The translations under genes and the position numbers were made by a program. A stretch of DNA of 64,000 bases. Origin: an uncultured Clostridia bacterium. GTDB lineage: Bacteria; Bacillota; Clostridia; Oscillospirales; Oscillospiraceae. Below the pieces are notes generated by a model, which had not been told where the DNA came from, searched no databases, and saw only the letters and a list, made by a program, of their open reading frames with translations. The stretch is from positions 1-64,000 of the forward strand of contig CAMUZA010000004.1 in assembly GCA_947165085.1 (NCBI GenBank). The letters are read 5' to 3'. Shown one piece after another: positions 1-64,000 of the stretch; the first letter of the stretch is position 1; every line of letters starts with the position of its first letter.

Positions 1-63
1 CTAATTGCTTTTGCGTCATTCCCCGCAGCAGGCGGAAATAGTGAATTCGTTCGCCGATCGCCA
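1..63 (-). CDS. N-terminal fragment of XRE-family HTH regulator, cut by window edge
   Basis: Reverse strand encodes MAIGERIHYFRLLRGMTQKQLG, identical to the start of the complete XRE gene at 18277-18783; lies in the 355-bp repeat. Confidence 0.75.
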
Positions 64-96
64 TAAAAAGACCTCCAAAGAATAGTATCTGCATCA

Positions 97-186
97 ATTA
101 TAGCACATTTGTTTAATTTGTCAATATGGATTAAAACAATTTTGTTTAATTTCCCTATTGACTTTAACGTATTTGTTTAGTATGAT
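97..186. promoter_or_regulatory. Divergent promoter pair with three TTTGTTTA(A/G)T operator-like repeats
   Basis: Minus strand TTGACA (119-124) N16 TATAAT (97-102); plus strand TTGACT (158-163) N17 TATGAT (181-186); repeats at 107-117, 140-150, 171-181. Confidence 0.7.
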
Positions 187-201
187 ATAGTAGGAAACCA
201 G

Positions 202-375
202 ATGCTTCAGACAATACAACTGGAGGTGATAGCCAACCCCAAACAACTGAATAATCCGACCGATACAAGGAGGTATAGCTGGCGACGATGGCTCGCAAGA
301 GCCGGAGCGGTGGAGACGCTGGAGTTTCAAAGCTCGGGCAGGAGCCGGATCGGACAACGGATGAAGAGAGGGTGA
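202..375 (+). CDS. Small ORF (57 aa, MLQTIQLEVIANPKQLNNPTDTRRYSWRRWLARAGAVETLE...) directly downstream of the plus-strand promoter
   Basis: Starts about 15 nt after the -10 box; N-terminus conserved in copy 2 (18921-19139). Confidence 0.35.
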   Translation: MLQTIQLEVIANPKQLNNPTDTRRYSWRRWLARAGAVETLEFQSSGRSRIGQRMKRG

Positions 376-382
376 AAAATCA

Positions 383-731
383 GCCGCACGCCATAAGCGT
401 GCGGCAAAACTACTGCCTGACGCCGCCTGCGTCGGGCAAATCTTTTTGAAGATCTCTCCCGTGACGCGCTCAAGTTTTTTCGTCCCGACGTCTCTCGCCC
501 GGACGAAGGAAGCTGCGCTTCCGAGGGAGGATTGCCGAAAGACCACAGTGCGGTCTTTCGGCAACGGGCGGCAAACAAATTTGCTGCCCGCGCCGGGGAA
601 ACGGAGCAGATTGTGCTTCGTTTCTTCGGCGTAGGCTGCCGCAGCAGCCGCATCCGCCTCGCAGAGCCCACGGTACTTTGCAGCCGAAGGATGAAAGTAC
701 CATAGTGGGTTAATACACTTTCGCAAAAGTG
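383..731. other. Array of about ten consecutive hairpins upstream of the relaxase
   Basis: Examples: GCCGCACGC-cataa-GCGTGCGGC 383-405; TGCCGAAAGACC-acagtgc-GGTCTTTCGGCA 533-563; CGGGCGGCAAA-caaa-TTTGCTGCCCG 565-590 (one G.T); GGTACTTT/AAAGTACC 672-701. Confidence 0.7.
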
Positions 732-774
732 CTTCTCCGGGGTCTTTTCATTCCCAAAAAAGGAGGTGATGCCT

Positions 775-927
775 ATGGCCCGCAACGACGGAGCCAATCA
801 CACGTTCGTACGAAACCGCGATCTCAAGGCGGATAAAAAGCCACGCCCCAGAGCGCGTACGCTCACAACGAACGCAGAAAAGAGTCGTATTCCAATCCGG
901 ATATCGTTCCCGAACGGACGCCAATGA
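775..927 (+). pseudogene. Relaxase N-terminal reading frame (MARNDGANHTFVRNRDLKADKKP...) separated from the main ORF by a frameshift
   Basis: Strong RBS aaggaggtgat before ATG 775; relaxase-like sequence continues in another frame as AHNERRKESYSNPDIVPERTPMNVHFK. Confidence 0.65.
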
Positions 928-2132
928 ACGTGCATTTCAAATCGCCGGACGGCACGTATGAGGAAACTTTCTCCGCGCTGGAAGATCAAAGAGTGATTTC
1001 AACGTGGGGACTCAAACCCGGCTCGACGAAGATGTGCGAATTGATCTTCGACGTCAACTCCGCATACTTTTTCAACCACGGCGGGTATGAGTTTGCGAAA
1101 CAATTCTACGCCGACGCCTATCAGGCCGCGATCGAAATCGTCGGCGGCGAGCAGTATATCCTCTCGGCCGTGATGCACGCCGACGAGCGCAACCGAGCAA
1201 TGTCCGACGCGCTGGGGCAAGACGTCTTTCACTATCATATGCACGTCGTCTACGTGCCGGTGGTGGAGAAGAAAAAGCTCTGGTCGAAGCGCTGCAAGGA
1301 CCCGGCTTTGGTCGGCACCGTGAAGGAGATCATCCCGCAGGTCAGCCGTTCAAAGAAGTGGGAATCGAAACCGGCGTTGGATAAGAACGGCGAGCCGCTG
1401 CTGAACAAAGATGGCAAGCCCGTCCTGCATCATTCGTATTCCGTTTTGCAGGATGCGTTCTACGATCACATGGCAGCCGCCGGCTATGCCGATGTCGAAC
1501 GCGGCGAGCGCAGCAGCAGTGAAGAACATCTGACCGTGACGCAATTCAAGGTCGACAAAGAGGAACGCCGTCTTGAAATGATCCACGAAAAGATCAGAGA
1601 GGAAACGTCCGAGTTCTCTCAAGTGCGGAAAGAGAAGTACGCCGTCGAGAAAGAGATCGAGCAGAAGCAGAAGCGTCTGGATCAGCTGACGCCGCAGGTC
1701 GAGGACGCAGAGAGATTCGTCACCGAGCATCTCGGCAGGCCGGAAGACCTGATTCCCAAAACGACCACGATGGAATACGCAAGCCACTACCGCGAGAAGA
1801 AAGCCAAGCCGATCATCCAAAAGCTGTGGAAAGTCGCGCTGTCGCTCTGGCACACGGTGCAGGAACTGCGCACCAAGGCCAAAGACTGGCAGAAGAAGTT
1901 TGAGGCCGCCGCCCGTGACCGCGACATTCTGAAACGGCGTTGGGAGACCGCGCACGCAGAAAACGAAGAAATGAAATCCGAGCTGCGGGAATATGCGCTG
2001 GTGAAACGCGAACTCGGGCCGGTCGTGATGGAGGACATGCTGCAGACCGTCAAAGAGCGAGAAGCCGCCGAGGCCGCCGTCAGCCGTCAAGACCACCGCA
2101 ACCGCCATTACCGTGCAGAACAACAAAGATAA
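924..2132 (+). CDS. MobA/Mob-Pre type plasmid mobilization relaxase, main ORF (true start likely 775 if the frame is restored)
   Basis: NVHFKSPDGTYEETF, HNHGGYEFAKQFYADAY, HADERNRAMSDALGQDVFHYHMHVVYVPVVEK motifs with coiled-coil C-terminus. Confidence 0.85.
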   Translation: MNVHFKSPDGTYEETFSALEDQRVISTWGLKPGSTKMCELIFDVNSAYFFNHGGYEFAKQFYADAYQAAIEIVGGEQYILSAVMHADERNRAMSDALGQDVFHYHMHVVYVPVVEKKKLWSKRCKDPALVGTVKEIIPQVSRSKKWESKPALDKNGEPLLNKDGKPVLHHSYSVLQDAFYDHMAAAGYADVERGERSSSEEHLTVTQFKVDKEERRLEMIHEKIREETSEFSQVRKEKYAVEKEIEQKQKRLDQLTPQVEDAERFVTEHLGRPEDLIPKTTTMEYASHYREKKAKPIIQKLWKVALSLWHTVQELRTKAKDWQKKFEAAARDRDILKRRWETAHAENEEMKSELREYALVKRELGPVVMEDMLQTVKEREAAEAAVSRQDHRNRHYRAEQQR

Positions 2133-2240
2133 TGCAGATGTGCCTTCCATAGACACGATGCCTTGAATCTGTGCAAGGGCATGATGAAAGAATGCCGCAC
2201 ACTTGTACAGATTCCCCCATTATCAAAGGAGGTACTCTAT

Positions 2241-2471
2241 GTGTTTAACCAATTCCCGGACATCATGTCCATAAAAGATTTGCAAGGTGCGCTCGGCATC
2301 GGACGCACCAAAGCATACGAATTGATCCATACCGGAGAGATCCGGTCGATCCGCATCGGAAAAGCAATCCGAATTCCGAAGAAAGCCCTACTTGATTATG
2401 TCAATGGCTTCGTTTATAATCAAAACAGAAACGGTGTGGGCAGCTGCCTGAAAGAAAAGGAGGTTTCATGA
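2241..2471 (+). CDS. Excisionase-family HTH DNA-binding protein (GTG start preferred)
   Basis: MSIKDLQGALGIGRTKAYELIHTGEIRSIRIGKAIRIPKKALLDYV; RBS aaaggaggt upstream; same layout as 19398-19625. Confidence 0.8.
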   Translation: MFNQFPDIMSIKDLQGALGIGRTKAYELIHTGEIRSIRIGKAIRIPKKALLDYVNGFVYNQNRNGVGSCLKEKEVS

Positions 2472-3628
2472 ATATTACAGGCAGCCTACAAATCCGAAAC
2501 GGCACTTACTATATGATGCTCCGCGTCCCGAGGGGCGACGGCACCTATACGCAGAAAGCCAAAACCACAAAAATCAAAGCGCAGGGCAAGAATGAGCGCG
2601 AGACGCGCCGCAACAAGCTGGAAGCAGAGAAAATGCTGGCGCAATGGAGCGACGATCTGGAACAAAACGTCGGTCTTGCCAATCACAGACCGCTGATCGC
2701 GGCGCTGGACGAATGGCTGGAACGGAGAAAGCGCAGTATTCGGCAGAATACCTATGAATCCTACTTGTGCGAATACAACTACCATATCAAGCCGTACTTC
2801 GCGCCGAAAAAGCTGCGGCTGTGCGACGTGACGCCGCGAATCATCCAGCGCTACGTAGATGACAAAGAAACGTCCGGACTATCGCCCAACAGCGTGAAAA
2901 AGCACCTCGTTATTCTGAACGGCGTGTTCAACGACGCGATCAAGCTGGGCGATATGACGTTCAATCCCTGCGCGAGGATCACGCCTTCCCGCCGCGAGAA
3001 GTTTGTCGGCAAAGCGTACACCGCCGAGGAGGCGCGGCAGCTATTGGCCGCGGTCAAAGGCGAGTCCCTCGAGCCGGCCGTCTATCTGGCGCTGTATCTC
3101 GGTCTCAGGCGCTCGGAAGTCGCGGGCCTGCGCTGGATGGATGTGGATATGGAGAACGATCAGGTGCATATCCGCAATACGATCGTGCGCTTCTACACGG
3201 TGACGGAGCATGAAAAAACAAAGAGCAGAGCGAGCAAACGCGATCTCTATCTTCCCGCAGGTTTGAAAACGTACCTGCAGGAGCTGCGAAAGAAGCAGGA
3301 AGAAAACCATGCATTTCTGGATCTGGCGTTTTCAGAAGAATCCCACGTGTGTCAATGGGAGGACGGTCGGGCGTTTCAGCCGGAGTATATCAGCACCCGC
3401 TTCCGGGAAGTGCTGCAAAAGCGCGGACTGCCGAAGATCCGATTCCACGATCTGCGGCATACCGCGGGCAGTCTTCTGATCAATCAGGGGCAGTCGGCAA
3501 AACAGGTGCAGGAATTCCTCGGGCACGAGAACGTAGCGACCACGCTCGACATCTACACGCATTTGACGATGGATCGGAAAAAGGACACCGCAGACGCGAT
3601 CGATTCCCTGCTTTCTGACGCAAGTTAG
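2468..3628 (+). CDS. Tyrosine recombinase / integrase of element A
   Basis: LRRSEVAGLRW, HDLRHTAGSLL and LGHENVATTLDIYTHL catalytic boxes; overlaps xis stop by 4 nt. Confidence 0.95.
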   Translation: MNITGSLQIRNGTYYMMLRVPRGDGTYTQKAKTTKIKAQGKNERETRRNKLEAEKMLAQWSDDLEQNVGLANHRPLIAALDEWLERRKRSIRQNTYESYLCEYNYHIKPYFAPKKLRLCDVTPRIIQRYVDDKETSGLSPNSVKKHLVILNGVFNDAIKLGDMTFNPCARITPSRREKFVGKAYTAEEARQLLAAVKGESLEPAVYLALYLGLRRSEVAGLRWMDVDMENDQVHIRNTIVRFYTVTEHEKTKSRASKRDLYLPAGLKTYLQELRKKQEENHAFLDLAFSEESHVCQWEDGRAFQPEYISTRFREVLQKRGLPKIRFHDLRHTAGSLLINQGQSAKQVQEFLGHENVATTLDIYTHLTMDRKKDTADAIDSLLSDAS

Positions 3629-3652
3629 ACCGCTTATCCGCCCCCAAGAATC

Positions 3653-3736
3653 CTTGTTATCATTTTTGTTATCATAGCCGCTCTGTAGGGGTAGTTTTCA
3701 AGAAACCGAAAATCTTGTTATCATTTTCGTTATCAT
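3653..3736. promoter_or_regulatory. Two copies of CTTGTTATCATTTTYGTTATCAT (3653-3675, 3714-3736): candidate integrase/Xis arm-type sites of element A
   Basis: 22/23 identical direct repeats, each holding two GTTATCAT units, between int and att. Confidence 0.55.
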
Positions 3737-3786
3737 CGGCGATTTTTGAAGAAATCAGCGATTTCGATATCGGGCAAAAAGTTAGA

Positions 3787-3820
3787 AAAATGCCCGAAAT
3801 CTGACGATTTCGGGCATTTT
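3787..3820 (-). terminator. 15-bp perfect hairpin abutting the att core
   Basis: AAAATGCCCGAAATC-TGAC-GATTTCGGGCATTTT. Confidence 0.6.
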
Positions 3821-3821
3821 C

Positions 3822-3879
3822 GATGGTGCGCGAGGCGGGACTTGAACCCGCACGTCCGGAGTGGACACTAGAACCTGAA
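3822..3879 (-). other. Partial tRNA-Leu 3' end, internal attachment-site copy between elements A and B
   Basis: 58 bp identical to 20985-21042 within the intact tRNA-Leu; 5' half of tRNA absent. Confidence 0.9.
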
Positions 3880-4011
3880 AGGCTTCAAGTGCGTTTCGGA
3901 GCGTGTTTTTCAGCGTTGCCTAATGCCGTGCAAACCGTTGAAAACACTGGGTTTCCCGGCGTTTTGTCTCGCAACCGCCTGCCACTGCAAACGATGCAGT
4001 TTTTGGGACCC

Positions 4012-4032
4012 TTGTTAGATGTTTGTTAGATG
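4012..4032. promoter_or_regulatory. TTGTTAGATGTTTGTTAGATG: candidate arm-type sites at left end of element B
   Basis: Same motif recurs near the right end of element B (20866-20887). Confidence 0.5.
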
Positions 4033-4103
4033 CTATATTTATTTGATTTCGGCGCTTACCTGCTTCATGTACAGCTTTCTAGTGTCAAGATAGGAGGATT
4101 CTT

Positions 4104-4349
4104 ATGAAAAAGACCACAAAATGCGAATTCAATATGGACACCAACTGCGTTGAAATCCAGTTCGCAGACGGCAGTATGTTCGCCATCGACTGCGAGGCCG
4201 TCGAGGAAGTTTACGACATCAGCATCGCCAATCGGTCCGAGCTGGACTGGCTGATCTACAACAATCCGTTGGAGTACGCCTACCACGTTCTCAACGGCAG
4301 CGTCCCCGAATACCTGAAGGGCAATCACGAACACCGACTGTTGGATTAG
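4104..4349 (+). CDS. DUF6061-like small protein
   Basis: MKKTTKCEFNMDTNCVEIQFADGSMFAIDC...SELDWLIYNNPLEYA; RBS aggagg. Confidence 0.6.
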   Translation: MKKTTKCEFNMDTNCVEIQFADGSMFAIDCEAVEEVYDISIANRSELDWLIYNNPLEYAYHVLNGSVPEYLKGNHEHRLLD

Positions 4350-4363
4350 TCAATACATAACCC

Positions 4364-4391
4364 GTGCCCGCCGACGATAATCGGCGGGCAC
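4364..4391 (+). terminator. Hairpin downstream of DUF6061-like gene
   Basis: GTGCCCGCCGA-cgataa-TCGGCGGGCAC, 11 bp. Confidence 0.5.
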
Positions 4392-4408
4392 ATCTTTGGT
4401 AGAAGCGT

Positions 4409-5773
4409 TTATACCATACCATTCAAATCCGAGAAATCAGAAGTGAACAGAATTTCTTTTGGCAGTTCCTTCTTGTGCAGGAACATCAGCATATAAATCG
4501 GGAAATAGGTCACTTTCCCGACGGTTTCGACATTGCCATTGCAGAAAACATATCCCTCGCTGATGCCGTATTCCGTCACATCCAGCACGTTATCCATCGC
4601 GTTGTGACGATAATAATCCTTGCCTGATTTGATTTCAATCGGCAGAACCTTGCCGTTTTCTTCTATGACGAAGTCGAGTTCCCCGAACTTCTTGCTGTTA
4701 TAATAATAGAGCGCAAATCCGTGCGCTGCAAGTTCTTCGGCTGCAACGTTTTCGTAAATGGAGCCGAAGTTCATACTGGTTTCGTGCTGCAGGATTCTGA
4801 CCTGGATCTCATTGCCGTACTGTGCCGCGAGCAGCCCGACATCATTTGAAAACAGCTTAAACAGGTTCTGCGATTTTGAGAGCAGCAACGGCACTTTCGG
4901 CTCATCCACGACGTTGACCGAAAGCGCAACGCCTGCATTCTTGAGCCAAAGGAAACTGTCGTAATACTTATCAAATCGCGCTTTTTCATTGAGATTCTTC
5001 AATATGAAGCGTTTGTTTTTCGCATTCAATTCGCTTGGGATAAGATCGAAAATCTCATTGAGATACAGCCGGTCTTTCTCATCATATTTGGAAATATCGC
5101 GCTTATAGAGGCGAATGATCGCATTCTGCGCGTCCGCGACCTTGCGAAGGTTCTTCGTTTCCAGATAGGCAGAAACTGCCTCCGGCATTCCGCCGACAAT
5201 GAGATACAGCTCAAACAGTGCTGTCATTCTCTCGTGAATAAACGCATCTACCGGCGTTTTCTGTTCAAACGAACTGCGCAGCGAGTCAATCACTTTTTCT
5301 CCGACGCCGTTCGCCCACGCAAATTCCTCAAAATCCAGCGGGTACATCGTGGCAATGTCCATATATCCCACAGGCGCAGAAACAATGTCTTTGAAAACCG
5401 TGCCGAGCAGCGAACCGCTGAGAATGTAGGCGTAGGTCCCCTCCTGCACAAGGTACTTGATCTGTGTGATCAGTTCCCTGCATTCCTGGACCTCGTCAAA
5501 GAAGATCATCGTCTTACCGGGAATCATCCGATCTCCAAACACCGCCGAAAGGCGCAGCAGGATTTCATCCGCACCTTGCGCGTTCTCGAAAACCGAAACA
5601 TATTCCGGATTCTCAATAAAATCAATCGTAATTACGCTTTCATAATGCGCTTCGGCAAACTTTCCAATCGCATAAGACTTGCCGACCTGACGAGCGCCAA
5701 CGATCATCAACGCCTTGTTTGGGTCGCTCTTATAGAATTCTTCTATCCGATTTGTGATTTTTCTGCGGAGCAT
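4409..5773 (-). CDS. AAA family ATPase with DUF4143 C-terminal domain
   Basis: MIVGARQVGKSYAIGKFA (Walker A), MIFFDEVQEC, DFVIEENGKVLPIEIKSGKDYYRH. Confidence 0.9.
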   Translation of the reverse strand: MLRRKITNRIEEFYKSDPNKALMIVGARQVGKSYAIGKFAEAHYESVITIDFIENPEYVSVFENAQGADEILLRLSAVFGDRMIPGKTMIFFDEVQECRELITQIKYLVQEGTYAYILSGSLLGTVFKDIVSAPVGYMDIATMYPLDFEEFAWANGVGEKVIDSLRSSFEQKTPVDAFIHERMTALFELYLIVGGMPEAVSAYLETKNLRKVADAQNAIIRLYKRDISKYDEKDRLYLNEIFDLIPSELNAKNKRFILKNLNEKARFDKYYDSFLWLKNAGVALSVNVVDEPKVPLLLSKSQNLFKLFSNDVGLLAAQYGNEIQVRILQHETSMNFGSIYENVAAEELAAHGFALYYYNSKKFGELDFVIEENGKVLPIEIKSGKDYYRHNAMDNVLDVTEYGISEGYVFCNGNVETVGKVTYFPIYMLMFLHKKELPKEILFTSDFSDLNGMV

Positions 5774-6143
5774 TATGATCCTCCTTCCCTGTTGATAGTA
5801 GTATTATAACACAAATCCGCAAAAAATCAACGAGAAATATGCACTTTTCTTTGCACTTTTCCGCAAAAATATCGTGTCATTTTTACACTTTTCCACGAAC
5901 GCCGTCAAACCATTCCCTAATTCGCACTCTTTCAGTAATAATTCGCAGAAAAATCACTCTGCAGACCGGCAGGGCGATTTTCATAAGTAGGGCGACATTT
6001 CACTTGCACTTTTGCAAGATTACGATCAGACATATCTGTTTTTCTTGCACATGTGCCTGATTTGTGCGTTCCGTGTCTTTTTTACCGTATAATCACGGCG
6101 AAACAAAAAACCAACGGAAAACGTCTTAGCGTATCAAGTAGTT

Positions 6144-6182
6144 TTTCGGCAGATTTTTATAAATCACAAAAATCTGCCGAAA
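6144..6182. other. Perfect 15-bp inverted repeat
   Basis: TTTCGGCAGATTTTT-ataaatcac-AAAAATCTGCCGAAA. Confidence 0.8.
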
Positions 6183-6317
6183 TTTTCGTTTCCGTTTGCT
6201 GCTCATCTTTCAAGCGTTTTCTGCAGTTTTGCAAATCTGCGGAAAACCATTTAATTCTGCGCAGATTCGGCAAATGCATTTGTTGTTCTCAAAATTAAAT
6301 TTTAATATACTATTCGT

Positions 6318-6564
6318 ACCGAATAGTCAAACAAATAATGACGCATCAGTTCTTGATGCAGCGATCAGAGCAACCGCTAAACACCGTGACACAGAAGTTC
6401 AGATTTCTGATGCCGCAGCAATCACGAAGAACATTACACAGAGTAAAGAGCTTCGCGCAATGTGGGAGAAATACCGCAAGCAATTCGCCTACGCAAAAGA
6501 CATCGATTTTGACGCAATCGTCGATGTCATCGCCAAACTCTCGCATACGACTCTTGCGCAATAG
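6318..6564 (+). pseudogene. Possible C-terminal remnant of an AbiEii/AbiGii-like nucleotidyltransferase toxin
   Basis: DAAIRATAKHRDTEVQISDAAAITKNITQSKELRAMWEKYRKQFAYAKDIDFDAIVDVI resembles the tail of that family as remembered; no catalytic region present. Confidence 0.3.
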
Positions 6565-7073
6565 ATTGCCGAACGATTTTTAGCACCGGGACGGCGCGCA
6601 GTCGCAGAAAAAACTGTGCAGTTTTTCTGCGAAGTGGGGCTTGGGGCGAATCCCCAGCAAGCCGCATCGGGGAGATTTTGTCCCCACAGATGCCCTGCTT
6701 GCTACAATTTGTTTGCCCCGAAATGACACAACCAAAAAAGCGTCGCATAGAGACTTATATCACAGGTCAGCCCCTCTCGCGATGCTCAACCTGATCTTCT
6801 ACGCTCGTTTTGCCAAAACAGAGGGGTTTCTTAATCATAGAGTTTCTAACGCAGGCCGCCGCAGCGAATCCTCCCGCCGCAGGAAGCACTTGAAGCGAAG
6901 GGCGCAAAATATCAACGATTATCAATCTTGCAAGCAGGGCATCCTGGGGTAGAAAACCTCCCGTGATGCGTCTTGTCAGGACATCGTCCTAATACCTTCT
7001 TTGCAGATTTTTCAAATCCGCAACCACGCGTTTCCCCGCCGCTTTGCAAGTAATATTTCACGTTCCACGCACC

Positions 7074-7103
7074 AACGCTCTCGGAATACTTTCCGAGAGC
7101 GTT
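7074..7103 (-). terminator. Perfect 13-bp hairpin downstream of hsdR
   Basis: AACGCTCTCGGAA-tact-TTCCGAGAGCGTT; no strong T-run. Confidence 0.45.
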
Positions 7104-7120
7104 GACATTTCCATTCCTCT

Positions 7121-10100
7121 CTATGCCGCGACAGCGTTGGCGTTGACGCGGTCGATCGCCTTGCGGATGCCCATCCAAACGGACAGATCCGTGAAGACCT
7201 CCACGATACTGCCCTGATCGGTAAACGGCGGCTCCTGCAAAACGGACAGATCCTTCAAAACGCCGTTATGCACGATGTATTCTACGATCTGATTCACGAA
7301 ATAGATCTGTCTCGCGTCAAGATTGGCGTCGTTCAGATACTCTGCAAACGCTTCCTTCGCGGCGTTCATATCCAGTCCTACGATCTCGCGAACCAACTCG
7401 CCCAAAGGCTTCTGCCCGTACTCCGCCTCATAGTCCTGTTTCGTGCCGACCTCGCTCCAGAGGATTCCCTCAAGCACCTTTACATCGTCAGATGTCAGCG
7501 GCTGATTGCTTTTGAGCTTGGCAATGACCGCGTTGTCCTGATGCTGCCGGATATAGAATTCCGCCTTCGCCTTGTAGTTTTTCAGGTCGTCGTTTTCAAG
7601 CTCGGACTCTTTCCAGTCCATTGACAGGATATCGTCGTCAAAATTCGTGTCGTAGCGGGGGTTGTGAACAGAGATATACTTCATCAGATCGCGCAGGTTT
7701 TCCCGGATATGCTCGAACTCATTGACGCCCGCAGTGTCAAGATAATCTGTGTGGAGGATGCTTTCGATCAGATCCGACTGCGCCATAATTTCCGGGATGT
7801 TGGCGACGCCGGCGACCGCCGAAACCTTATTATATAGGTCGCGGCGATACCGTCCGTATTTCTTCCCCGCCAGATAGGCAAGCTCGATGCCATACATCAA
7901 GGCGTCAAAGCGCACCGCCTTTGCGTCGTCCTCGTCCGGAATCACGAGCGGCGCAAGCTCCTGCCCGATCGTCAGCGTGTCCTCGTAGGTCAGCGCCTGA
8001 TAATTGTCAGGATTTGAATATAACTCGACGTACTTCAAATGCTGGCGGACGGCGAAGTTTTCCTTGTTCAGTTCCCGCACCTTGCGCACCATGTCGTCGA
8101 CGAGCGACTTTCGGAACGCGATCAGATCGGTCGTCTGATACGCAAGATCCTGCAATTTGAACACGATCTGCGCTTTCAAATGGAAAATCGCGCCCTGCAA
8201 CGCCATCATATTTGCGGTCGGCTTGCCCTTGTTCATGCGGAAGAACTCAAAGTTCCCACAGAAGTCAAAAATATAGAATTTCTCCTTGTCCTTTCCGTCC
8301 AGCAGGTTTTCGCACAGACGCGTGCCGCGCCCGATCATCTGCCAGAATTTTGCCTTGCTCATGACCTTTTTGAAAAAGACAAGATTCAAGACCTCCGGCA
8401 CGTCGATGCCGGTGTCGAGCATATCCACGGAGATCGCGATCTGCGGCAGTTTTTTCGGATCGGAGAATTCGTCGATCGCGCTCTGCGCGTAGGTCATATA
8501 GTTGTCGATGACCTTTGCGAATCCGGGCAGATGCGGATACTCCTTGTTGAAGACCTCAAAAATCTTTTCCGCGTGGGAGTGGTTTTTCGCAAAAATGATC
8601 GTCTTGCCGAGCTTTGCGCCGTAGTCGATTTTCAGACCGTTCTCCATCAGAACGTGCAGGACCTCACGGATGGTATCCTCGTTGAACACCCACTCGTTGA
8701 GCGCGGAGGACGCGACGCTTTCCGGCAGCTCGCCGTTTTCGTCCTCAAACGTATCCTCGTAGGCTTCCTTATCCTCGTCCGACAGCTCGTCGTACACGAT
8801 GCCCTGCTCGATGAACTTGAGCCGCGTTTCGACCGACATGAAATCGACCAGATAGCCGTCCTTGACCGCCTGCGCCAGCTCGTAGCCGTAGGTCGGCACG
8901 CCGTTTTCCAGTTCAAAGACCTCGTAGGTGTTCTTGTCGATCTCATCCTTCGGCGTGGCGGTCAAACCGACGAGGGGCGCGTCGAAATAGTTGAAAATAT
9001 CGCGATATTTGTTATAGATCGAACGGTGCGCCTCGTCGCAAATCACGAGGTCGAAATGCCCGACGGTAAAGAGCTTGCCCTTGTCGTCCTTCGCCGTGTC
9101 GATGACGTTCATCATCGTCTGATAGGTCGAAAAGACGCAGTGTGCGGAATAATTGTCCTTTTCTTCGCAGAGATTCGTCACGGACAGGTCGGGCAGCAGA
9201 TTGACGAAGCTGCGCTTTGCCTGCGTGACGAGGGAGTTACGGTCGGCGAGGAAGAGGATATTCTTCACCCAGCCGTGCTGCAAAAGGACGTCGCAAAGCG
9301 CGATGACCGTTCTGGTCTTGCCCGAGCCGGTCGCCATGACGAGCAGCGCCTTTCTGCGGTTTTTATTGCCGAAGGCGTCGCAGACGGCCTTGATCGCGCC
9401 GTCCTGATAGTAGCGTCCGGCGATCTTCTTGTCGACCGTCACGTGCGCAATGCTCGTCCGCATCGTTTGCAGATTGAAGAGCTTTTCCAGATCACGCTTG
9501 GAATAGACGGACGCGACCTTCCGCTCCGGATAGAGGTTGTCCTGGATGAGCGTTTCAAAGCCGTTCGAGAGGAAAATGACCGGTCGGCGGTGGTACTTGC
9601 GCTCCAACAGATCGGCGTAGAGCTTCGCCTGCTGGCGGCCTTTCGCCACATCGACGCAGGTGCGTTTCGCTTCCAGCACGGCAAGCGCCCTGCCGTCGTC
9701 GCCGTAAAGGACGTAATCGGCAAAGCCGACCTCCGCGTTGTTGGGCATCCCGGGCAGCTCAACCTCGTTCAGCCAGTCCCTGCCCTCGACCCAGCCCGCG
9801 TCCTGCAGCATGAAATCGATATAGATCTTGCGCGTCTTGAACTCCGACAGGTCCAGCGGCTTCGGCACGTAGGTCTGCTGCTGCTCGGCGCGGCGCGCGG
9901 ACAGTTCCGCCTTCATCGCCTTGTTTTCTTCGATCAGGGCTTCGAGGTCGACCTCCGCGTCGGGCACGAACGCGAGTGCTTCCTCCGGCGTGAGGGTCAG
10001 AAGCGAGGGATCGAACGTGCGCTCCGTGTATTCGTCGGCGTAGAAATATGCCACCTGATCGAGGAAATAGAACAGGTTTTCAAGGCACAGCTCCGCCTGC

Positions 10101-10414
10101 TCGACCGTGATCTTCTTCCCGCCGTGCATGACAGCGTTGCCGAGCTTGCGGATGAAGTCCATGCGCTTCCACATATCCTCGCCGACGATGTCGCGGAACT
10201 TCTCGTCGTTCATCAGCGCGACGAGCGTATCCTGATACGGCGTCACAAGGTCGCGGTCCACGGAATACATCCACTTGACCGCAAACTCCATCGCCCTGCG
10301 GCAGTTGGAAACGCAGGAATCCACGTCGATATGTAGCAGATTCTCCGCCGTGATCGCCACATCGGCAAACCCGGCAAACTGCTTGTCCGATTTCAAGAAA
10401 TCAAAGTTGGTCAT
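7121..10414 (-). CDS. hsdR: Type I restriction endonuclease subunit R
   Basis: VLEAKRTCVDVAKGRQQAKLYAD nuclease region, MATGSGKTRTVIALCDVL, DEAHRSIYNKYR, SVDMLDTGIDVPEVLNLVFFK helicase motifs; start MTNFDFLKSDKQ. Confidence 0.95.
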   Translation of the reverse strand: MTNFDFLKSDKQFAGFADVAITAENLLHIDVDSCVSNCRRAMEFAVKWMYSVDRDLVTPYQDTLVALMNDEKFRDIVGEDMWKRMDFIRKLGNAVMHGGKKITVEQAELCLENLFYFLDQVAYFYADEYTERTFDPSLLTLTPEEALAFVPDAEVDLEALIEENKAMKAELSARRAEQQQTYVPKPLDLSEFKTRKIYIDFMLQDAGWVEGRDWLNEVELPGMPNNAEVGFADYVLYGDDGRALAVLEAKRTCVDVAKGRQQAKLYADLLERKYHRRPVIFLSNGFETLIQDNLYPERKVASVYSKRDLEKLFNLQTMRTSIAHVTVDKKIAGRYYQDGAIKAVCDAFGNKNRRKALLVMATGSGKTRTVIALCDVLLQHGWVKNILFLADRNSLVTQAKRSFVNLLPDLSVTNLCEEKDNYSAHCVFSTYQTMMNVIDTAKDDKGKLFTVGHFDLVICDEAHRSIYNKYRDIFNYFDAPLVGLTATPKDEIDKNTYEVFELENGVPTYGYELAQAVKDGYLVDFMSVETRLKFIEQGIVYDELSDEDKEAYEDTFEDENGELPESVASSALNEWVFNEDTIREVLHVLMENGLKIDYGAKLGKTIIFAKNHSHAEKIFEVFNKEYPHLPGFAKVIDNYMTYAQSAIDEFSDPKKLPQIAISVDMLDTGIDVPEVLNLVFFKKVMSKAKFWQMIGRGTRLCENLLDGKDKEKFYIFDFCGNFEFFRMNKGKPTANMMALQGAIFHLKAQIVFKLQDLAYQTTDLIAFRKSLVDDMVRKVRELNKENFAVRQHLKYVELYSNPDNYQALTYEDTLTIGQELAPLVIPDEDDAKAVRFDALMYGIELAYLAGKKYGRYRRDLYNKVSAVAGVANIPEIMAQSDLIESILHTDYLDTAGVNEFEHIRENLRDLMKYISVHNPRYDTNFDDDILSMDWKESELENDDLKNYKAKAEFYIRQHQDNAVIAKLKSNQPLTSDDVKVLEGILWSEVGTKQDYEAEYGQKPLGELVREIVGLDMNAAKEAFAEYLNDANLDARQIYFVNQIVEYIVHNGVLKDLSVLQEPPFTDQGSIVEVFTDLSVWMGIRKAIDRVNANAVAA

Positions 10415-10432
10415 AATTATCACCTACTGTCA

Positions 10433-11083
10433 TTATCTCGGTTCGTAATTACGATTATCTTCTCTAGTTTCGTATTCCTCTCTGGTCAGTACGAATTCGT
10501 ATGCAAAATCTCGTCCGTCGCAGCCAATTATCGAGCACTCCTTGTATATCACAAAGCCACACGCGCTGCAAATAAGATCAAGTAACCTTAATACGCCTCT
10601 GAATCGACAACTCATATAGTCTTTTGTAAACATTGATGCTAACGAATCTTTCGACGTCCCCTCAGGCATCCGTACATCATCTCTAACGCAACTACCTTCT
10701 TGCAGTTCATTGCTTTTGAAATGAGTAATATCGTTTCTCAGCTTTATAATACTTTTAGTTTCACCATAAGAATGATCGCCTTTTATTCTGTTAATTTCAA
10801 TATGGCGCATTGCACAGATAAGCTGTAGTTTTACATCGTGTGATGTCTTTAGTATCTCTGTATCCAAACACCCAAGTTTCCGGAGAATGGAATTCAGTGC
10901 CGTCTCATACAGATTTACGATAAAAACCGCCGCTATACTTCCATGGTACAGGTTCTTTTCAAACTGCTCGGTGTCTATGCTATTCAGTTCGTCTCCTGTT
11001 GAATTATTATCAGTCATTTTATTGATCTCGTCTTCAATAATTGACAACGAGACTTTTTCGAAATTCAGAAAGAATCCAACCAC
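10433..11083 (-). CDS. Uncharacterized protein with a HEPN-like RNDITH (R-X4-H) motif
   Basis: Open frame inside hsd operon; ...IIKLRNDITHFKSN... Confidence 0.6.
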   Translation of the reverse strand: MVGFFLNFEKVSLSIIEDEINKMTDNNSTGDELNSIDTEQFEKNLYHGSIAAVFIVNLYETALNSILRKLGCLDTEILKTSHDVKLQLICAMRHIEINRIKGDHSYGETKSIIKLRNDITHFKSNELQEGSCVRDDVRMPEGTSKDSLASMFTKDYMSCRFRGVLRLLDLICSACGFVIYKECSIIGCDGRDFAYEFVLTREEYETREDNRNYEPR

Positions 11084-11202
11084 AATTGTGCCACTCCTCT
11101 CACTGATTGCTTTCCATTTTATCCTTCAGCAATTATTCTCAGCTCTTTGGGGAAACATGCTTTTCATAAAGAAGCACTCCACGCGCATCAGACACAATGC
11201 TT

Positions 11203-11862
11203 TTAGTATTTTATCAACCCCAAGTGCTTGTTTATATCAACATGCAGTCCGTCTGTCATTGTATTCCAACACTCAAAAAAGAAAACTTGGTCAGAAAGGA
11301 TTTTCTTTTTTGCCATTTTTTCGAGTTTTGGCGGAAGCTCGCCGGCAATCACTTTCCCGTCTGAAATGCGTACTGACGCATCATATTTATGTCCTATATC
11401 TCGGACATGAATGTGCGGTTCATTGTGTTTCCCTGCTTCATGTGAATAAACACTATAACGCAAAGGATATTCGCTCGCCACTTCGCCAGCATCATGCGAA
11501 ACAAGGATTGAAAGGGTGATTTCCCCCGTCATTTTGCGATCCAAGTACTTCTTTAGCAAAAGTGCAAGATTTACACTATATTTCGGATAATATCGTTCAC
11601 CATTTGCGTAAAACGCAAAATCAGTATTTACTGGACGAAATTCAGGATTTCCCCAAACATCTCTTTTAGCTGCACAGATTAAACTGTTTACAGTTGTACT
11701 TTCGTCATACTCAAACTCAAATGATGTATTTCTTTTATCGCGTAATGGCTTCATTATTTCTGGACCGGCTATACCAAACGCATACGGTTCGTCGAAATAT
11801 TGATCGCATAGTTTCTCTTCCACATAGGAGTGAATATCATATTTAACTGAAATACTTCTCAT
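11203..11862 (-). CDS. Uncharacterized protein with DUF4160-like C-terminus
   Basis: YSHEAGKHNEPHIHVRDIGHKYDASVRISDGKVIAGELPPK. Confidence 0.6.
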   Translation of the reverse strand: MRSISVKYDIHSYVEEKLCDQYFDEPYAFGIAGPEIMKPLRDKRNTSFEFEYDESTTVNSLICAAKRDVWGNPEFRPVNTDFAFYANGERYYPKYSVNLALLLKKYLDRKMTGEITLSILVSHDAGEVASEYPLRYSVYSHEAGKHNEPHIHVRDIGHKYDASVRISDGKVIAGELPPKLEKMAKKKILSDQVFFFECWNTMTDGLHVDINKHLGLIKY

Positions 11863-11958
11863 TTACATCACATCCATGTTTCATATTCTGTTATATCATA
11901 TCTGCCTTGCTTAATGAGTCCAGTGTTAATGATGAATAGCAATTTTGCAAATTGTTCT

Positions 11959-12945
11959 CTAAAACCGAACTGGTAATGTTGATTTAGTTACGCTGCACTT
12001 CGCGAAACCTCGGGACTTCAAAAATGCTTTTGTCGTAGATTCAGCGTACTTTTCAGAAACATAAGGACTAATCATTACGTTTAATAGATTGTCATTCCCA
12101 TTCTTTATTTCACATTCGATGTATGGAACAACAACTCCGTTTCTCATTTGGAACGATGCCTTCGGAAGCTCTTGATGTACTTGATCTGGTATTGTGTGAG
12201 GCAGATAAATCAAGAATCTGTACTCTTGTTCTGATGAAAAGCACTCGTGCTTGAACTGGTATTGAAAGCACTCCAGATGAGATTGCAGAATTCTTTTTGC
12301 CATGTCCATTGGGTCGTTGACTTCCTTATCATTTAGAAACGCAGAATACACCCTCACAATCTTTTCTGATAGGAGTGCAATTTTTTCTTCTGTGTTATAG
12401 ATAACTTTGCAGCTTGTCATGTGAGAGATTACTCCATTTAGGTCAGCCGTTGCTTCTTTGAAAAACATATCCCGACTTAATCCTAAAGCATACCCACCGT
12501 CACTTTTAGAATAATACCGCCACATGTCCAAAGAATCTTCTTTCATCGAAAAGCAGCATATATAGACATCACATTTTACTTCATCAAACAGAACTAATGG
12601 GATATTGCCAGAATCAGGGTCTGGGATTCTATATTTAATCCTTCGGAACTCAGGCACTCCCACGTCCTTTATCACTCGATAGAAAGCATCGTCAATTCTT
12701 TTTGTCGTCCAGAGTCTCGAACATGTTTCACGATAGCATTGTAACACATCGTCGCCTTCAGAAAAATCATTGAGGCAACCGCTTTGGGTGAAGAATAATG
12801 CCAGCTTTCCATTTTCTCGAATTATCCCATTTAAACCTTTCGCAGAGGTATAATGCCACAATTTTTCTGGATAGATATGCTCGCCAAAAAAATCGCCACG
12901 CAACTGTCTAAATGATAATACGCCTTCATTGCTTTCTTCCATCAT
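11959..12945 (-). CDS. DUF2971 domain protein
   Basis: LWHYTSAKGLNGIIRENGKLALFFTQSGCLNDFSEG; CCFSMKEDSLDMWRYYSKSDGGYALG. Confidence 0.75.
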   Translation of the reverse strand: MMEESNEGVLSFRQLRGDFFGEHIYPEKLWHYTSAKGLNGIIRENGKLALFFTQSGCLNDFSEGDDVLQCYRETCSRLWTTKRIDDAFYRVIKDVGVPEFRRIKYRIPDPDSGNIPLVLFDEVKCDVYICCFSMKEDSLDMWRYYSKSDGGYALGLSRDMFFKEATADLNGVISHMTSCKVIYNTEEKIALLSEKIVRVYSAFLNDKEVNDPMDMAKRILQSHLECFQYQFKHECFSSEQEYRFLIYLPHTIPDQVHQELPKASFQMRNGVVVPYIECEIKNGNDNLLNVMISPYVSEKYAESTTKAFLKSRGFAKCSVTKSTLPVRF

Positions 12946-13128
12946 TTACCATCCCACCAGTCAATTATTTATTTTCCGTCACATCTTTTCTGTTTCCCAT
13001 ATCCAATTCGTCATTAATATGCCAAATATGCATTCTTCAAATCTTCATTGGAAAACTATCGAACTGTTTGACCGTTTTTCATAAAATCAAAATTGGGCAC
13101 ATTATATCTCTATAGAGTTTTGGTGCTA

Positions 13129-13731
13129 TCATTCATTTTGATCTTTATCTCTATCTTCAACTATGATTTCTTTTAATTTCGCTAAATGATTCTTCTCGTA
13201 GCATTCTGGCCAGCACTTGAGATACACGTCAATAGCGCGAATAATGCTTTCCTTATCAGATACGGCCAGCACTGCACTTTTATGTGAATTGAACTGCTCT
13301 TTTAAAAAGCGTACATATAATTTGTTTATCTCTTTATTCTGCTCGAATTGTTTTTCCGTCCCTTTTTTTGTGATATGAAGTACCTCCGACTCGGCTTTAC
13401 TGAATCTTTGAAATGCTTCTTCAATTACAGTATAAATATGTTCTACTTTCTTATCTGTCAGAACTATTTCATCATTAGATGCCAATACAACTGCGAATAT
13501 AAGATTTGAAGCAGCTGAAATGTATTCAGAATAGTGATTTTTATATTCCACTTTATATTGTGCAAATGTACTTATAATAGCAACGATAAAACTACATGCA
13601 GCACCAATAGAGAATTCTTGGATAATATGGGAATGTTGAAATTCATTAAATTCAAGTATAATAGCAATAGAAATGCAAACAAAACAGCATGCGACACAAG
13701 TTTTTATTATTCTTATTAATGGTTTTAACAC
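13129..13731 (-). CDS. Two-TM membrane protein with helical cytosolic domain, unknown function
   Basis: Two hydrophobic segments near the N-terminus; in the hsd gene series. Confidence 0.6.
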   Translation of the reverse strand: MLKPLIRIIKTCVACCFVCISIAIILEFNEFQHSHIIQEFSIGAACSFIVAIISTFAQYKVEYKNHYSEYISAASNLIFAVVLASNDEIVLTDKKVEHIYTVIEEAFQRFSKAESEVLHITKKGTEKQFEQNKEINKLYVRFLKEQFNSHKSAVLAVSDKESIIRAIDVYLKCWPECYEKNHLAKLKEIIVEDRDKDQNE

Positions 13732-13740
13732 TTTATCACC

Positions 13741-14883
13741 TCATCTGAAATACTGCTGCATTAAGCTGTCAAACAGTAATTGGGCTTTTTCAAGCGCTTT
13801 TTGCACGGCAAATTTTGATTTGTCGACCTGAGACACAAAGGCAGCAAACTCATCCTGAAGTTGGATCGGAGGAAGCGGTGTCCTGAATCCTGCAACTTCT
13901 TTGCGGTTCACCTTTGGTAAGTTCGTCCTATTGCAAAACTGAAGGATGTAATCCAGGAAGAATGTTGATCTCATATTATAAGCAAGGAATATCCGATTGC
14001 ACTTCCCAGAAATAGGCAATATTGGATAGGCGTCTGCTGAACATAAGCCATCAAAATCAGGCAATGCAACCTTGTTAAGATTTGGCCTTATTTTGCTGTA
14101 AATTATATGGGCTGGGGTAAAAACATACTTGCCGCTGATAACTCCATCCTCGGCTACTGTCCTATAACCTTTAAGGATTCCGGTGTCCTTTTCTATGCTG
14201 TCAATCCCGATATGAGGATAATCTGCGTATCTCTCATAATCTGTAGTCATATTGCCATCAATAATGGCAATCTCGTCAAAGCCAGCAAGTGGCCATCCCT
14301 TTGTGTTCGCTTTGAAGTCCCCAAACATCTCGACAAATCGGGCTTTGATGAGGTCATCGAGAGCTTTAAGTTCTTGCCTGCGAGAAGCAATTATACCATA
14401 CACATTATCAAGAATAGTTGTAATCTTCTTCTGCTCATCCAACGGAAACAACGGTATTTCGTACTCCTTGAGCCATTCCGTACTCATGTTTTTTTGAGCA
14501 ACGCCTTTAGACGACTGTATGCACTGGTTTTCGAAGAAATCGCTATTCAAAATGTAGAACAAAAACCGCTTTGAAATCAGTTTCGTTTTCAGTCTTAAAC
14601 AGGCAACTCGTTGATTCAATGCAGCCGGAAGAAATTGTTTTTCCAAAAATGCGACTCTACCAACATTGCCAGTTAGTGACATCAGTAAATCTCCTTCCTC
14701 CAGCATATACTTCTCTAATCCGCTTGAATCCACAGGATAAAACGCTGGAGTACTGTCCTCAATAAACCCTTTTTGTACATTTGCTATTCTAATAACACGG
14801 ATGCCTGTAGTGGTATAGTTTTCGCTTTTGAACGCATAACCATTCAGTATTTCGCAAGCATCTCCGATTTTGATTTTATTCAT
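13741..14883 (-). CDS. hsdS: Type I restriction-modification specificity subunit
   Basis: Two TRD-like halves, ...LPLDEQKKITTILDNVYGIIASRRQELKALDDLIKARFVEMFGD... Confidence 0.95.
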   Translation of the reverse strand: MNKIKIGDACEILNGYAFKSENYTTTGIRVIRIANVQKGFIEDSTPAFYPVDSSGLEKYMLEEGDLLMSLTGNVGRVAFLEKQFLPAALNQRVACLRLKTKLISKRFLFYILNSDFFENQCIQSSKGVAQKNMSTEWLKEYEIPLFPLDEQKKITTILDNVYGIIASRRQELKALDDLIKARFVEMFGDFKANTKGWPLAGFDEIAIIDGNMTTDYERYADYPHIGIDSIEKDTGILKGYRTVAEDGVISGKYVFTPAHIIYSKIRPNLNKVALPDFDGLCSADAYPILPISGKCNRIFLAYNMRSTFFLDYILQFCNRTNLPKVNRKEVAGFRTPLPPIQLQDEFAAFVSQVDKSKFAVQKALEKAQLLFDSLMQQYFR

Positions 14884-14915
14884 CAGCCATCCCCTACAAA
14901 TCCGTATTTGTTTTA

Positions 14916-15446
14916 TTAGGTACCCTTTGAAAGGGCAATGATTGCAACAACCAACGCTGCAGCACTTACAAGTCCCGAAAAAACGTTGATTAAAAAGTAT
15001 TTATCCTTTTCATGTTCAACGTCATTTGCTGCACCCCAGAGAAATAGCAAGCATAAGAATGCAGCAACCGTTATCATTAACACAACGACTATTAAAACTA
15101 TATTGCAGGCAATTTGCCACCCTTGCCAGCCGCTGTCTATGTAGTTTTTTATGGCAAACACATCAATCGTTACCACGGTCACAGTGCCAAGAAGCGCCAA
15201 CAATCTGAATACCATACTGACAATTATTGCTAACGACGCAGAAAGATATCTTCCGTCCTTGCTTTCTTTACCCTTTATGATTCTCCATATTGCCGTGGGA
15301 ACACTCGTTTTTTCTTTTGGCTCGTCCTTTTCTTGCTTCGCTTTCTCCTGCGCCTTGACGATTGCGTCAGCAAGTTTTTCATAGTCGATTTCAAGATTAA
15401 GTTGATTAATCCTATTGATAGTTGAAGGTTGCTGCTTTTTACTCAT
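14916..15446 (-). CDS. Multi-TM membrane protein, unknown function, between hsdM and hsdS
   Basis: About four hydrophobic segments; 5' end overlaps hsdM 3' end by 8 nt. Confidence 0.65.
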   Translation of the reverse strand: MSKKQQPSTINRINQLNLEIDYEKLADAIVKAQEKAKQEKDEPKEKTSVPTAIWRIIKGKESKDGRYLSASLAIIVSMVFRLLALLGTVTVVTIDVFAIKNYIDSGWQGWQIACNIVLIVVVLMITVAAFLCLLFLWGAANDVEHEKDKYFLINVFSGLVSAAALVVAIIALSKGT

Positions 15447-17037
15447 TCAGCATCGCCTCCAGCTCATCCATTGCCATTTTGATCTCGCTTTCGAGCTTGC
15501 GCAGCTCCGCCATGATCTCGCTCGTGGGCGGGTATTCGACGGGCTTGTACTCCGTCTGCTTGTACTTGTTGATGCTCAGGTCGTAGTCGTTGCCGACGAT
15601 CTCCTCCTTCGGCACGAAGAAGGATTTGTCCGTGCGCTTGCGAGCGGATTCGTCATAGCCTCCCTCATTGAGGGAGGGGGACCGCGAAGCGGTGGAAGGA
15701 GTTACTCCCTCAGTCTCGCTGCGCTCGACAGCTCCCTCGGAGAGGGAGCCGCGGATGGAGCGGAATCTTGCGACAATATCCGGGATATCGTTCTCCGCGA
15801 TGGGCGAACGCTTGTCGTCCAGCGAATAGCCGTCCGCCTGCATATCATAGAACCAGACCTTGTCCGTTCCGCCGTGCCCGGTCTTGGTGAAGATCAGGAT
15901 GCCGGTGGAAACGCCGGCGTAGGGCTTGAACACGCCGGATGGCATGGAGATCACCGCCTCGAGGCGGTTATCCTCAATCAACGCTTTGCGGATCGCCTTG
16001 TGCGCCGTCGATGAGCCGAACAGCACGCCGTCGGGTACGATGCACGCGCACCGACCGCCGACGCGCAGCATACGGAGGAACAGCGCAAGGAACAGCAGCT
16101 CCGTCTTCTTGGTCTTGCAAACCTTCAAAAGATCGGTCGAGACCGTGTCCGCGTCCAGACTGCCCTTAAACGGCGGATTGGCGAGGATCAGGCTGTACTT
16201 CTCCTTGTCCGGATTCTGATCGGATAGACTGTCGCGGTACTCAATAAACGGATTGTCGATCCCGTGCGTCATCATGTTCATCGCGCCGATGCGGAGCATC
16301 GTTCGGTCCATATCGTAGCCGTGGAACATGTGATTCATGAAGTGGTCTTTCTTGACCCGGTTGAAGAAGATTTCTTCCTTCCGGCGCTCTTTCAGATATT
16401 CGCCCGCCGTCACGAGGAAGCCCGACGTTCCGCACGCCGGATCGCAGATCACGTCGTCCGCCTTCGGGTCCATCAGCTCCACCATCATCCGAATGATGTG
16501 GCGCGGCGTGCGGAACTGCCCGTTGACGCCCGCCGTCGCAATCTTCGCAAGCAGGTATTCGTACACGTCGCCGCGCACGTCGCCCGACTGCGTTTCGTTC
16601 ATCAGTTTGTAGATCTCGTCCAGCGCGTCCACGACCTTGGAGAGCATCAGCGGCGTCGGCAGTTTGAAGATCGCGTCGTCCATATACTTGGAATAGGCGC
16701 TGTTCTTGTCGCCGTGCAGATTCTTGATGAACGGGAAGACCAGTTCCTGCACGACAGAGTACATCTTCCCTGCCGGGAAGTCGTGGAATACCGACCACTT
16801 GAGCTGCTGCCCGTCGACCTTGCGGTCGCCGACCTGCACTTCACCGGTAAAAACGCTCTTGTACGGCAGGCCGAGCATGGCGCTTTCCTTCGCGCGCAGA
16901 TTGTCGCTGTCGTCCAGATCGCGGATAAACATCAGGTAGGTGATCTGCTCGATCACGTCCAGCGGATTCGTCAACCCGCCCGTCCAGAAAATCTCCCACA
17001 GGCTGTCGATTCGATTCTTCAATTCCCCAGTAATCAT
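15439..17037 (-). CDS. hsdM: Type I restriction-modification methyltransferase subunit
   Basis: ADDVICDPACGTSGFLVTAGEYL and SLILANPPFKGS motifs. Confidence 0.95.
   Translation of the reverse strand: MITGELKNRIDSLWEIFWTGGLTNPLDVIEQITYLMFIRDLDDSDNLRAKESAMLGLPYKSVFTGEVQVGDRKVDGQQLKWSVFHDFPAGKMYSVVQELVFPFIKNLHGDKNSAYSKYMDDAIFKLPTPLMLSKVVDALDEIYKLMNETQSGDVRGDVYEYLLAKIATAGVNGQFRTPRHIIRMMVELMDPKADDVICDPACGTSGFLVTAGEYLKERRKEEIFFNRVKKDHFMNHMFHGYDMDRTMLRIGAMNMMTHGIDNPFIEYRDSLSDQNPDKEKYSLILANPPFKGSLDADTVSTDLLKVCKTKKTELLFLALFLRMLRVGGRCACIVPDGVLFGSSTAHKAIRKALIEDNRLEAVISMPSGVFKPYAGVSTGILIFTKTGHGGTDKVWFYDMQADGYSLDDKRSPIAENDIPDIVARFRSIRGSLSEGAVERSETEGVTPSTASRSPSLNEGGYDESARKRTDKSFFVPKEEIVGNDYDLSINKYKQTEYKPVEYPPTSEIMAELRKLESEIKMAMDELEAMLNE
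15658..15750. repeat. Palindrome-rich dispersed repeat inside hsdM
   Basis: CCTCCCTCattGAGGGAGG, ACCGCgaaGCGGT, CTCCCTCggaGAGGGAG; encodes SLSEGAVERSETEGVTPSTASRSPSLNEGG in frame. Confidence 0.75.
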
Positions 17038-17040
17038 TGC

Positions 17041-18099
17041 TTACTCCTTTTCGTGGTTCCACGCGTATTTTGTATATCTGCCGCCGCCGATCTTAATAAT
17101 CAGCCCGCTTTTCAAGAGGTCGCTCAATGCCCGTTGTACGGTGATTTGACTGATATCGGGGCATTCTTCCATAATCTCGGATTTTGTGATCGGTCCGATC
17201 CTGCCCTTGATAACTTCTCTTACTCTGTCATGCTTTGAGTAATCACTGTCAACGATCAGCGCGGCGCGGCTTTCAAATTTGCGGTATGCCGCCACTACAA
17301 CGCCAAGCATATATCTGACAAAATGTGCATAATCATTTTTGCCTTCGTGCCAGTCGAAAGAACTGTCCTGCAAGGCCTCGTAATAGGTTTCCTTGCTGTC
17401 GGAAATGATCTTTTCGATCGAAATATATTTGCCGACCGTGTAACCGGCGCGGTAGAGCAGCAAAAGCGTCAGCAGGCGGCTCATACGCCCGTTGCCGTCA
17501 TTAAACGGGTGGATGCAGAGGAAATCCAGAACAAACATCGGGATCAGCAGCAGCGGGTCCATTTCCGCGCCATTGACGGCTTCCTCAAACGAGCTGCACA
17601 GTCTGTCCATCGCCTCCGGCGTTTCCCAAGCAGGTATCGGCCGGAAGCGGACTCTCTTGGTGCCGTCCGGAAGTTCCTCCGCGATCACGTTGTCCGAATT
17701 CTTGTAGCTCCCGCCGATGGATTTGCCTGTAAACTTATACAGGTCGCGGTGAAGCTGCAGGATCATTGACGGCCGCGGCGGGATATAGTCGTGGCTCTCG
17801 TGAACGGTCGCAAGAACGTCACGGTAACCGGCGATCTCCTTTTCGCTTCTCGTCTTCGGCATCGTCTTGTCGCGGACGATCTTCTTCAGGCGGTCCGCCG
17901 TCGTGATGATGCCCTCGATCCGGTTGGACGCCTCGGTGCTCTGGATCTTTGCCAAATCGACAAGCTGATTCAGCGTGTCGCGTTTCGTTTCCGCGATCGC
18001 GTCCTCTTTGCCTTTATACTCATGGATCGCCGCAAGCAGCGATACCACGTCAGGCGTCAGCAGTTTGACGTATTCCCTTTTGTAATCGAACTGCCTCAT
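17041..18099 (-). CDS. Fic family protein with C-terminal winged-helix
   Basis: HPFNDGNGRMSRLLTLLLLYRAGY Fic motif. Confidence 0.95.
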   Translation of the reverse strand: MRQFDYKREYVKLLTPDVVSLLAAIHEYKGKEDAIAETKRDTLNQLVDLAKIQSTEASNRIEGIITTADRLKKIVRDKTMPKTRSEKEIAGYRDVLATVHESHDYIPPRPSMILQLHRDLYKFTGKSIGGSYKNSDNVIAEELPDGTKRVRFRPIPAWETPEAMDRLCSSFEEAVNGAEMDPLLLIPMFVLDFLCIHPFNDGNGRMSRLLTLLLLYRAGYTVGKYISIEKIISDSKETYYEALQDSSFDWHEGKNDYAHFVRYMLGVVVAAYRKFESRAALIVDSDYSKHDRVREVIKGRIGPITKSEIMEECPDISQITVQRALSDLLKSGLIIKIGGGRYTKYAWNHEKE

Positions 18100-18133
18100 A
18101 CAATTCCCTCCGCGCAGCTTTTGGTACAGTTAT

Positions 18134-18162
18134 ATGATACCCTTTATTCGCACCAATGTCAA
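18134..18162 (-). promoter_or_regulatory. Sigma70-type promoter for the Fic-hsd gene series
   Basis: Minus strand TTGACA (18157-18162) N17 TATCAT (18134-18139). Confidence 0.6.
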
Positions 18163-18276
18163 CTTTAATTTTATCATTTTCTTTCAATTTGATATAATTG
18201 ATTGTGCACAGATCAAATTCCAAAGCGTTACGCAAAAAGACCGATGGCGTGGCTATCCACGGCCTCGGTCTTTGTA

Positions 18277-18783
18277 TTATTCTGCGTAATTATCGATGGT
18301 GCTGATTCCTTCGGACGGGATCTTCGCTCGGATTGTGTCCTGGTCGTAGGTCGGGTAATATCTGCGCCAGCGGTCGTAGTCGGCTTGGGTGATCTCCCCT
18401 GCTGCGAGTTTCGCGGATTGGTTCTGCCAAGCGGAAAGCAGTTCAAACATTGCCGGATAGCGCGGCGAACGCTTATCCAGACGGATGCAGAGTTCGCCGT
18501 CGATCTCGCCGATCTTGAGCGCAGATGTGTCCTCCAACGTGAACAGCGTATGCATCAGACCGATTTCCGTATCAATATCCGGCACGGTGAGCGCGTGGAC
18601 GGAGACGTCAAGTTCTCTTGCAAGCGCCGAAACGATCTCCGTCTTCGGCGTTCTGATGCCGCTTTCGTACTGTGCGATTCGGACGTCAGCGGTGTTTTCC
18701 GTGAAACCGACCGCATTGCCTAATTGCTTTTGCGTCATTCCCCGCAGCAGGCGGAAATAGTGAATTCGTTCGCCGATCGCCAT
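18277..18783 (-). CDS. XRE-family HTH transcriptional regulator
   Basis: MAIGERIHYFRLLRGMTQKQLGNAVGFTENTADVRIAQYESGIRTPKTE. Confidence 0.9.
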   Translation of the reverse strand: MAIGERIHYFRLLRGMTQKQLGNAVGFTENTADVRIAQYESGIRTPKTEIVSALARELDVSVHALTVPDIDTEIGLMHTLFTLEDTSALKIGEIDGELCIRLDKRSPRYPAMFELLSAWQNQSAKLAAGEITQADYDRWRRYYPTYDQDTIRAKIPSEGISTIDNYAE

Positions 18784-19074
18784 AAAAAGACCTCCAAAGA
18801 ATAGTATCTGCATCAATTATAGCACATTTGTTTAATTTGTCAATATGGATTAAAACAATTTTGTTTAATTTCCCTATTGACTTTAACGTATTTGTTTAGT
18901 ATGATATAGTAGGAAACCAGATGCTTCAGACAATACAACTGGAGGTGATAGCCAACCCCAAACAACTGAATAATCCGACCGATACAAGGAGGTATAGCTG
19001 GCGACGATGGCTCGCAAGAGCCGGAGCGGTGGAGACGCTGGAGTTTCAAAGCTCGGGCAGGAGCCGGATCGGAC
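18720..19074. repeat. Perfect 355-bp direct repeat, copy 2
   Basis: Identical to 1-355. Confidence 0.95.
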
Positions 19075-19103
19075 GACGGCGAACAAAACACCAAATTCAT
19101 GCT

Positions 19104-19250
19104 AGACTTCGCTCAAATGCTCTGGAAAGCATTCGATAGCGCCAAGGGCGCGTCGAAGTCTGCACGAGACGGCTTTTCAGCGTGTTACGCTGAAAAGGCT
19201 GTGCGCAGCACAGCAAAATTCAATTATAGCTTCTAATTGAATTTTAGTAT
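19104..19250. other. Hairpin chain of element B, including a potential three-way junction
   Basis: AGACTTCG/CGAAGTCT (19104-19111/19154-19161) enclosing AATGCT-ctggaa-AGCATT and GCGCC-aag-GGCGC; CTTTTCAGCG-tgtta-CGCTGAAAAG; GCTGTGC-gca-GCACAGC; AAAATTCAATTA-tagcttc-TAATTGAATTTT. Confidence 0.65.
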
Positions 19251-19397
19251 CAGATGTACCTGCAAAAACAGGGACGATTCTTATCCGCACACGCATACCC
19301 AGGGTATCCCTTTGCCTAAAATCAGAAGCGCAATCGCGTGCGGCGACGCCGCACACGTGTACGGATCAATAATCATTTCCTTCAGGAGGTACCCAAA

Positions 19398-19625
19398 GTG
19401 TTCAACCACTTACCGGACATTATGTCCATCAAAGAATTAAGAAGTGCGCTCGGCATTGGTCGGACCAAAGCCTATGAGCTGATCAGCAGCGGAGAGATCA
19501 AATCCATCCGCATCGGAAATGCGATCCGTATTCCGAAGAAAACCCTACTTGATTATGTCAATAGGAAGCTCTATAATGAAGATGAAGCAGGTAAGCGCCC
19601 AAGCTGCGAAGGAGGTATGCAATGA
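19398..19625 (+). CDS. Excisionase-family HTH DNA-binding protein of element B (GTG start)
   Basis: MSIKELRSALGIGRTKAYELISSGEIKSIRIGNAIRIPKKTLLDYV; RBS aggaggt. Confidence 0.8.
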   Translation: MFNHLPDIMSIKELRSALGIGRTKAYELISSGEIKSIRIGNAIRIPKKTLLDYVNRKLYNEDEAGKRPSCEGGMQ

Positions 19626-20779
19626 GAGTAACGGGTAGCTTACAGGAAAAGAACGGCGTCTATCAGATGGTCGTTCGCGTGCCGGATCTATACGGCGCAA
19701 ACAAGCAGAAATCAAAATCCACGAAAATCAAAGTCAAAGGAAAGAACCAACGCGAAACCACCGCAAACAAGCGCAAGGCAGAGCTGATGCTGGCGGAATG
19801 GATGGACGAGCTTTCCCGTTCGGAGTGTTTCGGCTCCGACAGGGACCTGATCGCCGCGATCGAGGACTGGCTCAAGCAGAAGAAAAAGGCCGTCCGTGAG
19901 GACACCTTTGAATCCTACTCCAATATGTACCGAAATCATATCAAGCCGTTTTTCGCGCCGAAGAAACTGCGGCTGGGAGATGTGACGCCGCGGATCATTA
20001 TGACCTACGTCCGCGAAAAAGAGGACGCCGGTCAGTCCAGGCGAAGCATTCGGCATCACATGGTCATTCTGAACGGCGTCTTCTCGGAAGCGGTCATGAT
20101 GGGCGAACTGCTCTACAATCCATGCACCAATATCAAGATCAAAGCCAAAAACGGCGAGCGTTTCGTCGGTACGGCGTATGACGTGCCAACGGCAAAGAAG
20201 CTGCTGGACGCAGTCAAGGACGATCCCATCGAGCCGGCGGTCCAGTTGGCGCTGTATCTCGGATTACGCCGCTCCGAAGCGTGCGGTTTGCGCTGGAAGG
20301 ACGTGGATATGGAGAGCGGACTCGTCCATATCCGCAACACGATCGTCTGCTTCTCCGAAGTCAGAGAAAAGGAACAGACCAAGACGCATGCCAGCCGCCG
20401 CGATCTGTATCTGCCGAACGCGCTCAAGGCCTATCTGCAGACGGTGTGGAAGAAGCAGGAGGCAGATCGTGATCTGACCGGACGGGAGTATTCCGAGGAC
20501 GAGCACATCTGTCAATGGCCGGACGGCAGCATTCTCCTGCCGGACTACGTCAGCCGCCGCTTTGCGAAGATCCTGAAGAAAAACAAACTGCCGAAGATCC
20601 GTTTTCACGATCTGCGGCATACGGCGGGCAGTTTGCTGGTGAACAGCGGTCATACAATCAAGCAGGTGCAGGAATTCCTCGGTCACGAAAACGCTTCGAC
20701 GACGCTGGATATTTACACGCACATTTCGTCGGACAACAAAAAAGATACCGCGCTGGCGATGGATAAATTGCTGGCGTAA
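19622..20779 (+). CDS. Tyrosine recombinase / integrase of element B
   Basis: LRRSEACGLRW, HDLRHTAGSLL, LGHENASTTLDIYTH; diverged homolog of 2468-3628. Confidence 0.95.
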   Translation: MRVTGSLQEKNGVYQMVVRVPDLYGANKQKSKSTKIKVKGKNQRETTANKRKAELMLAEWMDELSRSECFGSDRDLIAAIEDWLKQKKKAVREDTFESYSNMYRNHIKPFFAPKKLRLGDVTPRIIMTYVREKEDAGQSRRSIRHHMVILNGVFSEAVMMGELLYNPCTNIKIKAKNGERFVGTAYDVPTAKKLLDAVKDDPIEPAVQLALYLGLRRSEACGLRWKDVDMESGLVHIRNTIVCFSEVREKEQTKTHASRRDLYLPNALKAYLQTVWKKQEADRDLTGREYSEDEHICQWPDGSILLPDYVSRRFAKILKKNKLPKIRFHDLRHTAGSLLVNSGHTIKQVQEFLGHENASTTLDIYTHISSDNKKDTALAMDKLLA

Positions 20780-20865
20780 CGGGTCCACAAAAGAGAAAAA
20801 ACAAGACTTCTCGGAAACGAAAAAACCGGTTTTCCGGGAACTCCGAACTTTTCCATTGAAAAAGT

Positions 20866-20887
20866 TTGTTGGATGTTTTGTTAGATG
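20866..20887. promoter_or_regulatory. TTGTTGGATGTTTTGTTAGATG: candidate arm-type sites at right end of element B
   Basis: Matches motif at 4012-4032. Confidence 0.5.
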
Positions 20888-20949
20888 TTTCCGTTTCGGG
20901 CAGTTTTACTGGATTTTACCGGAAATAATTCTCCCGGTAAAAGTTAGAA

Positions 20950-20983
20950 AAAGTGCCAGAAATCGTCAGATTTCTGGCACTTT
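20950..20983 (-). terminator. Terminator of tRNA-Leu supplied by element B
   Basis: AAAGTGCCAGAAATC-gtca-GATTTCTGGCACTTT, followed on the minus strand by TTCTAACTTTT. Confidence 0.75.
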
Positions 20984-20986
20984 GGA

Positions 20987-21074
20987 TGGTGCGCGAGGCG
21001 GGACTTGAACCCGCACGTCCGGAGTGGACACTAGAACCTGAATCTAGCGAGTCTGCCAATTCCACCACTCGCGC
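20987..21074 (-). tRNA. tRNA-Leu (anticodon CAG)
   Basis: Reverse complement GCGCGAGTGGTGGAATTGGCAGACTCGCTAGATTCAGGTTCTAGTG...GGTTCAAGTCCCGCCTCGCGCACCA; encoded CCA. Confidence 0.95.
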
Positions 21075-21210
21075 GTATGTTGCTCAATGCTCAAATAATA
21101 TAGCACACGCTTTCCCGCTTGTCAATCATTTTTTCGCAGTTTTTTCCGGAATGCCGGATTTTTAACGGATGCGCCCGTTTGGGGGCGCATCCGTTTTGTT
21201 TCTGCAGGTA

Positions 21211-22572
21211 TTACCGTTCGTTGAACGGGATATAATCCTTGTGACGGATCATGGACTTATAAGCCGGGCGGTAGATTCTGCCGCCGGTCAGAGCCTCCTC
21301 CATGCGGTGCGCGCACCAGCCGGTGATACGGGCGATGGCGAACAGCGGCGTGAAGAGGTCGCTCGGGATATCCAGCATCTGATAGACCAGGCCGGAATAC
21401 ATATCGACGTTGGCGCACATGACCTTTTCGCTGCCGGTGATCTCAGCAAACGCCTTCGGCGTCACGCGCTCGATAGCCTCCATGAGCTCCAGCTCGTCGA
21501 GCATGCCCTTTTCCTGCGCGAGCTTGCGCGCTCCATGCTTGAGGATGACGGCACGCGGGTCGGACAGGGTGTAGATCGCGTGTCCCATGCCGTAGACCAG
21601 CCCGCTGTGATCGCTGACCTCGCCGCGCAGGATGCGCTTGACGAACGCCTCGACCTCGCCATCGTCCTTCCAGTCGCGGATACTGCGCTTGCATTCCTCA
21701 AACTGTCTGAGCACCGCGCGATTGGCGCCGCCGTGCTTCGGTCCCTTCAGCGAACCGACCGCCGCCGCGATGGCGGAGTAGGTGTCCGTGCCCGTGGAGG
21801 CGACGCTGCGGCAAGAGAACGTCGAATTGTTGCCGCCGCCGTGCTCCGCGTGGCAGACCAGACAGAGATCGAGCACGCGGGCTTCTTCTTCGGTAAACGT
21901 CTTATTCGGACGGATCAGGTGAAGGAAATTTTCCGCCGCGGAATGCTCCGCAATCGGGCGGTGCAGATACAGGCTGTCATTTTCAAAATAATGCCGCTTG
22001 ACGACGTAGGCATACGCTACAATGGTCGGAAAACGCGCAATCAGCTCGATGGACTGACGCATCATGTTTTCCACACTGCAGTCGTCGGGATTCGGATCAC
22101 ATGAATAAAGCGCAAGAACGGATCTGCCGAGCTTGTTCATGATATCATGGCTCGGATACTTGAGGATCATATCCTCAACAAAGTTCGTCGGCAGCTCGGT
22201 GCTCTCATTGAGCAAGGCGCGGAACATGGCAAACTGTTCCCGGTTCGGCAGATGCCCGAACAGCAGCAGGTAGGCGACCTCCGTAAAGCCGTAGCGTTTC
22301 TCCTTGATATAGGCGTTGACCAGATCGGTCAGTTCAAATCCGCGGAAAATCAGGCGACCTTCCATAGGCTCGCGTTCGCCGTCGACCACACGGTAGCCAA
22401 GGACGTTGCCGACCTTCGTGCAGCCGACCATCACGCCGGTCCCGTCGTCGTTTCTGAGCCCGCGCTTGATGCTGCTGTTGTTCCGCGCTTCTTCGGTCAG
22501 ACTGTTATGAATCTTGTAGTCCGCGCATAGAGTGTGAAGGTACTCCGAGAAGGCGGTTGGCGACTCAGACAT
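21211..22572 (-). CDS. Citrate / 2-methylcitrate synthase
   Basis: HAEHGGGNNSTFSCRSVASTGTDTYSAIAAAVGSLKGPKHGGANRAV; GMGHAIYTLSDPRA. Confidence 0.93.
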   Translation of the reverse strand: MSESPTAFSEYLHTLCADYKIHNSLTEEARNNSSIKRGLRNDDGTGVMVGCTKVGNVLGYRVVDGEREPMEGRLIFRGFELTDLVNAYIKEKRYGFTEVAYLLLFGHLPNREQFAMFRALLNESTELPTNFVEDMILKYPSHDIMNKLGRSVLALYSCDPNPDDCSVENMMRQSIELIARFPTIVAYAYVVKRHYFENDSLYLHRPIAEHSAAENFLHLIRPNKTFTEEEARVLDLCLVCHAEHGGGNNSTFSCRSVASTGTDTYSAIAAAVGSLKGPKHGGANRAVLRQFEECKRSIRDWKDDGEVEAFVKRILRGEVSDHSGLVYGMGHAIYTLSDPRAVILKHGARKLAQEKGMLDELELMEAIERVTPKAFAEITGSEKVMCANVDMYSGLVYQMLDIPSDLFTPLFAIARITGWCAHRMEEALTGGRIYRPAYKSMIRHKDYIPFNER

Positions 22573-22657
22573 GGGATCACCTCCGATAAAAGTTGCTTTA
22601 TTTTATCAAAGAGACACTGAATTGTCAAGTTTTTTAGGAAGACAAAGGAGATTTCTG

Positions 22658-23620
22658 ATGAAACGGTTGATCATTATTCCACTATTCGTCGTTTTACTTT
22701 GCTGTGCACCGTTTTTCCTTTTTGCCGAGGGGAAGACGGAGACGCCGCAGCCGACACAAAAGCCGGAACAGCCGCAGCCGGAAGCCGCCGCAGGCGAACC
22801 GTTTGACGCGAAGGTGACCCTGCGCGTGCTGACGGAAGGCGGCGTGAAGGAAATGTCGCTGGAAGACTATCTGGTCGGAACGCTGCTGGCGGAAATGCCC
22901 GCGAGCTTCCCGGAAGAAGCGCTCAAGGCGCAGGCGATCGCTTCACGTACCTTCGCGCTGCGCAAGGCGGAGACCGGAAAGCACGTCGGCGCGGACGTCT
23001 GCACAAGCTACGCCTGCTGCCAGGGCTGGACGGCAGACGCAACGACGGAGGAAATCGGACGCATTACGCAGGCTGTCCGTGCAACGGACGGGCTGGTCGT
23101 CACCTACGGCGGCACGCTGATCGACGCAACCTTTTTCTGCTGCACCGGCGGAAAAACAGAATCCTCGCTCGCCGTCTGGGGCAGCGATATCCCCTACCTG
23201 CAGAGCGTGGTCAGTCCCGGCGAGGAGGACGCGCCGCGCTATGAAGACGCCGTAACTTTCAGCGCGGCGGACTTTGCCGAAAAAATCGCGACAGTAGCCC
23301 CGGAAGCAAACCTCTCCGGCTCCCCCGCCAACTGGATCGGTTCCATGGAGCGGACGGAGGGCGGCGGGATCGGCACCGTCTTCATCGGCGGCGCGCCGGT
23401 CAGAGGCACCGCGCTGCGCAGCGCGCTCGGCGTGCGATCGACCGACATGGACTTTGCCGTGACAGACGACGCGATCACCGTCACGACCCACGGCTTCGGT
23501 CACCGCGTCGGCCTAAGCCAGTACGGCGCAAAGGCGATGGCGGAAAGCGGCAGCGATTTCAAGGCGATCCTCGCCCACTACTACCCGGGTACGGAGATAA
23601 AAAAGCTGCTCTGTCCGTAA
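22658..23620 (+). CDS. SpoIID/LytB domain protein
   Basis: LEDYLVGTLLAEMPASFPEEALKAQAIASRTFALRK; GHRVGLSQYGAKAMAESG; signal peptide. Confidence 0.92.
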   Translation: MKRLIIIPLFVVLLCCAPFFLFAEGKTETPQPTQKPEQPQPEAAAGEPFDAKVTLRVLTEGGVKEMSLEDYLVGTLLAEMPASFPEEALKAQAIASRTFALRKAETGKHVGADVCTSYACCQGWTADATTEEIGRITQAVRATDGLVVTYGGTLIDATFFCCTGGKTESSLAVWGSDIPYLQSVVSPGEEDAPRYEDAVTFSAADFAEKIATVAPEANLSGSPANWIGSMERTEGGGIGTVFIGGAPVRGTALRSALGVRSTDMDFAVTDDAITVTTHGFGHRVGLSQYGAKAMAESGSDFKAILAHYYPGTEIKKLLCP

Positions 23621-23634
23621 CAGAGCAGCTTTTT
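23600..23634 (+). terminator. Intrinsic terminator overlapping the SpoIID-like stop
   Basis: AAAAAGCTGCTCTGT-ccgta-ACAGAGCAGCTTTTT. Confidence 0.8.
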
Positions 23635-23645
23635 ATGTCGTAAAC

Positions 23646-23891
23646 TTACGCAGCGGTGTAGAGCAGGGAGACAACCAGAGTCAGCAGAACGAACGCCGCT
23701 GCGATCCACTTGGTAATGCTCGCGAGCTTCGCGTCTTTCGTCGCGGCCTTGCCCTTGCCCATATAGCTGTCGGAATTGCCGGTCAGCGCACCCATGCCGC
23801 CTTCCTTGCTGTCCTGCATCGTGATGATCGCAGTGAGAGCAACACAGGAAATGATCTGCATAACCAGAAGAACAATTTTCAAAGCATCCAT
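23646..23891 (-). CDS. secG: Preprotein translocase subunit SecG
   Basis: Two TM segments with QDSKEGGMGALTGNSDSYMGKGK. Confidence 0.88.
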   Translation of the reverse strand: MDALKIVLLVMQIISCVALTAIITMQDSKEGGMGALTGNSDSYMGKGKAATKDAKLASITKWIAAAFVLLTLVVSLLYTAA

Positions 23892-24027
23892 GATAACCTC
23901 CAAAGTATGCCGCGCTTACGGCCGACGGCTCGCCGGAATCAAGTTCTTTCGAACGGATTTTTACACAGTACTCAAGATTTTACCACAAAGCGTGGAAGAT
24001 TTCAAGCACTATTTTTGATTTTTCGGA

Positions 24028-25149
24028 TTATTTTGTCACCCAGTTACCCGTCGCCAGACAGGTCAGGTAGGCATTGATAAATCCGTCGATATTGCCGTCC
24101 ATGACCGCGTTGATATTGGTGTTCTCGAAGCCGGTGCGGGTGTCCTTCGCCAGCGTATAGGGCATGAAGACGTAGGAGCGGATCTGGCTGCCCCATTCGA
24201 TCTTCTGCTGCACGCCCTTGATGTCGGAAATCTTCTCCAGATGCTCGCGCTCCTTGATCTCGATCAGCTTCGAACGCAGCATGCGCATACAGGTCTCGCG
24301 GTTCTGGAACTGGTCGCGCTGCGTCTGGCAGGAGACAACGATGCCGGTCGGCTTGTGGATCAGGCGAACGGCGGATGAGGTTTTGTTGATGTGCTGCCCG
24401 CCTGCGCCGGAGGAGCGGTAGACCTGCATTTCGATGTCCTCGGGGCGGATCTCAACCTCGACGTCGTCTGTGATCTCAGGGATGACCTCGACCGCAGAGA
24501 AGGAGGTGTGCCGTCTGCCCGCCGCGTCGAACGGCGAGATGCGCACCAGACGGTGCACGCCGTTTTCGCCCTTGAGGAAGCCGTAGGCGTTCTCGCCCTC
24601 AATCATGATGTCCGCAGACTTGAGTCCGGCCTCGTCGCCGTCCAGATAGTCCAGGATCTTATAGGTATAGCCGTGCGCCTCCGCCCAGCGCGTATACATG
24701 CGGTAGAGCATGTAGCACCAGTCCTGCGCCTCGGTGCCGCCCGCGCCGGCATGGAAGGACAGAAGGGCGTTGTTGCCGTCGTACTCGCCCGTGAGCAGCG
24801 TCTCCAGGCGCGCCTCCTCCATGTCCTTTTCAAGCTTTGCGTAGCCCTCGGTCAGCTCGGGGAGCATGGAGTCGTCATTCTCCTCCAGCGCCATTTCGCA
24901 GATCGTCATAAGGTCGTCCCAAGAGGCTTTCATTGCGTGGAACTTGTCGCGCTTGCCTTCCAGCGTCTTCGTGCGCATGACCGCCTTCTGCGAGCGGGCG
25001 GGATCGTCCCAGAAGCCGGGCGCCTCCGCCATGGCGTGCAGACGCTCTAATTCGTCCAGCGAGGACTGCGGCAGGAACGCCGCCTCCAGCTCGTCCAGCT
25101 TCGGCTTCAGGTCGTTCAGTTTCACCTTGTATTCTTCAAATTCAATCAT
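24028..25149 (-). CDS. prfB: Peptide chain release factor 2
   Basis: GAGGTEAQDWCYMLYRMYTRWAEAHGY, SSGAGGQHINKTSSAVRL; no in-frame stop near the N-terminus. Confidence 0.95.
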   Translation of the reverse strand: MIEFEEYKVKLNDLKPKLDELEAAFLPQSSLDELERLHAMAEAPGFWDDPARSQKAVMRTKTLEGKRDKFHAMKASWDDLMTICEMALEENDDSMLPELTEGYAKLEKDMEEARLETLLTGEYDGNNALLSFHAGAGGTEAQDWCYMLYRMYTRWAEAHGYTYKILDYLDGDEAGLKSADIMIEGENAYGFLKGENGVHRLVRISPFDAAGRRHTSFSAVEVIPEITDDVEVEIRPEDIEMQVYRSSGAGGQHINKTSSAVRLIHKPTGIVVSCQTQRDQFQNRETCMRMLRSKLIEIKEREHLEKISDIKGVQQKIEWGSQIRSYVFMPYTLAKDTRTGFENTNINAVMDGNIDGFINAYLTCLATGNWVTK

Positions 25150-25278
25150 CGCAGTTGCTCCGTTACAAAATTTTCCTCATACAGTATACCCGAAGAAGAC
25201 GCTTCTGTAAAGAGCATTTTTCAAAGAAACGGGCGTGTTGCTGGACGAATCATTTTCAACCCGCCCATTTTTGCGCCG

Positions 25279-25530
25279 TCAGCGGCGGAACAGTCCGCGC
25301 TTTTGATACGGCTCGACGGAAACGGAAACAAACGTGTAGCCTGTGTCCGCGATCGCTTTTTTCAGCATTTCCAACTCTATAATGTTTTCACTGAGGAAGG
25401 TCGCTTCTCCATGTTTTCTGGAAGCCGTGACCTTCTTTGCCTCCGGGAACACCCTGCGGATCGTGTCGCAGATATGCGCCTCGCACATCCCGCACATCAT
25501 CCCGTCGATTTTTACGGTGATATGATTCAT
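25279..25530 (-). CDS. Heavy-metal-associated (HMA) domain protein
   Basis: KIDGMMCGMCEAHICDTIRRVFPEAKKVTASRKHGEATF. Confidence 0.85.
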   Translation of the reverse strand: MNHITVKIDGMMCGMCEAHICDTIRRVFPEAKKVTASRKHGEATFLSENIIELEMLKKAIADTGYTFVSVSVEPYQKRGLFRR

Positions 25531-25539
25531 AGCATCCTC

Positions 25540-27933
25540 TCATTCTGCGTTCTTTAACGCTTCAACCATGTCGATTTTCTTGTTTTTCCGCGCGACCATC
25601 CAGCCGACGAGCAGTGATACGCCAAAGGTCAGCAGAATCGAGACGGCATAGGTCATTGGTCCGAGCATCAGTTTCAGCTCATATTCCGCGGCAAGCGCGG
25701 AAAGCATCCACTGCAGCGTTCCCAGACCTGCGGGAAGACCAAGCACAACGCCGATCACGGTCAGCCAGATATTCTGAGAGATCAGCAGCTTCCCGATCTT
25801 TCTGCTGCGGAAGCCGAGCACCTTCAGCGTCGCAAGCTCTCTTGAACGCTCGACGTAGCTCATCACGCCGAGGTTGTACAGCACCACGATCCCGAGAAGT
25901 ACGGCGGCAACGACAAGAATCAGCACCATGCTGTCCATGATCTGCACGAAGCTGCCGAAGCTGTCCATGAGCTGGCGCTTGTCCTGCTTGCCGGAGATCA
26001 GCTCAGACGAAGGAATATCACTCGATTCCTTTTCGGTGTAAACTGCGGAGACATTGTAGGGGATCCCCAGCTCATCGGCTACTTTGTCGGTCATCGTGAT
26101 GCTTTCTGTCATGATCGAGCGGTGATAGCCGACGACCTTCACGCGATAGATCTCCTCGCTCCCGTAGGGTGAGAAGGTTATGTATTCTCCGATTTTCGCT
26201 CTGTCGGCAAGCCGCAGGCAAAGATAGGCGCCGTCATCGCGCAGGTCGATCGGCGCGTTGCTCTCGTCGATCACGCTGAATCGGCCTTTGTCGTTGTGGA
26301 CGATATTGAGCGTGACGGTGTCCCCGTCAATGCTGACGCCGGTATAGCTCTCCCAGTCGCCGTCAAGCGTTTCGATCAGTTGTTCCGCCTTCGCAAGCCC
26401 GGTGTTTTCAACCAGATTTACCTTCGTCGCGTAGTGGGAAACGCCGTTGTCCAGCAGATCGAGGAAGCCCGCCATCGTGTCACGCATGCCGAGACCGCCA
26501 ACGAGAAGGATCATACAACCGACGATCCCGACGAGCGTCATGGCAAAGCGGCTCTTGTGCCGCATCAGGTCGCGGATATTCCATTTGGTCGCGAAGTCCA
26601 ACTGCTCAAAGAGCCAAAGCTTTTCAAAAGCTGTTTTCTTGATCTTTTTGGGCGTGTATGGCCGCAGCGCGTCGGCGGCAGTGCCTTTGAGCTGCGCACG
26701 CACCGACAGGAAGCTGATCAGCGCGAGCAGTACAACCGTCCCCGCGATGACCGGCCAGCAAAAGGCGGGCGTCGCCGCCGTCCAGTCCGGCATATCGAAG
26801 TAGGTTCCCATCATGCCGTTTTCGCTCATGACCGCCTTGCAGACGAAGTAGCCGAGCAGTGCGCCGAACGCTGCGCCGACAAGACCGATGAACAGACCGT
26901 AGAAGGAGTAATGGAGCAGGATCGTCCGGTTTTTGAAGCCGAGCGCTTTCAAAACGCCGATCTGCGTCTTCTCCTTTGTGGCGATGCGATGCATTGTCGT
27001 GACCATCGTGAGAATTGCGATTGCAAGGAAGAGCACCGGCAAAATCGAACCCATCGCTTTTCCTTCCGTTGCCTCTCCCATCGCCTCCTGATAGACGACA
27101 TGATCGTCCTTCGGCACGACCATGAGCGTTTTGCCGAGCGCTTCCTTTGCCGCCTCCTCCAACGCAGGCTTCTCCATTGCGGAGCGAAGGTTGATCTGCG
27201 CAAAGGCATGGTCCACCGCTTCCTCAAGCATTTCGTCCGACAGCGCAGCTTCTGCTTGTTTTTTTGCCGTTTCTGCCGGAACGCCCGCCTGCTGCATTCC
27301 CTCGGCGATATTTCGAAGCAGCTTTTCGCGCAGAATGGCGCGCAGCTTTGCCGGAGAAATGTACGCAAAGCCGAACGTCGAGTAGTCAGGCATCAACTGA
27401 TTGCTGTCGGCAAGGCAGATCATGTGCTCGCCCGCCTTGATCAGCCCGACGACCTCCCCTTTGATTTCCATGCCCTGAAATTCCAGCGTAAGCGTATCGC
27501 CAAGGGCAATGTCATTCAGTTTTGCAAACTTGTCGGACAGCCAGATCCCATCGCCTGCTTCGTCGTATTCGCTGCCGCTTATCAGCGCAAAGGTCGAAAC
27601 AGTGTAGTTTTCCGAAACGTCGAGCGCCAGCGCCTTTTTGCTGTCGCCCTTGAGCTCGAGATTGACGGACAGATAGCGCGTTGCAGCGTCTACGCCGTCA
27701 ATCGAGGCGATTTTTTCAAGCTCGTCCTTTGTAAAGCCGGTTTCGGAATAAAGTCTGTAGTCGGCGTATTTTGTATCGCTGAAAAAGTGCGAGGTGTCAT
27801 ATTCGATTGTCTTCCATTCCATATTGAAGCCGAGGAAGATACCGATCCCCAACGTCATCATGACGATCATGGAAATAAACTGCGCCTTGTAGCTCCACGC
27901 GGTACGCAGCAGCTTTCTGACCAGCATCACCAC
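25540..27933 (-). CDS. FtsX-like ABC transporter permease
   Basis: Two FtsX/MacB-type membrane regions, long extracytoplasmic loops. Confidence 0.92.
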   Translation of the reverse strand: MVMLVRKLLRTAWSYKAQFISMIVMMTLGIGIFLGFNMEWKTIEYDTSHFFSDTKYADYRLYSETGFTKDELEKIASIDGVDAATRYLSVNLELKGDSKKALALDVSENYTVSTFALISGSEYDEAGDGIWLSDKFAKLNDIALGDTLTLEFQGMEIKGEVVGLIKAGEHMICLADSNQLMPDYSTFGFAYISPAKLRAILREKLLRNIAEGMQQAGVPAETAKKQAEAALSDEMLEEAVDHAFAQINLRSAMEKPALEEAAKEALGKTLMVVPKDDHVVYQEAMGEATEGKAMGSILPVLFLAIAILTMVTTMHRIATKEKTQIGVLKALGFKNRTILLHYSFYGLFIGLVGAAFGALLGYFVCKAVMSENGMMGTYFDMPDWTAATPAFCWPVIAGTVVLLALISFLSVRAQLKGTAADALRPYTPKKIKKTAFEKLWLFEQLDFATKWNIRDLMRHKSRFAMTLVGIVGCMILLVGGLGMRDTMAGFLDLLDNGVSHYATKVNLVENTGLAKAEQLIETLDGDWESYTGVSIDGDTVTLNIVHNDKGRFSVIDESNAPIDLRDDGAYLCLRLADRAKIGEYITFSPYGSEEIYRVKVVGYHRSIMTESITMTDKVADELGIPYNVSAVYTEKESSDIPSSELISGKQDKRQLMDSFGSFVQIMDSMVLILVVAAVLLGIVVLYNLGVMSYVERSRELATLKVLGFRSRKIGKLLISQNIWLTVIGVVLGLPAGLGTLQWMLSALAAEYELKLMLGPMTYAVSILLTFGVSLLVGWMVARKNKKIDMVEALKNAE

Positions 27934-28628
27934 TCCACCTCGTCGGCGGAAAGCGGACTATCCTGCTCTTCAATCGAGCGGATCTTTCCGTTCTTGACGC
28001 GAATCACGACGTCTGCCATTTTCGCGATGTTCTGATTGTGCGTGACAATTACGATAGTCTTGCCGTAGTTTTTCGCCATGTCGAGCAGGAGCTTGAGCAC
28101 CATCACGCCGGTCTCGGAATCGAGCGCGCCGGTCGGCTCGTCGCAGAGCAGTATCTTCGGATTCTTGCACAGTGCGCGGGCGATCGAGATGCGCTGCTGC
28201 TCGCCGCCGGAAAGCTCCGCCGGAAAATTATTGCGGTGATCGAGAAGTCCGACCCTGCCGATCATATCCTCGGCGTCGAGCGCGTTTTTCGAGATTTCGG
28301 AAACAAGCCTGACGTTTTCATAGACCGTCAGCGTCGGGATCAAGTTGTAAAACTGGAACACAAAGCCGACCGTGGACGCACGATAATCGGCAAGCTCGTT
28401 GTCGCTCAGCTTAGAGATATCCTTGCCGGAAACGGTGATTGTTCCCTCGTTTGGGCTGTCCAGACCGCCGAGGAGATTGAGCAGGGTGCTTTTCCCGGCG
28501 CCGGATGGACCGAGAATCACGACGAACTTGCCCTCATCCAGAGTAAAACTGACATGGTCAAGCGCCCGCAGCTCATGCTCGCCGCTGGTGTAAATTTTTG
28601 ATACGTTTTCAAATTGTACGATTGCCAT
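27927..28628 (-). CDS. ABC transporter ATP-binding protein (LolD/MacB-like)
   Basis: [44 protein letters not shown]. Confidence 0.95.
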
Positions 28629-28647
28629 TATTCCCCTCCGGTTTAAC

Positions 28648-28761
28648 GTTAGCCTTTGCTAACCTCTGTGTCAAAAAAGAACGCGCAGGTTCTTTTGCGC
28701 GGCTTCCATCATTTAGTTAGCTTTCGCTAACTACTATAGCACACGATCTGTGGTTTGTCAA
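28648..28761 (-). promoter_or_regulatory. Promoter and two identical inverted repeats GTTAGC-N4-GCTAAC upstream of the ABC/HMA operon
   Basis: Minus strand TTGACA (28756-28761) N17 TATAGT (28733-28738); IRs at 28716-28731 and 28648-28663. Confidence 0.75.
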
Positions 28762-28780
28762 CATCCAATATGGAGGAAAA

Positions 28781-28808
28781 GCGGGGCGGCTAAAATAAGC
28801 CGCCCCGC
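28781..28808 (-). terminator. Intrinsic terminator of SLH-phosphatase gene
   Basis: GCGGGGCGGCT/AGCCGCCCCGC stem with T-rich tail on the minus strand. Confidence 0.8.
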
Positions 28809-28829
28809 TTGGGTTGCGATTCGGTATGA

Positions 28830-30554
28830 TTATTCTCCGGGAGGATCGGGAAATCTATAGTTGAGAATCTTCGCCGCCTGCGCGCGCGTGCAGAAGCCGT
28901 CCGGCTCGAAGGTCGTCGGCGTCATGCCGTTGACTCTGCCGCTTGCCTTCGCCCACAGGACCGCGTCATAGTACCACGTGCCTTCCTTGACGTCGTCAAA
29001 GCCCGCATCCGCTTTGATATCAGGCTCGTTTGCCTTGCGGAAGAGGATGGTAACGAGCTGCGCTCTGGTGATGTTTTCATCCGGCGCAAAGGTCGTCGGC
29101 GTCATGCCCTTGACAAGGCCCTTCTCCTCTGCCCACGCAACTGCCGTTGCATACCATGCGTTGGCCTTGACATCGGTGAAGCTCGCGGGCTTCTCGACCT
29201 CGGGCTCGCCCGCCATGCGGTACAGGAGGACGGCAATCTGCGCTCTGGTCAGCTTACCCTCCGGTTCGAAGGTGGTCGGGGTCATGCCCTGAATAACGCC
29301 GATCTTCACCATGTCGACAACATGGGTAAAGAACCAGTCGTCACCCTTCACATCGGTGAACGGATTGGGATTGCCGAGGTGCTCTCTCAGTGCGGCAATC
29401 TCCTCGCTCTTCAGACCGATCTTCTTCAGGTACTCGATCGCTTCCGCAGCAAGGTCGGCAGTCGCCAGATCATCAACGCCGAACGCGGTCTGGAGGGTCT
29501 TGACGATGTTGGAATTTGCGATCGCCCAATAGCGCTCATCGCCGAACTGCTTCACACCGTAGTAGTTGTAATAGGTGACCATGTAATCCTTGACGACCTC
29601 GTCGGCGCTTGCGCCCATCAGGCACTCGAGCAGCGCGGCAACGAAGCCGGCGCGATCCTTGCCCTCGGTGCAGTGGAAGTAGTAGGTACCCTCATTCTCA
29701 GCGAAGAAGCGCAGCCCGTCTGCCAGACCCGCCTTGAAATCGTCGGAGGTGAAGTCGACGCCGAGGTTGAGGTAGACGACCTTCTGTCCGGAATAATAGG
29801 TCTCGTTGTAGCCCTCGTATGCCTTTGCAATTTCCTCGGAGTCGGCGAGGTTCATGATGACCGTGACGCCCGCTTCCTTGAGCGCGGCGTCCGCGTAGGT
29901 ATTTCTGCCGATCTCGGGGTTAATGGGGCTGGAGCCGCGATACAGATGATCGCCCATGCCGGTCGTGGTGACCTGACGGAAGTTTGCAAATTCGGCGTCG
30001 GTCAGATCGGCGTAGTCCTCGCGGTTGTTCGTTCTGACAAGGCGGTGCATCGCCAGCTCCGCCGCATAGCCCTGCGCCTCCTTGAGCTCGAAGGTGACCT
30101 CGACGGGGAACTCCACGCCTTCCTTCGCGGTAATCGTATAAGTGCCGGTCTCCGCGTCCTTGACGATATCGACCAGACCGTAGGTGGAGCCGAAGTTGCC
30201 CATGTTGATCGCGAGCTCGATGTAGCCGCCTGCGTTGATCTTGATCATCGGGGTGCCGGAGTCTACGTCGGAATAGTTTGTGCCGACGGGCAGATCAAGA
30301 GACTGATCCAGAAACTTCACGGTGACGATGTCGCCCTCCCGGAAGCCGAAGCCATTGTCCTCGGTGCCGGTAAAGTGATCCGACGTGCAGTCGGTATAGG
30401 TGTTGCCGTACTTGCTGAAGGAGACGTTCAGCTCCGTGCCGACGATGGTGACCTTGCCATCCCACGGAGCGTCTTCTGCAAAGACCGTTGGGAGCACCGA
30501 CAGGATCATACAGATGGTAAGAAGCACGGCAAGGATGCAGGATACTTTCTTCAT
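28830..30554 (-). CDS. Secreted tyrosine/dual-specificity phosphatase-like protein with three SLH domains
   Basis: Signal peptide; YYFHCTEGKDRAGFVAALLE (C-X5-R); FTDVKGDDWF..., FTDVKANAWY..., FDDVKEGTWY... SLH repeats. Confidence 0.88.
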   Translation of the reverse strand: MKKVSCILAVLLTICMILSVLPTVFAEDAPWDGKVTIVGTELNVSFSKYGNTYTDCTSDHFTGTEDNGFGFREGDIVTVKFLDQSLDLPVGTNYSDVDSGTPMIKINAGGYIELAINMGNFGSTYGLVDIVKDAETGTYTITAKEGVEFPVEVTFELKEAQGYAAELAMHRLVRTNNREDYADLTDAEFANFRQVTTTGMGDHLYRGSSPINPEIGRNTYADAALKEAGVTVIMNLADSEEIAKAYEGYNETYYSGQKVVYLNLGVDFTSDDFKAGLADGLRFFAENEGTYYFHCTEGKDRAGFVAALLECLMGASADEVVKDYMVTYYNYYGVKQFGDERYWAIANSNIVKTLQTAFGVDDLATADLAAEAIEYLKKIGLKSEEIAALREHLGNPNPFTDVKGDDWFFTHVVDMVKIGVIQGMTPTTFEPEGKLTRAQIAVLLYRMAGEPEVEKPASFTDVKANAWYATAVAWAEEKGLVKGMTPTTFAPDENITRAQLVTILFRKANEPDIKADAGFDDVKEGTWYYDAVLWAKASGRVNGMTPTTFEPDGFCTRAQAAKILNYRFPDPPGE

Positions 30555-30726
30555 ATACCATTCTCCTTTACAAAAATAATTTCGGGTGTTTGCCCAAGTT
30601 CATTATACTCCTGTTTTTGTGCCTTGTCCATACGCGCCGGCGTAGCCGCGCCGCTTTTCGTCGCTTTGCATAAGTTTGAGCAGGAGAATTGAGCGAAATC
30701 ACCTTTTGCGAAACAGCGTATAAAAA

Positions 30727-30751
30727 CGGGGCGGCTCGTTGAGCCGCCCCG
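30727..30751 (-). terminator. Intrinsic terminator of SLH-5'-nucleotidase gene
   Basis: CGGGGCGGCTC-gtt-GAGCCGCCCCG, T-run on minus strand. Confidence 0.8.
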
Positions 30752-30789
30752 CCAAAACTAACGGTTGCTGTATTCAGGGATCGTGCGTT

Positions 30790-32937
30790 TTATTCTGCCA
30801 GATCGCGGAACAGGAAGGTCACGATCTGGCCTCTGGTGCAGGTTTCAGCCGGGGAGAACGCATCGGCAGCAGTGCCCTTCGTGATCTCCTTCTCGACTGC
30901 CCACAGGACGGCGTCGGAGTAGAACTCGCCTTCCTTGACGTCCTTGAACGGATTCTCGGTCTTCTCGGGAGCGGGCTTGCCCTCTGCTCTCCACAGGAAG
31001 GTCACGACCTGGCCTCTGGTGCAGCCGGCGTCCGGGGAGAAGGTGTCGGCGGCGGTGCCGTTGGTGATCTCCTTCTCGACCGCCCACAGGACTGCCTTAT
31101 AGAAGTAGTCGGTCTCCTTCACGTCCTTGAACGGGTTCTCGGTCAGCGTCGGCTCCGGGCAGCCCTTTGCACGCCACAGGAAGGTCACGACCTGCGCTCT
31201 GGTGCAGGTTGCGCTCGGGCTGAACGTGGTCGCGGACGTGCCGTTGGTGACTTCGTTCTTGACCGCCCAGAGGACTGCGTCATAGTAGAAGTCCGTGTCC
31301 TTCACGTCGGTGAAGGGGTTCGGGTACTCGTCGATGGCCTTGATACGGCCTTCGCCGCGCGGGTTGGCATAGATGCTGTCCGCCGCGATGACGCCCTTGA
31401 GGGTGTCGCGGATGTAGCGGATCAGCACTTCGTTATCCAGCGCGATCTCGTCCTGCAGGACCTTGCAGCCCTTGAACATCGTGTAGCCGTCGCCGCTCTC
31501 CTTGAGCATGTAGTTGTGGCTGCCGAGGGTGTAGGTCTTCGCGGGATCCAGCGGCTCGCCGCCAATCTTAACGTCGACGACTCTGTGCGGCGCGCCTTCC
31601 TTCAGACCGACAAACATGCCGGCATCATCCTTAATGACCGGAGTCGGGATCGCCTTGTTGATGGTGTACTCCAGTCCGGAGACCTGCAGGAAGCCGCCGG
31701 ACTCGCCGGGATACGCGGATGCGCCGTGTTCCAGCGCCTTCCAGATCTGCTCGCCGGTCACTTCGATGACGCAGGCCTTGTTGCCGAACGGATGGACCGT
31801 GATGATGTCGCCGTAGGTCACGTCGCCCGCTGCGATGTTCGCACGGACACCGCCGCCGTTGACAAACGCCACGTCGGTCTTGAGGAAGTCGCGGTATGCG
31901 TCAGCGCACAGGTCGCCGAGGTTGGTCTCGGAGTTACGGACCGCGCGCTTGCCGGTGTCGGGATCAAGGATGGTCAGATCGACCTCAGTCTTGGCAACGA
32001 CCGTTTCGCTCAGTTCCTTGACCTCGCTGTCGATCTTCGCAACCGCCTCTGCGACGGTCGCGTCATAGGGGATCTCCTCGCCTGCGACGACGGGGATCAG
32101 TTCTACGGAGATCGCGCCGTCGGCTGCGATGGTCATCTTGCCGACGTTGGCCAGCTTCGTGCCGGTCTGCCCGACGACGACTTCCTTGCCTTCCTTATCG
32201 GTTTCCGTCTTGGCAAAGGTGCTGTGGGAATGGCCGTCGATCAGCGCGTCAAGACCGCTGATGTTCTTGATCACAGAAGTGGACGTCCACGGCTCAGACT
32301 CCTCGTTGATGCCGAGGTGACCGATCGCGATGACGTAGTCGGCGCCCTCCGCCTTGGCGGCGTCAATCGCGTCCTGCACGACCTTGTACAGCTTCTCGCC
32401 GGTCTCGTCGTTGCAGAAGTCATAGATCCAGTTGCCCTCTGCATCCTGGAAGAAGGTCGGGGTAGACTTTCTCAGAGTTTCGGGCGTGGTGATGCCCACG
32501 AAGGCAATCTTCTTGCCGCCCGCCTCGAGGATCTTATAGGCGTCAAACACGGGCTTGTCGTTTACCTTGTCCCATACGTTTGCGGAAATATACGGGGTGT
32601 TCTCGCCGTTCGCGATCTCCATGAAGCGGTCGAAGCCAAAGTCAAACTCATGGTTGCCGGGGATCGCCAGATCATAGCCGACCGCATTCATGACGTCGAC
32701 CATGCACTGACCTTCCGTCAGCGAGGTTGCAACGGAGCCCTGAATGTTGTCGCCGGCGTCTACGATGAAGTCGCCGTCCTTCATGATCTCTGCTGCATAA
32801 GCATAGTTCTCGTACGCGCCGTGGACGTCATTCGTGAAGTAAATGGTGATGTCCGCCGGCTCTTCAGCAAAGGCCGCAGTGGGCAGGATGCTGAGCAGGA
32901 GCATAACTACCAAAATCAAAGAAACTACTTTTTTCAT
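30790..32937 (-). CDS. Secreted 5'-nucleotidase/UshA-type metallophosphoesterase with three SLH domains
   Basis: IYFTNDVHGAYENYAYAAEIMKDGDFIVDAGDNIQGS, PGNHEFDFG, three SLH repeats; RBS aaggaggtat. Confidence 0.93.
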   Translation of the reverse strand: MKKVVSLILVVMLLLSILPTAAFAEEPADITIYFTNDVHGAYENYAYAAEIMKDGDFIVDAGDNIQGSVATSLTEGQCMVDVMNAVGYDLAIPGNHEFDFGFDRFMEIANGENTPYISANVWDKVNDKPVFDAYKILEAGGKKIAFVGITTPETLRKSTPTFFQDAEGNWIYDFCNDETGEKLYKVVQDAIDAAKAEGADYVIAIGHLGINEESEPWTSTSVIKNISGLDALIDGHSHSTFAKTETDKEGKEVVVGQTGTKLANVGKMTIAADGAISVELIPVVAGEEIPYDATVAEAVAKIDSEVKELSETVVAKTEVDLTILDPDTGKRAVRNSETNLGDLCADAYRDFLKTDVAFVNGGGVRANIAAGDVTYGDIITVHPFGNKACVIEVTGEQIWKALEHGASAYPGESGGFLQVSGLEYTINKAIPTPVIKDDAGMFVGLKEGAPHRVVDVKIGGEPLDPAKTYTLGSHNYMLKESGDGYTMFKGCKVLQDEIALDNEVLIRYIRDTLKGVIAADSIYANPRGEGRIKAIDEYPNPFTDVKDTDFYYDAVLWAVKNEVTNGTSATTFSPSATCTRAQVVTFLWRAKGCPEPTLTENPFKDVKETDYFYKAVLWAVEKEITNGTAADTFSPDAGCTRGQVVTFLWRAEGKPAPEKTENPFKDVKEGEFYSDAVLWAVEKEITKGTAADAFSPAETCTRGQIVTFLFRDLAE

Positions 32938-33229
32938 GATATACCTCCTTAAAATTTTTGGGTCTGTCGGAACTGCGGCCGCTGCCGCGCGTCTGCTTTC
33001 TCCGCAAAAAACAGCTAGCGCAGACAGAAGGTCGCACTTGACTAACAGCTCATATTTATAATAGCACAGATCGTCCTGTACTACAATAGCACAAGATTGC
33101 CAAAACGGTTTTTTCAGCAAAAAGCACAAAAAATGACGATCAAAGCGCACAATATAGCCAAAGCGATCCCGGCTTAGCTTTCATGCCGGAAGGTTATGGA
33201 CTCTGTGCAGGTGGAGAGAAAAACGGTTT

Positions 33230-33258
33230 GGGGGCAGCCTCGGCAGGAGGCTGCCCCC
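33230..33258 (-). terminator. Intrinsic terminator
   Basis: GGGGGCAGCCTC-ggcag-GAGGCTGCCCCC. Confidence 0.8.
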
Positions 33259-33276
33259 GGTTTTATCCGTTTTATC

Positions 33277-34665
33277 TTATCTGGTCAGAAGCCACTCTTC
33301 GCCGTCGACCCGGAAGGTGATCTCGCCGTCCTTATAGTCAAGCACCATGCTCTCGTCCTTTTCATAGGCGACTCTCACGGTAAGCGTCAGCTTGCCGCTG
33401 TTCAGCTTCCATGTTCCGTTATAGTCGTCATCCAGATAAGAAGCGGTGAACTTGCCGTCCTTTTTCAGCGTGAGAACAACGATGTCTTCGACACGCTTGA
33501 GACCGTAAGTGATCAAATAGTCTTCGACAGCCTCTTCGTCTCCGTACTTTTCGAGGAAGTACTTGTTAACGCCGATGCCGTCGACGGTAACGAGGCGGTA
33601 GGTGCCTTCCACGTCTTTATATTCTTCCTCTTCTTCCTTCTCCCAGTCCTTCATGGTCTCGCAGAGGAAGGAGCCGCCCTTGTAGCGCATGATCATGCAG
33701 GCAAATTCCGCACGGGTCGCGTTGCTGGCAGGCTTGAGCATCAGATTGTCGCCGTTCAGGATGCCTTCGCCGACCGCCCACTTCATCGCATTTTCCGCGT
33801 AGGTGCTGATCTTCTTGGTGTCCTTGAACTTATCCATGTTGGCTGCCTTGCCCTCGGGTCTTCCCTCGAAGCGCCAGAGGATCGTGGCGATCTGCTCGCG
33901 GGTAACGAAGTCGTTCGGGCCGAACTTGTCCGGGGAATAGCCGAGGACAATACCGGTATCCTGCGCCCAGGCAATGGGCTCGGCATACCAGGCGTCCTTG
34001 TCCACGTCCTTGAAGCTCGACAGGGCGGTGATCGCGGGCTTGCCCGCCAAGCGGTACAGGACCGTGACCATCATAGCGCGGGTCATCGTGCCCTTCGGCG
34101 CGAATTCCTTCGTGCTGACACCGTCCATGAAGCATGCGTCCACCACATAGTCGATGGCCTCATGATACCACTTCTCGGTGCAATCAGTGAAGTGCTTTGC
34201 ATAGCACTTTTCATAGGCAACGGGTTTGATCTCGCGGGTCTCGACCTTGCCGCAGAACGTGCAGGTGCGGGATTCCTCACCTTTTGTCGTAGCGGTCGCA
34301 GGCGTTATGACGACCCATTCGCCGAACTGATGGCCGGACGCCTTGATGACCGTGGTATAGGTGCTGCCGCAGTCCGGGCAGTAATAGGTCCGCACGCCGT
34401 CCTCCGTGCAGGTCGAAGCCTTGCTGACTACGCCGTTATCGTAGTGGTGACCGGTCGCCGGGATCACGGCGCCCTTCGCAAGCAGTACGCCGCAGTCAAG
34501 GCAGTATGTATCGCCGGAATAGCCGTCGGTCTCGCAGGCGGCGGGAACCGCGTTGCGGACTTCGGTGCGGGCATGCGCGCAGTCGGCCGCGAAGACAGCA
34601 GGAACGCAGGACAGGAGCATGACCAGAGCGAGGAGCATAGCAAGAACATTCTTATACTGTTTCAT
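33277..34665 (-). CDS. Secreted SLH-domain protein with Cys-rich CxxC modules and a beta-rich C-terminal domain
   Basis: Signal peptide MKQYKNVLAMLLALVMLLSCVPAVFA; YCLDCG, YCPDCG, CTFCG; SLH repeats. Confidence 0.85.
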   Translation of the reverse strand: MKQYKNVLAMLLALVMLLSCVPAVFAADCAHARTEVRNAVPAACETDGYSGDTYCLDCGVLLAKGAVIPATGHHYDNGVVSKASTCTEDGVRTYYCPDCGSTYTTVIKASGHQFGEWVVITPATATTKGEESRTCTFCGKVETREIKPVAYEKCYAKHFTDCTEKWYHEAIDYVVDACFMDGVSTKEFAPKGTMTRAMMVTVLYRLAGKPAITALSSFKDVDKDAWYAEPIAWAQDTGIVLGYSPDKFGPNDFVTREQIATILWRFEGRPEGKAANMDKFKDTKKISTYAENAMKWAVGEGILNGDNLMLKPASNATRAEFACMIMRYKGGSFLCETMKDWEKEEEEEYKDVEGTYRLVTVDGIGVNKYFLEKYGDEEAVEDYLITYGLKRVEDIVVLTLKKDGKFTASYLDDDYNGTWKLNSGKLTLTVRVAYEKDESMVLDYKDGEITFRVDGEEWLLTR

Positions 34666-34800
34666 TTGTTCGTCTCCTTTTCGAAAAAGCATTCTTTCGT
34701 TCCGCGGCACTGACTCTGACGCAGAACGCAGTTCTATCCATATAACATTTTAACAAACCGCTTTCGAAAAGTCCACAACTTTTTTTGCTCCGCATTAAAA

Positions 34801-34831
34801 ATTGGGGTCAGGCAAAAAGCCTGACCCCAAT
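34801..34831 (-). terminator. Intrinsic terminator of subtilase gene
   Basis: ATTGGGGTCAGGC-aaaaa-GCCTGACCCCAAT, T-run on minus strand. Confidence 0.85.
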
Positions 34832-34853
34832 CGTAAAGTTGGAACGCTGTGAA

Positions 34854-37800
34854 TTATTTGTATTTGTCCTTCAGGTTTTCGCAGGCATAGACGCCGCCCA
34901 TGTAACGCATGATCATGCAGGCGAATTCCGCACGGGTCGCGTTGTCGGTGGGCTTGAGCTTGCCGTTATCGCCGCTCAGGATGCCTTCGCCGACCGCCCA
35001 GGTCATCGCGTCCTTCGCATAAGCGCTGATCTTCGCGGTGTCGGAGAACTTGCTCATGTCGGCTTCCTTTGCCTCGGGCATATTCTCATAGCGGTACAGG
35101 ATCGTAGCGATCTGCTCGCGGGTGACGGGATCGTTCGGGCCGAACTTGTCGGCGGAGTAGCCGTTAACAACTTCGTTCTTCTGTGCCCAGGCGATCGCGT
35201 CGGCATACCACTCGTCCGCCTTGACGTCCTTGAAGGTGGACGGAGCCTCAATGACGGGAGAGCCAGCCATACGGTACAGGACCGTGACGATCATGCCGCG
35301 GGTCATCGTGCCGTTCGGATCGAACTTGCCGCTGCCGACGCCGTTCATCAGCTTCGCGTCGACCATGAAGTCGATGGCTTCGTGATACCACGGAGCCGGG
35401 CAGTCCGTGAAGTCCTCGACATAGCACTTGCCGTAGCCGATCGGGTCGACGACCCTCGATTCACGGCTCAGTTCCGCCCCGCAGACAGAGCAGTAAACGA
35501 CTTCGTCGTAAGAGCCCGCCTTGGAGTAGGTCGCGGGAACCTCGTTCTCCTTGACAGCTTCAGCAGGCGTATGGCCGGGCGCCGGGATGACTTCGCCCTC
35601 GGCGATCTTCTCGCCGCAGTCGAGGCAGTAGGTATCGCCGGTGTAGCCGTCTTCCGTGCAGCTCGCATTGGCACCGCCGCGGTCCTCGGGGTGGGCGTGC
35701 GCGCAGGAGAGGAGCACGACGGCGTTCTTCTCGTTGGTCGCGTAGTCCAGCGCGCCGACCGCAACAGCCTCATAGCCATAGTCGAGCAGCTTGGAAACGT
35801 CGAAGGTCGCGGTGAAGGATTCGCCCGCAACGTCGGAGGAAAAGCCGACAACGTCATAGAGCGCGAGACTCTCGTCACTTTCGACCGCGTAAATGAGGAT
35901 ATCAGCAAGGTAGCTTTCGTCCTTCGCGGTAACGGTCACGGTCTTTGCCTTAGCGTCGTATTTCGCCGACTCGATCACGGGAGCGGTGCTGTCGACCAGA
36001 GCGTCGAAGCTCCAGATGTCTTCCTTCTCGGTTTCGCCATAGGGCAGAACCGCGTCAAATTTGACGTTGACGAGGGTGCCGGAGGGAACAAAGTTGCCGT
36101 CCTTGTCGGTGCCGTCCCAGTAGAACGCGCCGGCAGCGGCCCATGCGGCATTGTCGGTGTCGAAGTAAGCCTTCGGCAGATACTCGGTGTCGTCCACGAA
36201 GTAGACCTCGCCGGTCTTCGCGTCCGTAACGGTCATGATGAGGTGGCGGCAGTTGCGCAGCTGATACGGCTCAAGATAGAAGCCATTTGCGTAGTAGCCG
36301 TCCGCGTCGTTGTCGTCCGTGGTGAAGTTGATATGCTCTTCATAGAACGGGACGTAATCATAGAGGTTGTCGCCCAGGTACCATACCAGAGAATCCGGCA
36401 TGCCGTCGGAGAACAAAGCGGTGTAGCCCATGTTCGGGCTGGTGTAGTAGTCGAGCAGATCCAGACCGGTGTAGCCGTAGTCGGCATAGGTGTTGCCGTC
36501 TTCGTCGGCTGCAGTGGTGTTGACCCAGTACTCTGCGTCGTTATAATCACGGAAGTCCGTGGCTTCGAGCACGTCGCCGTCGGTCCAGTCGCCGTAGTAG
36601 GCGAGCAGGGTGGCATGCGTGGTGTAGTAGGCGTACGGGCTGAGGTCGGCAAGATCGCCGTCGTAGTAGATCTTGTTCTCGCCGTCGAGAATGACCGCAT
36701 AGTTATCCGAGTCGTCGACCTGATATGCGCCCTGCGCGTCGAGCTTATAGGCATTGTACTCTTCATCGAAGTAGATGACTTCGCCGTTGTCGTTCTCAAC
36801 GTCGTTGAAGCAGACGAAGCCCTCGACAAAGTTGCCGTTCGGGAAGGTTTCGTCAAAGTACGCCTTGATGTCGTCGTCGAGCTGGATGTCGACCTTGACG
36901 CTGGCGGTTTCGCCGACAGCAAGGGCAAAGCCGTCGGTGACGTCGGCGCCGGCAAGCTCATAGCTCACGGACGCATAGCCCTCGTTGCCGAGATAGGCAA
37001 AGTCGCTGGTCTGGGTGTTGACCCAGTACGGATTGGCTTCGGTGCCTGCGTTTGCAACATAGTCAAACAGCAGGTAAGCTTCCGGCATCAGGAACAGATC
37101 GTAAGTGCTGTCGTTGACGATTTCCGCCGTGAAGGTGAAGTGACCGGTACGGTCGGGATCGTCGCCCAGCTCCTGCAGGGGGTTGGTGATGTAGGCGGAC
37201 TCATCGAGCGCGTAGAGCGCGTTCGCTGCATTCGCCAGACCTGCGCCCTGCTTTCTCGGGGAGTAGGGATAGCCGTCCGCATCCATCAGGAGATCCGCCG
37301 TGCTTTCCAGCAGCGCGGTCGCCGTATCTGCGCGCTCCTTCTTGTCCATGCCGAGGGATGCAAGATACTGCATGACCGTTGCGATCGTGCCGGCGTAGTT
37401 CGGGGTCGCCATGGAGGTGCCGCTGTAGACGTCATAATCCGCATCGCCGGTGTTCACGGCGGAATAGACCATGCCGCCGACGGAGGTAATGGCGGGATCC
37501 AGCGTGAGCATCGGGGTGGTGCCCCAGTTGGAGAAGTCGCTCATCAGACCCGCGTTGGCGTTCTCAACGTACTCCTTCTCAGTCGCAGTCTCAACAGCGA
37601 AGGTGCTCGCGTTGAGGAGCGCATCTGCAGCGGACTGTTCGACGGAGACAGCCGGAATCTCAAAGGTCTCGATTGCCATGGAGATAATGCCGGGCTGGTT
37701 GTTGACAACGATACAGCCGATTGCACCTGCGTTGTAAGCGTTTTCGACCTTCTCCTCGAAGGTGATGTCGCCGCGCTTGACGACGGCGATCTTGCCGGTC

Positions 37801-39188
37801 ACATCAACACCCTCGAAATCCTCGGGGGTTGCAGTAGCAAGATCGGTTGCGTCGGCATTGAGAACAAGAACATACTCTGTCGTCGTTCCGCCGAAGGTGC
37901 TCATCCACAGAGAATCATCGGAAGAATCGGTATAGCTGAAGCTGCCTGCGTCGGTCTTGATCACATAGGACGGATACAGATAGTTCTCAAGGGAAGCCAC
38001 GGAGGTGTTGCCCTCGTAGGATGCAGGAGAAGCAATAGTACCGTAATCCTGATACTCCGGTCCGACGTAGCCGATGGGGCTATACTGCGCCATGGAGTAC
38101 TCGTTGCCGGCTGCGACGCTCAGAATGATGCCGGCGTCCGCAAGGCGCTTATAGATGTTGCCAAATTCAACGGTTTCCAGAGAAGCGTCGTAAGTGAAGC
38201 CGTTCTGTGCGCCGATGGACATGTTGACAACGTCAACGCCGAGGCGATAAGCGTCTTCCAGAGCTGCGAAGTAAATGTCGCTGCTGGTGCCGGGCTGATC
38301 GTCATGGAAGATCTTCATGTTGACGAGCTGCGCGCCGGAAGCCGAGCCGAGGAAGGTATAGGCGCCCTCGACTGCATCGTAGGTGCTGCCGGTCGCGATG
38401 CCGGAAACGTGGGTGCCGTGACCGTTGTGGTCGGTGACGTCGTCATCGAAGTCCGCATAGTCATAAGCAAACGGAACCTTGGGGTTGATGTACTTGCCGG
38501 GCATTGATGCCTTGCTGACGTCCGCCTCGGTCAGAACGCCGCTTTCCGCGCACCAGCCGTCAGCGTCGGCAAACGCCTCGTGGGTGGTGTTCAGACCGGT
38601 ATCCAGCACGGCGATGACCAAGCCGGTGCCGTCAGCGCCGTACTCGCCGAGCACGTCGTTGATGCCGGTGAAGTAGTAGTTGGAGGAAGCCATTCTGGTT
38701 TCCGGCTTCTCCAGGACCGGCTCTGCATAGTGGTTTGCGATGTAGACCGCTTCCACGCCGTCGAGGGCAGCGATCTTGTCCAGATCGCCGTAAGCGACGT
38801 CGCAGGAGAAGCCGTTGATTAGAGCGGTGAAATCGTATGCAAGCTCATACTTGATGCCGCTCATGCTCTTACGCACGCTCTCATGCTGCTTCATCAGCGT
38901 GACGCGCTGGTTGACTGCGCGCTCGCTGCCCGCCTCCGCGACGTCCGCTTCCGGCTCGCCGGACAGGATCACGATCGCACGAACCGTCTCGTCAGCAGCG
39001 TAACGGTAAGAGTTGCTCGCGAGGAATGTCTCGCTCTTGTAGCCCTTGAACTCGCGGATGGTCGCGGGCTTTGCGGTTTTTGCAGGTTCCTCAGCTTCGG
39101 TCTTTTCCGCCGCAAACGCCATCGGCACGCAGGACAGGATCATGACCAGCGCCAGGAGCATTGCAAGAACACTCTTGAACTGTTTCAT
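34854..39188 (-). CDS. Large secreted S8 subtilisin-like protease with PA-like insert, Cys-rich modules and SLH domains
   Basis: VIAVLDTGLNTTHEAF (D), HNGHGTHVSGIATG (H), SGTSMATPNYAGTIA (S). Confidence 0.95.
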   Translation of the reverse strand: MKQFKSVLAMLLALVMILSCVPMAFAAEKTEAEEPAKTAKPATIREFKGYKSETFLASNSYRYAADETVRAIVILSGEPEADVAEAGSERAVNQRVTLMKQHESVRKSMSGIKYELAYDFTALINGFSCDVAYGDLDKIAALDGVEAVYIANHYAEPVLEKPETRMASSNYYFTGINDVLGEYGADGTGLVIAVLDTGLNTTHEAFADADGWCAESGVLTEADVSKASMPGKYINPKVPFAYDYADFDDDVTDHNGHGTHVSGIATGSTYDAVEGAYTFLGSASGAQLVNMKIFHDDQPGTSSDIYFAALEDAYRLGVDVVNMSIGAQNGFTYDASLETVEFGNIYKRLADAGIILSVAAGNEYSMAQYSPIGYVGPEYQDYGTIASPASYEGNTSVASLENYLYPSYVIKTDAGSFSYTDSSDDSLWMSTFGGTTTEYVLVLNADATDLATATPEDFEGVDVTGKIAVVKRGDITFEEKVENAYNAGAIGCIVVNNQPGIISMAIETFEIPAVSVEQSAADALLNASTFAVETATEKEYVENANAGLMSDFSNWGTTPMLTLDPAITSVGGMVYSAVNTGDADYDVYSGTSMATPNYAGTIATVMQYLASLGMDKKERADTATALLESTADLLMDADGYPYSPRKQGAGLANAANALYALDESAYITNPLQELGDDPDRTGHFTFTAEIVNDSTYDLFLMPEAYLLFDYVANAGTEANPYWVNTQTSDFAYLGNEGYASVSYELAGADVTDGFALAVGETASVKVDIQLDDDIKAYFDETFPNGNFVEGFVCFNDVENDNGEVIYFDEEYNAYKLDAQGAYQVDDSDNYAVILDGENKIYYDGDLADLSPYAYYTTHATLLAYYGDWTDGDVLEATDFRDYNDAEYWVNTTAADEDGNTYADYGYTGLDLLDYYTSPNMGYTALFSDGMPDSLVWYLGDNLYDYVPFYEEHINFTTDDNDADGYYANGFYLEPYQLRNCRHLIMTVTDAKTGEVYFVDDTEYLPKAYFDTDNAAWAAAGAFYWDGTDKDGNFVPSGTLVNVKFDAVLPYGETEKEDIWSFDALVDSTAPVIESAKYDAKAKTVTVTAKDESYLADILIYAVESDESLALYDVVGFSSDVAGESFTATFDVSKLLDYGYEAVAVGALDYATNEKNAVVLLSCAHAHPEDRGGANASCTEDGYTGDTYCLDCGEKIAEGEVIPAPGHTPAEAVKENEVPATYSKAGSYDEVVYCSVCGAELSRESRVVDPIGYGKCYVEDFTDCPAPWYHEAIDFMVDAKLMNGVGSGKFDPNGTMTRGMIVTVLYRMAGSPVIEAPSTFKDVKADEWYADAIAWAQKNEVVNGYSADKFGPNDPVTREQIATILYRYENMPEAKEADMSKFSDTAKISAYAKDAMTWAVGEGILSGDNGKLKPTDNATRAEFACMIMRYMGGVYACENLKDKYK

Positions 39189-39371
39189 TTGTTCGTCTCC
39201 TTTTTTTGAATTTTGGTCTGTATTGCTGATTGGTTGCTTGTCACCAGAATACAGTTATACCTATATAGCATTTTAGCAAAACACAGCAAAAATGTCCACA
39301 GTTTTTTTGCTGTGATTATGCCGAAAATTTATCAATTTAATGCGCTAAATTCGGCAGGAAAAACAAAAACG

Positions 39372-39391
39372 CGGGCCGCCTGCGCGGCCCG
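39372..39391 (-). terminator. Intrinsic terminator of EamA gene
   Basis: CGGGCCGC-ctgc-GCGGCCCG followed by T-rich minus strand. Confidence 0.7.
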
Positions 39392-39405
39392 TGTCATTTC
39401 AAATA

Positions 39406-40326
39406 TCAAATATCGAAAACGCCAAGGACGATAATGCCGATAAAGACCAGCGCGATCATCGCGTAATGCTTCCATGACAACTTCTCGCGCAGGAAAATCC
39501 GGCTCCACAGCACGCTCACCGCGCAGTAGGCGGAGATGATCGGCGCGGAGATTGCCACGTGCTCCTCGTCAGCAAGCGCGTAGATGTAGAAAAGCTGACC
39601 GACGGTCTCGAAGCAGGCGCCGATATACTTGGGCGCTTCCTCCCTGACAAAGAACTTCTCGCGGCGGATCAGCAGATAAATCAGGCAGACCATGCCCGTG
39701 GCAAGGAAGGTCAGCTCGTAGGCGATGTTCGCGGAATCCTCATTCAGATTCTCCAGAACGAGCGAGTCTGCATAAGTGCCAGCCGCGTCCAGCAGACAGT
39801 AAGCAACGGGAATGCAAAGCGCGAGCCAGCTCTTGGAATACCTGCGGTTGGCATGCTCCTGCCGCCGCCGGCGCAGGCTCTCATCCTCCCGCGCCTCCAC
39901 GACGCCGAGACCGATGACGCCGATGCAGATCAGCGCGATCGCGCCGATGACGAAAAGCCGCTCCGTTTTTGTCAGCTCCGAAAGTGCGCCGGTCAGCAGG
40001 CAGATCACGGCGACGATCGCGCCGGAGGAATTGCAGATCGGAGACGAGATCGATAGCTCGATGTAGCGCAGACCGATATAGCCCAGCGCCATCGAGATAA
40101 TATACAGCAACGAGACCGGCAAATACGTCCAGATAACCTGCCAGGAAATCTCGACGTTTTGGAAAATGACCATATACGCCGCGTGCAAACCCATGACGAC
40201 GCCGACCGCGACGACCATTTTCAGATATGCCGTTTTATCCTTTTCCCGGTAGCAGCCGATCTTGGAAAACAGATCGGAGCCGCTCCAGCACAGCATCGCG
40301 ATAATCGCAAACCAAAACCAGTTCAT
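39406..40326 (-). CDS. EamA/DMT-family transporter
   Basis: About ten TM segments; ...AISAPIISAYCAVSVLWSRIFLREKLSWKHYAMIALVFIGIIVL. Confidence 0.85.
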   Translation of the reverse strand: MNWFWFAIIAMLCWSGSDLFSKIGCYREKDKTAYLKMVVAVGVVMGLHAAYMVIFQNVEISWQVIWTYLPVSLLYIISMALGYIGLRYIELSISSPICNSSGAIVAVICLLTGALSELTKTERLFVIGAIALICIGVIGLGVVEAREDESLRRRRQEHANRRYSKSWLALCIPVAYCLLDAAGTYADSLVLENLNEDSANIAYELTFLATGMVCLIYLLIRREKFFVREEAPKYIGACFETVGQLFYIYALADEEHVAISAPIISAYCAVSVLWSRIFLREKLSWKHYAMIALVFIGIIVLGVFDI

Positions 40327-40329
40327 GGA

Positions 40330-41613
40330 TCAAACCTCCTCAATCTGTGCAAGTCCCGCCTCGACCAGCTTCTGAACGGACAGGAGAATGCCGAGCTTTG
40401 CGTGATACCACGTCAGACCGCCCTGGAAATAGACCGCGTAGGGCGGGCGGATGGGGCCGTCGGCGGACAGCTCGATGGACGAGCCCTGCACGAACGTACC
40501 CGCCGCCATGATGACCTCGTCCTCATAGCCGGGCATCGCCCACGGCGCGGGATCAACGTAGCTTTCCACCGGCGCGGCGGACTGGATGCCCTTGCAGAAG
40601 GCGACCATCGCCTCCCTGCTGCCGAGTTCCACCGCCTGAATGATGTCGTGGCGCGTTTCCGTGCTTGCAGGCACGACGCGGAAGCCCATGCGCTCGTAGA
40701 AATCCGCCGCGAAGATCGCGCCCTTCAGCGCGCCGGCAACCACCGTCGGCGCGAGGAAGAAGCCCTGATAGAACGCGGGCATCTGCCCCAGATTCGCGCC
40801 GACCTCCTGCCCGAGACCGGGCGCGGAGAGCCGGTAGGCGCAGCGCGCGACGAGGTCGCTTCTGCCGCAGATATAGCCGCCGATCGGCGCAAGCCCGCCG
40901 CCGGGATTCTTGATCAGACTGCCGACGACAAGATCTGCACCGACGTCGCTCGGCTCGATCGTTTCCACAAATTCGCCGTAGCAGTTGTCCACCATGCAGA
41001 TGATGTCCGGCTTGAGGGATTTCAGGAAAGCGATCAGCTCCCCGATCTGCTGCACGGAAAAGGTCGGGCGCGTCGCGTAGCCCTTGCTGCGCTGGATCGT
41101 CGCCATTTTCGTTTTTTCATTCACCGCCGCACGGATCGCGTCGTAGTCGAACGTGCCGTCCTCTTTCAGATCCGCCTGCGCGTAAGTCACGCCGTACTCC
41201 TTCAGAGAGCAGCTTGACTCGCGGATGCCGATGACCTCCTCGAGGGTGTCATAGGGTCTGCCGACCGGAGACAGAAGCTCGTCGCCGGGCAGGAGATTTG
41301 CCGACAGCGCGACCGTCAGCGCGTGCGTGCCGCAGGTGATCTGCGGACGGACGAGCGCCGCCTCGGTGTGGAAAACGTCGGCGTAGACGCGCTCTAACAC
41401 GTCGCGCCCGAGATCGTCGTAGCCGTAGCCGGTCGTCGCGGCGAAGCACGCCGAGCCGACGCGGTTTTTCTGCATCGCTGCGATCACCTTCGCCTGATTG
41501 TATTCCGCCACGCGGTCGACTGCCGCAAAGCGGTCCTTCAAGCCCTCCAAAATGCGCTCGCCGCAGGCAAAGACCTGCTCCGAAACGCCCAGTCGGGCGT
41601 ACAGTTCTTTCAT
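40330..41613 (-). CDS. PLP-dependent methionine gamma-lyase-like / aluminium-resistance family protein
   Basis: ITCGTHALTVALSANLLPGDELLSPVGRPYDTLEEVIG; MVDNCYGEFVE; VVGSLIKNPGGGLAPIGGYI. Confidence 0.9.
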   Translation of the reverse strand: MKELYARLGVSEQVFACGERILEGLKDRFAAVDRVAEYNQAKVIAAMQKNRVGSACFAATTGYGYDDLGRDVLERVYADVFHTEAALVRPQITCGTHALTVALSANLLPGDELLSPVGRPYDTLEEVIGIRESSCSLKEYGVTYAQADLKEDGTFDYDAIRAAVNEKTKMATIQRSKGYATRPTFSVQQIGELIAFLKSLKPDIICMVDNCYGEFVETIEPSDVGADLVVGSLIKNPGGGLAPIGGYICGRSDLVARCAYRLSAPGLGQEVGANLGQMPAFYQGFFLAPTVVAGALKGAIFAADFYERMGFRVVPASTETRHDIIQAVELGSREAMVAFCKGIQSAAPVESYVDPAPWAMPGYEDEVIMAAGTFVQGSSIELSADGPIRPPYAVYFQGGLTWYHAKLGILLSVQKLVEAGLAQIEEV

Positions 41614-41849
41614 TTTGTCTCCTCCATTTTTCTGAAAACCCGCTGCGCCGCGTCACTCAGCACTTCGGGGCGCGTGACGATGATGCCGTTGTCCTCGTCG
41701 CCGAGGATGAGCAGCGTATCGCCCGGCTGAATGCCGAACAGGTCTCGCGCGTCCTTCGGGATCACGATTTGACCGCGCTCCCCGACCTTCGCCGTGCCGA
41801 ATATGTGCTTGCCGCGCGCCTTGCCCAGCAGGTGCTTTCCTCCTGCCAT
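41610..41849 (-). CDS. AbrB/MazE/SpoVT-type DNA-binding protein
   Basis: GTAKVGERGQIVIPKDARDLFGIQPGDTLLILGDE; overlaps next gene start by 4 nt. Confidence 0.88.
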   Translation of the reverse strand: MAGGKHLLGKARGKHIFGTAKVGERGQIVIPKDARDLFGIQPGDTLLILGDEDNGIIVTRPEVLSDAAQRVFRKMEETK

Positions 41850-42008
41850 GTTACGGTTCCTCCGGAAATCATACTTTTCATATTTGTACGACACAGACTG
41901 TAACATATCCGGCAAAAAAAGTCAACCGTCCGCAAAAAAAGAAAAACAGTGGAAAAAAACGCGCGAATCGGTTATACTAAACGGTAACAGCACGAAAGGA
42001 GAATGCTT

Positions 42009-42584
42009 ATGCAGATCGGCTGTCTGGTCATGGCGGCGGGAAACGCCGCCCGCTTCCGCGCCAACAAGCTCGCCGCGGAATTTGAGGGAAAAACGCTGAT
42101 CCGCCGCGCCCTGGAGGCCGTTCCGAAGGAGATGCTCTCCGAAATCACGGTCGTCACGCAGTATCCGGAGGTCGCCGCTCTGGCGGAGGAATTCGGCTTC
42201 TCCCATATCAAAAACGAGCATCCGGACTACGGCATCAGCCATACGATCAAGCTCGGCACGCAGGCGATGCGCGACTGCGACGCGATTCTCTACATGGTGT
42301 CCGATCAGCCGCTTTTGGAGCGCGGCTCCGTGGAGCGGGTGATCGCCTGCTGGAAGGAGCATCCGGATAACATCGTCGGCGCCGCGCATGACGGCAAGCG
42401 CGGCAATCCCTGCATTTTCCCGCGGGAGTTCTTTGACGAGCTGCTCGCGCTCAAGGAAGATCACGGCGGAAACACCGTCATTCGCATGCACCCCGACCGG
42501 CTTTTGACCGTTGAGGTCGGTAAGTCGGAGCTGACCGACGTAGATACCCCGCAGGCGTTGGAAGACCTGCAGAAACAAAAATAG
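42009..42584 (+). CDS. MobA-like NTP transferase / MoCo cytidylyltransferase-like protein
   Basis: GCLVMAAGNAARFRANKLAAEFEGKTLIRRALEAV; MVSDQPLL. Confidence 0.85.
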   Translation: MQIGCLVMAAGNAARFRANKLAAEFEGKTLIRRALEAVPKEMLSEITVVTQYPEVAALAEEFGFSHIKNEHPDYGISHTIKLGTQAMRDCDAILYMVSDQPLLERGSVERVIACWKEHPDNIVGAAHDGKRGNPCIFPREFFDELLALKEDHGGNTVIRMHPDRLLTVEVGKSELTDVDTPQALEDLQKQK

Positions 42585-42619
42585 ACGGAACAAAGTCCCG
42601 TCTATTTTTGTTTTGCCCG

Positions 42620-43351
42620 TTAATCCCGGCGGCGGCTGCCGGTGACCAGCATCAAAAGCCGGAGGAACTGCGCCAGCGTCGTCGCAAGCGCGGCAACGTA
42701 GGTCAGCGCGGCGGCGGAAAGCACCTTGCGCGCGCCTTTCTGCTCCTCCGCCGTCAGCATTCCGGTCGTCTCAATCGCCTTGACGGCGCGGCGGCTGGCG
42801 TTGAACTCCGTCGGCAAGGTCAGAAGCTGGAACACCACGCAAAGACCGTAACACAGCACGCCCGCCAGCGCAATATAGTAGAAAACTTGGTGCAGCCGCG
42901 CAAGCGAACTGATAGACATCAGCAGGATGCCGATGATAATGAGCGGCATGGACAGCTTCGACCCGATATTCGTCGCGTTGATGATGGCGGAGCGGAGCTT
43001 GATCGGCGCATAATTCTCCGCGTACTGCACCGCGTGTCCCGCCTCGTGTGCCGCGACGCCGACCGCTGCTGGCGTCGGTGCGTCGTAGACGCTGTCCGAC
43101 AGGCGGATGACGTTGGCCTTCGGATCATAGTGGTCGGTCAGGCTGCCGGCAACGCGCTCGATCCGCACGCCGCTGACGCCGTTGGCGGACAGCACCGCCT
43201 GCGCCGCCTGCGCGCCGGTCAGACCGCGCGTGTTGCGGATCTGCCCGTACTTCTTAAACGTTCGTTTCACATGGAAGCTCGCCCACAGTGCAAAAAGAAT
43301 AGTGGGCAGCACCATGACGATCCATTTTATATCAATGCCGTATAAAAACAT
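42620..43351 (-). CDS. YugP-like neutral zinc metallopeptidase
   Basis: VGVAAHEAGHAVQYAENYAP HExxH motif, TM segments. Confidence 0.92.
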   Translation of the reverse strand: MFLYGIDIKWIVMVLPTILFALWASFHVKRTFKKYGQIRNTRGLTGAQAAQAVLSANGVSGVRIERVAGSLTDHYDPKANVIRLSDSVYDAPTPAAVGVAAHEAGHAVQYAENYAPIKLRSAIINATNIGSKLSMPLIIIGILLMSISSLARLHQVFYYIALAGVLCYGLCVVFQLLTLPTEFNASRRAVKAIETTGMLTAEEQKGARKVLSAAALTYVAALATTLAQFLRLLMLVTGSRRRD

Positions 43352-43362
43352 AGCTTTACTCC

Positions 43363-44151
43363 TTACAGGAGCTGCGGTTCCATCGCCTCGTGGAGCTCCT
43401 TGGTAATCGCGCCGCGGAAAACGCGGTCGGCGTGCGTGTGAATCGTGTTGAGCGCGGCGGTGGTGTACTTCATCTCCACCTTGCTCATCATGAAGATGTC
43501 ATTGTCAAGGATGAACTTGATCTCCTTATCCTCGACGTTGTTGCGCTTGACGACGCCCGGACCGCAGTGCAGCTTGAGCCTGCAGCCGCCCGCCAGGTTC
43601 ATTTCGCCCTCCTGCTGGATGCGGACGAAGCTCTGCTCCTGCACGTCCTCCTCCGCCATGAGTCCCAGATAGCCGGGCTCGATGAGCTCGGCAAACGGCG
43701 TTCCTTCCAGTCCGAGGGCGCTGCGGGAGATCGCGTTGATATAGCGAAGACCGATGCGCTCGAAGAAGGCGGGCTTATAGACGCTGATGAACTGCGCAAG
43801 CACCTCGTCCAGCTTCGCGGCAAAGCCCTCCCACTTGGTATAGGCAGGCGTCGCGAGGGCGATAAAGGAATTGGTCAGGTTGACCTTCCATTTGCCGTCG
43901 CCGGAGACAAACTGATAATTGGTCACGTCCGGCTGCTCCTCGAATTTCATATTGCCCGGCTGGCCGATCACCTTGGGCGGCACTTTCTCTATATTTCTGG
44001 AATAGCGCGGGAAGTCGCTGCGGATCAACTCCTGAAACTCCGCAGGCTCCTTGGCGCTGATGGACAAAATCGTCGGGAAACGCAGCTGGCAGATGACTTC
44101 CAGAAGCTGCGGCTTGGCATAGACGACGCGGTCGGTTTCGTAGAACATCAC
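43363..44151 (-). CDS. TIGR04255 family protein
   Basis: YAKPQLLEVICQLRFPTIL...RIGLRYINAI. Confidence 0.75.
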   Translation of the reverse strand: MMFYETDRVVYAKPQLLEVICQLRFPTILSISAKEPAEFQELIRSDFPRYSRNIEKVPPKVIGQPGNMKFEEQPDVTNYQFVSGDGKWKVNLTNSFIALATPAYTKWEGFAAKLDEVLAQFISVYKPAFFERIGLRYINAISRSALGLEGTPFAELIEPGYLGLMAEEDVQEQSFVRIQQEGEMNLAGGCRLKLHCGPGVVKRNNVEDKEIKFILDNDIFMMSKVEMKYTTAALNTIHTHADRVFRGAITKELHEAMEPQLL

Positions 44152-44300
44152 AAATGCTCCTTTCGTTTCTTTCGCGTTTGATTATACCACAGCCGTTTCG
44201 GTATTTGCAAGGGAATTCACAAATCCGTTACAACTCCCCTTTGCAAACCGTCTGCGCTTATGTTATACTGATTATAATTCCATAAAAGGAGCGTTTTACT

Positions 44301-45248
44301 ATGTCTGTGCTCTACTGGCTGGAATCTGTCCGCAATCCTGCGCTGGATTTCATCATGCAGCTGTTCACCCACCTCGGCAGCGAGGTTTTCTTCCTCGTCA
44401 TCGCCCTGACCGTCTTCTGGTGCTTCGATAAGCGCGAGGGCATCTATCTGCTCTTCGTCGGCTTTATCGGCACGGTGCTCAACCAGTTTCTGAAGCTCGT
44501 CTACCGGATTCCACGCCCGTGGGTAAAGGATCCGAACTTCACGATCGTGGAGAGCGCGCGGGCAGACGCCGGCGGCTATTCCTTCCCCTCCGGTCACACG
44601 CAGAACGTCGTCGGCACGCTCGGCGGTATCGCCCTGTGGACGAAGCGGAAATGGCTGCGGATCGTCTGCATCGTTCTGCTGCTTCTGACCTCGTTCTCCC
44701 GCATGTATCTGGGCGTCCATACCCCGCTGGACGTGGGCGTGTCTTTCGTGATCGCCGCCGTCCTGATCTTTGCCCTCTATCCGATCGTTCGAAAGACCGC
44801 CGAGAACCCGAAGCTGATGTACGTCCTGCTCGCCGTTCTGATGTCGGTCGCGCTGGCATTCGTTCTCTATTCCAATCTGACCGACTTCTCCGCGCTGGGC
44901 ACGGATAAGGAAGTCCTCGATAACATCAACGAGGGCAGAAAGAACAGCTATTCCCTCTTCGGCGGCATGCTCGGCTATCTGTTAGCCTACCCGCTTGACC
45001 AGAAGTATATTCGCTTTGAAGAAAAGGCGGTCTGGTGGGTACAGATCCTCAAGACCGTTCTCGGTCTCGCCCTCGTGCTGGCGATCAAGGAGGGTCTGAA
45101 GCTCGTCTTCAACGCCGTCGGCTTTACCTGGCTCGGCACGAACGCGATCCGCTACTGCGCGGTCGTCTTCTTCGCAGCGGCCGTTTGGCCGCTTGCCTTC
45201 CCGCTGCTGCGCCGTCTGTCCGAAATGAAGAAAAAGGAGAACGCATGA
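44301..45248 (+). CDS. PAP2-family phosphatase
   Basis: KLVYRIPRPW, YSFPSGHTQN, SRMYLGVHTPLDV. Confidence 0.92.
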   Translation: MSVLYWLESVRNPALDFIMQLFTHLGSEVFFLVIALTVFWCFDKREGIYLLFVGFIGTVLNQFLKLVYRIPRPWVKDPNFTIVESARADAGGYSFPSGHTQNVVGTLGGIALWTKRKWLRIVCIVLLLLTSFSRMYLGVHTPLDVGVSFVIAAVLIFALYPIVRKTAENPKLMYVLLAVLMSVALAFVLYSNLTDFSALGTDKEVLDNINEGRKNSYSLFGGMLGYLLAYPLDQKYIRFEEKAVWWVQILKTVLGLALVLAIKEGLKLVFNAVGFTWLGTNAIRYCAVVFFAAAVWPLAFPLLRRLSEMKKKENA

Positions 45249-46216
45249 GTACGGTTCTGCTTGTCATTTTGATCGTCCTCGGTGTCCTCGTTCTGCTGTT
45301 TCTGATCGCGTCCTTCTTTTTGTGGCGGATCGCGTGCGGGCGTAACGACGCCATGGAAAACAATTTTGAGCGCACGGTCAACAGCTTTGTCTACCGCGAG
45401 TTCCGCGATCAGATCTTCGACGCCCGCGACTGGCTGAACGCGCAGCGCACGGAGGACGTCTCCGTTACCTCTTACGACGGATTGCAGCTTGCGGCGACCT
45501 GGCTGCCGTGCGAGAACGCGCGCGGCACCCTGCTGCTCTTCCACGGCTGGCGCGGCGGTCCCGTTTCCGATTTCGGCTATGCGCTCAAAACGTACTACGC
45601 CCTGCGGCTGAACATTCTGCTCGTCCATGAGCGCGCGCAGGGTAAGTCCGGGGGAAAATACATGACCTTCGGCGTCCGCGAACGGCACGACGTGCATACC
45701 TGGGTGCGCTGGCACACCGAGCGATTCGGTGAGGACGTTCCCATTCTGCTCGCCGGACTCTCCATGGGCGCAAGCACCGTTCTGATGGCGTGCGGCGAGC
45801 AGTTCGAGGGAAACGTCCGCTGCGTCTTCGCGGACTGCGGCTTTACCAGTCCGAAAGAGATTCTCGCTTCTGTCTCGCGCAGACTGCATCTTCCGGCATG
45901 GCTTTACGTTTCGGCGGTCGGTCTGTGGACGCGCTTCGTTTCCGGTTTCCGTCTGAATGAATACTCCACCCTGGACGCCATGCCGAAGATGACCCTGCCC
46001 GTTCTCTTTGCCCACGGTGAAGCGGACACCTTCGTCCCCTGCGAGATGACCAAGCGAAACTTCGAAGCCTGCGCGAGCGCGGACAAGACCCTGCTCCTCG
46101 TGCCCGGCGCAAAGCACGGACAGAGCTTCCCTTACGCGCCCGAACGGTATACCGAGGCGATCACCGGATTGCTCGACAGAACGATAGGAGAAAGAAATGC
46201 AAGAAGTCAGAGTTAA
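45245..46216 (+). CDS. Membrane-anchored alpha/beta hydrolase
   Basis: GTLLLFHGWRGG, LAGLSMGASTVLMA, HGEADTFVP. Confidence 0.9.
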   Translation: MSTVLLVILIVLGVLVLLFLIASFFLWRIACGRNDAMENNFERTVNSFVYREFRDQIFDARDWLNAQRTEDVSVTSYDGLQLAATWLPCENARGTLLLFHGWRGGPVSDFGYALKTYYALRLNILLVHERAQGKSGGKYMTFGVRERHDVHTWVRWHTERFGEDVPILLAGLSMGASTVLMACGEQFEGNVRCVFADCGFTSPKEILASVSRRLHLPAWLYVSAVGLWTRFVSGFRLNEYSTLDAMPKMTLPVLFAHGEADTFVPCEMTKRNFEACASADKTLLLVPGAKHGQSFPYAPERYTEAITGLLDRTIGERNARSQS

Positions 46217-46637
46217 AAAATTGAGAAACAACGCGCGGCTGCCGGTCTACGGCACCGCTTTTTCCGCGGGAGCGGATCTGTTCGCCTGCCTGGACACGCC
46301 TGTGACGATCGCGCCGGGCGAGACGAAGCTGATCTCTCTCGGCATCAGCGTGGAAATCCCCGAAGGCTACGCCGGTCTGGTGTTCGCCCGCAGCGGTCTT
46401 GCGACCAAGCGGCATCTCGCGCCCGCCAACAAGGTCGGCGTGATCGACTCGGACTACCGCGGGGAGTTTTTTGTCCCGCTGCACAACCACGGCGCGGCGC
46501 CGCAGACCGTTGAGGACGGCGAACGCATCGCGCAGATGATCCTGACGCCGTATCTGACCGCGCGGTTTATCGAAGCAGAGGAGCTTTCCGACACCGTGCG
46601 CGGCGAGGGCGGCTTCGGCTCGACGGGAACGAAATAA
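46197..46637 (+). CDS. dut: dUTP diphosphatase
   Basis: YGTAFSAGADLFACLD, ARSGLATKRHL, GVIDSDYRGE, ERIAQMIL, RGEGGFGSTG. Confidence 0.95.
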   Translation: MQEVRVKKLRNNARLPVYGTAFSAGADLFACLDTPVTIAPGETKLISLGISVEIPEGYAGLVFARSGLATKRHLAPANKVGVIDSDYRGEFFVPLHNHGAAPQTVEDGERIAQMILTPYLTARFIEAEELSDTVRGEGGFGSTGTK

Positions 46638-48646
46638 TGGGCGGCTTTCTTCCGATCAGCCGGAAAGAGATGGACGCGCTCGGCTGGGAACAGCCCGATT
46701 TCGTCTACGTCATCGGCGACGCCTACGTCGACCATCCCTCCTTCGGTCACGCGATCATCAGCCGCGTGCTGGAACACGCCGGCTACAAGGTCGCGATCTG
46801 CGCTCAGCCGGACTGGAAGAATCCGGATTCTGTGAATCTTTTCGGCACGCCGCGCCTTGCCTACCTCGTCTCCGGCGGCAATATGGATTCCATGGTGAAC
46901 CACTATTCCGTCGGCAAGCACCGCCGCAAATCGGACGCCTACACACCCGGCGGCGTGACCGGCAAACGTCCGGACTATGCCGCCGTCGTCTATTCCAATC
47001 TGATCCGGCAGACGCATCCGCACGTTCCGATCATCCTCGGCGGCATCGAGGCAAGCCTGCGCCGCCTCGCCCACTACGACTACTGGTCGGACAAGCTCAA
47101 GCGTTCGATCCTGCTCGACGCGCAGGCGGATCTGATCTCCTACGGCATGGGCGAAAAGAGCATCGTGGAGATCGCAGACGCGCTGGACAGCGGACTTTCG
47201 GTCCGCGATCTGACCTTCATCGACGGCACGGTCTACCGCACGACGGAGCCGGATACGGACGGAGCGATCGTACTGCCGTCCTTCGACGCGCTGCGTGAAA
47301 ACAAGCGCCGCTACGCGGAGAGCTTTTTCAAGCAGTACGGCAACACCGACCCCTTTACCGCGAAACGGCTGATCGAGCCGTACGGCAGAGAGTTCGTCGT
47401 GCAGAATCCGCCGCAGAAACCCCTGACCACCGAGGAAATGGACGCGGTCTACGCCCTGCCCTATCAGAATACGTATCATCCGTCCTACAAGGACGGCGTT
47501 CCTGCGATCAAAGAGGTGCAGTTCAGCTTAGTTTCCAACCGCGGCTGCTTCGGCGGCTGTTCGTTCTGTGCGCTGACCTTCCATCAGGGGCGCATCGTGC
47601 AGACGCGCTCGCATGAATCCATCCTGTCGGAAGCGGAAGCCATGACGAAGCATCCCGATTTCAAGGGTTATATCCACGACGTCGGCGGCCCGACCGCCAA
47701 CTTCCGCCACCCCGCCTGCGACAAACAATTATCGCACGGCGTCTGCCCGACCAAGCAGTGCCTTTTCCCGTCGCCGTGCAAGAATCTGCGGGCGGATCAT
47801 ACAGATTATGTAAACCTCCTGCGCGAATTGCGCAGTCTTCCGCATGTGAAAAAGGTCTTTATCCGCAGCGGCATCCGCTTCGACTACCTGCTGGCAGACG
47901 CCGATCCGACCTTCCTGCGGGAGCTGGTCGAGCATCACGTCTCCGGACAGCTCAAGGTCGCGCCGGAGCACGTCTCCGACCGCGTCCTCAAGTACATGGG
48001 CAAGCCGCGCCACGCGGTTTATCAGAAGTTTTGTCACAAGTATGCAAAGCTGAACGAAACGCTCGGCTTGAAGCAGTACCTCGTGCCGTATCTCATGAGC
48101 TCGCACCCCGGCTCGTCGCTGAAAGAGGCGGTGGAGCTGGCGGAGTATATCCGCGACCTGGGCTATATGCCCGAGCAGGTGCAGGACTTCTACCCCACGC
48201 CCTCTACCCTCTCCACGGTCATGTATTATACGGGGCTTGACCCGCGCACGATGGAGCCGGTTTACGTGCCGACCGATCCGCATGAAAAAGCCATGCAGCG
48301 CGCGCTGATCCAGTACCGCGACCCGAAGAACTACGCGCTCGTGCATGAGGCGCTGGAAAAAGCCGGGCGCACCGACCTGATCGGCTACGACAAGAAGTGC
48401 CTGATCCGTCCGCGCAAGGGCGAGCAGCCCGTAAAGGCGAAAAAGATAGCAGCCCCCGCCGCGCAGGGCAGGAAAACGCCCGCACCCGCCAAAGAGTCCG
48501 CAGCAAAGAATAAAAAAGAGCGTCCGTCCCGGACGCCCGCCGCCAAGCAGACTGCGAAACAGCCTGCCAAAACGCAGTCTGTCAAAACGCCGACCGCGGC
48601 GCAGCTCGCTGCCGCCGAACGGTATCTGAAAAAGCGCAAGAAGTAA
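46637..48646 (+). CDS. ygiQ: YgiQ-family radical SAM protein
   Basis: SLVSNRGCFGGCSFCALTFHQGR; long family-typical architecture with basic tail. Confidence 0.93.
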   Translation: MGGFLPISRKEMDALGWEQPDFVYVIGDAYVDHPSFGHAIISRVLEHAGYKVAICAQPDWKNPDSVNLFGTPRLAYLVSGGNMDSMVNHYSVGKHRRKSDAYTPGGVTGKRPDYAAVVYSNLIRQTHPHVPIILGGIEASLRRLAHYDYWSDKLKRSILLDAQADLISYGMGEKSIVEIADALDSGLSVRDLTFIDGTVYRTTEPDTDGAIVLPSFDALRENKRRYAESFFKQYGNTDPFTAKRLIEPYGREFVVQNPPQKPLTTEEMDAVYALPYQNTYHPSYKDGVPAIKEVQFSLVSNRGCFGGCSFCALTFHQGRIVQTRSHESILSEAEAMTKHPDFKGYIHDVGGPTANFRHPACDKQLSHGVCPTKQCLFPSPCKNLRADHTDYVNLLRELRSLPHVKKVFIRSGIRFDYLLADADPTFLRELVEHHVSGQLKVAPEHVSDRVLKYMGKPRHAVYQKFCHKYAKLNETLGLKQYLVPYLMSSHPGSSLKEAVELAEYIRDLGYMPEQVQDFYPTPSTLSTVMYYTGLDPRTMEPVYVPTDPHEKAMQRALIQYRDPKNYALVHEALEKAGRTDLIGYDKKCLIRPRKGEQPVKAKKIAAPAAQGRKTPAPAKESAAKNKKERPSRTPAAKQTAKQPAKTQSVKTPTAAQLAAAERYLKKRKK

Positions 48647-48703
48647 TTATGATAAAGGGAACGATGCACGGCACCGTTCCCTTTCCTATATGCAACCCTC
48701 CTG

Positions 48704-48744
48704 CCGTGTCATTGCGAGGCTCCGCAAACCTCGCAATGACACGG
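48704..48744. repeat. Perfect 16-bp inverted repeat of the TGTCATTGCGAGG type
   Basis: CCGTGTCATTGCGAGG-ctccgcaaa-CCTCGCAATGACACGG. Confidence 0.85.
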
Positions 48745-48853
48745 AAACGATTCCCTTCAAGGGGCAGTCTCAATTCTCAGCAGTATACGCATCTTGCGCA
48801 AAAGGACGCGCTTCCATACGGAGCGCGTCCTTTTGCGGCACGATTCTGAACAG

Positions 48854-49591
48854 TCAGTCTCTGTCCCAGTTGTGCCAGACGTTCTGCACGTCGTCGTCAT
48901 CGTCGAAGATGTCCAACATCTTCTCCATGTTGGCGATGTCCTCTTCGTTCTCGAGCTTCTTGTACTCGCCCGGAACCATCTCGATCTGCGCGGATACAAA
49001 GGCATAGCCCTTCTTGCCCATGGCGTCGGCAACGGCGTTGAAATCGTCGGGGTCTGTATAGATCGTGAAGCAGTCGCCCTCCGCCTCGAAGTCGTCCGCG
49101 CCGCAGTCCATCGCGTCCATCATGACGTCGTCTTCTTCGTAGTCGCCGTCCTCGTTGTCGATGACGAGAACGCCCTTCTTGCTGAAGTTCCAGCTCACGC
49201 AGCCGGCTGCGCCCATCTTGCCGCCGTACTTGTCGAAGTGGTGGCGCACGTTGCCGGCAGTACGGTTGCGGCTGTCGGTCATCGTCTCGACGATCACGGC
49301 GATGCCGCTCGGACCGTAGCCCTCGTAGGTGATGGCTTCGTAGGCGTCGCCGCTGCCGGCGGAAGCCGCCTTCTCCAAAACGCGCTTGATGTTGTCGTTC
49401 GGCATATTGGCGGCCTTTGCCTTGGTAATGACCGTCGCCAGACGGGAGTTATAGTTGGGATCGGTCGAGCCGCCGCCCTCTTTGACCGCTACGTACATTT
49501 CCTTTGCGATCTTTGTAAACGCCGCCGCACGCTTCGCGTCCTGCGCGCCCTTAGTTTTCTGAATATTATGCCATTTGGAATGACCCGACAT
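48854..49591 (-). CDS. yebC: YebC/PmpR-family protein
   Basis: MSGHSKWHNIQKTKGAQDAKRAAAFTKIAKEM. Confidence 0.96.
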   Translation of the reverse strand: MSGHSKWHNIQKTKGAQDAKRAAAFTKIAKEMYVAVKEGGGSTDPNYNSRLATVITKAKAANMPNDNIKRVLEKAASAGSGDAYEAITYEGYGPSGIAVIVETMTDSRNRTAGNVRHHFDKYGGKMGAAGCVSWNFSKKGVLVIDNEDGDYEEDDVMMDAMDCGADDFEAEGDCFTIYTDPDDFNAVADAMGKKGYAFVSAQIEMVPGEYKKLENEEDIANMEKMLDIFDDDDDVQNVWHNWDRD

Positions 49592-49661
49592 GGTAGTTCT
49601 TCCCTTCTTTTTTGAATTGCAAGCTATATTTTAGCACACAGCGCGCCGAAAAACAACCGTT

Positions 49662-50441
49662 TTACGCAAATTTTGTGCAGTCGGCGTGGAGGGCGGACGG
49701 AATGACCTCGATCTCCGGGAACGCCGCGCGGAGCTTCGTGACGAGACAGGCGCAGACGGGATTCTCCGTTTCGAAGTGTCCCGCGTCGATCAGAGTCAGT
49801 CCCATTTCGCGCGCGTCTGCGAACTGGTGGTATTTCACGTCAGCGGTCACGAAGGTGTCACAGCCGAGCGCGTCCCTGACCGGCGTCAGCAGATCGCCGC
49901 ACGAGCCGCCGCCGACGGCGACGCGGCGCACGGGATTTCCGCCGTCCAAATAGCGCACGCCCTCACAGGCAAGCCGCTGCTTGACAAAGGGCAGGAATTC
50001 CGCCAGCGTCTGCTCCCCAACCTCGCCGTAGCGGATCAGATGGGGCGCGTCGCTGATATTCGGCATGACGCGGATATCCTTCAGTCCCAGCCGCTCCGCC
50101 AGAACGTCGTTGACCCCGCCGGGCGCGCAGTCCAGATTCGTGTGCATGGAGATGACGGCAAGTCCGTTTTCCAGATAGGCAAGCAGCCGCTTGCCCGTAA
50201 CCGTCGTGTCCGAGACTGTGTTCGTTCCGCCGTAGATCAGCGGATGGTGCGTCACGACCAGCTCGCAGCCGCAGGCTTTCGCCTCCTCGGCAACTTCCAG
50301 GGTCGCGTCCAGCGCGACGAGAACTTTCGTTACCGCGCGGTCGGAATGCCCGCACATCAGGCCGACGTTGTCCCATTCCATCTTGTAGCGCTCCGGCGCG
50401 ACGGCGAATAAGTAGTTCAGAATCTCATTTACGGCAGGCAT
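49662..50441 (-). CDS. Nif3-like dinuclear metal centre protein
   Basis: WDNVGLMCGHSDRAVTKVLVALDATLEV, VTHHPLIYGG, MHTNLDCAPGGVNDVLAE. Confidence 0.93.
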   Translation of the reverse strand: MPAVNEILNYLFAVAPERYKMEWDNVGLMCGHSDRAVTKVLVALDATLEVAEEAKACGCELVVTHHPLIYGGTNTVSDTTVTGKRLLAYLENGLAVISMHTNLDCAPGGVNDVLAERLGLKDIRVMPNISDAPHLIRYGEVGEQTLAEFLPFVKQRLACEGVRYLDGGNPVRRVAVGGGSCGDLLTPVRDALGCDTFVTADVKYHQFADAREMGLTLIDAGHFETENPVCACLVTKLRAAFPEIEVIPSALHADCTKFA

Positions 50442-51150
50442 CGTCCTGTCCCCTTTCTTCCAGTTCGCGGAGGATCGCCGCGATCTCTTCATAAGCCGCC
50501 TTGTAGTAGGCGAGCTTTCGTTTATCCTCTTCGGTCACGCCCTTTGCGATCCCCGCAAGCGTGTTTTCCAGGCTGCGCGCAATGCGCGAAAGATACGGCG
50601 CAAGGAGCGGATCATTGGATGAAAGCAGCGCGTCGGAGGCATACTGTCTGCCCGGCGATAGCGGCGTTCCGCCGCCGTAGCGCACCGTCATCACAGCGTA
50701 GAGAAAGCCGCCATCCTGCACGAGCCGTTCTTTCAGAATGGAAAAACCGCGCTCGCCCAGATACCGGCGCAGGTCGTTGCCGGAAGACTGCGGCTGCAGA
50801 ATCAGCGTGCAGTTTTCCCGTACCCACGGCGCTTCTTCGATGATCCGCGCGATCAGGTCGCCGCCCATACCGGCGCACACGACCGTGTCCACGGAAGCAG
50901 CCTTTACCGCCTTGAGTCCATCGGCGCGGGAAAAGCGCATCTTGTCCGCAACGCCGAAGCGGACGGCGTTCTGCATGGCTTTCTGGAGCGGCATTTCGCG
51001 CAGATCGCTCGCGTGGACGAAGGACGCTTTCCCGCTCTGCAAAAGATAAATGCCGAGATAGCCGTGGTCGCAGCCGACGTCCGCCACCTTCGCGCCCTGC
51101 GGCACTTCCTCGGCGCAGCAGAGCAATCGTTTACTGATTGGTAGTTTCAT
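50425..51150 (-). CDS. trmK: tRNA (adenine22-N1)-methyltransferase TrmK
   Basis: ADVGCDHGYLGIYLLQSGKA, CAGMGGDLIARII, LILQPQ; adjacent to Nif3 as often seen. Confidence 0.9.
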   Translation of the reverse strand: MKLPISKRLLCCAEEVPQGAKVADVGCDHGYLGIYLLQSGKASFVHASDLREMPLQKAMQNAVRFGVADKMRFSRADGLKAVKAASVDTVVCAGMGGDLIARIIEEAPWVRENCTLILQPQSSGNDLRRYLGERGFSILKERLVQDGGFLYAVMTVRYGGGTPLSPGRQYASDALLSSNDPLLAPYLSRIARSLENTLAGIAKGVTEEDKRKLAYYKAAYEEIAAILRELEERGQDDACRK

Positions 51151-51187
51151 ATTTTTTGCAAAAAGGGAGGCGCGCGCCTCCCTTTCC

Positions 51188-51406
51188 TCACTTGTTCGCT
51201 TCGTTCGCTTCGATGAAGCGGTTGACCTGCGCAAGGAACGCATCGGCGTCTACGCCGTGCACCATGCAGGCTTCCTCAACGGTCTCGCCGCGGGACGCCG
51301 GGCAGCCCAGGCAGTGCATACCGATCGCCATAAACAGAGGAGCGGTCTCCGGCGCGATGTCCAGCACGTCGCCGATGATGGTGGTCTTTTCGATTTTCGT
51401 TGCCAT
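51188..51406 (-). CDS. DUF1858 domain protein
   Basis: TTIIGDVLDIAPETAPLFMAIGMHCLGCPASRGETVEEACMVHGVD. Confidence 0.9.
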   Translation of the reverse strand: MATKIEKTTIIGDVLDIAPETAPLFMAIGMHCLGCPASRGETVEEACMVHGVDADAFLAQVNRFIEANEANK

Positions 51407-51536
51407 GTGTATTACCTCCTATGACATGATCGGCTATATTATACCCGACCGATTCGCAAAAATCAACCGCTATCGTGCAAAAGCGACCTTGATTTTCCGT
51501 CAGAGGGTGGTATGATAGCAAGAGGAAGTGATTTAT

Positions 51537-53111
51537 ATGTTTGATACGCTGATTCGCGGCGGAACGATCATCGACGGCAGCGGCGGCGCGCCGTATCGCG
51601 CCGACGTCGCCCTAATGGACGGAAGAATCGCCGCGATCGGTCACAATCTGGGCGAAGCCGCGCAGACGATCGACGCAGGCGGCTTTTGCGTCACGCCCGG
51701 CTTCATCGACATCCATCGCCACGGCGACGCGGAGGTCTTCCGTCCCGGCTTCGGAAAAGCGGAACTGCGGCAGGGTCTGACGACCATCCTCAACGGCGCG
51801 TGCGGCGTCTCTCTCGTCCCCTTCGGCGAGCGGCACAGGGAAGAACTGCTGCACTACTTAGAGCCGATCACCGGCAAGCTCGATCCCGCGATCCCCACCG
51901 AATCCCTCGGCGCGTACCTCAACGCGCTGCGCAAGGTGAAGCTGCCGCTGAACGTCGGCATGATGCTCGGCGCAGGCACCGTGCGGGCAGACCTCTTCGG
52001 CTACGGCGAGGAGGAACCCGCCGATATGCGCCAACTGCACAGGCAACTCGAGCGCGGCATCGCGGACGGCGCATACGGCATTTCCCTCGGACTCGGCTAC
52101 GCGCCGGAGTGCTTCTACACGACGGACGGGCTCATCCGCGCCCTGCAGCCGCTAAAGGACGGCGATATTCCGATCACCGTCCACATGCGCCATGAGGGCG
52201 ACGGCGTCTGCGACAGCGTGGAAGAGATGATCGCCGTCGCCAAGGCGCTGCGCTGCCCCATGCACATCAGCCACCTGAAGGCGATGGGCAAGCGGAACTG
52301 GCATGTAAAGATCCCGCGTGCGCTGGAATTGATGGAGCGAGCGCGCGCTGACGGCGTGGATATCTCCTGCGACGTCTATCTCTACGACGCGGGCTCGACC
52401 CAGCTTCTGCACCTGCTGCCGCCGGACTTCCTCAGGGGCGGCGTGGACGCGATCTGCGCGCGCCTGCGCGACAAGAATCAGCGCGAAATCCTCCGCGAGG
52501 CGATCGCGCACCGGCATGATTTTGATAATATCGCGCAGATGGTCGGCTGGGACAATATCATGCTCTCCGCGCTCAACCTGCCGGAGTATCAGCATTTGAT
52601 CGGCAAGACCGTTGCCGAGGCGGCGGAGCTGCTGCACCTCGATCCGGTGGACTGCCTGTGTCAGCTCCTTGCGGACGAGCGCTGCGCCGTGACAATGATT
52701 GACCGCATGGCGTGCGAGGACGACATCTGCACGATCCTGCACGACGACTATTCGAGCGTGATTTCCGATTCAACCTATCCCACCTCCGGCATGCCGCACC
52801 CGCGCGTCTATGGCTCGTACGTGCGCGTTTTTGAGCGGTTTGTCCTCGAAAAGAAGACAATCGACCTGCCGACGGCGGTACGGAAGATCACTTCCCTGCC
52901 CGCCGAGGCGATGCGGATCAAAAACAAAGGGCTTTTGCGCGTCGGCATGGACGCGGATATCAATATCTTCAAACCGGAGCTACTGCGCGAGCGCGCGACC
53001 TACCTCGACCCGCGGCAGGAAAGCGAGGGCATGGACACCGTCCTCGTCGGCGGCAAGCCCGCCATCCTCCACGGCGCATGGACGGACGCCGGCGCAGGAC
53101 AAGCGATATAA
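51537..53111 (+). CDS. N-acyl-D-amino-acid deacylase family amidohydrolase
   Basis: DTLIRGGTIIDGSGGAPYRADVALMDGRIAAIG, FIDIHRHGD, HISHLKAMGKRNW. Confidence 0.92.
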   Translation: MFDTLIRGGTIIDGSGGAPYRADVALMDGRIAAIGHNLGEAAQTIDAGGFCVTPGFIDIHRHGDAEVFRPGFGKAELRQGLTTILNGACGVSLVPFGERHREELLHYLEPITGKLDPAIPTESLGAYLNALRKVKLPLNVGMMLGAGTVRADLFGYGEEEPADMRQLHRQLERGIADGAYGISLGLGYAPECFYTTDGLIRALQPLKDGDIPITVHMRHEGDGVCDSVEEMIAVAKALRCPMHISHLKAMGKRNWHVKIPRALELMERARADGVDISCDVYLYDAGSTQLLHLLPPDFLRGGVDAICARLRDKNQREILREAIAHRHDFDNIAQMVGWDNIMLSALNLPEYQHLIGKTVAEAAELLHLDPVDCLCQLLADERCAVTMIDRMACEDDICTILHDDYSSVISDSTYPTSGMPHPRVYGSYVRVFERFVLEKKTIDLPTAVRKITSLPAEAMRIKNKGLLRVGMDADINIFKPELLRERATYLDPRQESEGMDTVLVGGKPAILHGAWTDAGAGQAI

Positions 53112-53270
53112 ACGGCAGGACCTCCGCAACATCGGAGATCCTGCCGCATTTTATAACGCGCAACGTCTTGCTGCACAGAGGCACGAATTGCTAATTCTTC
53201 CCGCTGTCGGCTCCCTTTCCTTCACAGTTTCCGCTCGCGGCGCAACCTGTAAAAGTGTCCCGCATCGATA

Positions 53271-53417
53271 CGGACAGATTGCCACGACCAGTGTGCGCAC
53301 TGGTCTCGCAATGACAGAATCAAGCAATTTCCCGTGTGATTTGCGTTTGTTCCATAAGGAAAACCGAACAGTTTTGTCATTGCGAGGCTGACGAAGTCAG
53401 CCGTGGCAATCTGTCCG
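53271..53417. repeat. Composite inverted repeat of two CGGACAGATTGCCACG...TCGCAATGACA units, MITE-like
   Basis: CGGACAGATTGCCACG 53271-53286 vs CGTGGCAATCTGTCCG 53402-53417; CGCAATGACA 53307-53316 vs TGTCATTGCG 53375-53384. Confidence 0.85.
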
Positions 53418-53576
53418 TCGCAGGGTCGTTATGCAGTTTCAGGCAAACGAACAGGGAGCAGATCCGCTCTGCTCCCTGTTGCTGCATACGTAAACCATGC
53501 GAGCGCTTTTTTCTCTGTGCAAGGAGATGGCTGCAGGCCCGCAGAGGGCGATCCTGCTCCGTCTGTCGCCGTCCGG

Positions 53577-54500
53577 TTATTTAGCTGCGACGACGATCAT
53601 TACGACACCGGCGATTATGGCGAGTGCAATCAGCGCAAGGCCGATGAAGCAGCCGATATGCTGCGATTTTTGCGATTTCTGCAGTCTCTGGATCTCCGCC
53701 TCCGCATCCGGCACAGCGTGCGCGGGATCGAATGCCTTGACTTCCTGGCAAATCTTCGCGATCTCCTGATAAGCCGCGATCCGGTCGGCGTAGAATTCCG
53801 TCGTTTGATCCGCATAGATGCGAAGATGCCGGATCGCGAGATCGTAAAGCTGCAGCGCCCTTTCCTTGTTTCCCGCGGTCAGCTTTTTCGCTATATTTTT
53901 CAGCGTGATCGCGAACTCTTTGTTGAAAGCGCGGAACAGCTTGATCGTCTCGTCCTTGTTGTCGCTCGTGCTCTTGATGCCGCCTTCCACTTTCGTCGTC
54001 GTCGTAAAAACAAAGCTGCTGCCGATCATCGCGATCACGTCGCTGCTCATTTTTTCGACGATGGGATAGAGCTCCTCCGTTTTCGACGCGTCGAAATTGT
54101 CGTCCAGGATGGAAACGCTTTTTATCAGGGAATTGAACACGGTCTGACGGCGGAAGATGTCTTCGCCGATCAGCGAATTCTTTGCCTTTGCGTAAGCGCT
54201 GTAAAAGATCGCTTCAATATTGGCAGGCTCATTTTGCTCTACCATATTGTAGTATTTTTCCGTCTCGTCCCAGTCCTCTTTCTTCATGGCGCGGCGGGCG
54301 TTTTCCAGGAACTTTTCGATCTGGCTGCTGTTGTCCACTTTGACCGTGCTGCCGGAAACGTCGACTTTCCCTTCGACTTCTTTCATCAGGCTCTTCGCGT
54401 CTTCGGGGGTGTACTTCGTGCCGCAGGACTGGCAGACGTACATTCCGTCCTGCTTCACGATATCGTGGCTGGAACACATTTCACATACGAGCGCTTTCAA
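53577..54500 (-). CDS. Zinc-ribbon protein with C-terminal TM segment
   Basis: ALVCEMCSSHDIVKQDGMYVCQSCGTKYTPEDAKSLM; C-terminal hydrophobic helix. Confidence 0.8.
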   Translation of the reverse strand: MKALVCEMCSSHDIVKQDGMYVCQSCGTKYTPEDAKSLMKEVEGKVDVSGSTVKVDNSSQIEKFLENARRAMKKEDWDETEKYYNMVEQNEPANIEAIFYSAYAKAKNSLIGEDIFRRQTVFNSLIKSVSILDDNFDASKTEELYPIVEKMSSDVIAMIGSSFVFTTTTKVEGGIKSTSDNKDETIKLFRAFNKEFAITLKNIAKKLTAGNKERALQLYDLAIRHLRIYADQTTEFYADRIAAYQEIAKICQEVKAFDPAHAVPDAEAEIQRLQKSQKSQHIGCFIGLALIALAIIAGVVMIVVAAK

Positions 54501-54599
54501 TTCTCTATCCTCCCATAATATATAGTACGCACTTCCCTTTTGCCTCTGTCTTTTGCCTCTTTTTCAGCCGTCCGAGATTGCGCCTTATAATTCGATTGT

Positions 54600-54639
54600 A
54601 CTCAGGATTTGAGTAATTGTCAATACTCAAATCCTGAGT
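54600..54639. promoter_or_regulatory. Perfect 16-bp inverted repeat operator upstream of XRE gene
   Basis: ACTCAGGATTTGAGTA-attgtcaa-TACTCAAATCCTGAGT; each arm is ACTCA-N5-TGAGT. Confidence 0.8.
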
Positions 54640-54674
54640 GTGCTATCTTGGCACTATACAGGGAGGCGGGGCGG

Positions 54675-54908
54675 ATGGACTATCGGACACGGATGCGGAG
54701 CTTGCGGGAGGACCGCGATCTGACGCAGGCGCAGGTCGGGAAGCTCCTGAACAAATCGCAGCAGGGCTACAACCACATAGAGTCCGGCCGCGCGGAATTG
54801 AAGATCGAAGACTTGATCAAGCTCTGCGACTTTTACAATGTTTCTGCCGACTACCTGATCGGAAGAACGGATCAAGCCAAATCGCAGAGCGACAGAAAAC
54901 GCCCTTGA
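54675..54908 (+). CDS. XRE-family HTH regulator
   Basis: MDYRTRMRSLREDRDLTQAQVGKLLNKSQQGYNHIESGRAELKIEDLIKLCDFYNVSADYLIG. Confidence 0.9.
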   Translation: MDYRTRMRSLREDRDLTQAQVGKLLNKSQQGYNHIESGRAELKIEDLIKLCDFYNVSADYLIGRTDQAKSQSDRKRP

Positions 54909-54931
54909 AGAACGAAATCTTCAAGGGCGTT
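54898..54931. terminator. Bidirectional terminator hairpin
   Basis: AACGCCCTTGAAGA-acgaaa-TCTTCAAGGGCGTT. Confidence 0.7.
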
Positions 54932-54941
54932 GTTGTTGAGA

Positions 54942-55571
54942 TCACAGCGACGAATAGCCGAAGCTGTTGACCAGCGCGTCGAGACGGCGGCCGGCCTTGC
55001 AGTAGGGGCAGTCACGGTAGTCGTAGCTCTCGTAGCCGGGCAGGTCGTTCACATCGTAGACCGAATGCACCGGCAGACCGGCGGCAGTGGACACCGCGCT
55101 GTACAGGCTCGCGACGCCCGCTACGGCGCCGCCGTAGTAGCCGATCGCCTCGATGGAACGGTTGGCGGTGAAGCCCGTGGTCACGCTCGCCATCAGCACC
55201 AGCACCCGCTTGTTGCGAATCAGCGAGACGACGTTATCACGGAAGATGATCTGGCTGTTGGCGTTGTATTCCGGCTCGAGGACATAGATCGTTTTCCCGC
55301 TGTTGACGCCGCGCCCCTGCAAGGTGAGCTCCTCGCCCAGGCAGGTGCCGATGACCGCCGTGCCGTCAAGGCAGAGCACGGTATCGACCGCCTCCGTCAG
55401 GTAGTGCTTCGCGAGCTGCCGCGCGACGTCCTTCGCCTCGCTCAGCCGTGTCTTCTGGAAGGATATGTCAATGTAGTAATTGATATGGCTGTGGTTGGTC
55501 GCAAAGTGTCCTCTGGCGACACGGAACGGGACGTTTCCTCGCCGAACGGGCAGTTCTTCAATCTCGATCAT
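54942..55571 (-). CDS. Phosphoribosyltransferase-like protein (OPRT-like)
   Basis: DTVLCLDGTAVIGTCLGEEL...KRVLVLMASVTTGFTANRSIEAIGYYGG; C-terminal CPYC. Confidence 0.7.
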   Translation of the reverse strand: MIEIEELPVRRGNVPFRVARGHFATNHSHINYYIDISFQKTRLSEAKDVARQLAKHYLTEAVDTVLCLDGTAVIGTCLGEELTLQGRGVNSGKTIYVLEPEYNANSQIIFRDNVVSLIRNKRVLVLMASVTTGFTANRSIEAIGYYGGAVAGVASLYSAVSTAAGLPVHSVYDVNDLPGYESYDYRDCPYCKAGRRLDALVNSFGYSSL

Positions 55572-55775
55572 CTCAGAGTCCTCCTATGGAATGATTTTGT
55601 AGTTTTAGTTTAACCACAAATGCCAAAAGATGTCAAGGCGTTTCGGCGTTTTTTCTTGCGGCCGCCGCAATTTACGACCCATAACCGTCTGAATCGCTTC
55701 GCGTGTGGGATGAGCTCCCCCGTTTTACACCGCAAAAATGAAAGCACCGTGCTCGCAAAGAGTACGGTGCATTTC

Positions 55776-55851
<76 letters not shown>

Positions 55852-56230
55852 ATTTTAGACAGCTTTGACATTATAACAATCTTTTCACTTACTGTCAACT
55901 GTTTTTTTCAGATATGTCGACTTTTTTTCGCAGCGTCCTGATTTTTCGGAAAAACGGAAGCCGTTGGCTTTTCTTTTTCAGGGACGTATGATATAGTGAT
56001 TCTATTCTTATGATTGTTGTGGGGCGCGATATGACAGGAAAACTGTTCATCCAGGCAATCGGAAAATACTGGCGCTCATCGCCGCGCGGCTGTATGAAGA
56101 ACAAAAAATCGGCGATGATCTCCTGCAGCAGCGGCTTCCGTCCGGTGAGTTTCCTGCTCGAAGCGTTGGAGGAAAATGCCGAATGAACGCAGCGTATCAA
56201 TCGCTATGACAGCGAGAAAGGAGCGATTTC

Positions 56231-57382
56231 ATGGGCCTGTTTTTTGATAACGTCCACATCCGCAAAAATGACAAATACAATACGGAAGCCCTAAAAAGCG
56301 AGCTCATACGACAGTTATCGGAGCAAGGCTTTGTCCCTCTGCCGCACGAAGGCGAGGAAAGCGTCTGCGTGGCGATCTGCGAGCCGCCGCACAGCGACTG
56401 GGTATCCGTCGCGTCGGATACGTTTCAATTCAGTGTGGAAGAAGCGATGAAAAAGACGGCGGTGCATTTTTCACAGCGGTTTGACACGGATGTTCTCTGT
56501 GCCGCCTGCTTCGATTCGGACTTTCTGCAGCTGCTTCTTCTGCCCGCCGGCGACGCAGCAGACGGCTGGATCAACATCGGACGATCCGAGGAGATTCCGC
56601 ACCGCAGAAGGACGAAGCTCTCCCCTTGGGGCAAGCTCGTCGGAGACATGCCCCGCCTGAAGGAGATCGTCAGAACGGAACACGTCTTTGCAGAGGAGGC
56701 GTTCGCGCAGATTGCGGAGCTGATCCGCATGGAGCCGGCGCAGGCGACGCTGGAAGTCGGGGCGTCCGACCTTCTCCCGGCGGGGCAAATCACCCGCCTG
56801 TTCTTTGCCGCACCGCCGGGAACGGTCCGGCCGCCGCGCTTTGTTATCCCGCTCTACGGCGGAATGCCATGCCGGATCGAAAAATCCAGCGTCGTCTCCG
56901 TATACAACACCGGCGGAAAATCGAAGGGGCTTGGCGTCATGTTTATCGGGGACTGCGTCGATCAGGGGGAAATCGCCTTTGAGGACGTGAAGCTGCAGCT
57001 TCGCAGGAAGAAAGCGTGGGAATTCGTCCCGATCGAGCTGAAAAAAGCAGATCGGGGCGATGGAAAAACGTGCTGGTATTGGGTCGATCCCTCGTTTCCG
57101 ATCCCGCCTGCGGTCAACGAGAACATTCCGCTCAGAAAACGGCTGCTGCTCGCCTTCGAGCGGGGGATCGGCGTGAGATTCACCCCCGTCGGCAACCCGC
57201 GAAAAGTCTTGGATATCACGGTGGTCGTCTATCCGCTCGAAAACCCGAGTGGGCAGGTCTCATGGTGCGTTTACACCTACTACGGCACGAAACGCCGGTA
57301 CATTGAAAAGCACAACGCGATGATAGGCGACGAGCAGAAAGAACTCTTCTGGCTCGACCCGGACGCTTACGATCTGGACTGA
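56231..57382 (+). CDS. Conserved protein of unknown function
   Basis: Long ORF with RBS aaaggagcg; no family recognised. Confidence 0.7.
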   Translation: MGLFFDNVHIRKNDKYNTEALKSELIRQLSEQGFVPLPHEGEESVCVAICEPPHSDWVSVASDTFQFSVEEAMKKTAVHFSQRFDTDVLCAACFDSDFLQLLLLPAGDAADGWINIGRSEEIPHRRRTKLSPWGKLVGDMPRLKEIVRTEHVFAEEAFAQIAELIRMEPAQATLEVGASDLLPAGQITRLFFAAPPGTVRPPRFVIPLYGGMPCRIEKSSVVSVYNTGGKSKGLGVMFIGDCVDQGEIAFEDVKLQLRRKKAWEFVPIELKKADRGDGKTCWYWVDPSFPIPPAVNENIPLRKRLLLAFERGIGVRFTPVGNPRKVLDITVVVYPLENPSGQVSWCVYTYYGTKRRYIEKHNAMIGDEQKELFWLDPDAYDLD

Positions 57383-57407
57383 TCCAGAATCAAATCGGAG
57401 GATACAA

Positions 57408-57875
57408 ATGCATTTCGGCTTTTCCTACGTCGGGCTGATCTTTCTAGTGATGCTGTTCGTGCCGAACGCGCTTTGGACAAAATTTCAGCCGAAGGATTAC
57501 GACAAATATGCGAAGAACGAAAACAGACTTCTGCTTGCTCTGGAGCGGATCGGCGAAGTCAGCGTGACCGCCTTGGTGCTGATCTTCCGCGATTTTAACG
57601 TGCGGCTCGAGCCGTGGCTTGCGTGGCTGATCGCCGCATTCGCGCTGATGCTTCTGTATGAGGTCTTCTGGGGGCGGTATTTCCGCAGCGAGAAGACCAT
57701 GCGGGACTTCTACGGCAGTCTGCTCGGTATTCCCGTTCCCGGCGCGACGCTTCCGGTGATCGCGGTGCTGCTTCTCGCCGTCTACGGCGGAAATCCGTTT
57801 CTGTTTGCGGCGGGAATCGTCCTCGGCGTCGGACATATCGGCATCCACCTCGGGCATAAACGGGAATGCGCATAA
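57408..57875 (+). CDS. Small membrane protein, unknown function
   Basis: Several TM segments; RBS ggagg; terminator follows. Confidence 0.75.
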   Translation: MHFGFSYVGLIFLVMLFVPNALWTKFQPKDYDKYAKNENRLLLALERIGEVSVTALVLIFRDFNVRLEPWLAWLIAAFALMLLYEVFWGRYFRSEKTMRDFYGSLLGIPVPGATLPVIAVLLLAVYGGNPFLFAAGIVLGVGHIGIHLGHKRECA

Positions 57876-57879
57876 GAAA

Positions 57880-57905
57880 AACCGCTGCGTTTGCAGCGGT
57901 TTTTC
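57880..57905. terminator. Bidirectional intrinsic terminator
   Basis: AAAACCGCTGC-gttt-GCAGCGGTTTT. Confidence 0.75.
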
Positions 57906-58592
57906 TTATTCCGGCAGGACTGCCGCGTCATAGCGCGTCAGGAGGGTGAATTCGTTTTTGTGGAACTCGATGACCCCCTCCTGCCGCAGCAGGCCCAGCT
58001 CGTGCGACAGTGCGCTGCGGTTGACGCGCAGGAAGGACGCCATCTCCTCGCGGGAGAACGAAATGCGGAACGTGTTTGACTGTGCCTTGTTCGCCTGCAT
58101 GGTCAGATACACCATGATCCGCTCGCGAAGACCGCTGCGCGTCAGAATCGCAAGGCGGTACTCGTTCTGCATGTTGACGTTGGAGAGAATCTGCAGGAGG
58201 TTGTTGATGCAAATCAGCCGCTCCGCCTCCGGCATCGTCCCCTGCTGCAGTATGATCTCCGCGGGAAAGGAGAACACCGCGCTCTGCTCCACCGCAGTCG
58301 CCTGATAGGGCGAAAGCTGCGTGCGCGTGCAGATCAGATCGGCACCGATCAGCTTCGGCGGGAAGATCAGATTCCGGATGTCCTGCTCGCCGTTTTCCAT
58401 ATAGTAGACCAGCTTGACCTTCCCCGAGAGCAGGATCTGCACGCGGCTGACCTTATCCAGAGGCAGAAAGAGATTCGACCCTGCGACATAGGTCTTCACG
58501 CTCCCGCGCGGCATGATCGCTGACCGGATCGACTCGCCGGAAACATTCGCAAACAGGGGGTTCCCCTGAACGGTTGTAATAAGATTGTCCAT
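57906..58592 (-). CDS. Crp/Fnr-family transcriptional regulator
   Basis: cNMP-binding-like fold and C-terminal HTH ISFSREEMASFLRVNRSALSHELGLLRQEGVIEFHKNEF. Confidence 0.9.
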   Translation of the reverse strand: MDNLITTVQGNPLFANVSGESIRSAIMPRGSVKTYVAGSNLFLPLDKVSRVQILLSGKVKLVYYMENGEQDIRNLIFPPKLIGADLICTRTQLSPYQATAVEQSAVFSFPAEIILQQGTMPEAERLICINNLLQILSNVNMQNEYRLAILTRSGLRERIMVYLTMQANKAQSNTFRISFSREEMASFLRVNRSALSHELGLLRQEGVIEFHKNEFTLLTRYDAAVLPE

Positions 58593-58627
58593 CGTATCCT
58601 CCGTTTTTCTTTGATGATAGCACATAA

Positions 58628-58671
58628 ATGTTGTCTTGACAACATAATTTTTCGTTTCTGCTTGCTATAAT
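58628..58671 (+). promoter_or_regulatory. Crp/Fnr-type operator and activator-dependent promoter of the FecBCD operon
   Basis: Perfect palindrome ATGTTGTC-TT-GACAACAT (58628-58645); TATAAT at 58666-58671 without a correctly spaced -35. Confidence 0.75.
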
Positions 58672-58701
58672 CGCAGTATCAATGAGTTTCTGTGAGGCTT
58701 C

Positions 58702-59733
58702 ATGAAAAAGACAACGCTCATTCCGTCCAACCGTCGGGCACGGATCAGCATTTTTGTCATGCTGTTCGGTCTGCTCGCGCTGTTTCTCTTCTCGTTCATA
58801 TTGGGGCGTTACGACGTTCCGCTTTCGGACGTGGTGCGCATTCTGCTGAGCAGGATCTTCCCGATCGAGCCGACGTGGGAGAAGAACATGGAGATCGCGG
58901 TGCTGAACATCCGTCTGCCGCGCATCCTGCTCGCCTGCCTGGTCGGCTGCTGCCTGTCCGTTTCCGGCGCGTCCTACCAAAGCGTATTCCGGAATCCGAT
59001 GGCGGCGCCCGATATCCTCGGCGCGTCCTCCGGCGCATGCTTCGGCGCGGCGCTCGCGATCCTGTTGGGGCAGTCAAGGATCGGCGTGACGGCGTTCGCC
59101 TTCTGCTTCAGCCTGCTGACGGTCGTTCTCGTCTATCTGATCGGCTCGCGGACGCGCGGCAATCCCGTAATCGGCATCCTGCTGGCGGGCATTATGATCA
59201 GTTCCCTCTTCTCGGCGGGAACGTCCTATATCAAGCTGGTCGCCGACCCCTCCAGCCAGCTTCCGGAGATCACCTATTGGCTGATGGGCAGCCTGTCCGG
59301 CGCGCGGATGGGCGACGTCGGCTTCGCGCTGATCCCGATGCTGCTGGGTCTTGTGCCGCTGTTTGCGCTGCGCTGGCGGCTGAACATCCTCACCCTCGGC
59401 GAGGAGGAAGCCGGCGCGATCGGCGTGAACACGAAGCTCTTGCGTCTGGCTACGGTCCTGTGCGCGACGCTGCTCACCGCAGCGAGCGTCTCCGTCAGCG
59501 GCATGATCGGCTGGGTCGGTCTGGTTATCCCGCACCTGTGCCGCAAGCTCGTCGGCAACAATTGCAAGTATCTCATTCCCGCATCTATGGTCTTCGGCGC
59601 GATCTTCCTGCTGCTGGTAGACAATGTCTCGCGCAATCTGCTGGCGACGGAGATCCCGATCGGCATTCTGACCGCCTTCGTCGGCGCGCCTTTCTTCCTC
59701 TATCTGATGATGAGAAAGGAGCGTGCCTTATGA
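58702..59733 (+). CDS. FecCD-family iron/siderophore-type ABC permease
   Basis: Multi-TM; LPRILLACLVGCCLSVSGASYQSVFRNPMAAPDILGASSGACFGA. Confidence 0.95.
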   Translation: MKKTTLIPSNRRARISIFVMLFGLLALFLFSFILGRYDVPLSDVVRILLSRIFPIEPTWEKNMEIAVLNIRLPRILLACLVGCCLSVSGASYQSVFRNPMAAPDILGASSGACFGAALAILLGQSRIGVTAFAFCFSLLTVVLVYLIGSRTRGNPVIGILLAGIMISSLFSAGTSYIKLVADPSSQLPEITYWLMGSLSGARMGDVGFALIPMLLGLVPLFALRWRLNILTLGEEEAGAIGVNTKLLRLATVLCATLLTAASVSVSGMIGWVGLVIPHLCRKLVGNNCKYLIPASMVFGAIFLLLVDNVSRNLLATEIPIGILTAFVGAPFFLYLMMRKERAL

Positions 59734-60503
59734 GACTTGAGGTTAAGAATCTAAGCTTCTCTTACGGCGCGGCGGAGGTGCTGCACGACGTTTCGTTCTC
59801 CCTCGAAGCGGGAGAATTCATGTCCGTCCTCGGACCGAACGGCGTCGGAAAAAGCACGCTGTTCCGCTGTATTCTCGGCAGCCTGCCGGACTATGCGGGC
59901 ACGATCGCCGTGGACGGGCGCGACGTCCGCGGACTCTCGCGGCGGGAGCGCGCGAAGGCGCTGGCATATATTCCGCAGATCCACCGTCCGACCTTCGGCT
60001 ACTCCGTGCTGGACACGGTGCTGATGGGACTGAGCCGGCAGGTGCGCGCCTTTTCGCAGCCGAAGAAGGAGCATATCGCGCTGGCGGAGGACGCGCTCCG
60101 CCGCGTCGGCGCGGAGCATCTGAAAGAGCGCGATTTTTCCAGGCTGAGCGGCGGCGAGCAGCAGCTCGTGCTGATCGCGCGGGCGATTGCCCAGCAGTCG
60201 GATATCCTCGTGATGGACGAGCCGACCTCGTCGCTGGATTACGGCAATCAGTTCCGCATTCTCGATCTGATCCGCAAGCTCGCGGACGACGGTTACGGCG
60301 TTCTGCTGTCGACCCACGATCCGCAGCATGCGATGCGCTATGCGGATACCCTGCTCGCGCTGCACGAAGGGCGGATCGCCGCGCACGGGAAACCGAGCGA
60401 GCTTCTGGACGCGGCGCTGATCCTCCGCCTTTACGGCGTGGACGCGGAATTCGTCCCATCGAATTCCGGTCCTGTGATCGTCCCGAAACGCGCAGGTCAT
60501 TAA
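59730..60503 (+). CDS. FecE-type ABC ATP-binding protein
   Basis: GPNGVGKSTLFRCILG, LSGGEQQLVLIARA, MDEPTSSLD; ATGA overlap with permease. Confidence 0.95.
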   Translation: MRLEVKNLSFSYGAAEVLHDVSFSLEAGEFMSVLGPNGVGKSTLFRCILGSLPDYAGTIAVDGRDVRGLSRRERAKALAYIPQIHRPTFGYSVLDTVLMGLSRQVRAFSQPKKEHIALAEDALRRVGAEHLKERDFSRLSGGEQQLVLIARAIAQQSDILVMDEPTSSLDYGNQFRILDLIRKLADDGYGVLLSTHDPQHAMRYADTLLALHEGRIAAHGKPSELLDAALILRLYGVDAEFVPSNSGPVIVPKRAGH

Positions 60504-60559
60504 CTGCGCAGATTTTTCGTTATCATCGGCCTCGCGCCGAATCATAAGGAGGAGAAGCA

Positions 60560-61702
60560 ATGAAATCCATGTGTAAAAAACTCATATCCCTGCTGCTTGC
60601 GCTCACGCTTCTGCTGAGTCTGGCAGCCTGCGCCGAAACAGCCGATGCACCGACAGGGCAGGAATCGACCGCGCCCACCGGAACCTCGACTTCCGTGCCG
60701 GAAACGACGGACGCTCCGCAGCCGACGGAGCCGCAGATCAGGACCTTTACGGATTCCGTCGGAAGAACGGTAGAGCTTCCGGCGGAGATTGACAAAGTTG
60801 CTCTGTCCGGACCGATGGCGCAGATCGTGCTGTTCGCGCTCTGCCCGGACAAGCTCGTCGGCGTTTCCAACGATTGGAGCAGCGATGCGGAAGAGTATCT
60901 CGACCCGGCGTACTTCAATATGCCCGTCATCGGGCAGCTCTACGGCGGCAAGGGCGAACTGAATCTGGAAACCCTGCTTGCCTCCGGCGCACAGGTCGTG
61001 ATCGACGTGGGCGAGCCGAAGAACAGCATCGTTGAAGACCTTGACGCCCTGCAGGAGCAGACCGGCATCCCCTTCGTGCATATCACCGCCCATACGGACA
61101 CGATGGGCGACGCCTACCGCATGCTCGGCGAGCTTCTGAACATGCCCCAGGAGGCGGAAGCGCTGGCGCAGTACTGCGATAGCACCTACGCGCGCGTTCT
61201 TGCCATCGCGCAGTCCGTAGAGAAAGCAAAGGTCCTCTATCTCACCGGCGACGAGGGGCTGAACGTCATCGCGAAAGGCTCTTATCACGCGGAAGTGATC
61301 GATCTGCTGTCGGATAACCTCGCGGTCGTGGACGAGCCGTCCAGCAAAGGAACGGGCAACGAGGTGGACGTCGAGCAGATTCTCATCTGGAATCCCGATA
61401 TCATCCTCGTCGCGCCGGACAGTGTCTACGCGACCATCGGCGACGACCCGCTGCTGCAGGAGGTCACCGCAATCAAGAACGGCGCATATTACGAGGTCCC
61501 GCAAGGACCGTATAATTGGATGGGCTTCCCGCCCTCCGTACAGCGCTTCCTCGGCATGCTGTGGATGGCAAAACTCCTGTATCCGGACGCCGCGGACTAT
61601 GATCTTTGCGAAGAGGTCACGACCTACTACAAGCTGTTCTATCACTGCGATCTGACCCCCGCGCAGTATGACGCACTGGTCGCCAACTCGATCGGAAAAT
61701 AA
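60560..61702 (+). CDS. Substrate-binding lipoprotein of FecB/BtuF type
   Basis: Lipobox LLSLAACAE; RTFTDSVGRTVELPAEIDKVALSGPMAQI. Confidence 0.93.
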   Translation: MKSMCKKLISLLLALTLLLSLAACAETADAPTGQESTAPTGTSTSVPETTDAPQPTEPQIRTFTDSVGRTVELPAEIDKVALSGPMAQIVLFALCPDKLVGVSNDWSSDAEEYLDPAYFNMPVIGQLYGGKGELNLETLLASGAQVVIDVGEPKNSIVEDLDALQEQTGIPFVHITAHTDTMGDAYRMLGELLNMPQEAEALAQYCDSTYARVLAIAQSVEKAKVLYLTGDEGLNVIAKGSYHAEVIDLLSDNLAVVDEPSSKGTGNEVDVEQILIWNPDIILVAPDSVYATIGDDPLLQEVTAIKNGAYYEVPQGPYNWMGFPPSVQRFLGMLWMAKLLYPDAADYDLCEEVTTYYKLFYHCDLTPAQYDALVANSIGK

Positions 61703-61727
61703 CGCAGAAACGGCAGGAACCGCGAAC

Positions 61728-62249
61728 ATGAAGCACATTATCCTCCGCGGGGCGCGGGGCGTCGGGAAATCCACGCTGATCCGCAGACTCTTAGACGCCG
61801 TTCCGGCAAAGCCGGGCGGGTTCGTCACAAAAAAAGCGCCGCCCGACGCGGACGGCGTGGAAACGATCCATATTTATCCGGCGGGACAGCCGCAGATTCC
61901 CACGGAGGAAAACTGCGTCGGCGCGTGTCGCGCAGGTCATCTGCTGGACAGGCAGACTGCGGTGTTTGACGCGCTGGGCACGGCATATCTGAGCGATACC
62001 GCCGGCAGGAACGTTCTCATCATGGACGAGCTCGGCTTTATGGAGACGGAAGCGATGGTCTTTCAGCGGGCAGTCCTCGACGCGCTGGACGGAGACGTCC
62101 CCGTCCTCGCCGCCGTGAAGAACAAGGCGATCCCGTTTCTGGAGGAGGTCTGTTCCCACCCCAACGCGCTTGTCCTGTATATCACGGAGGAAAACCGCAG
62201 CGTGCTGTTTCATGAACTTCTCCCGCTGCTGAAAGATATGACAGCATAA
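61728..62249 (+). CDS. THEP1-like nucleoside-triphosphatase
   Basis: IILRGARGVGKSTLIRRLLDAVPAKPGGFVTKK; NVLIMDELGFME. Confidence 0.85.
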   Translation: MKHIILRGARGVGKSTLIRRLLDAVPAKPGGFVTKKAPPDADGVETIHIYPAGQPQIPTEENCVGACRAGHLLDRQTAVFDALGTAYLSDTAGRNVLIMDELGFMETEAMVFQRAVLDALDGDVPVLAAVKNKAIPFLEEVCSHPNALVLYITEENRSVLFHELLPLLKDMTA

Positions 62250-62255
62250 CGCTGA

Positions 62256-62283
62256 GAATCCCGCTGCTTCGGCAGCGGGATTC
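62256..62283. terminator. Intrinsic terminator with TTCG tetraloop
   Basis: GAATCCCGCTGC-ttcg-GCAGCGGGATTC. Confidence 0.8.
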
Positions 62284-62296
62284 TTCTGTTTACGGA

Positions 62297-64000
62297 TCAA
62301 TCCGCAATATTCCGAATAAAGCGCATGAGGATTGTCGCAACCTGCGCGCGGGTCGCGCTGCCCTGCGGATCGAGCCTGCCGCTGTTGCCTGTGATCAGCT
62401 TCTCTCCCACCGCCCAGGCGATCGCGTCGGCAGCGTAGCCGCTGACCGCCGCGCGATCGGGGAAGCCGCTCAGATCGCCGCGCCCGTTCGTATCATAGTC
62501 CTTGGTAACGGAATAGCGGAAAAGGATCGCCGCCATCTGCTCGCGGGTGATCCTGCCGTTCGGGTCGAACTTTCCTCCGCCGACGCCGGTGACGATGCCG
62601 TTGTGCGCCGCCCAGGCGACAGCGTCCGCGTACCAGTCGCTGTCTTTCACGTCATTGAAGACGTTCTCGCCCTCATAGGGTGTTTTTTCATAACGCCAAA
62701 GCACCGTGACGAGCATGCCGCGAGTCATTGGGGTATTCGGCTCGAAGGACGTCTTCGTCATGCCGTTGAACAGTCCGTGTTCCACGGCGAAGTCCACCGC
62801 TTCGTGATACCAGTCGCCGACATTGACGTCCCTGAAATTGTAGGACGGGCAGTCTTTCCCGCCGTCGCAGGGCTCTTCTTCACCGGTCGCAGGGATGATC
62901 TCCGTTCTGACCGCGCCGCAGCGGACGCAGGTAAAGGTCTTCACGCCGTCCGTTTCTGCAGTCGCAGGAATCGTGACTTCGCCGCCGTTCCACGCATGAC
63001 CGAGCGCGGGAATGCTCTGCTCAGCGACGAGCGCGCCGCAGTCGTCGCAGATCTGCCGGTCATAGCCCGCCCCGGTGCAGGTCGGATCCTTGTGCTCGGA
63101 ATAAACGTGGCCGTGACCGAGTGCGGGAAGCACCGCTTCGATGCGGAGCTCGCCGTAGTCCCCGTTCTTCCAGACGTAGACCGCGCTGCCGTCTTCGGTG
63201 CAGGTCGGCTGCTCGATGACCGTGCAGGTGTAATCCGCAAGTTCCAGTCTCGGCAGGGCGACCGTAACGGTATCGCCGCAGCGTGCGCAGATACCCGTCA
63301 GTGTGCCGTCTTCCACCTCTGTCGGCGTTTTGGTCAGGAAATAGGTGTAGCTGTGACCCTCGCTGCAGATATGCGTCCAGTGTGCATAGAGGGTGTGATC
63401 GCCCTCCTGCGTGACGGTGGTGGAGGAGGTGATTCTCATTCCCTCTTCCGCATCGGTGAACCAGCCGTCAAAGGTATACAGATCGCGGATCGTCGTCGGA
63501 AGCTGTCCGTACGGCGTGCCGTAGGTAACGGTTTTGCTCTCCGCAGAAACGCTGCCGCCGTTTCCGTCGAAGGTCACCGTCATCGTTTTTGCCGCAGTCA
63601 GACCCGTCACGGGGTCGTAGACCAGACCATTCGCGGAAAGACCGTTTTTGTCAAAACACGCGCTGCCGTTTTCGATCTTAACCGTGTTGTTCTGCATGCT
63701 GCCGTAGAGCAGCACCGTGACGCCCTCTGCGAGCGGAAGCTTCCCCTCGCTCACGGGAAGACCGAGCACCGTCAGCGTATCGCCGCTGTGTGCCGCTGCG
63801 GCGGCTTCCTCCAGAGTCTTATAATAGTCGACGTCCTCATCGGAAATGACGAAAGCATAGTTGACCGCACCCGGATTTGCCTGCGTCGTCGCGCTGAGCA
63901 GCGTCATGAAGCTCTCTGTCATCGCGTCGAACTGCTCCGCGTCGAGCTCATATTCCCTGCCGGTCATCTGCTCGAAGAGCAGGATCGCATTCATATAGTC
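62297..64000 (-). CDS. Secreted SLH-domain protein with Listeria-Bacteroides-type repeat and Cys-rich modules, truncated at window end
   Basis: MTVTFDGNGGSVSAESKTVTYGTPYGQLPTTIRDLYTFDGWFTDAEEG; CARCG, CDDCG, CVRCG; three SLH repeats. Confidence 0.88.
   Translation of the reverse strand, partial: DYMNAILLFEQMTGREYELDAEQFDAMTESFMTLLSATTQANPGAVNYAFVISDEDVDYYKTLEEAAAAAHSGDTLTVLGLPVSEGKLPLAEGVTVLLYGSMQNNTVKIENGSACFDKNGLSANGLVYDPVTGLTAAKTMTVTFDGNGGSVSAESKTVTYGTPYGQLPTTIRDLYTFDGWFTDAEEGMRITSSTTVTQEGDHTLYAHWTHICSEGHSYTYFLTKTPTEVEDGTLTGICARCGDTVTVALPRLELADYTCTVIEQPTCTEDGSAVYVWKNGDYGELRIEAVLPALGHGHVYSEHKDPTCTGAGYDRQICDDCGALVAEQSIPALGHAWNGGEVTIPATAETDGVKTFTCVRCGAVRTEIIPATGEEEPCDGGKDCPSYNFRDVNVGDWYHEAVDFAVEHGLFNGMTKTSFEPNTPMTRGMLVTVLWRYEKTPYEGENVFNDVKDSDWYADAVAWAAHNGIVTGVGGGKFDPNGRITREQMAAILFRYSVTKDYDTNGRGDLSGFPDRAAVSGYAADAIAWAVGEKLITGNSGRLDPQGSATRAQVATILMRFIRNIAD

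Follow-up and report, generated by a model that had tools for sequence, protein, structure and literature searches.

The window, a 64,000-nt stretch of a contig from an uncultured Clostridia bacterium, contains near its left edge a MOBV (Mob_Pre) relaxase gene (775..2132, + strand), followed on the same strand by genes for an excisionase-type HTH_17 protein (2163..2471) and a tyrosine integrase (2468..3628), all assigned by protein family. With the oriT described below, these genes point to a putative integrative mobilizable element (IME), the left end of which is missing because the contig starts inside a regulator gene that is duplicated at 18720. This truncation is probably an assembly break at the repeat. 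The duplicate belongs to a second integrative element (~18600-21000), whose regulator and leader are 99% identical over 180 nt to those of the first; a tRNA gene lies beside this second element at 20990-21074. Alignment reveals a 1-nt deletion in the relaxase gene of the first element, with five A at 835-839 where three relatives have six, putting the start at 775 out of frame with the main ORF. The relaxase frame is intact over this stretch in a sister copy of the element on another contig (C5), and either mutation or an assembly error could explain the break. Upstream of the relaxase gene, a consensus scan alone identifies a promoter-like site of the divergent switch (TTGACT-17-TATGAT, 158..186, + strand, 10/12 matches) that points toward a long array of hairpins.

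The sequence-only reading of this DNA had described about ten hairpins at 383-731, and folding shows that they are real. The RNA minimum free energy of the + strand at 370-740 is -192 kcal/mol, compared with -132.6 +/- 5.4 for shuffled sequences (z = -11.05). A stability no better than that of shuffled controls, which would have spoken against the array, is not what we observe, as 0/100 shuffles fold as stably. The - strand folds with z = -8.9, and DNA parameters give z = -10.5 (+) and -8.0 (-). Eight hairpins appear in the + strand minimum free energy fold as originally listed (383-405, 414-438, 533-563, 565-590, 591-631, 634-649, 672-701 and 716-731). The exception concerns 479-507 and 508-522, which had been taken for neighbours: in this fold, 508-522 competes with a longer hairpin at ~475-511, so that the two are alternatives within 475..522. 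The fold adds a small hairpin at ~440-454 and places 672-701 inside a longer hairpin (667-709) with a 3-nt ATA bulge.

The accompanying statement that the hairpins lack terminator T-runs applies to most of them and fails for the first two. The 10-bp hairpin at 414..438 is followed on the + strand by AATCTTTTTG, the 9-bp hairpin at 383..405 is followed, when read on the - strand, by TGATTTTTCA, and both score as terminator-like. These two hairpins are peripheral, since the C5 sister copy matches the window only from ~476 and shares the remainder. Because a T-rich tail is present at 414-438 only, we rejected the idea that the array as a whole acts as a terminator or attenuator. The members closer to the relaxase gene, all on the + strand, comprise a 13-bp hairpin at 531..564 (across 11 relatives, its helix is 97% paired and shows double changes), a hairpin of ~11 bp at 565..590 (94% paired in relatives), an 18-bp hairpin at 591..631 that we call H4 (compensatory change in 7 pairs) and a conserved hairpin at 634..649, H5, with a 6-bp stem and a CGCA tetraloop.

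H5 adjoins the last two hairpins, 667-731, which by their layout constitute a MOBV-type oriT. In this region an outer inverted repeat, IR3 (CCCAC...ATA bulge...GTGGG, 667..709), encloses an inner one, IR1 (672-679/694-701), in the order CCCACGGTACTTT...AAAGTACC-ATA-GTGGG|TTAATACACTTT, where the bar marks the putative nick (GTGGG/TTA, G709/T710) placed by homology to GTGTG/TT of pMV158. The final hairpin (716..731, + strand) lies 3' of the nick and carries a repeated ACTTT in its arm. The nesting of IR1 in IR3, the 3-nt ATA bulge in the right arm, the nick position at the 3' foot of IR3 (these features recur in an alignment of 14 loci), the ACTTT repeat across the nick and the location on the coding strand just upstream of a Mob_Pre relaxase gene are all shared with the pMV158/MOBV1 oriT (PMC5863519). 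The window differs from pMV158 in its IR3 stem, which is formed by GGTACTTT/AAAGTACC plus CCCAC/GTGGG, in the separate hairpin 3' of the nick and in the ~300 nt of additional hairpins upstream.

A covariance model built from 14 copies of this oriT matches 79/80 loci that were retrieved independently by relaxase protein similarity, and in 79/80 loci the Mob_Pre relaxase gene lies downstream on the same strand. Every match lies on the coding strand and precedes the relaxase gene by a short distance that hardly varies, and matches occur in 46/301 genomes of the family. The suggestion that the hairpins serve as an oriT is thus supported, by layout and by these matches at relaxase loci, for the last two hairpins, and the rest of the chain is a separate matter. 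The transferred strand of pMV158 is the coding strand, and by homology the + strand would be the transferred strand here.

The hairpins upstream of oriT are a chain that is conserved in gut Clostridia in shape and pairing, not in sequence. The chain accompanies oriT in 44 non-redundant relatives, among which sequences and hairpin number vary and pairing is kept. When 39 loci are aligned on the nick, folding z-scores are strong from about -350 to 0 and near zero downstream, and the 450 nt before the nick contain a median of 6 strong hairpins (44 loci). Hairpins recur in ordered slots: the oriT hairpin, the 6-bp CGCA-loop H5, a 41-46 nt hairpin in the H4 slot of most relatives, and then others. 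One relative (L086) retains little beyond H5 and oriT.

Covariation in related elements, which had been proposed as a check on the hairpins, bears them out. Among 37 distinct versions of H5, 66 cells are changed on both sides and 97.3% are paired, a figure inflated by the choice of these versions for pairing and a CGCA-like loop. The H5 covariation score is 0.808, against 0.219 +/- 0.028 for a shuffled control that ignores relatedness and at most 0.198 for a slid control that preserves it. An unselected census of the 44 loci recovers a full 6-bp stem with a 4-nt loop in 32, of which 29 have the CGCA loop, and encounters 17 different stems. Within the subfamily closest to the window (11 sequences), the array hairpins plus oriT have 95.8% of their cells paired and 19 doubly changed pairs versus 9.6 in shuffles, a control that ignores phylogeny.

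We asked which strand is under selection by finding hairpins with a strand-neutral score and then classifying their imperfect pairs. The chain contains 92 G.T and 44 A.C pairs on the + strand (p about 2e-5), where composition alone predicts slightly more A.C than G.T. Control DNA from far upstream contains 42 G.T and 45 A.C pairs. Because the excess of G.T is present in the chain and not in the control, the selected form is single-stranded and has the sequence of the + strand, which is the mob-coding strand and putatively the transferred one. The loop word CCGCAG is similarly oriented, occurring in 37/44 loci (5.8 expected) and as its reverse complement in 10. Selection on the + strand fits an mRNA and transferred single-stranded DNA equally, since both are the same strand. 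The wobble asymmetry argues against a double-stranded palindrome or cruciform as the sole function, and we rejected that reading.

The wobble bias also bears on the earlier suggestion of an accreted palindrome array, in which the hairpins would have no function or would be a by-product of DNA turnover near oriT. The outer hairpins do vary in number and identity, and two loci (L004, L009) have extra structured insertions between array and oriT. Against this, compensatory changes fall in ordered slots, wobbles are biased to one strand, and the chain persists across a wide G+C range that includes AT-rich relatives. The ordered slots, the compensatory changes and the wobble bias point to selection on pairing, and we regard accretion as highly improbable.

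Another reading holds that the array is a structured leader RNA, transcribed from the switch promoter at ~158-186, which controls mob expression or transcript stability by attenuation, antitermination or protection. The selected strand is the mob-sense strand, a T-rich tail follows 414-438, and the genes that flank the array in relatives point in the same direction. We judge this reading unlikely, with a real weight that it keeps because the consensus scan identified the promoter-like site upstream of the window's array and found none between the array and mob. Most of the hairpins, however, lack T-runs, and Rfam searches at gathering and relaxed thresholds returned nothing relevant for the chain, which corresponds to no described structured RNA family there.

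Further evidence against a leader RNA comes from elements that lack a relaxase. These elements of ~2.5 kb (L061-L064, L077) keep the array and oriT, although the only genes downstream of oriT are those for an HTH regulator and a large serine recombinase, with a promoter-like sequence of their own. Their common DNA begins 460-640 nt before the nick, and the array therefore starts at the left terminus of the element, a position that likewise disfavours a leader. Relaxase-less elements occur in genomes that also hold relaxase-bearing elements, and they are probably mobilised in trans. In one of them (L062), tandem variant repeats (GCAAGC...GGCTTG) that are themselves hairpins lie about 510 to 390 nt upstream of the nick, at the left end of the relaxase-less elements.

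The converse arrangement is provided by the second element in the window (18720), whose leader runs straight to the excisionase and integrase genes and which lacks array, oriT and mob together. As the array is kept without a relaxase and lost together with oriT and mob, it is coupled to oriT. The chain thus follows oriT and not the relaxase gene.

A further reading is that the chain is a structural extension of oriT, the hairpins being elements of the relaxosome or of strand closure that either bind an accessory protein or fold the transferred strand at its 3' end, without any priming. In its favour, almost every locus has the chain directly adjoining oriT, H5 resembles a recognised hairpin in combining an invariant CGCA loop with a freely varying stem, and a NikA-like accessory gene is present at one locus (L069). 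The target of pMV158 MobM, by contrast, is described as a short oriT with IR1-IR3 only (PMC5863519), and a chain of ~300 nt with variable upstream members exceeds what a protein site needs. We consider such an extension improbable.

The neighbourhood of the chain in larger relatives suggests a connection to replication. The gene just before the array is of primase/helicase type in 29/35 of these relatives, and the families found there are replication genes of unrelated kinds: DUF5906/D5 (16), AAA_25 (8), DUF3987 with an NrS-1 polymerase HBD (4) and a DnaG zinc ribbon (1). At many loci about 290-335 nt separate the stop codon of the upstream gene from the nick, a gap that the array fills entirely. 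For the element of the window itself, the sequence available shows no primase gene.

We tentatively favour a reading in which the chain is a single-strand initiation region, similar to an sso or ssi, that is coupled to oriT and may help the transferred strand to become double-stranded. This reading fits best with the single functional strand, the position at the end of the putative transferred strand, the coupling to oriT and not to mob, and the replication-gene neighbours. The oriT at 667-731 and the chain would together make up the cis-acting transfer region of the IME. By analogy to pMV158, the relaxase would nick at G709/T710 and the + strand would be exported 5' to 3', with mob first and the hairpin chain last. 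The chain would fold on unwinding of the + strand in the donor or on its entry into the recipient and, once the circle is nearly complete, would allow host RNA polymerase or primase, or the primase of larger relatives, to start the second strand.

A single-strand origin had been among the roles first suggested, and it is the best-supported option remaining for the chain. The putative transferred strand folds stably and strand-specifically, as expected of an sso, a behaviour that would suit an mRNA too. Known sso elements are described as one to a few stem-loops, and the chain differs from them in its five to ten near-perfect hairpins. DNA searches of plasmids found no similarity to a known sso class and matched the oriT part only, and phage and plasmid records likewise matched only oriT pieces. 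The ssoA-type hexamer TAGCG[TA] is not enriched, occurring in 1/44 loci versus 2.8 expected. With no known sso sequence identified, we do not file the chain in any sso class and propose only that it works alike.

To our knowledge, the conversion of the single strand of an IME to double-stranded DNA in the recipient has been worked out in only a few cases, such as ICEBs1. A comparison with characterised systems reveals both parallels and differences. Like ICEBs1 sso1 and the sso of rolling-circle plasmids, the chain folds as a single strand, is specific in orientation and is linked to a nick origin, though it has more hairpins, nearly perfect ones, no sequence similarity that we could find and a function that is putative (PMC4595007, PMC5703833). 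The sso of plasmids is usually upstream of the nick origin, as the chain is, and that of ICEBs1 is downstream of the relaxase gene (PMC4595007). IMESag-rpsI provides a close parallel, in that it too is an IME, one whose module (oriT-mobSag-ssoA) unites a MOBV relaxase, an oriT resembling that of pMV158 and a putative lagging-strand origin; this origin can be recognised as an ssoA and lies downstream of the relaxase gene, whereas the candidate in the window is an unrelated hairpin chain upstream of oriT (PMC5090054).

More speculatively, and with considerable doubt, the chain could represent a hitherto undescribed class of single-strand initiation region, common to mobilizable elements in gut Clostridia, in which ordered, freely evolving hairpins and a CGCA-loop hairpin stand by a MOBV oriT and are possibly read by adjoining primases of several unrelated lineages. 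A literature search conducted mostly without subscription journals found no description of such a hairpin chain. If the chain is an initiation site, this would account for a feature that many mobilizable elements of gut Clostridia have conserved; some of these elements carry tet(W), and a Tn4451-like relative carries aac(6')-aph(2''). The combination of oriT and array would also then be a signature by which relaxase-less elements that hitchhike on others could be recognised.

We further compared relaxase families. Strong upstream structure (z below -5) is present at 66% of 41 MOBV loci, drawn mainly from the class and phylum and including the window and three plasmid loci, versus 21% of 29 MOBP loci, a rough control because MOBP oriT positions were not located. 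The idea that hairpins are a general property of any relaxase neighbourhood is weakened by this difference. One locus (L166) has strong hairpins on the other side of its oriT-like motif, so the upstream layout is not universal in MOBV.

Another example of the layout is a Tn4451-like element (L188) on pD610-HI2, an IncHI2 plasmid of Klebsiella, in which an AT-rich hairpin chain particular to this element precedes oriT. Mobilizable transposons of the Tn4451/Tn6218 type (TnpZ) share the MOBV relaxase with the window; their hairpin sequences look unrelated, and they use a recombinase of another type where the window has a tyrosine integrase. In L188, a MOBV relaxase and aac(6')-aph(2'') occur together on an enterobacterial plasmid. 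At four other loci (L068-L070, L190), a tet(W)-type gene, annotated at L190 and judged from the first residues of the protein at L068-L070, lies directly 3' of array, oriT and mob. One of these (L070, G055:C11) contains three copies of the oriT module within about 10 kb, which suggests stacked elements.
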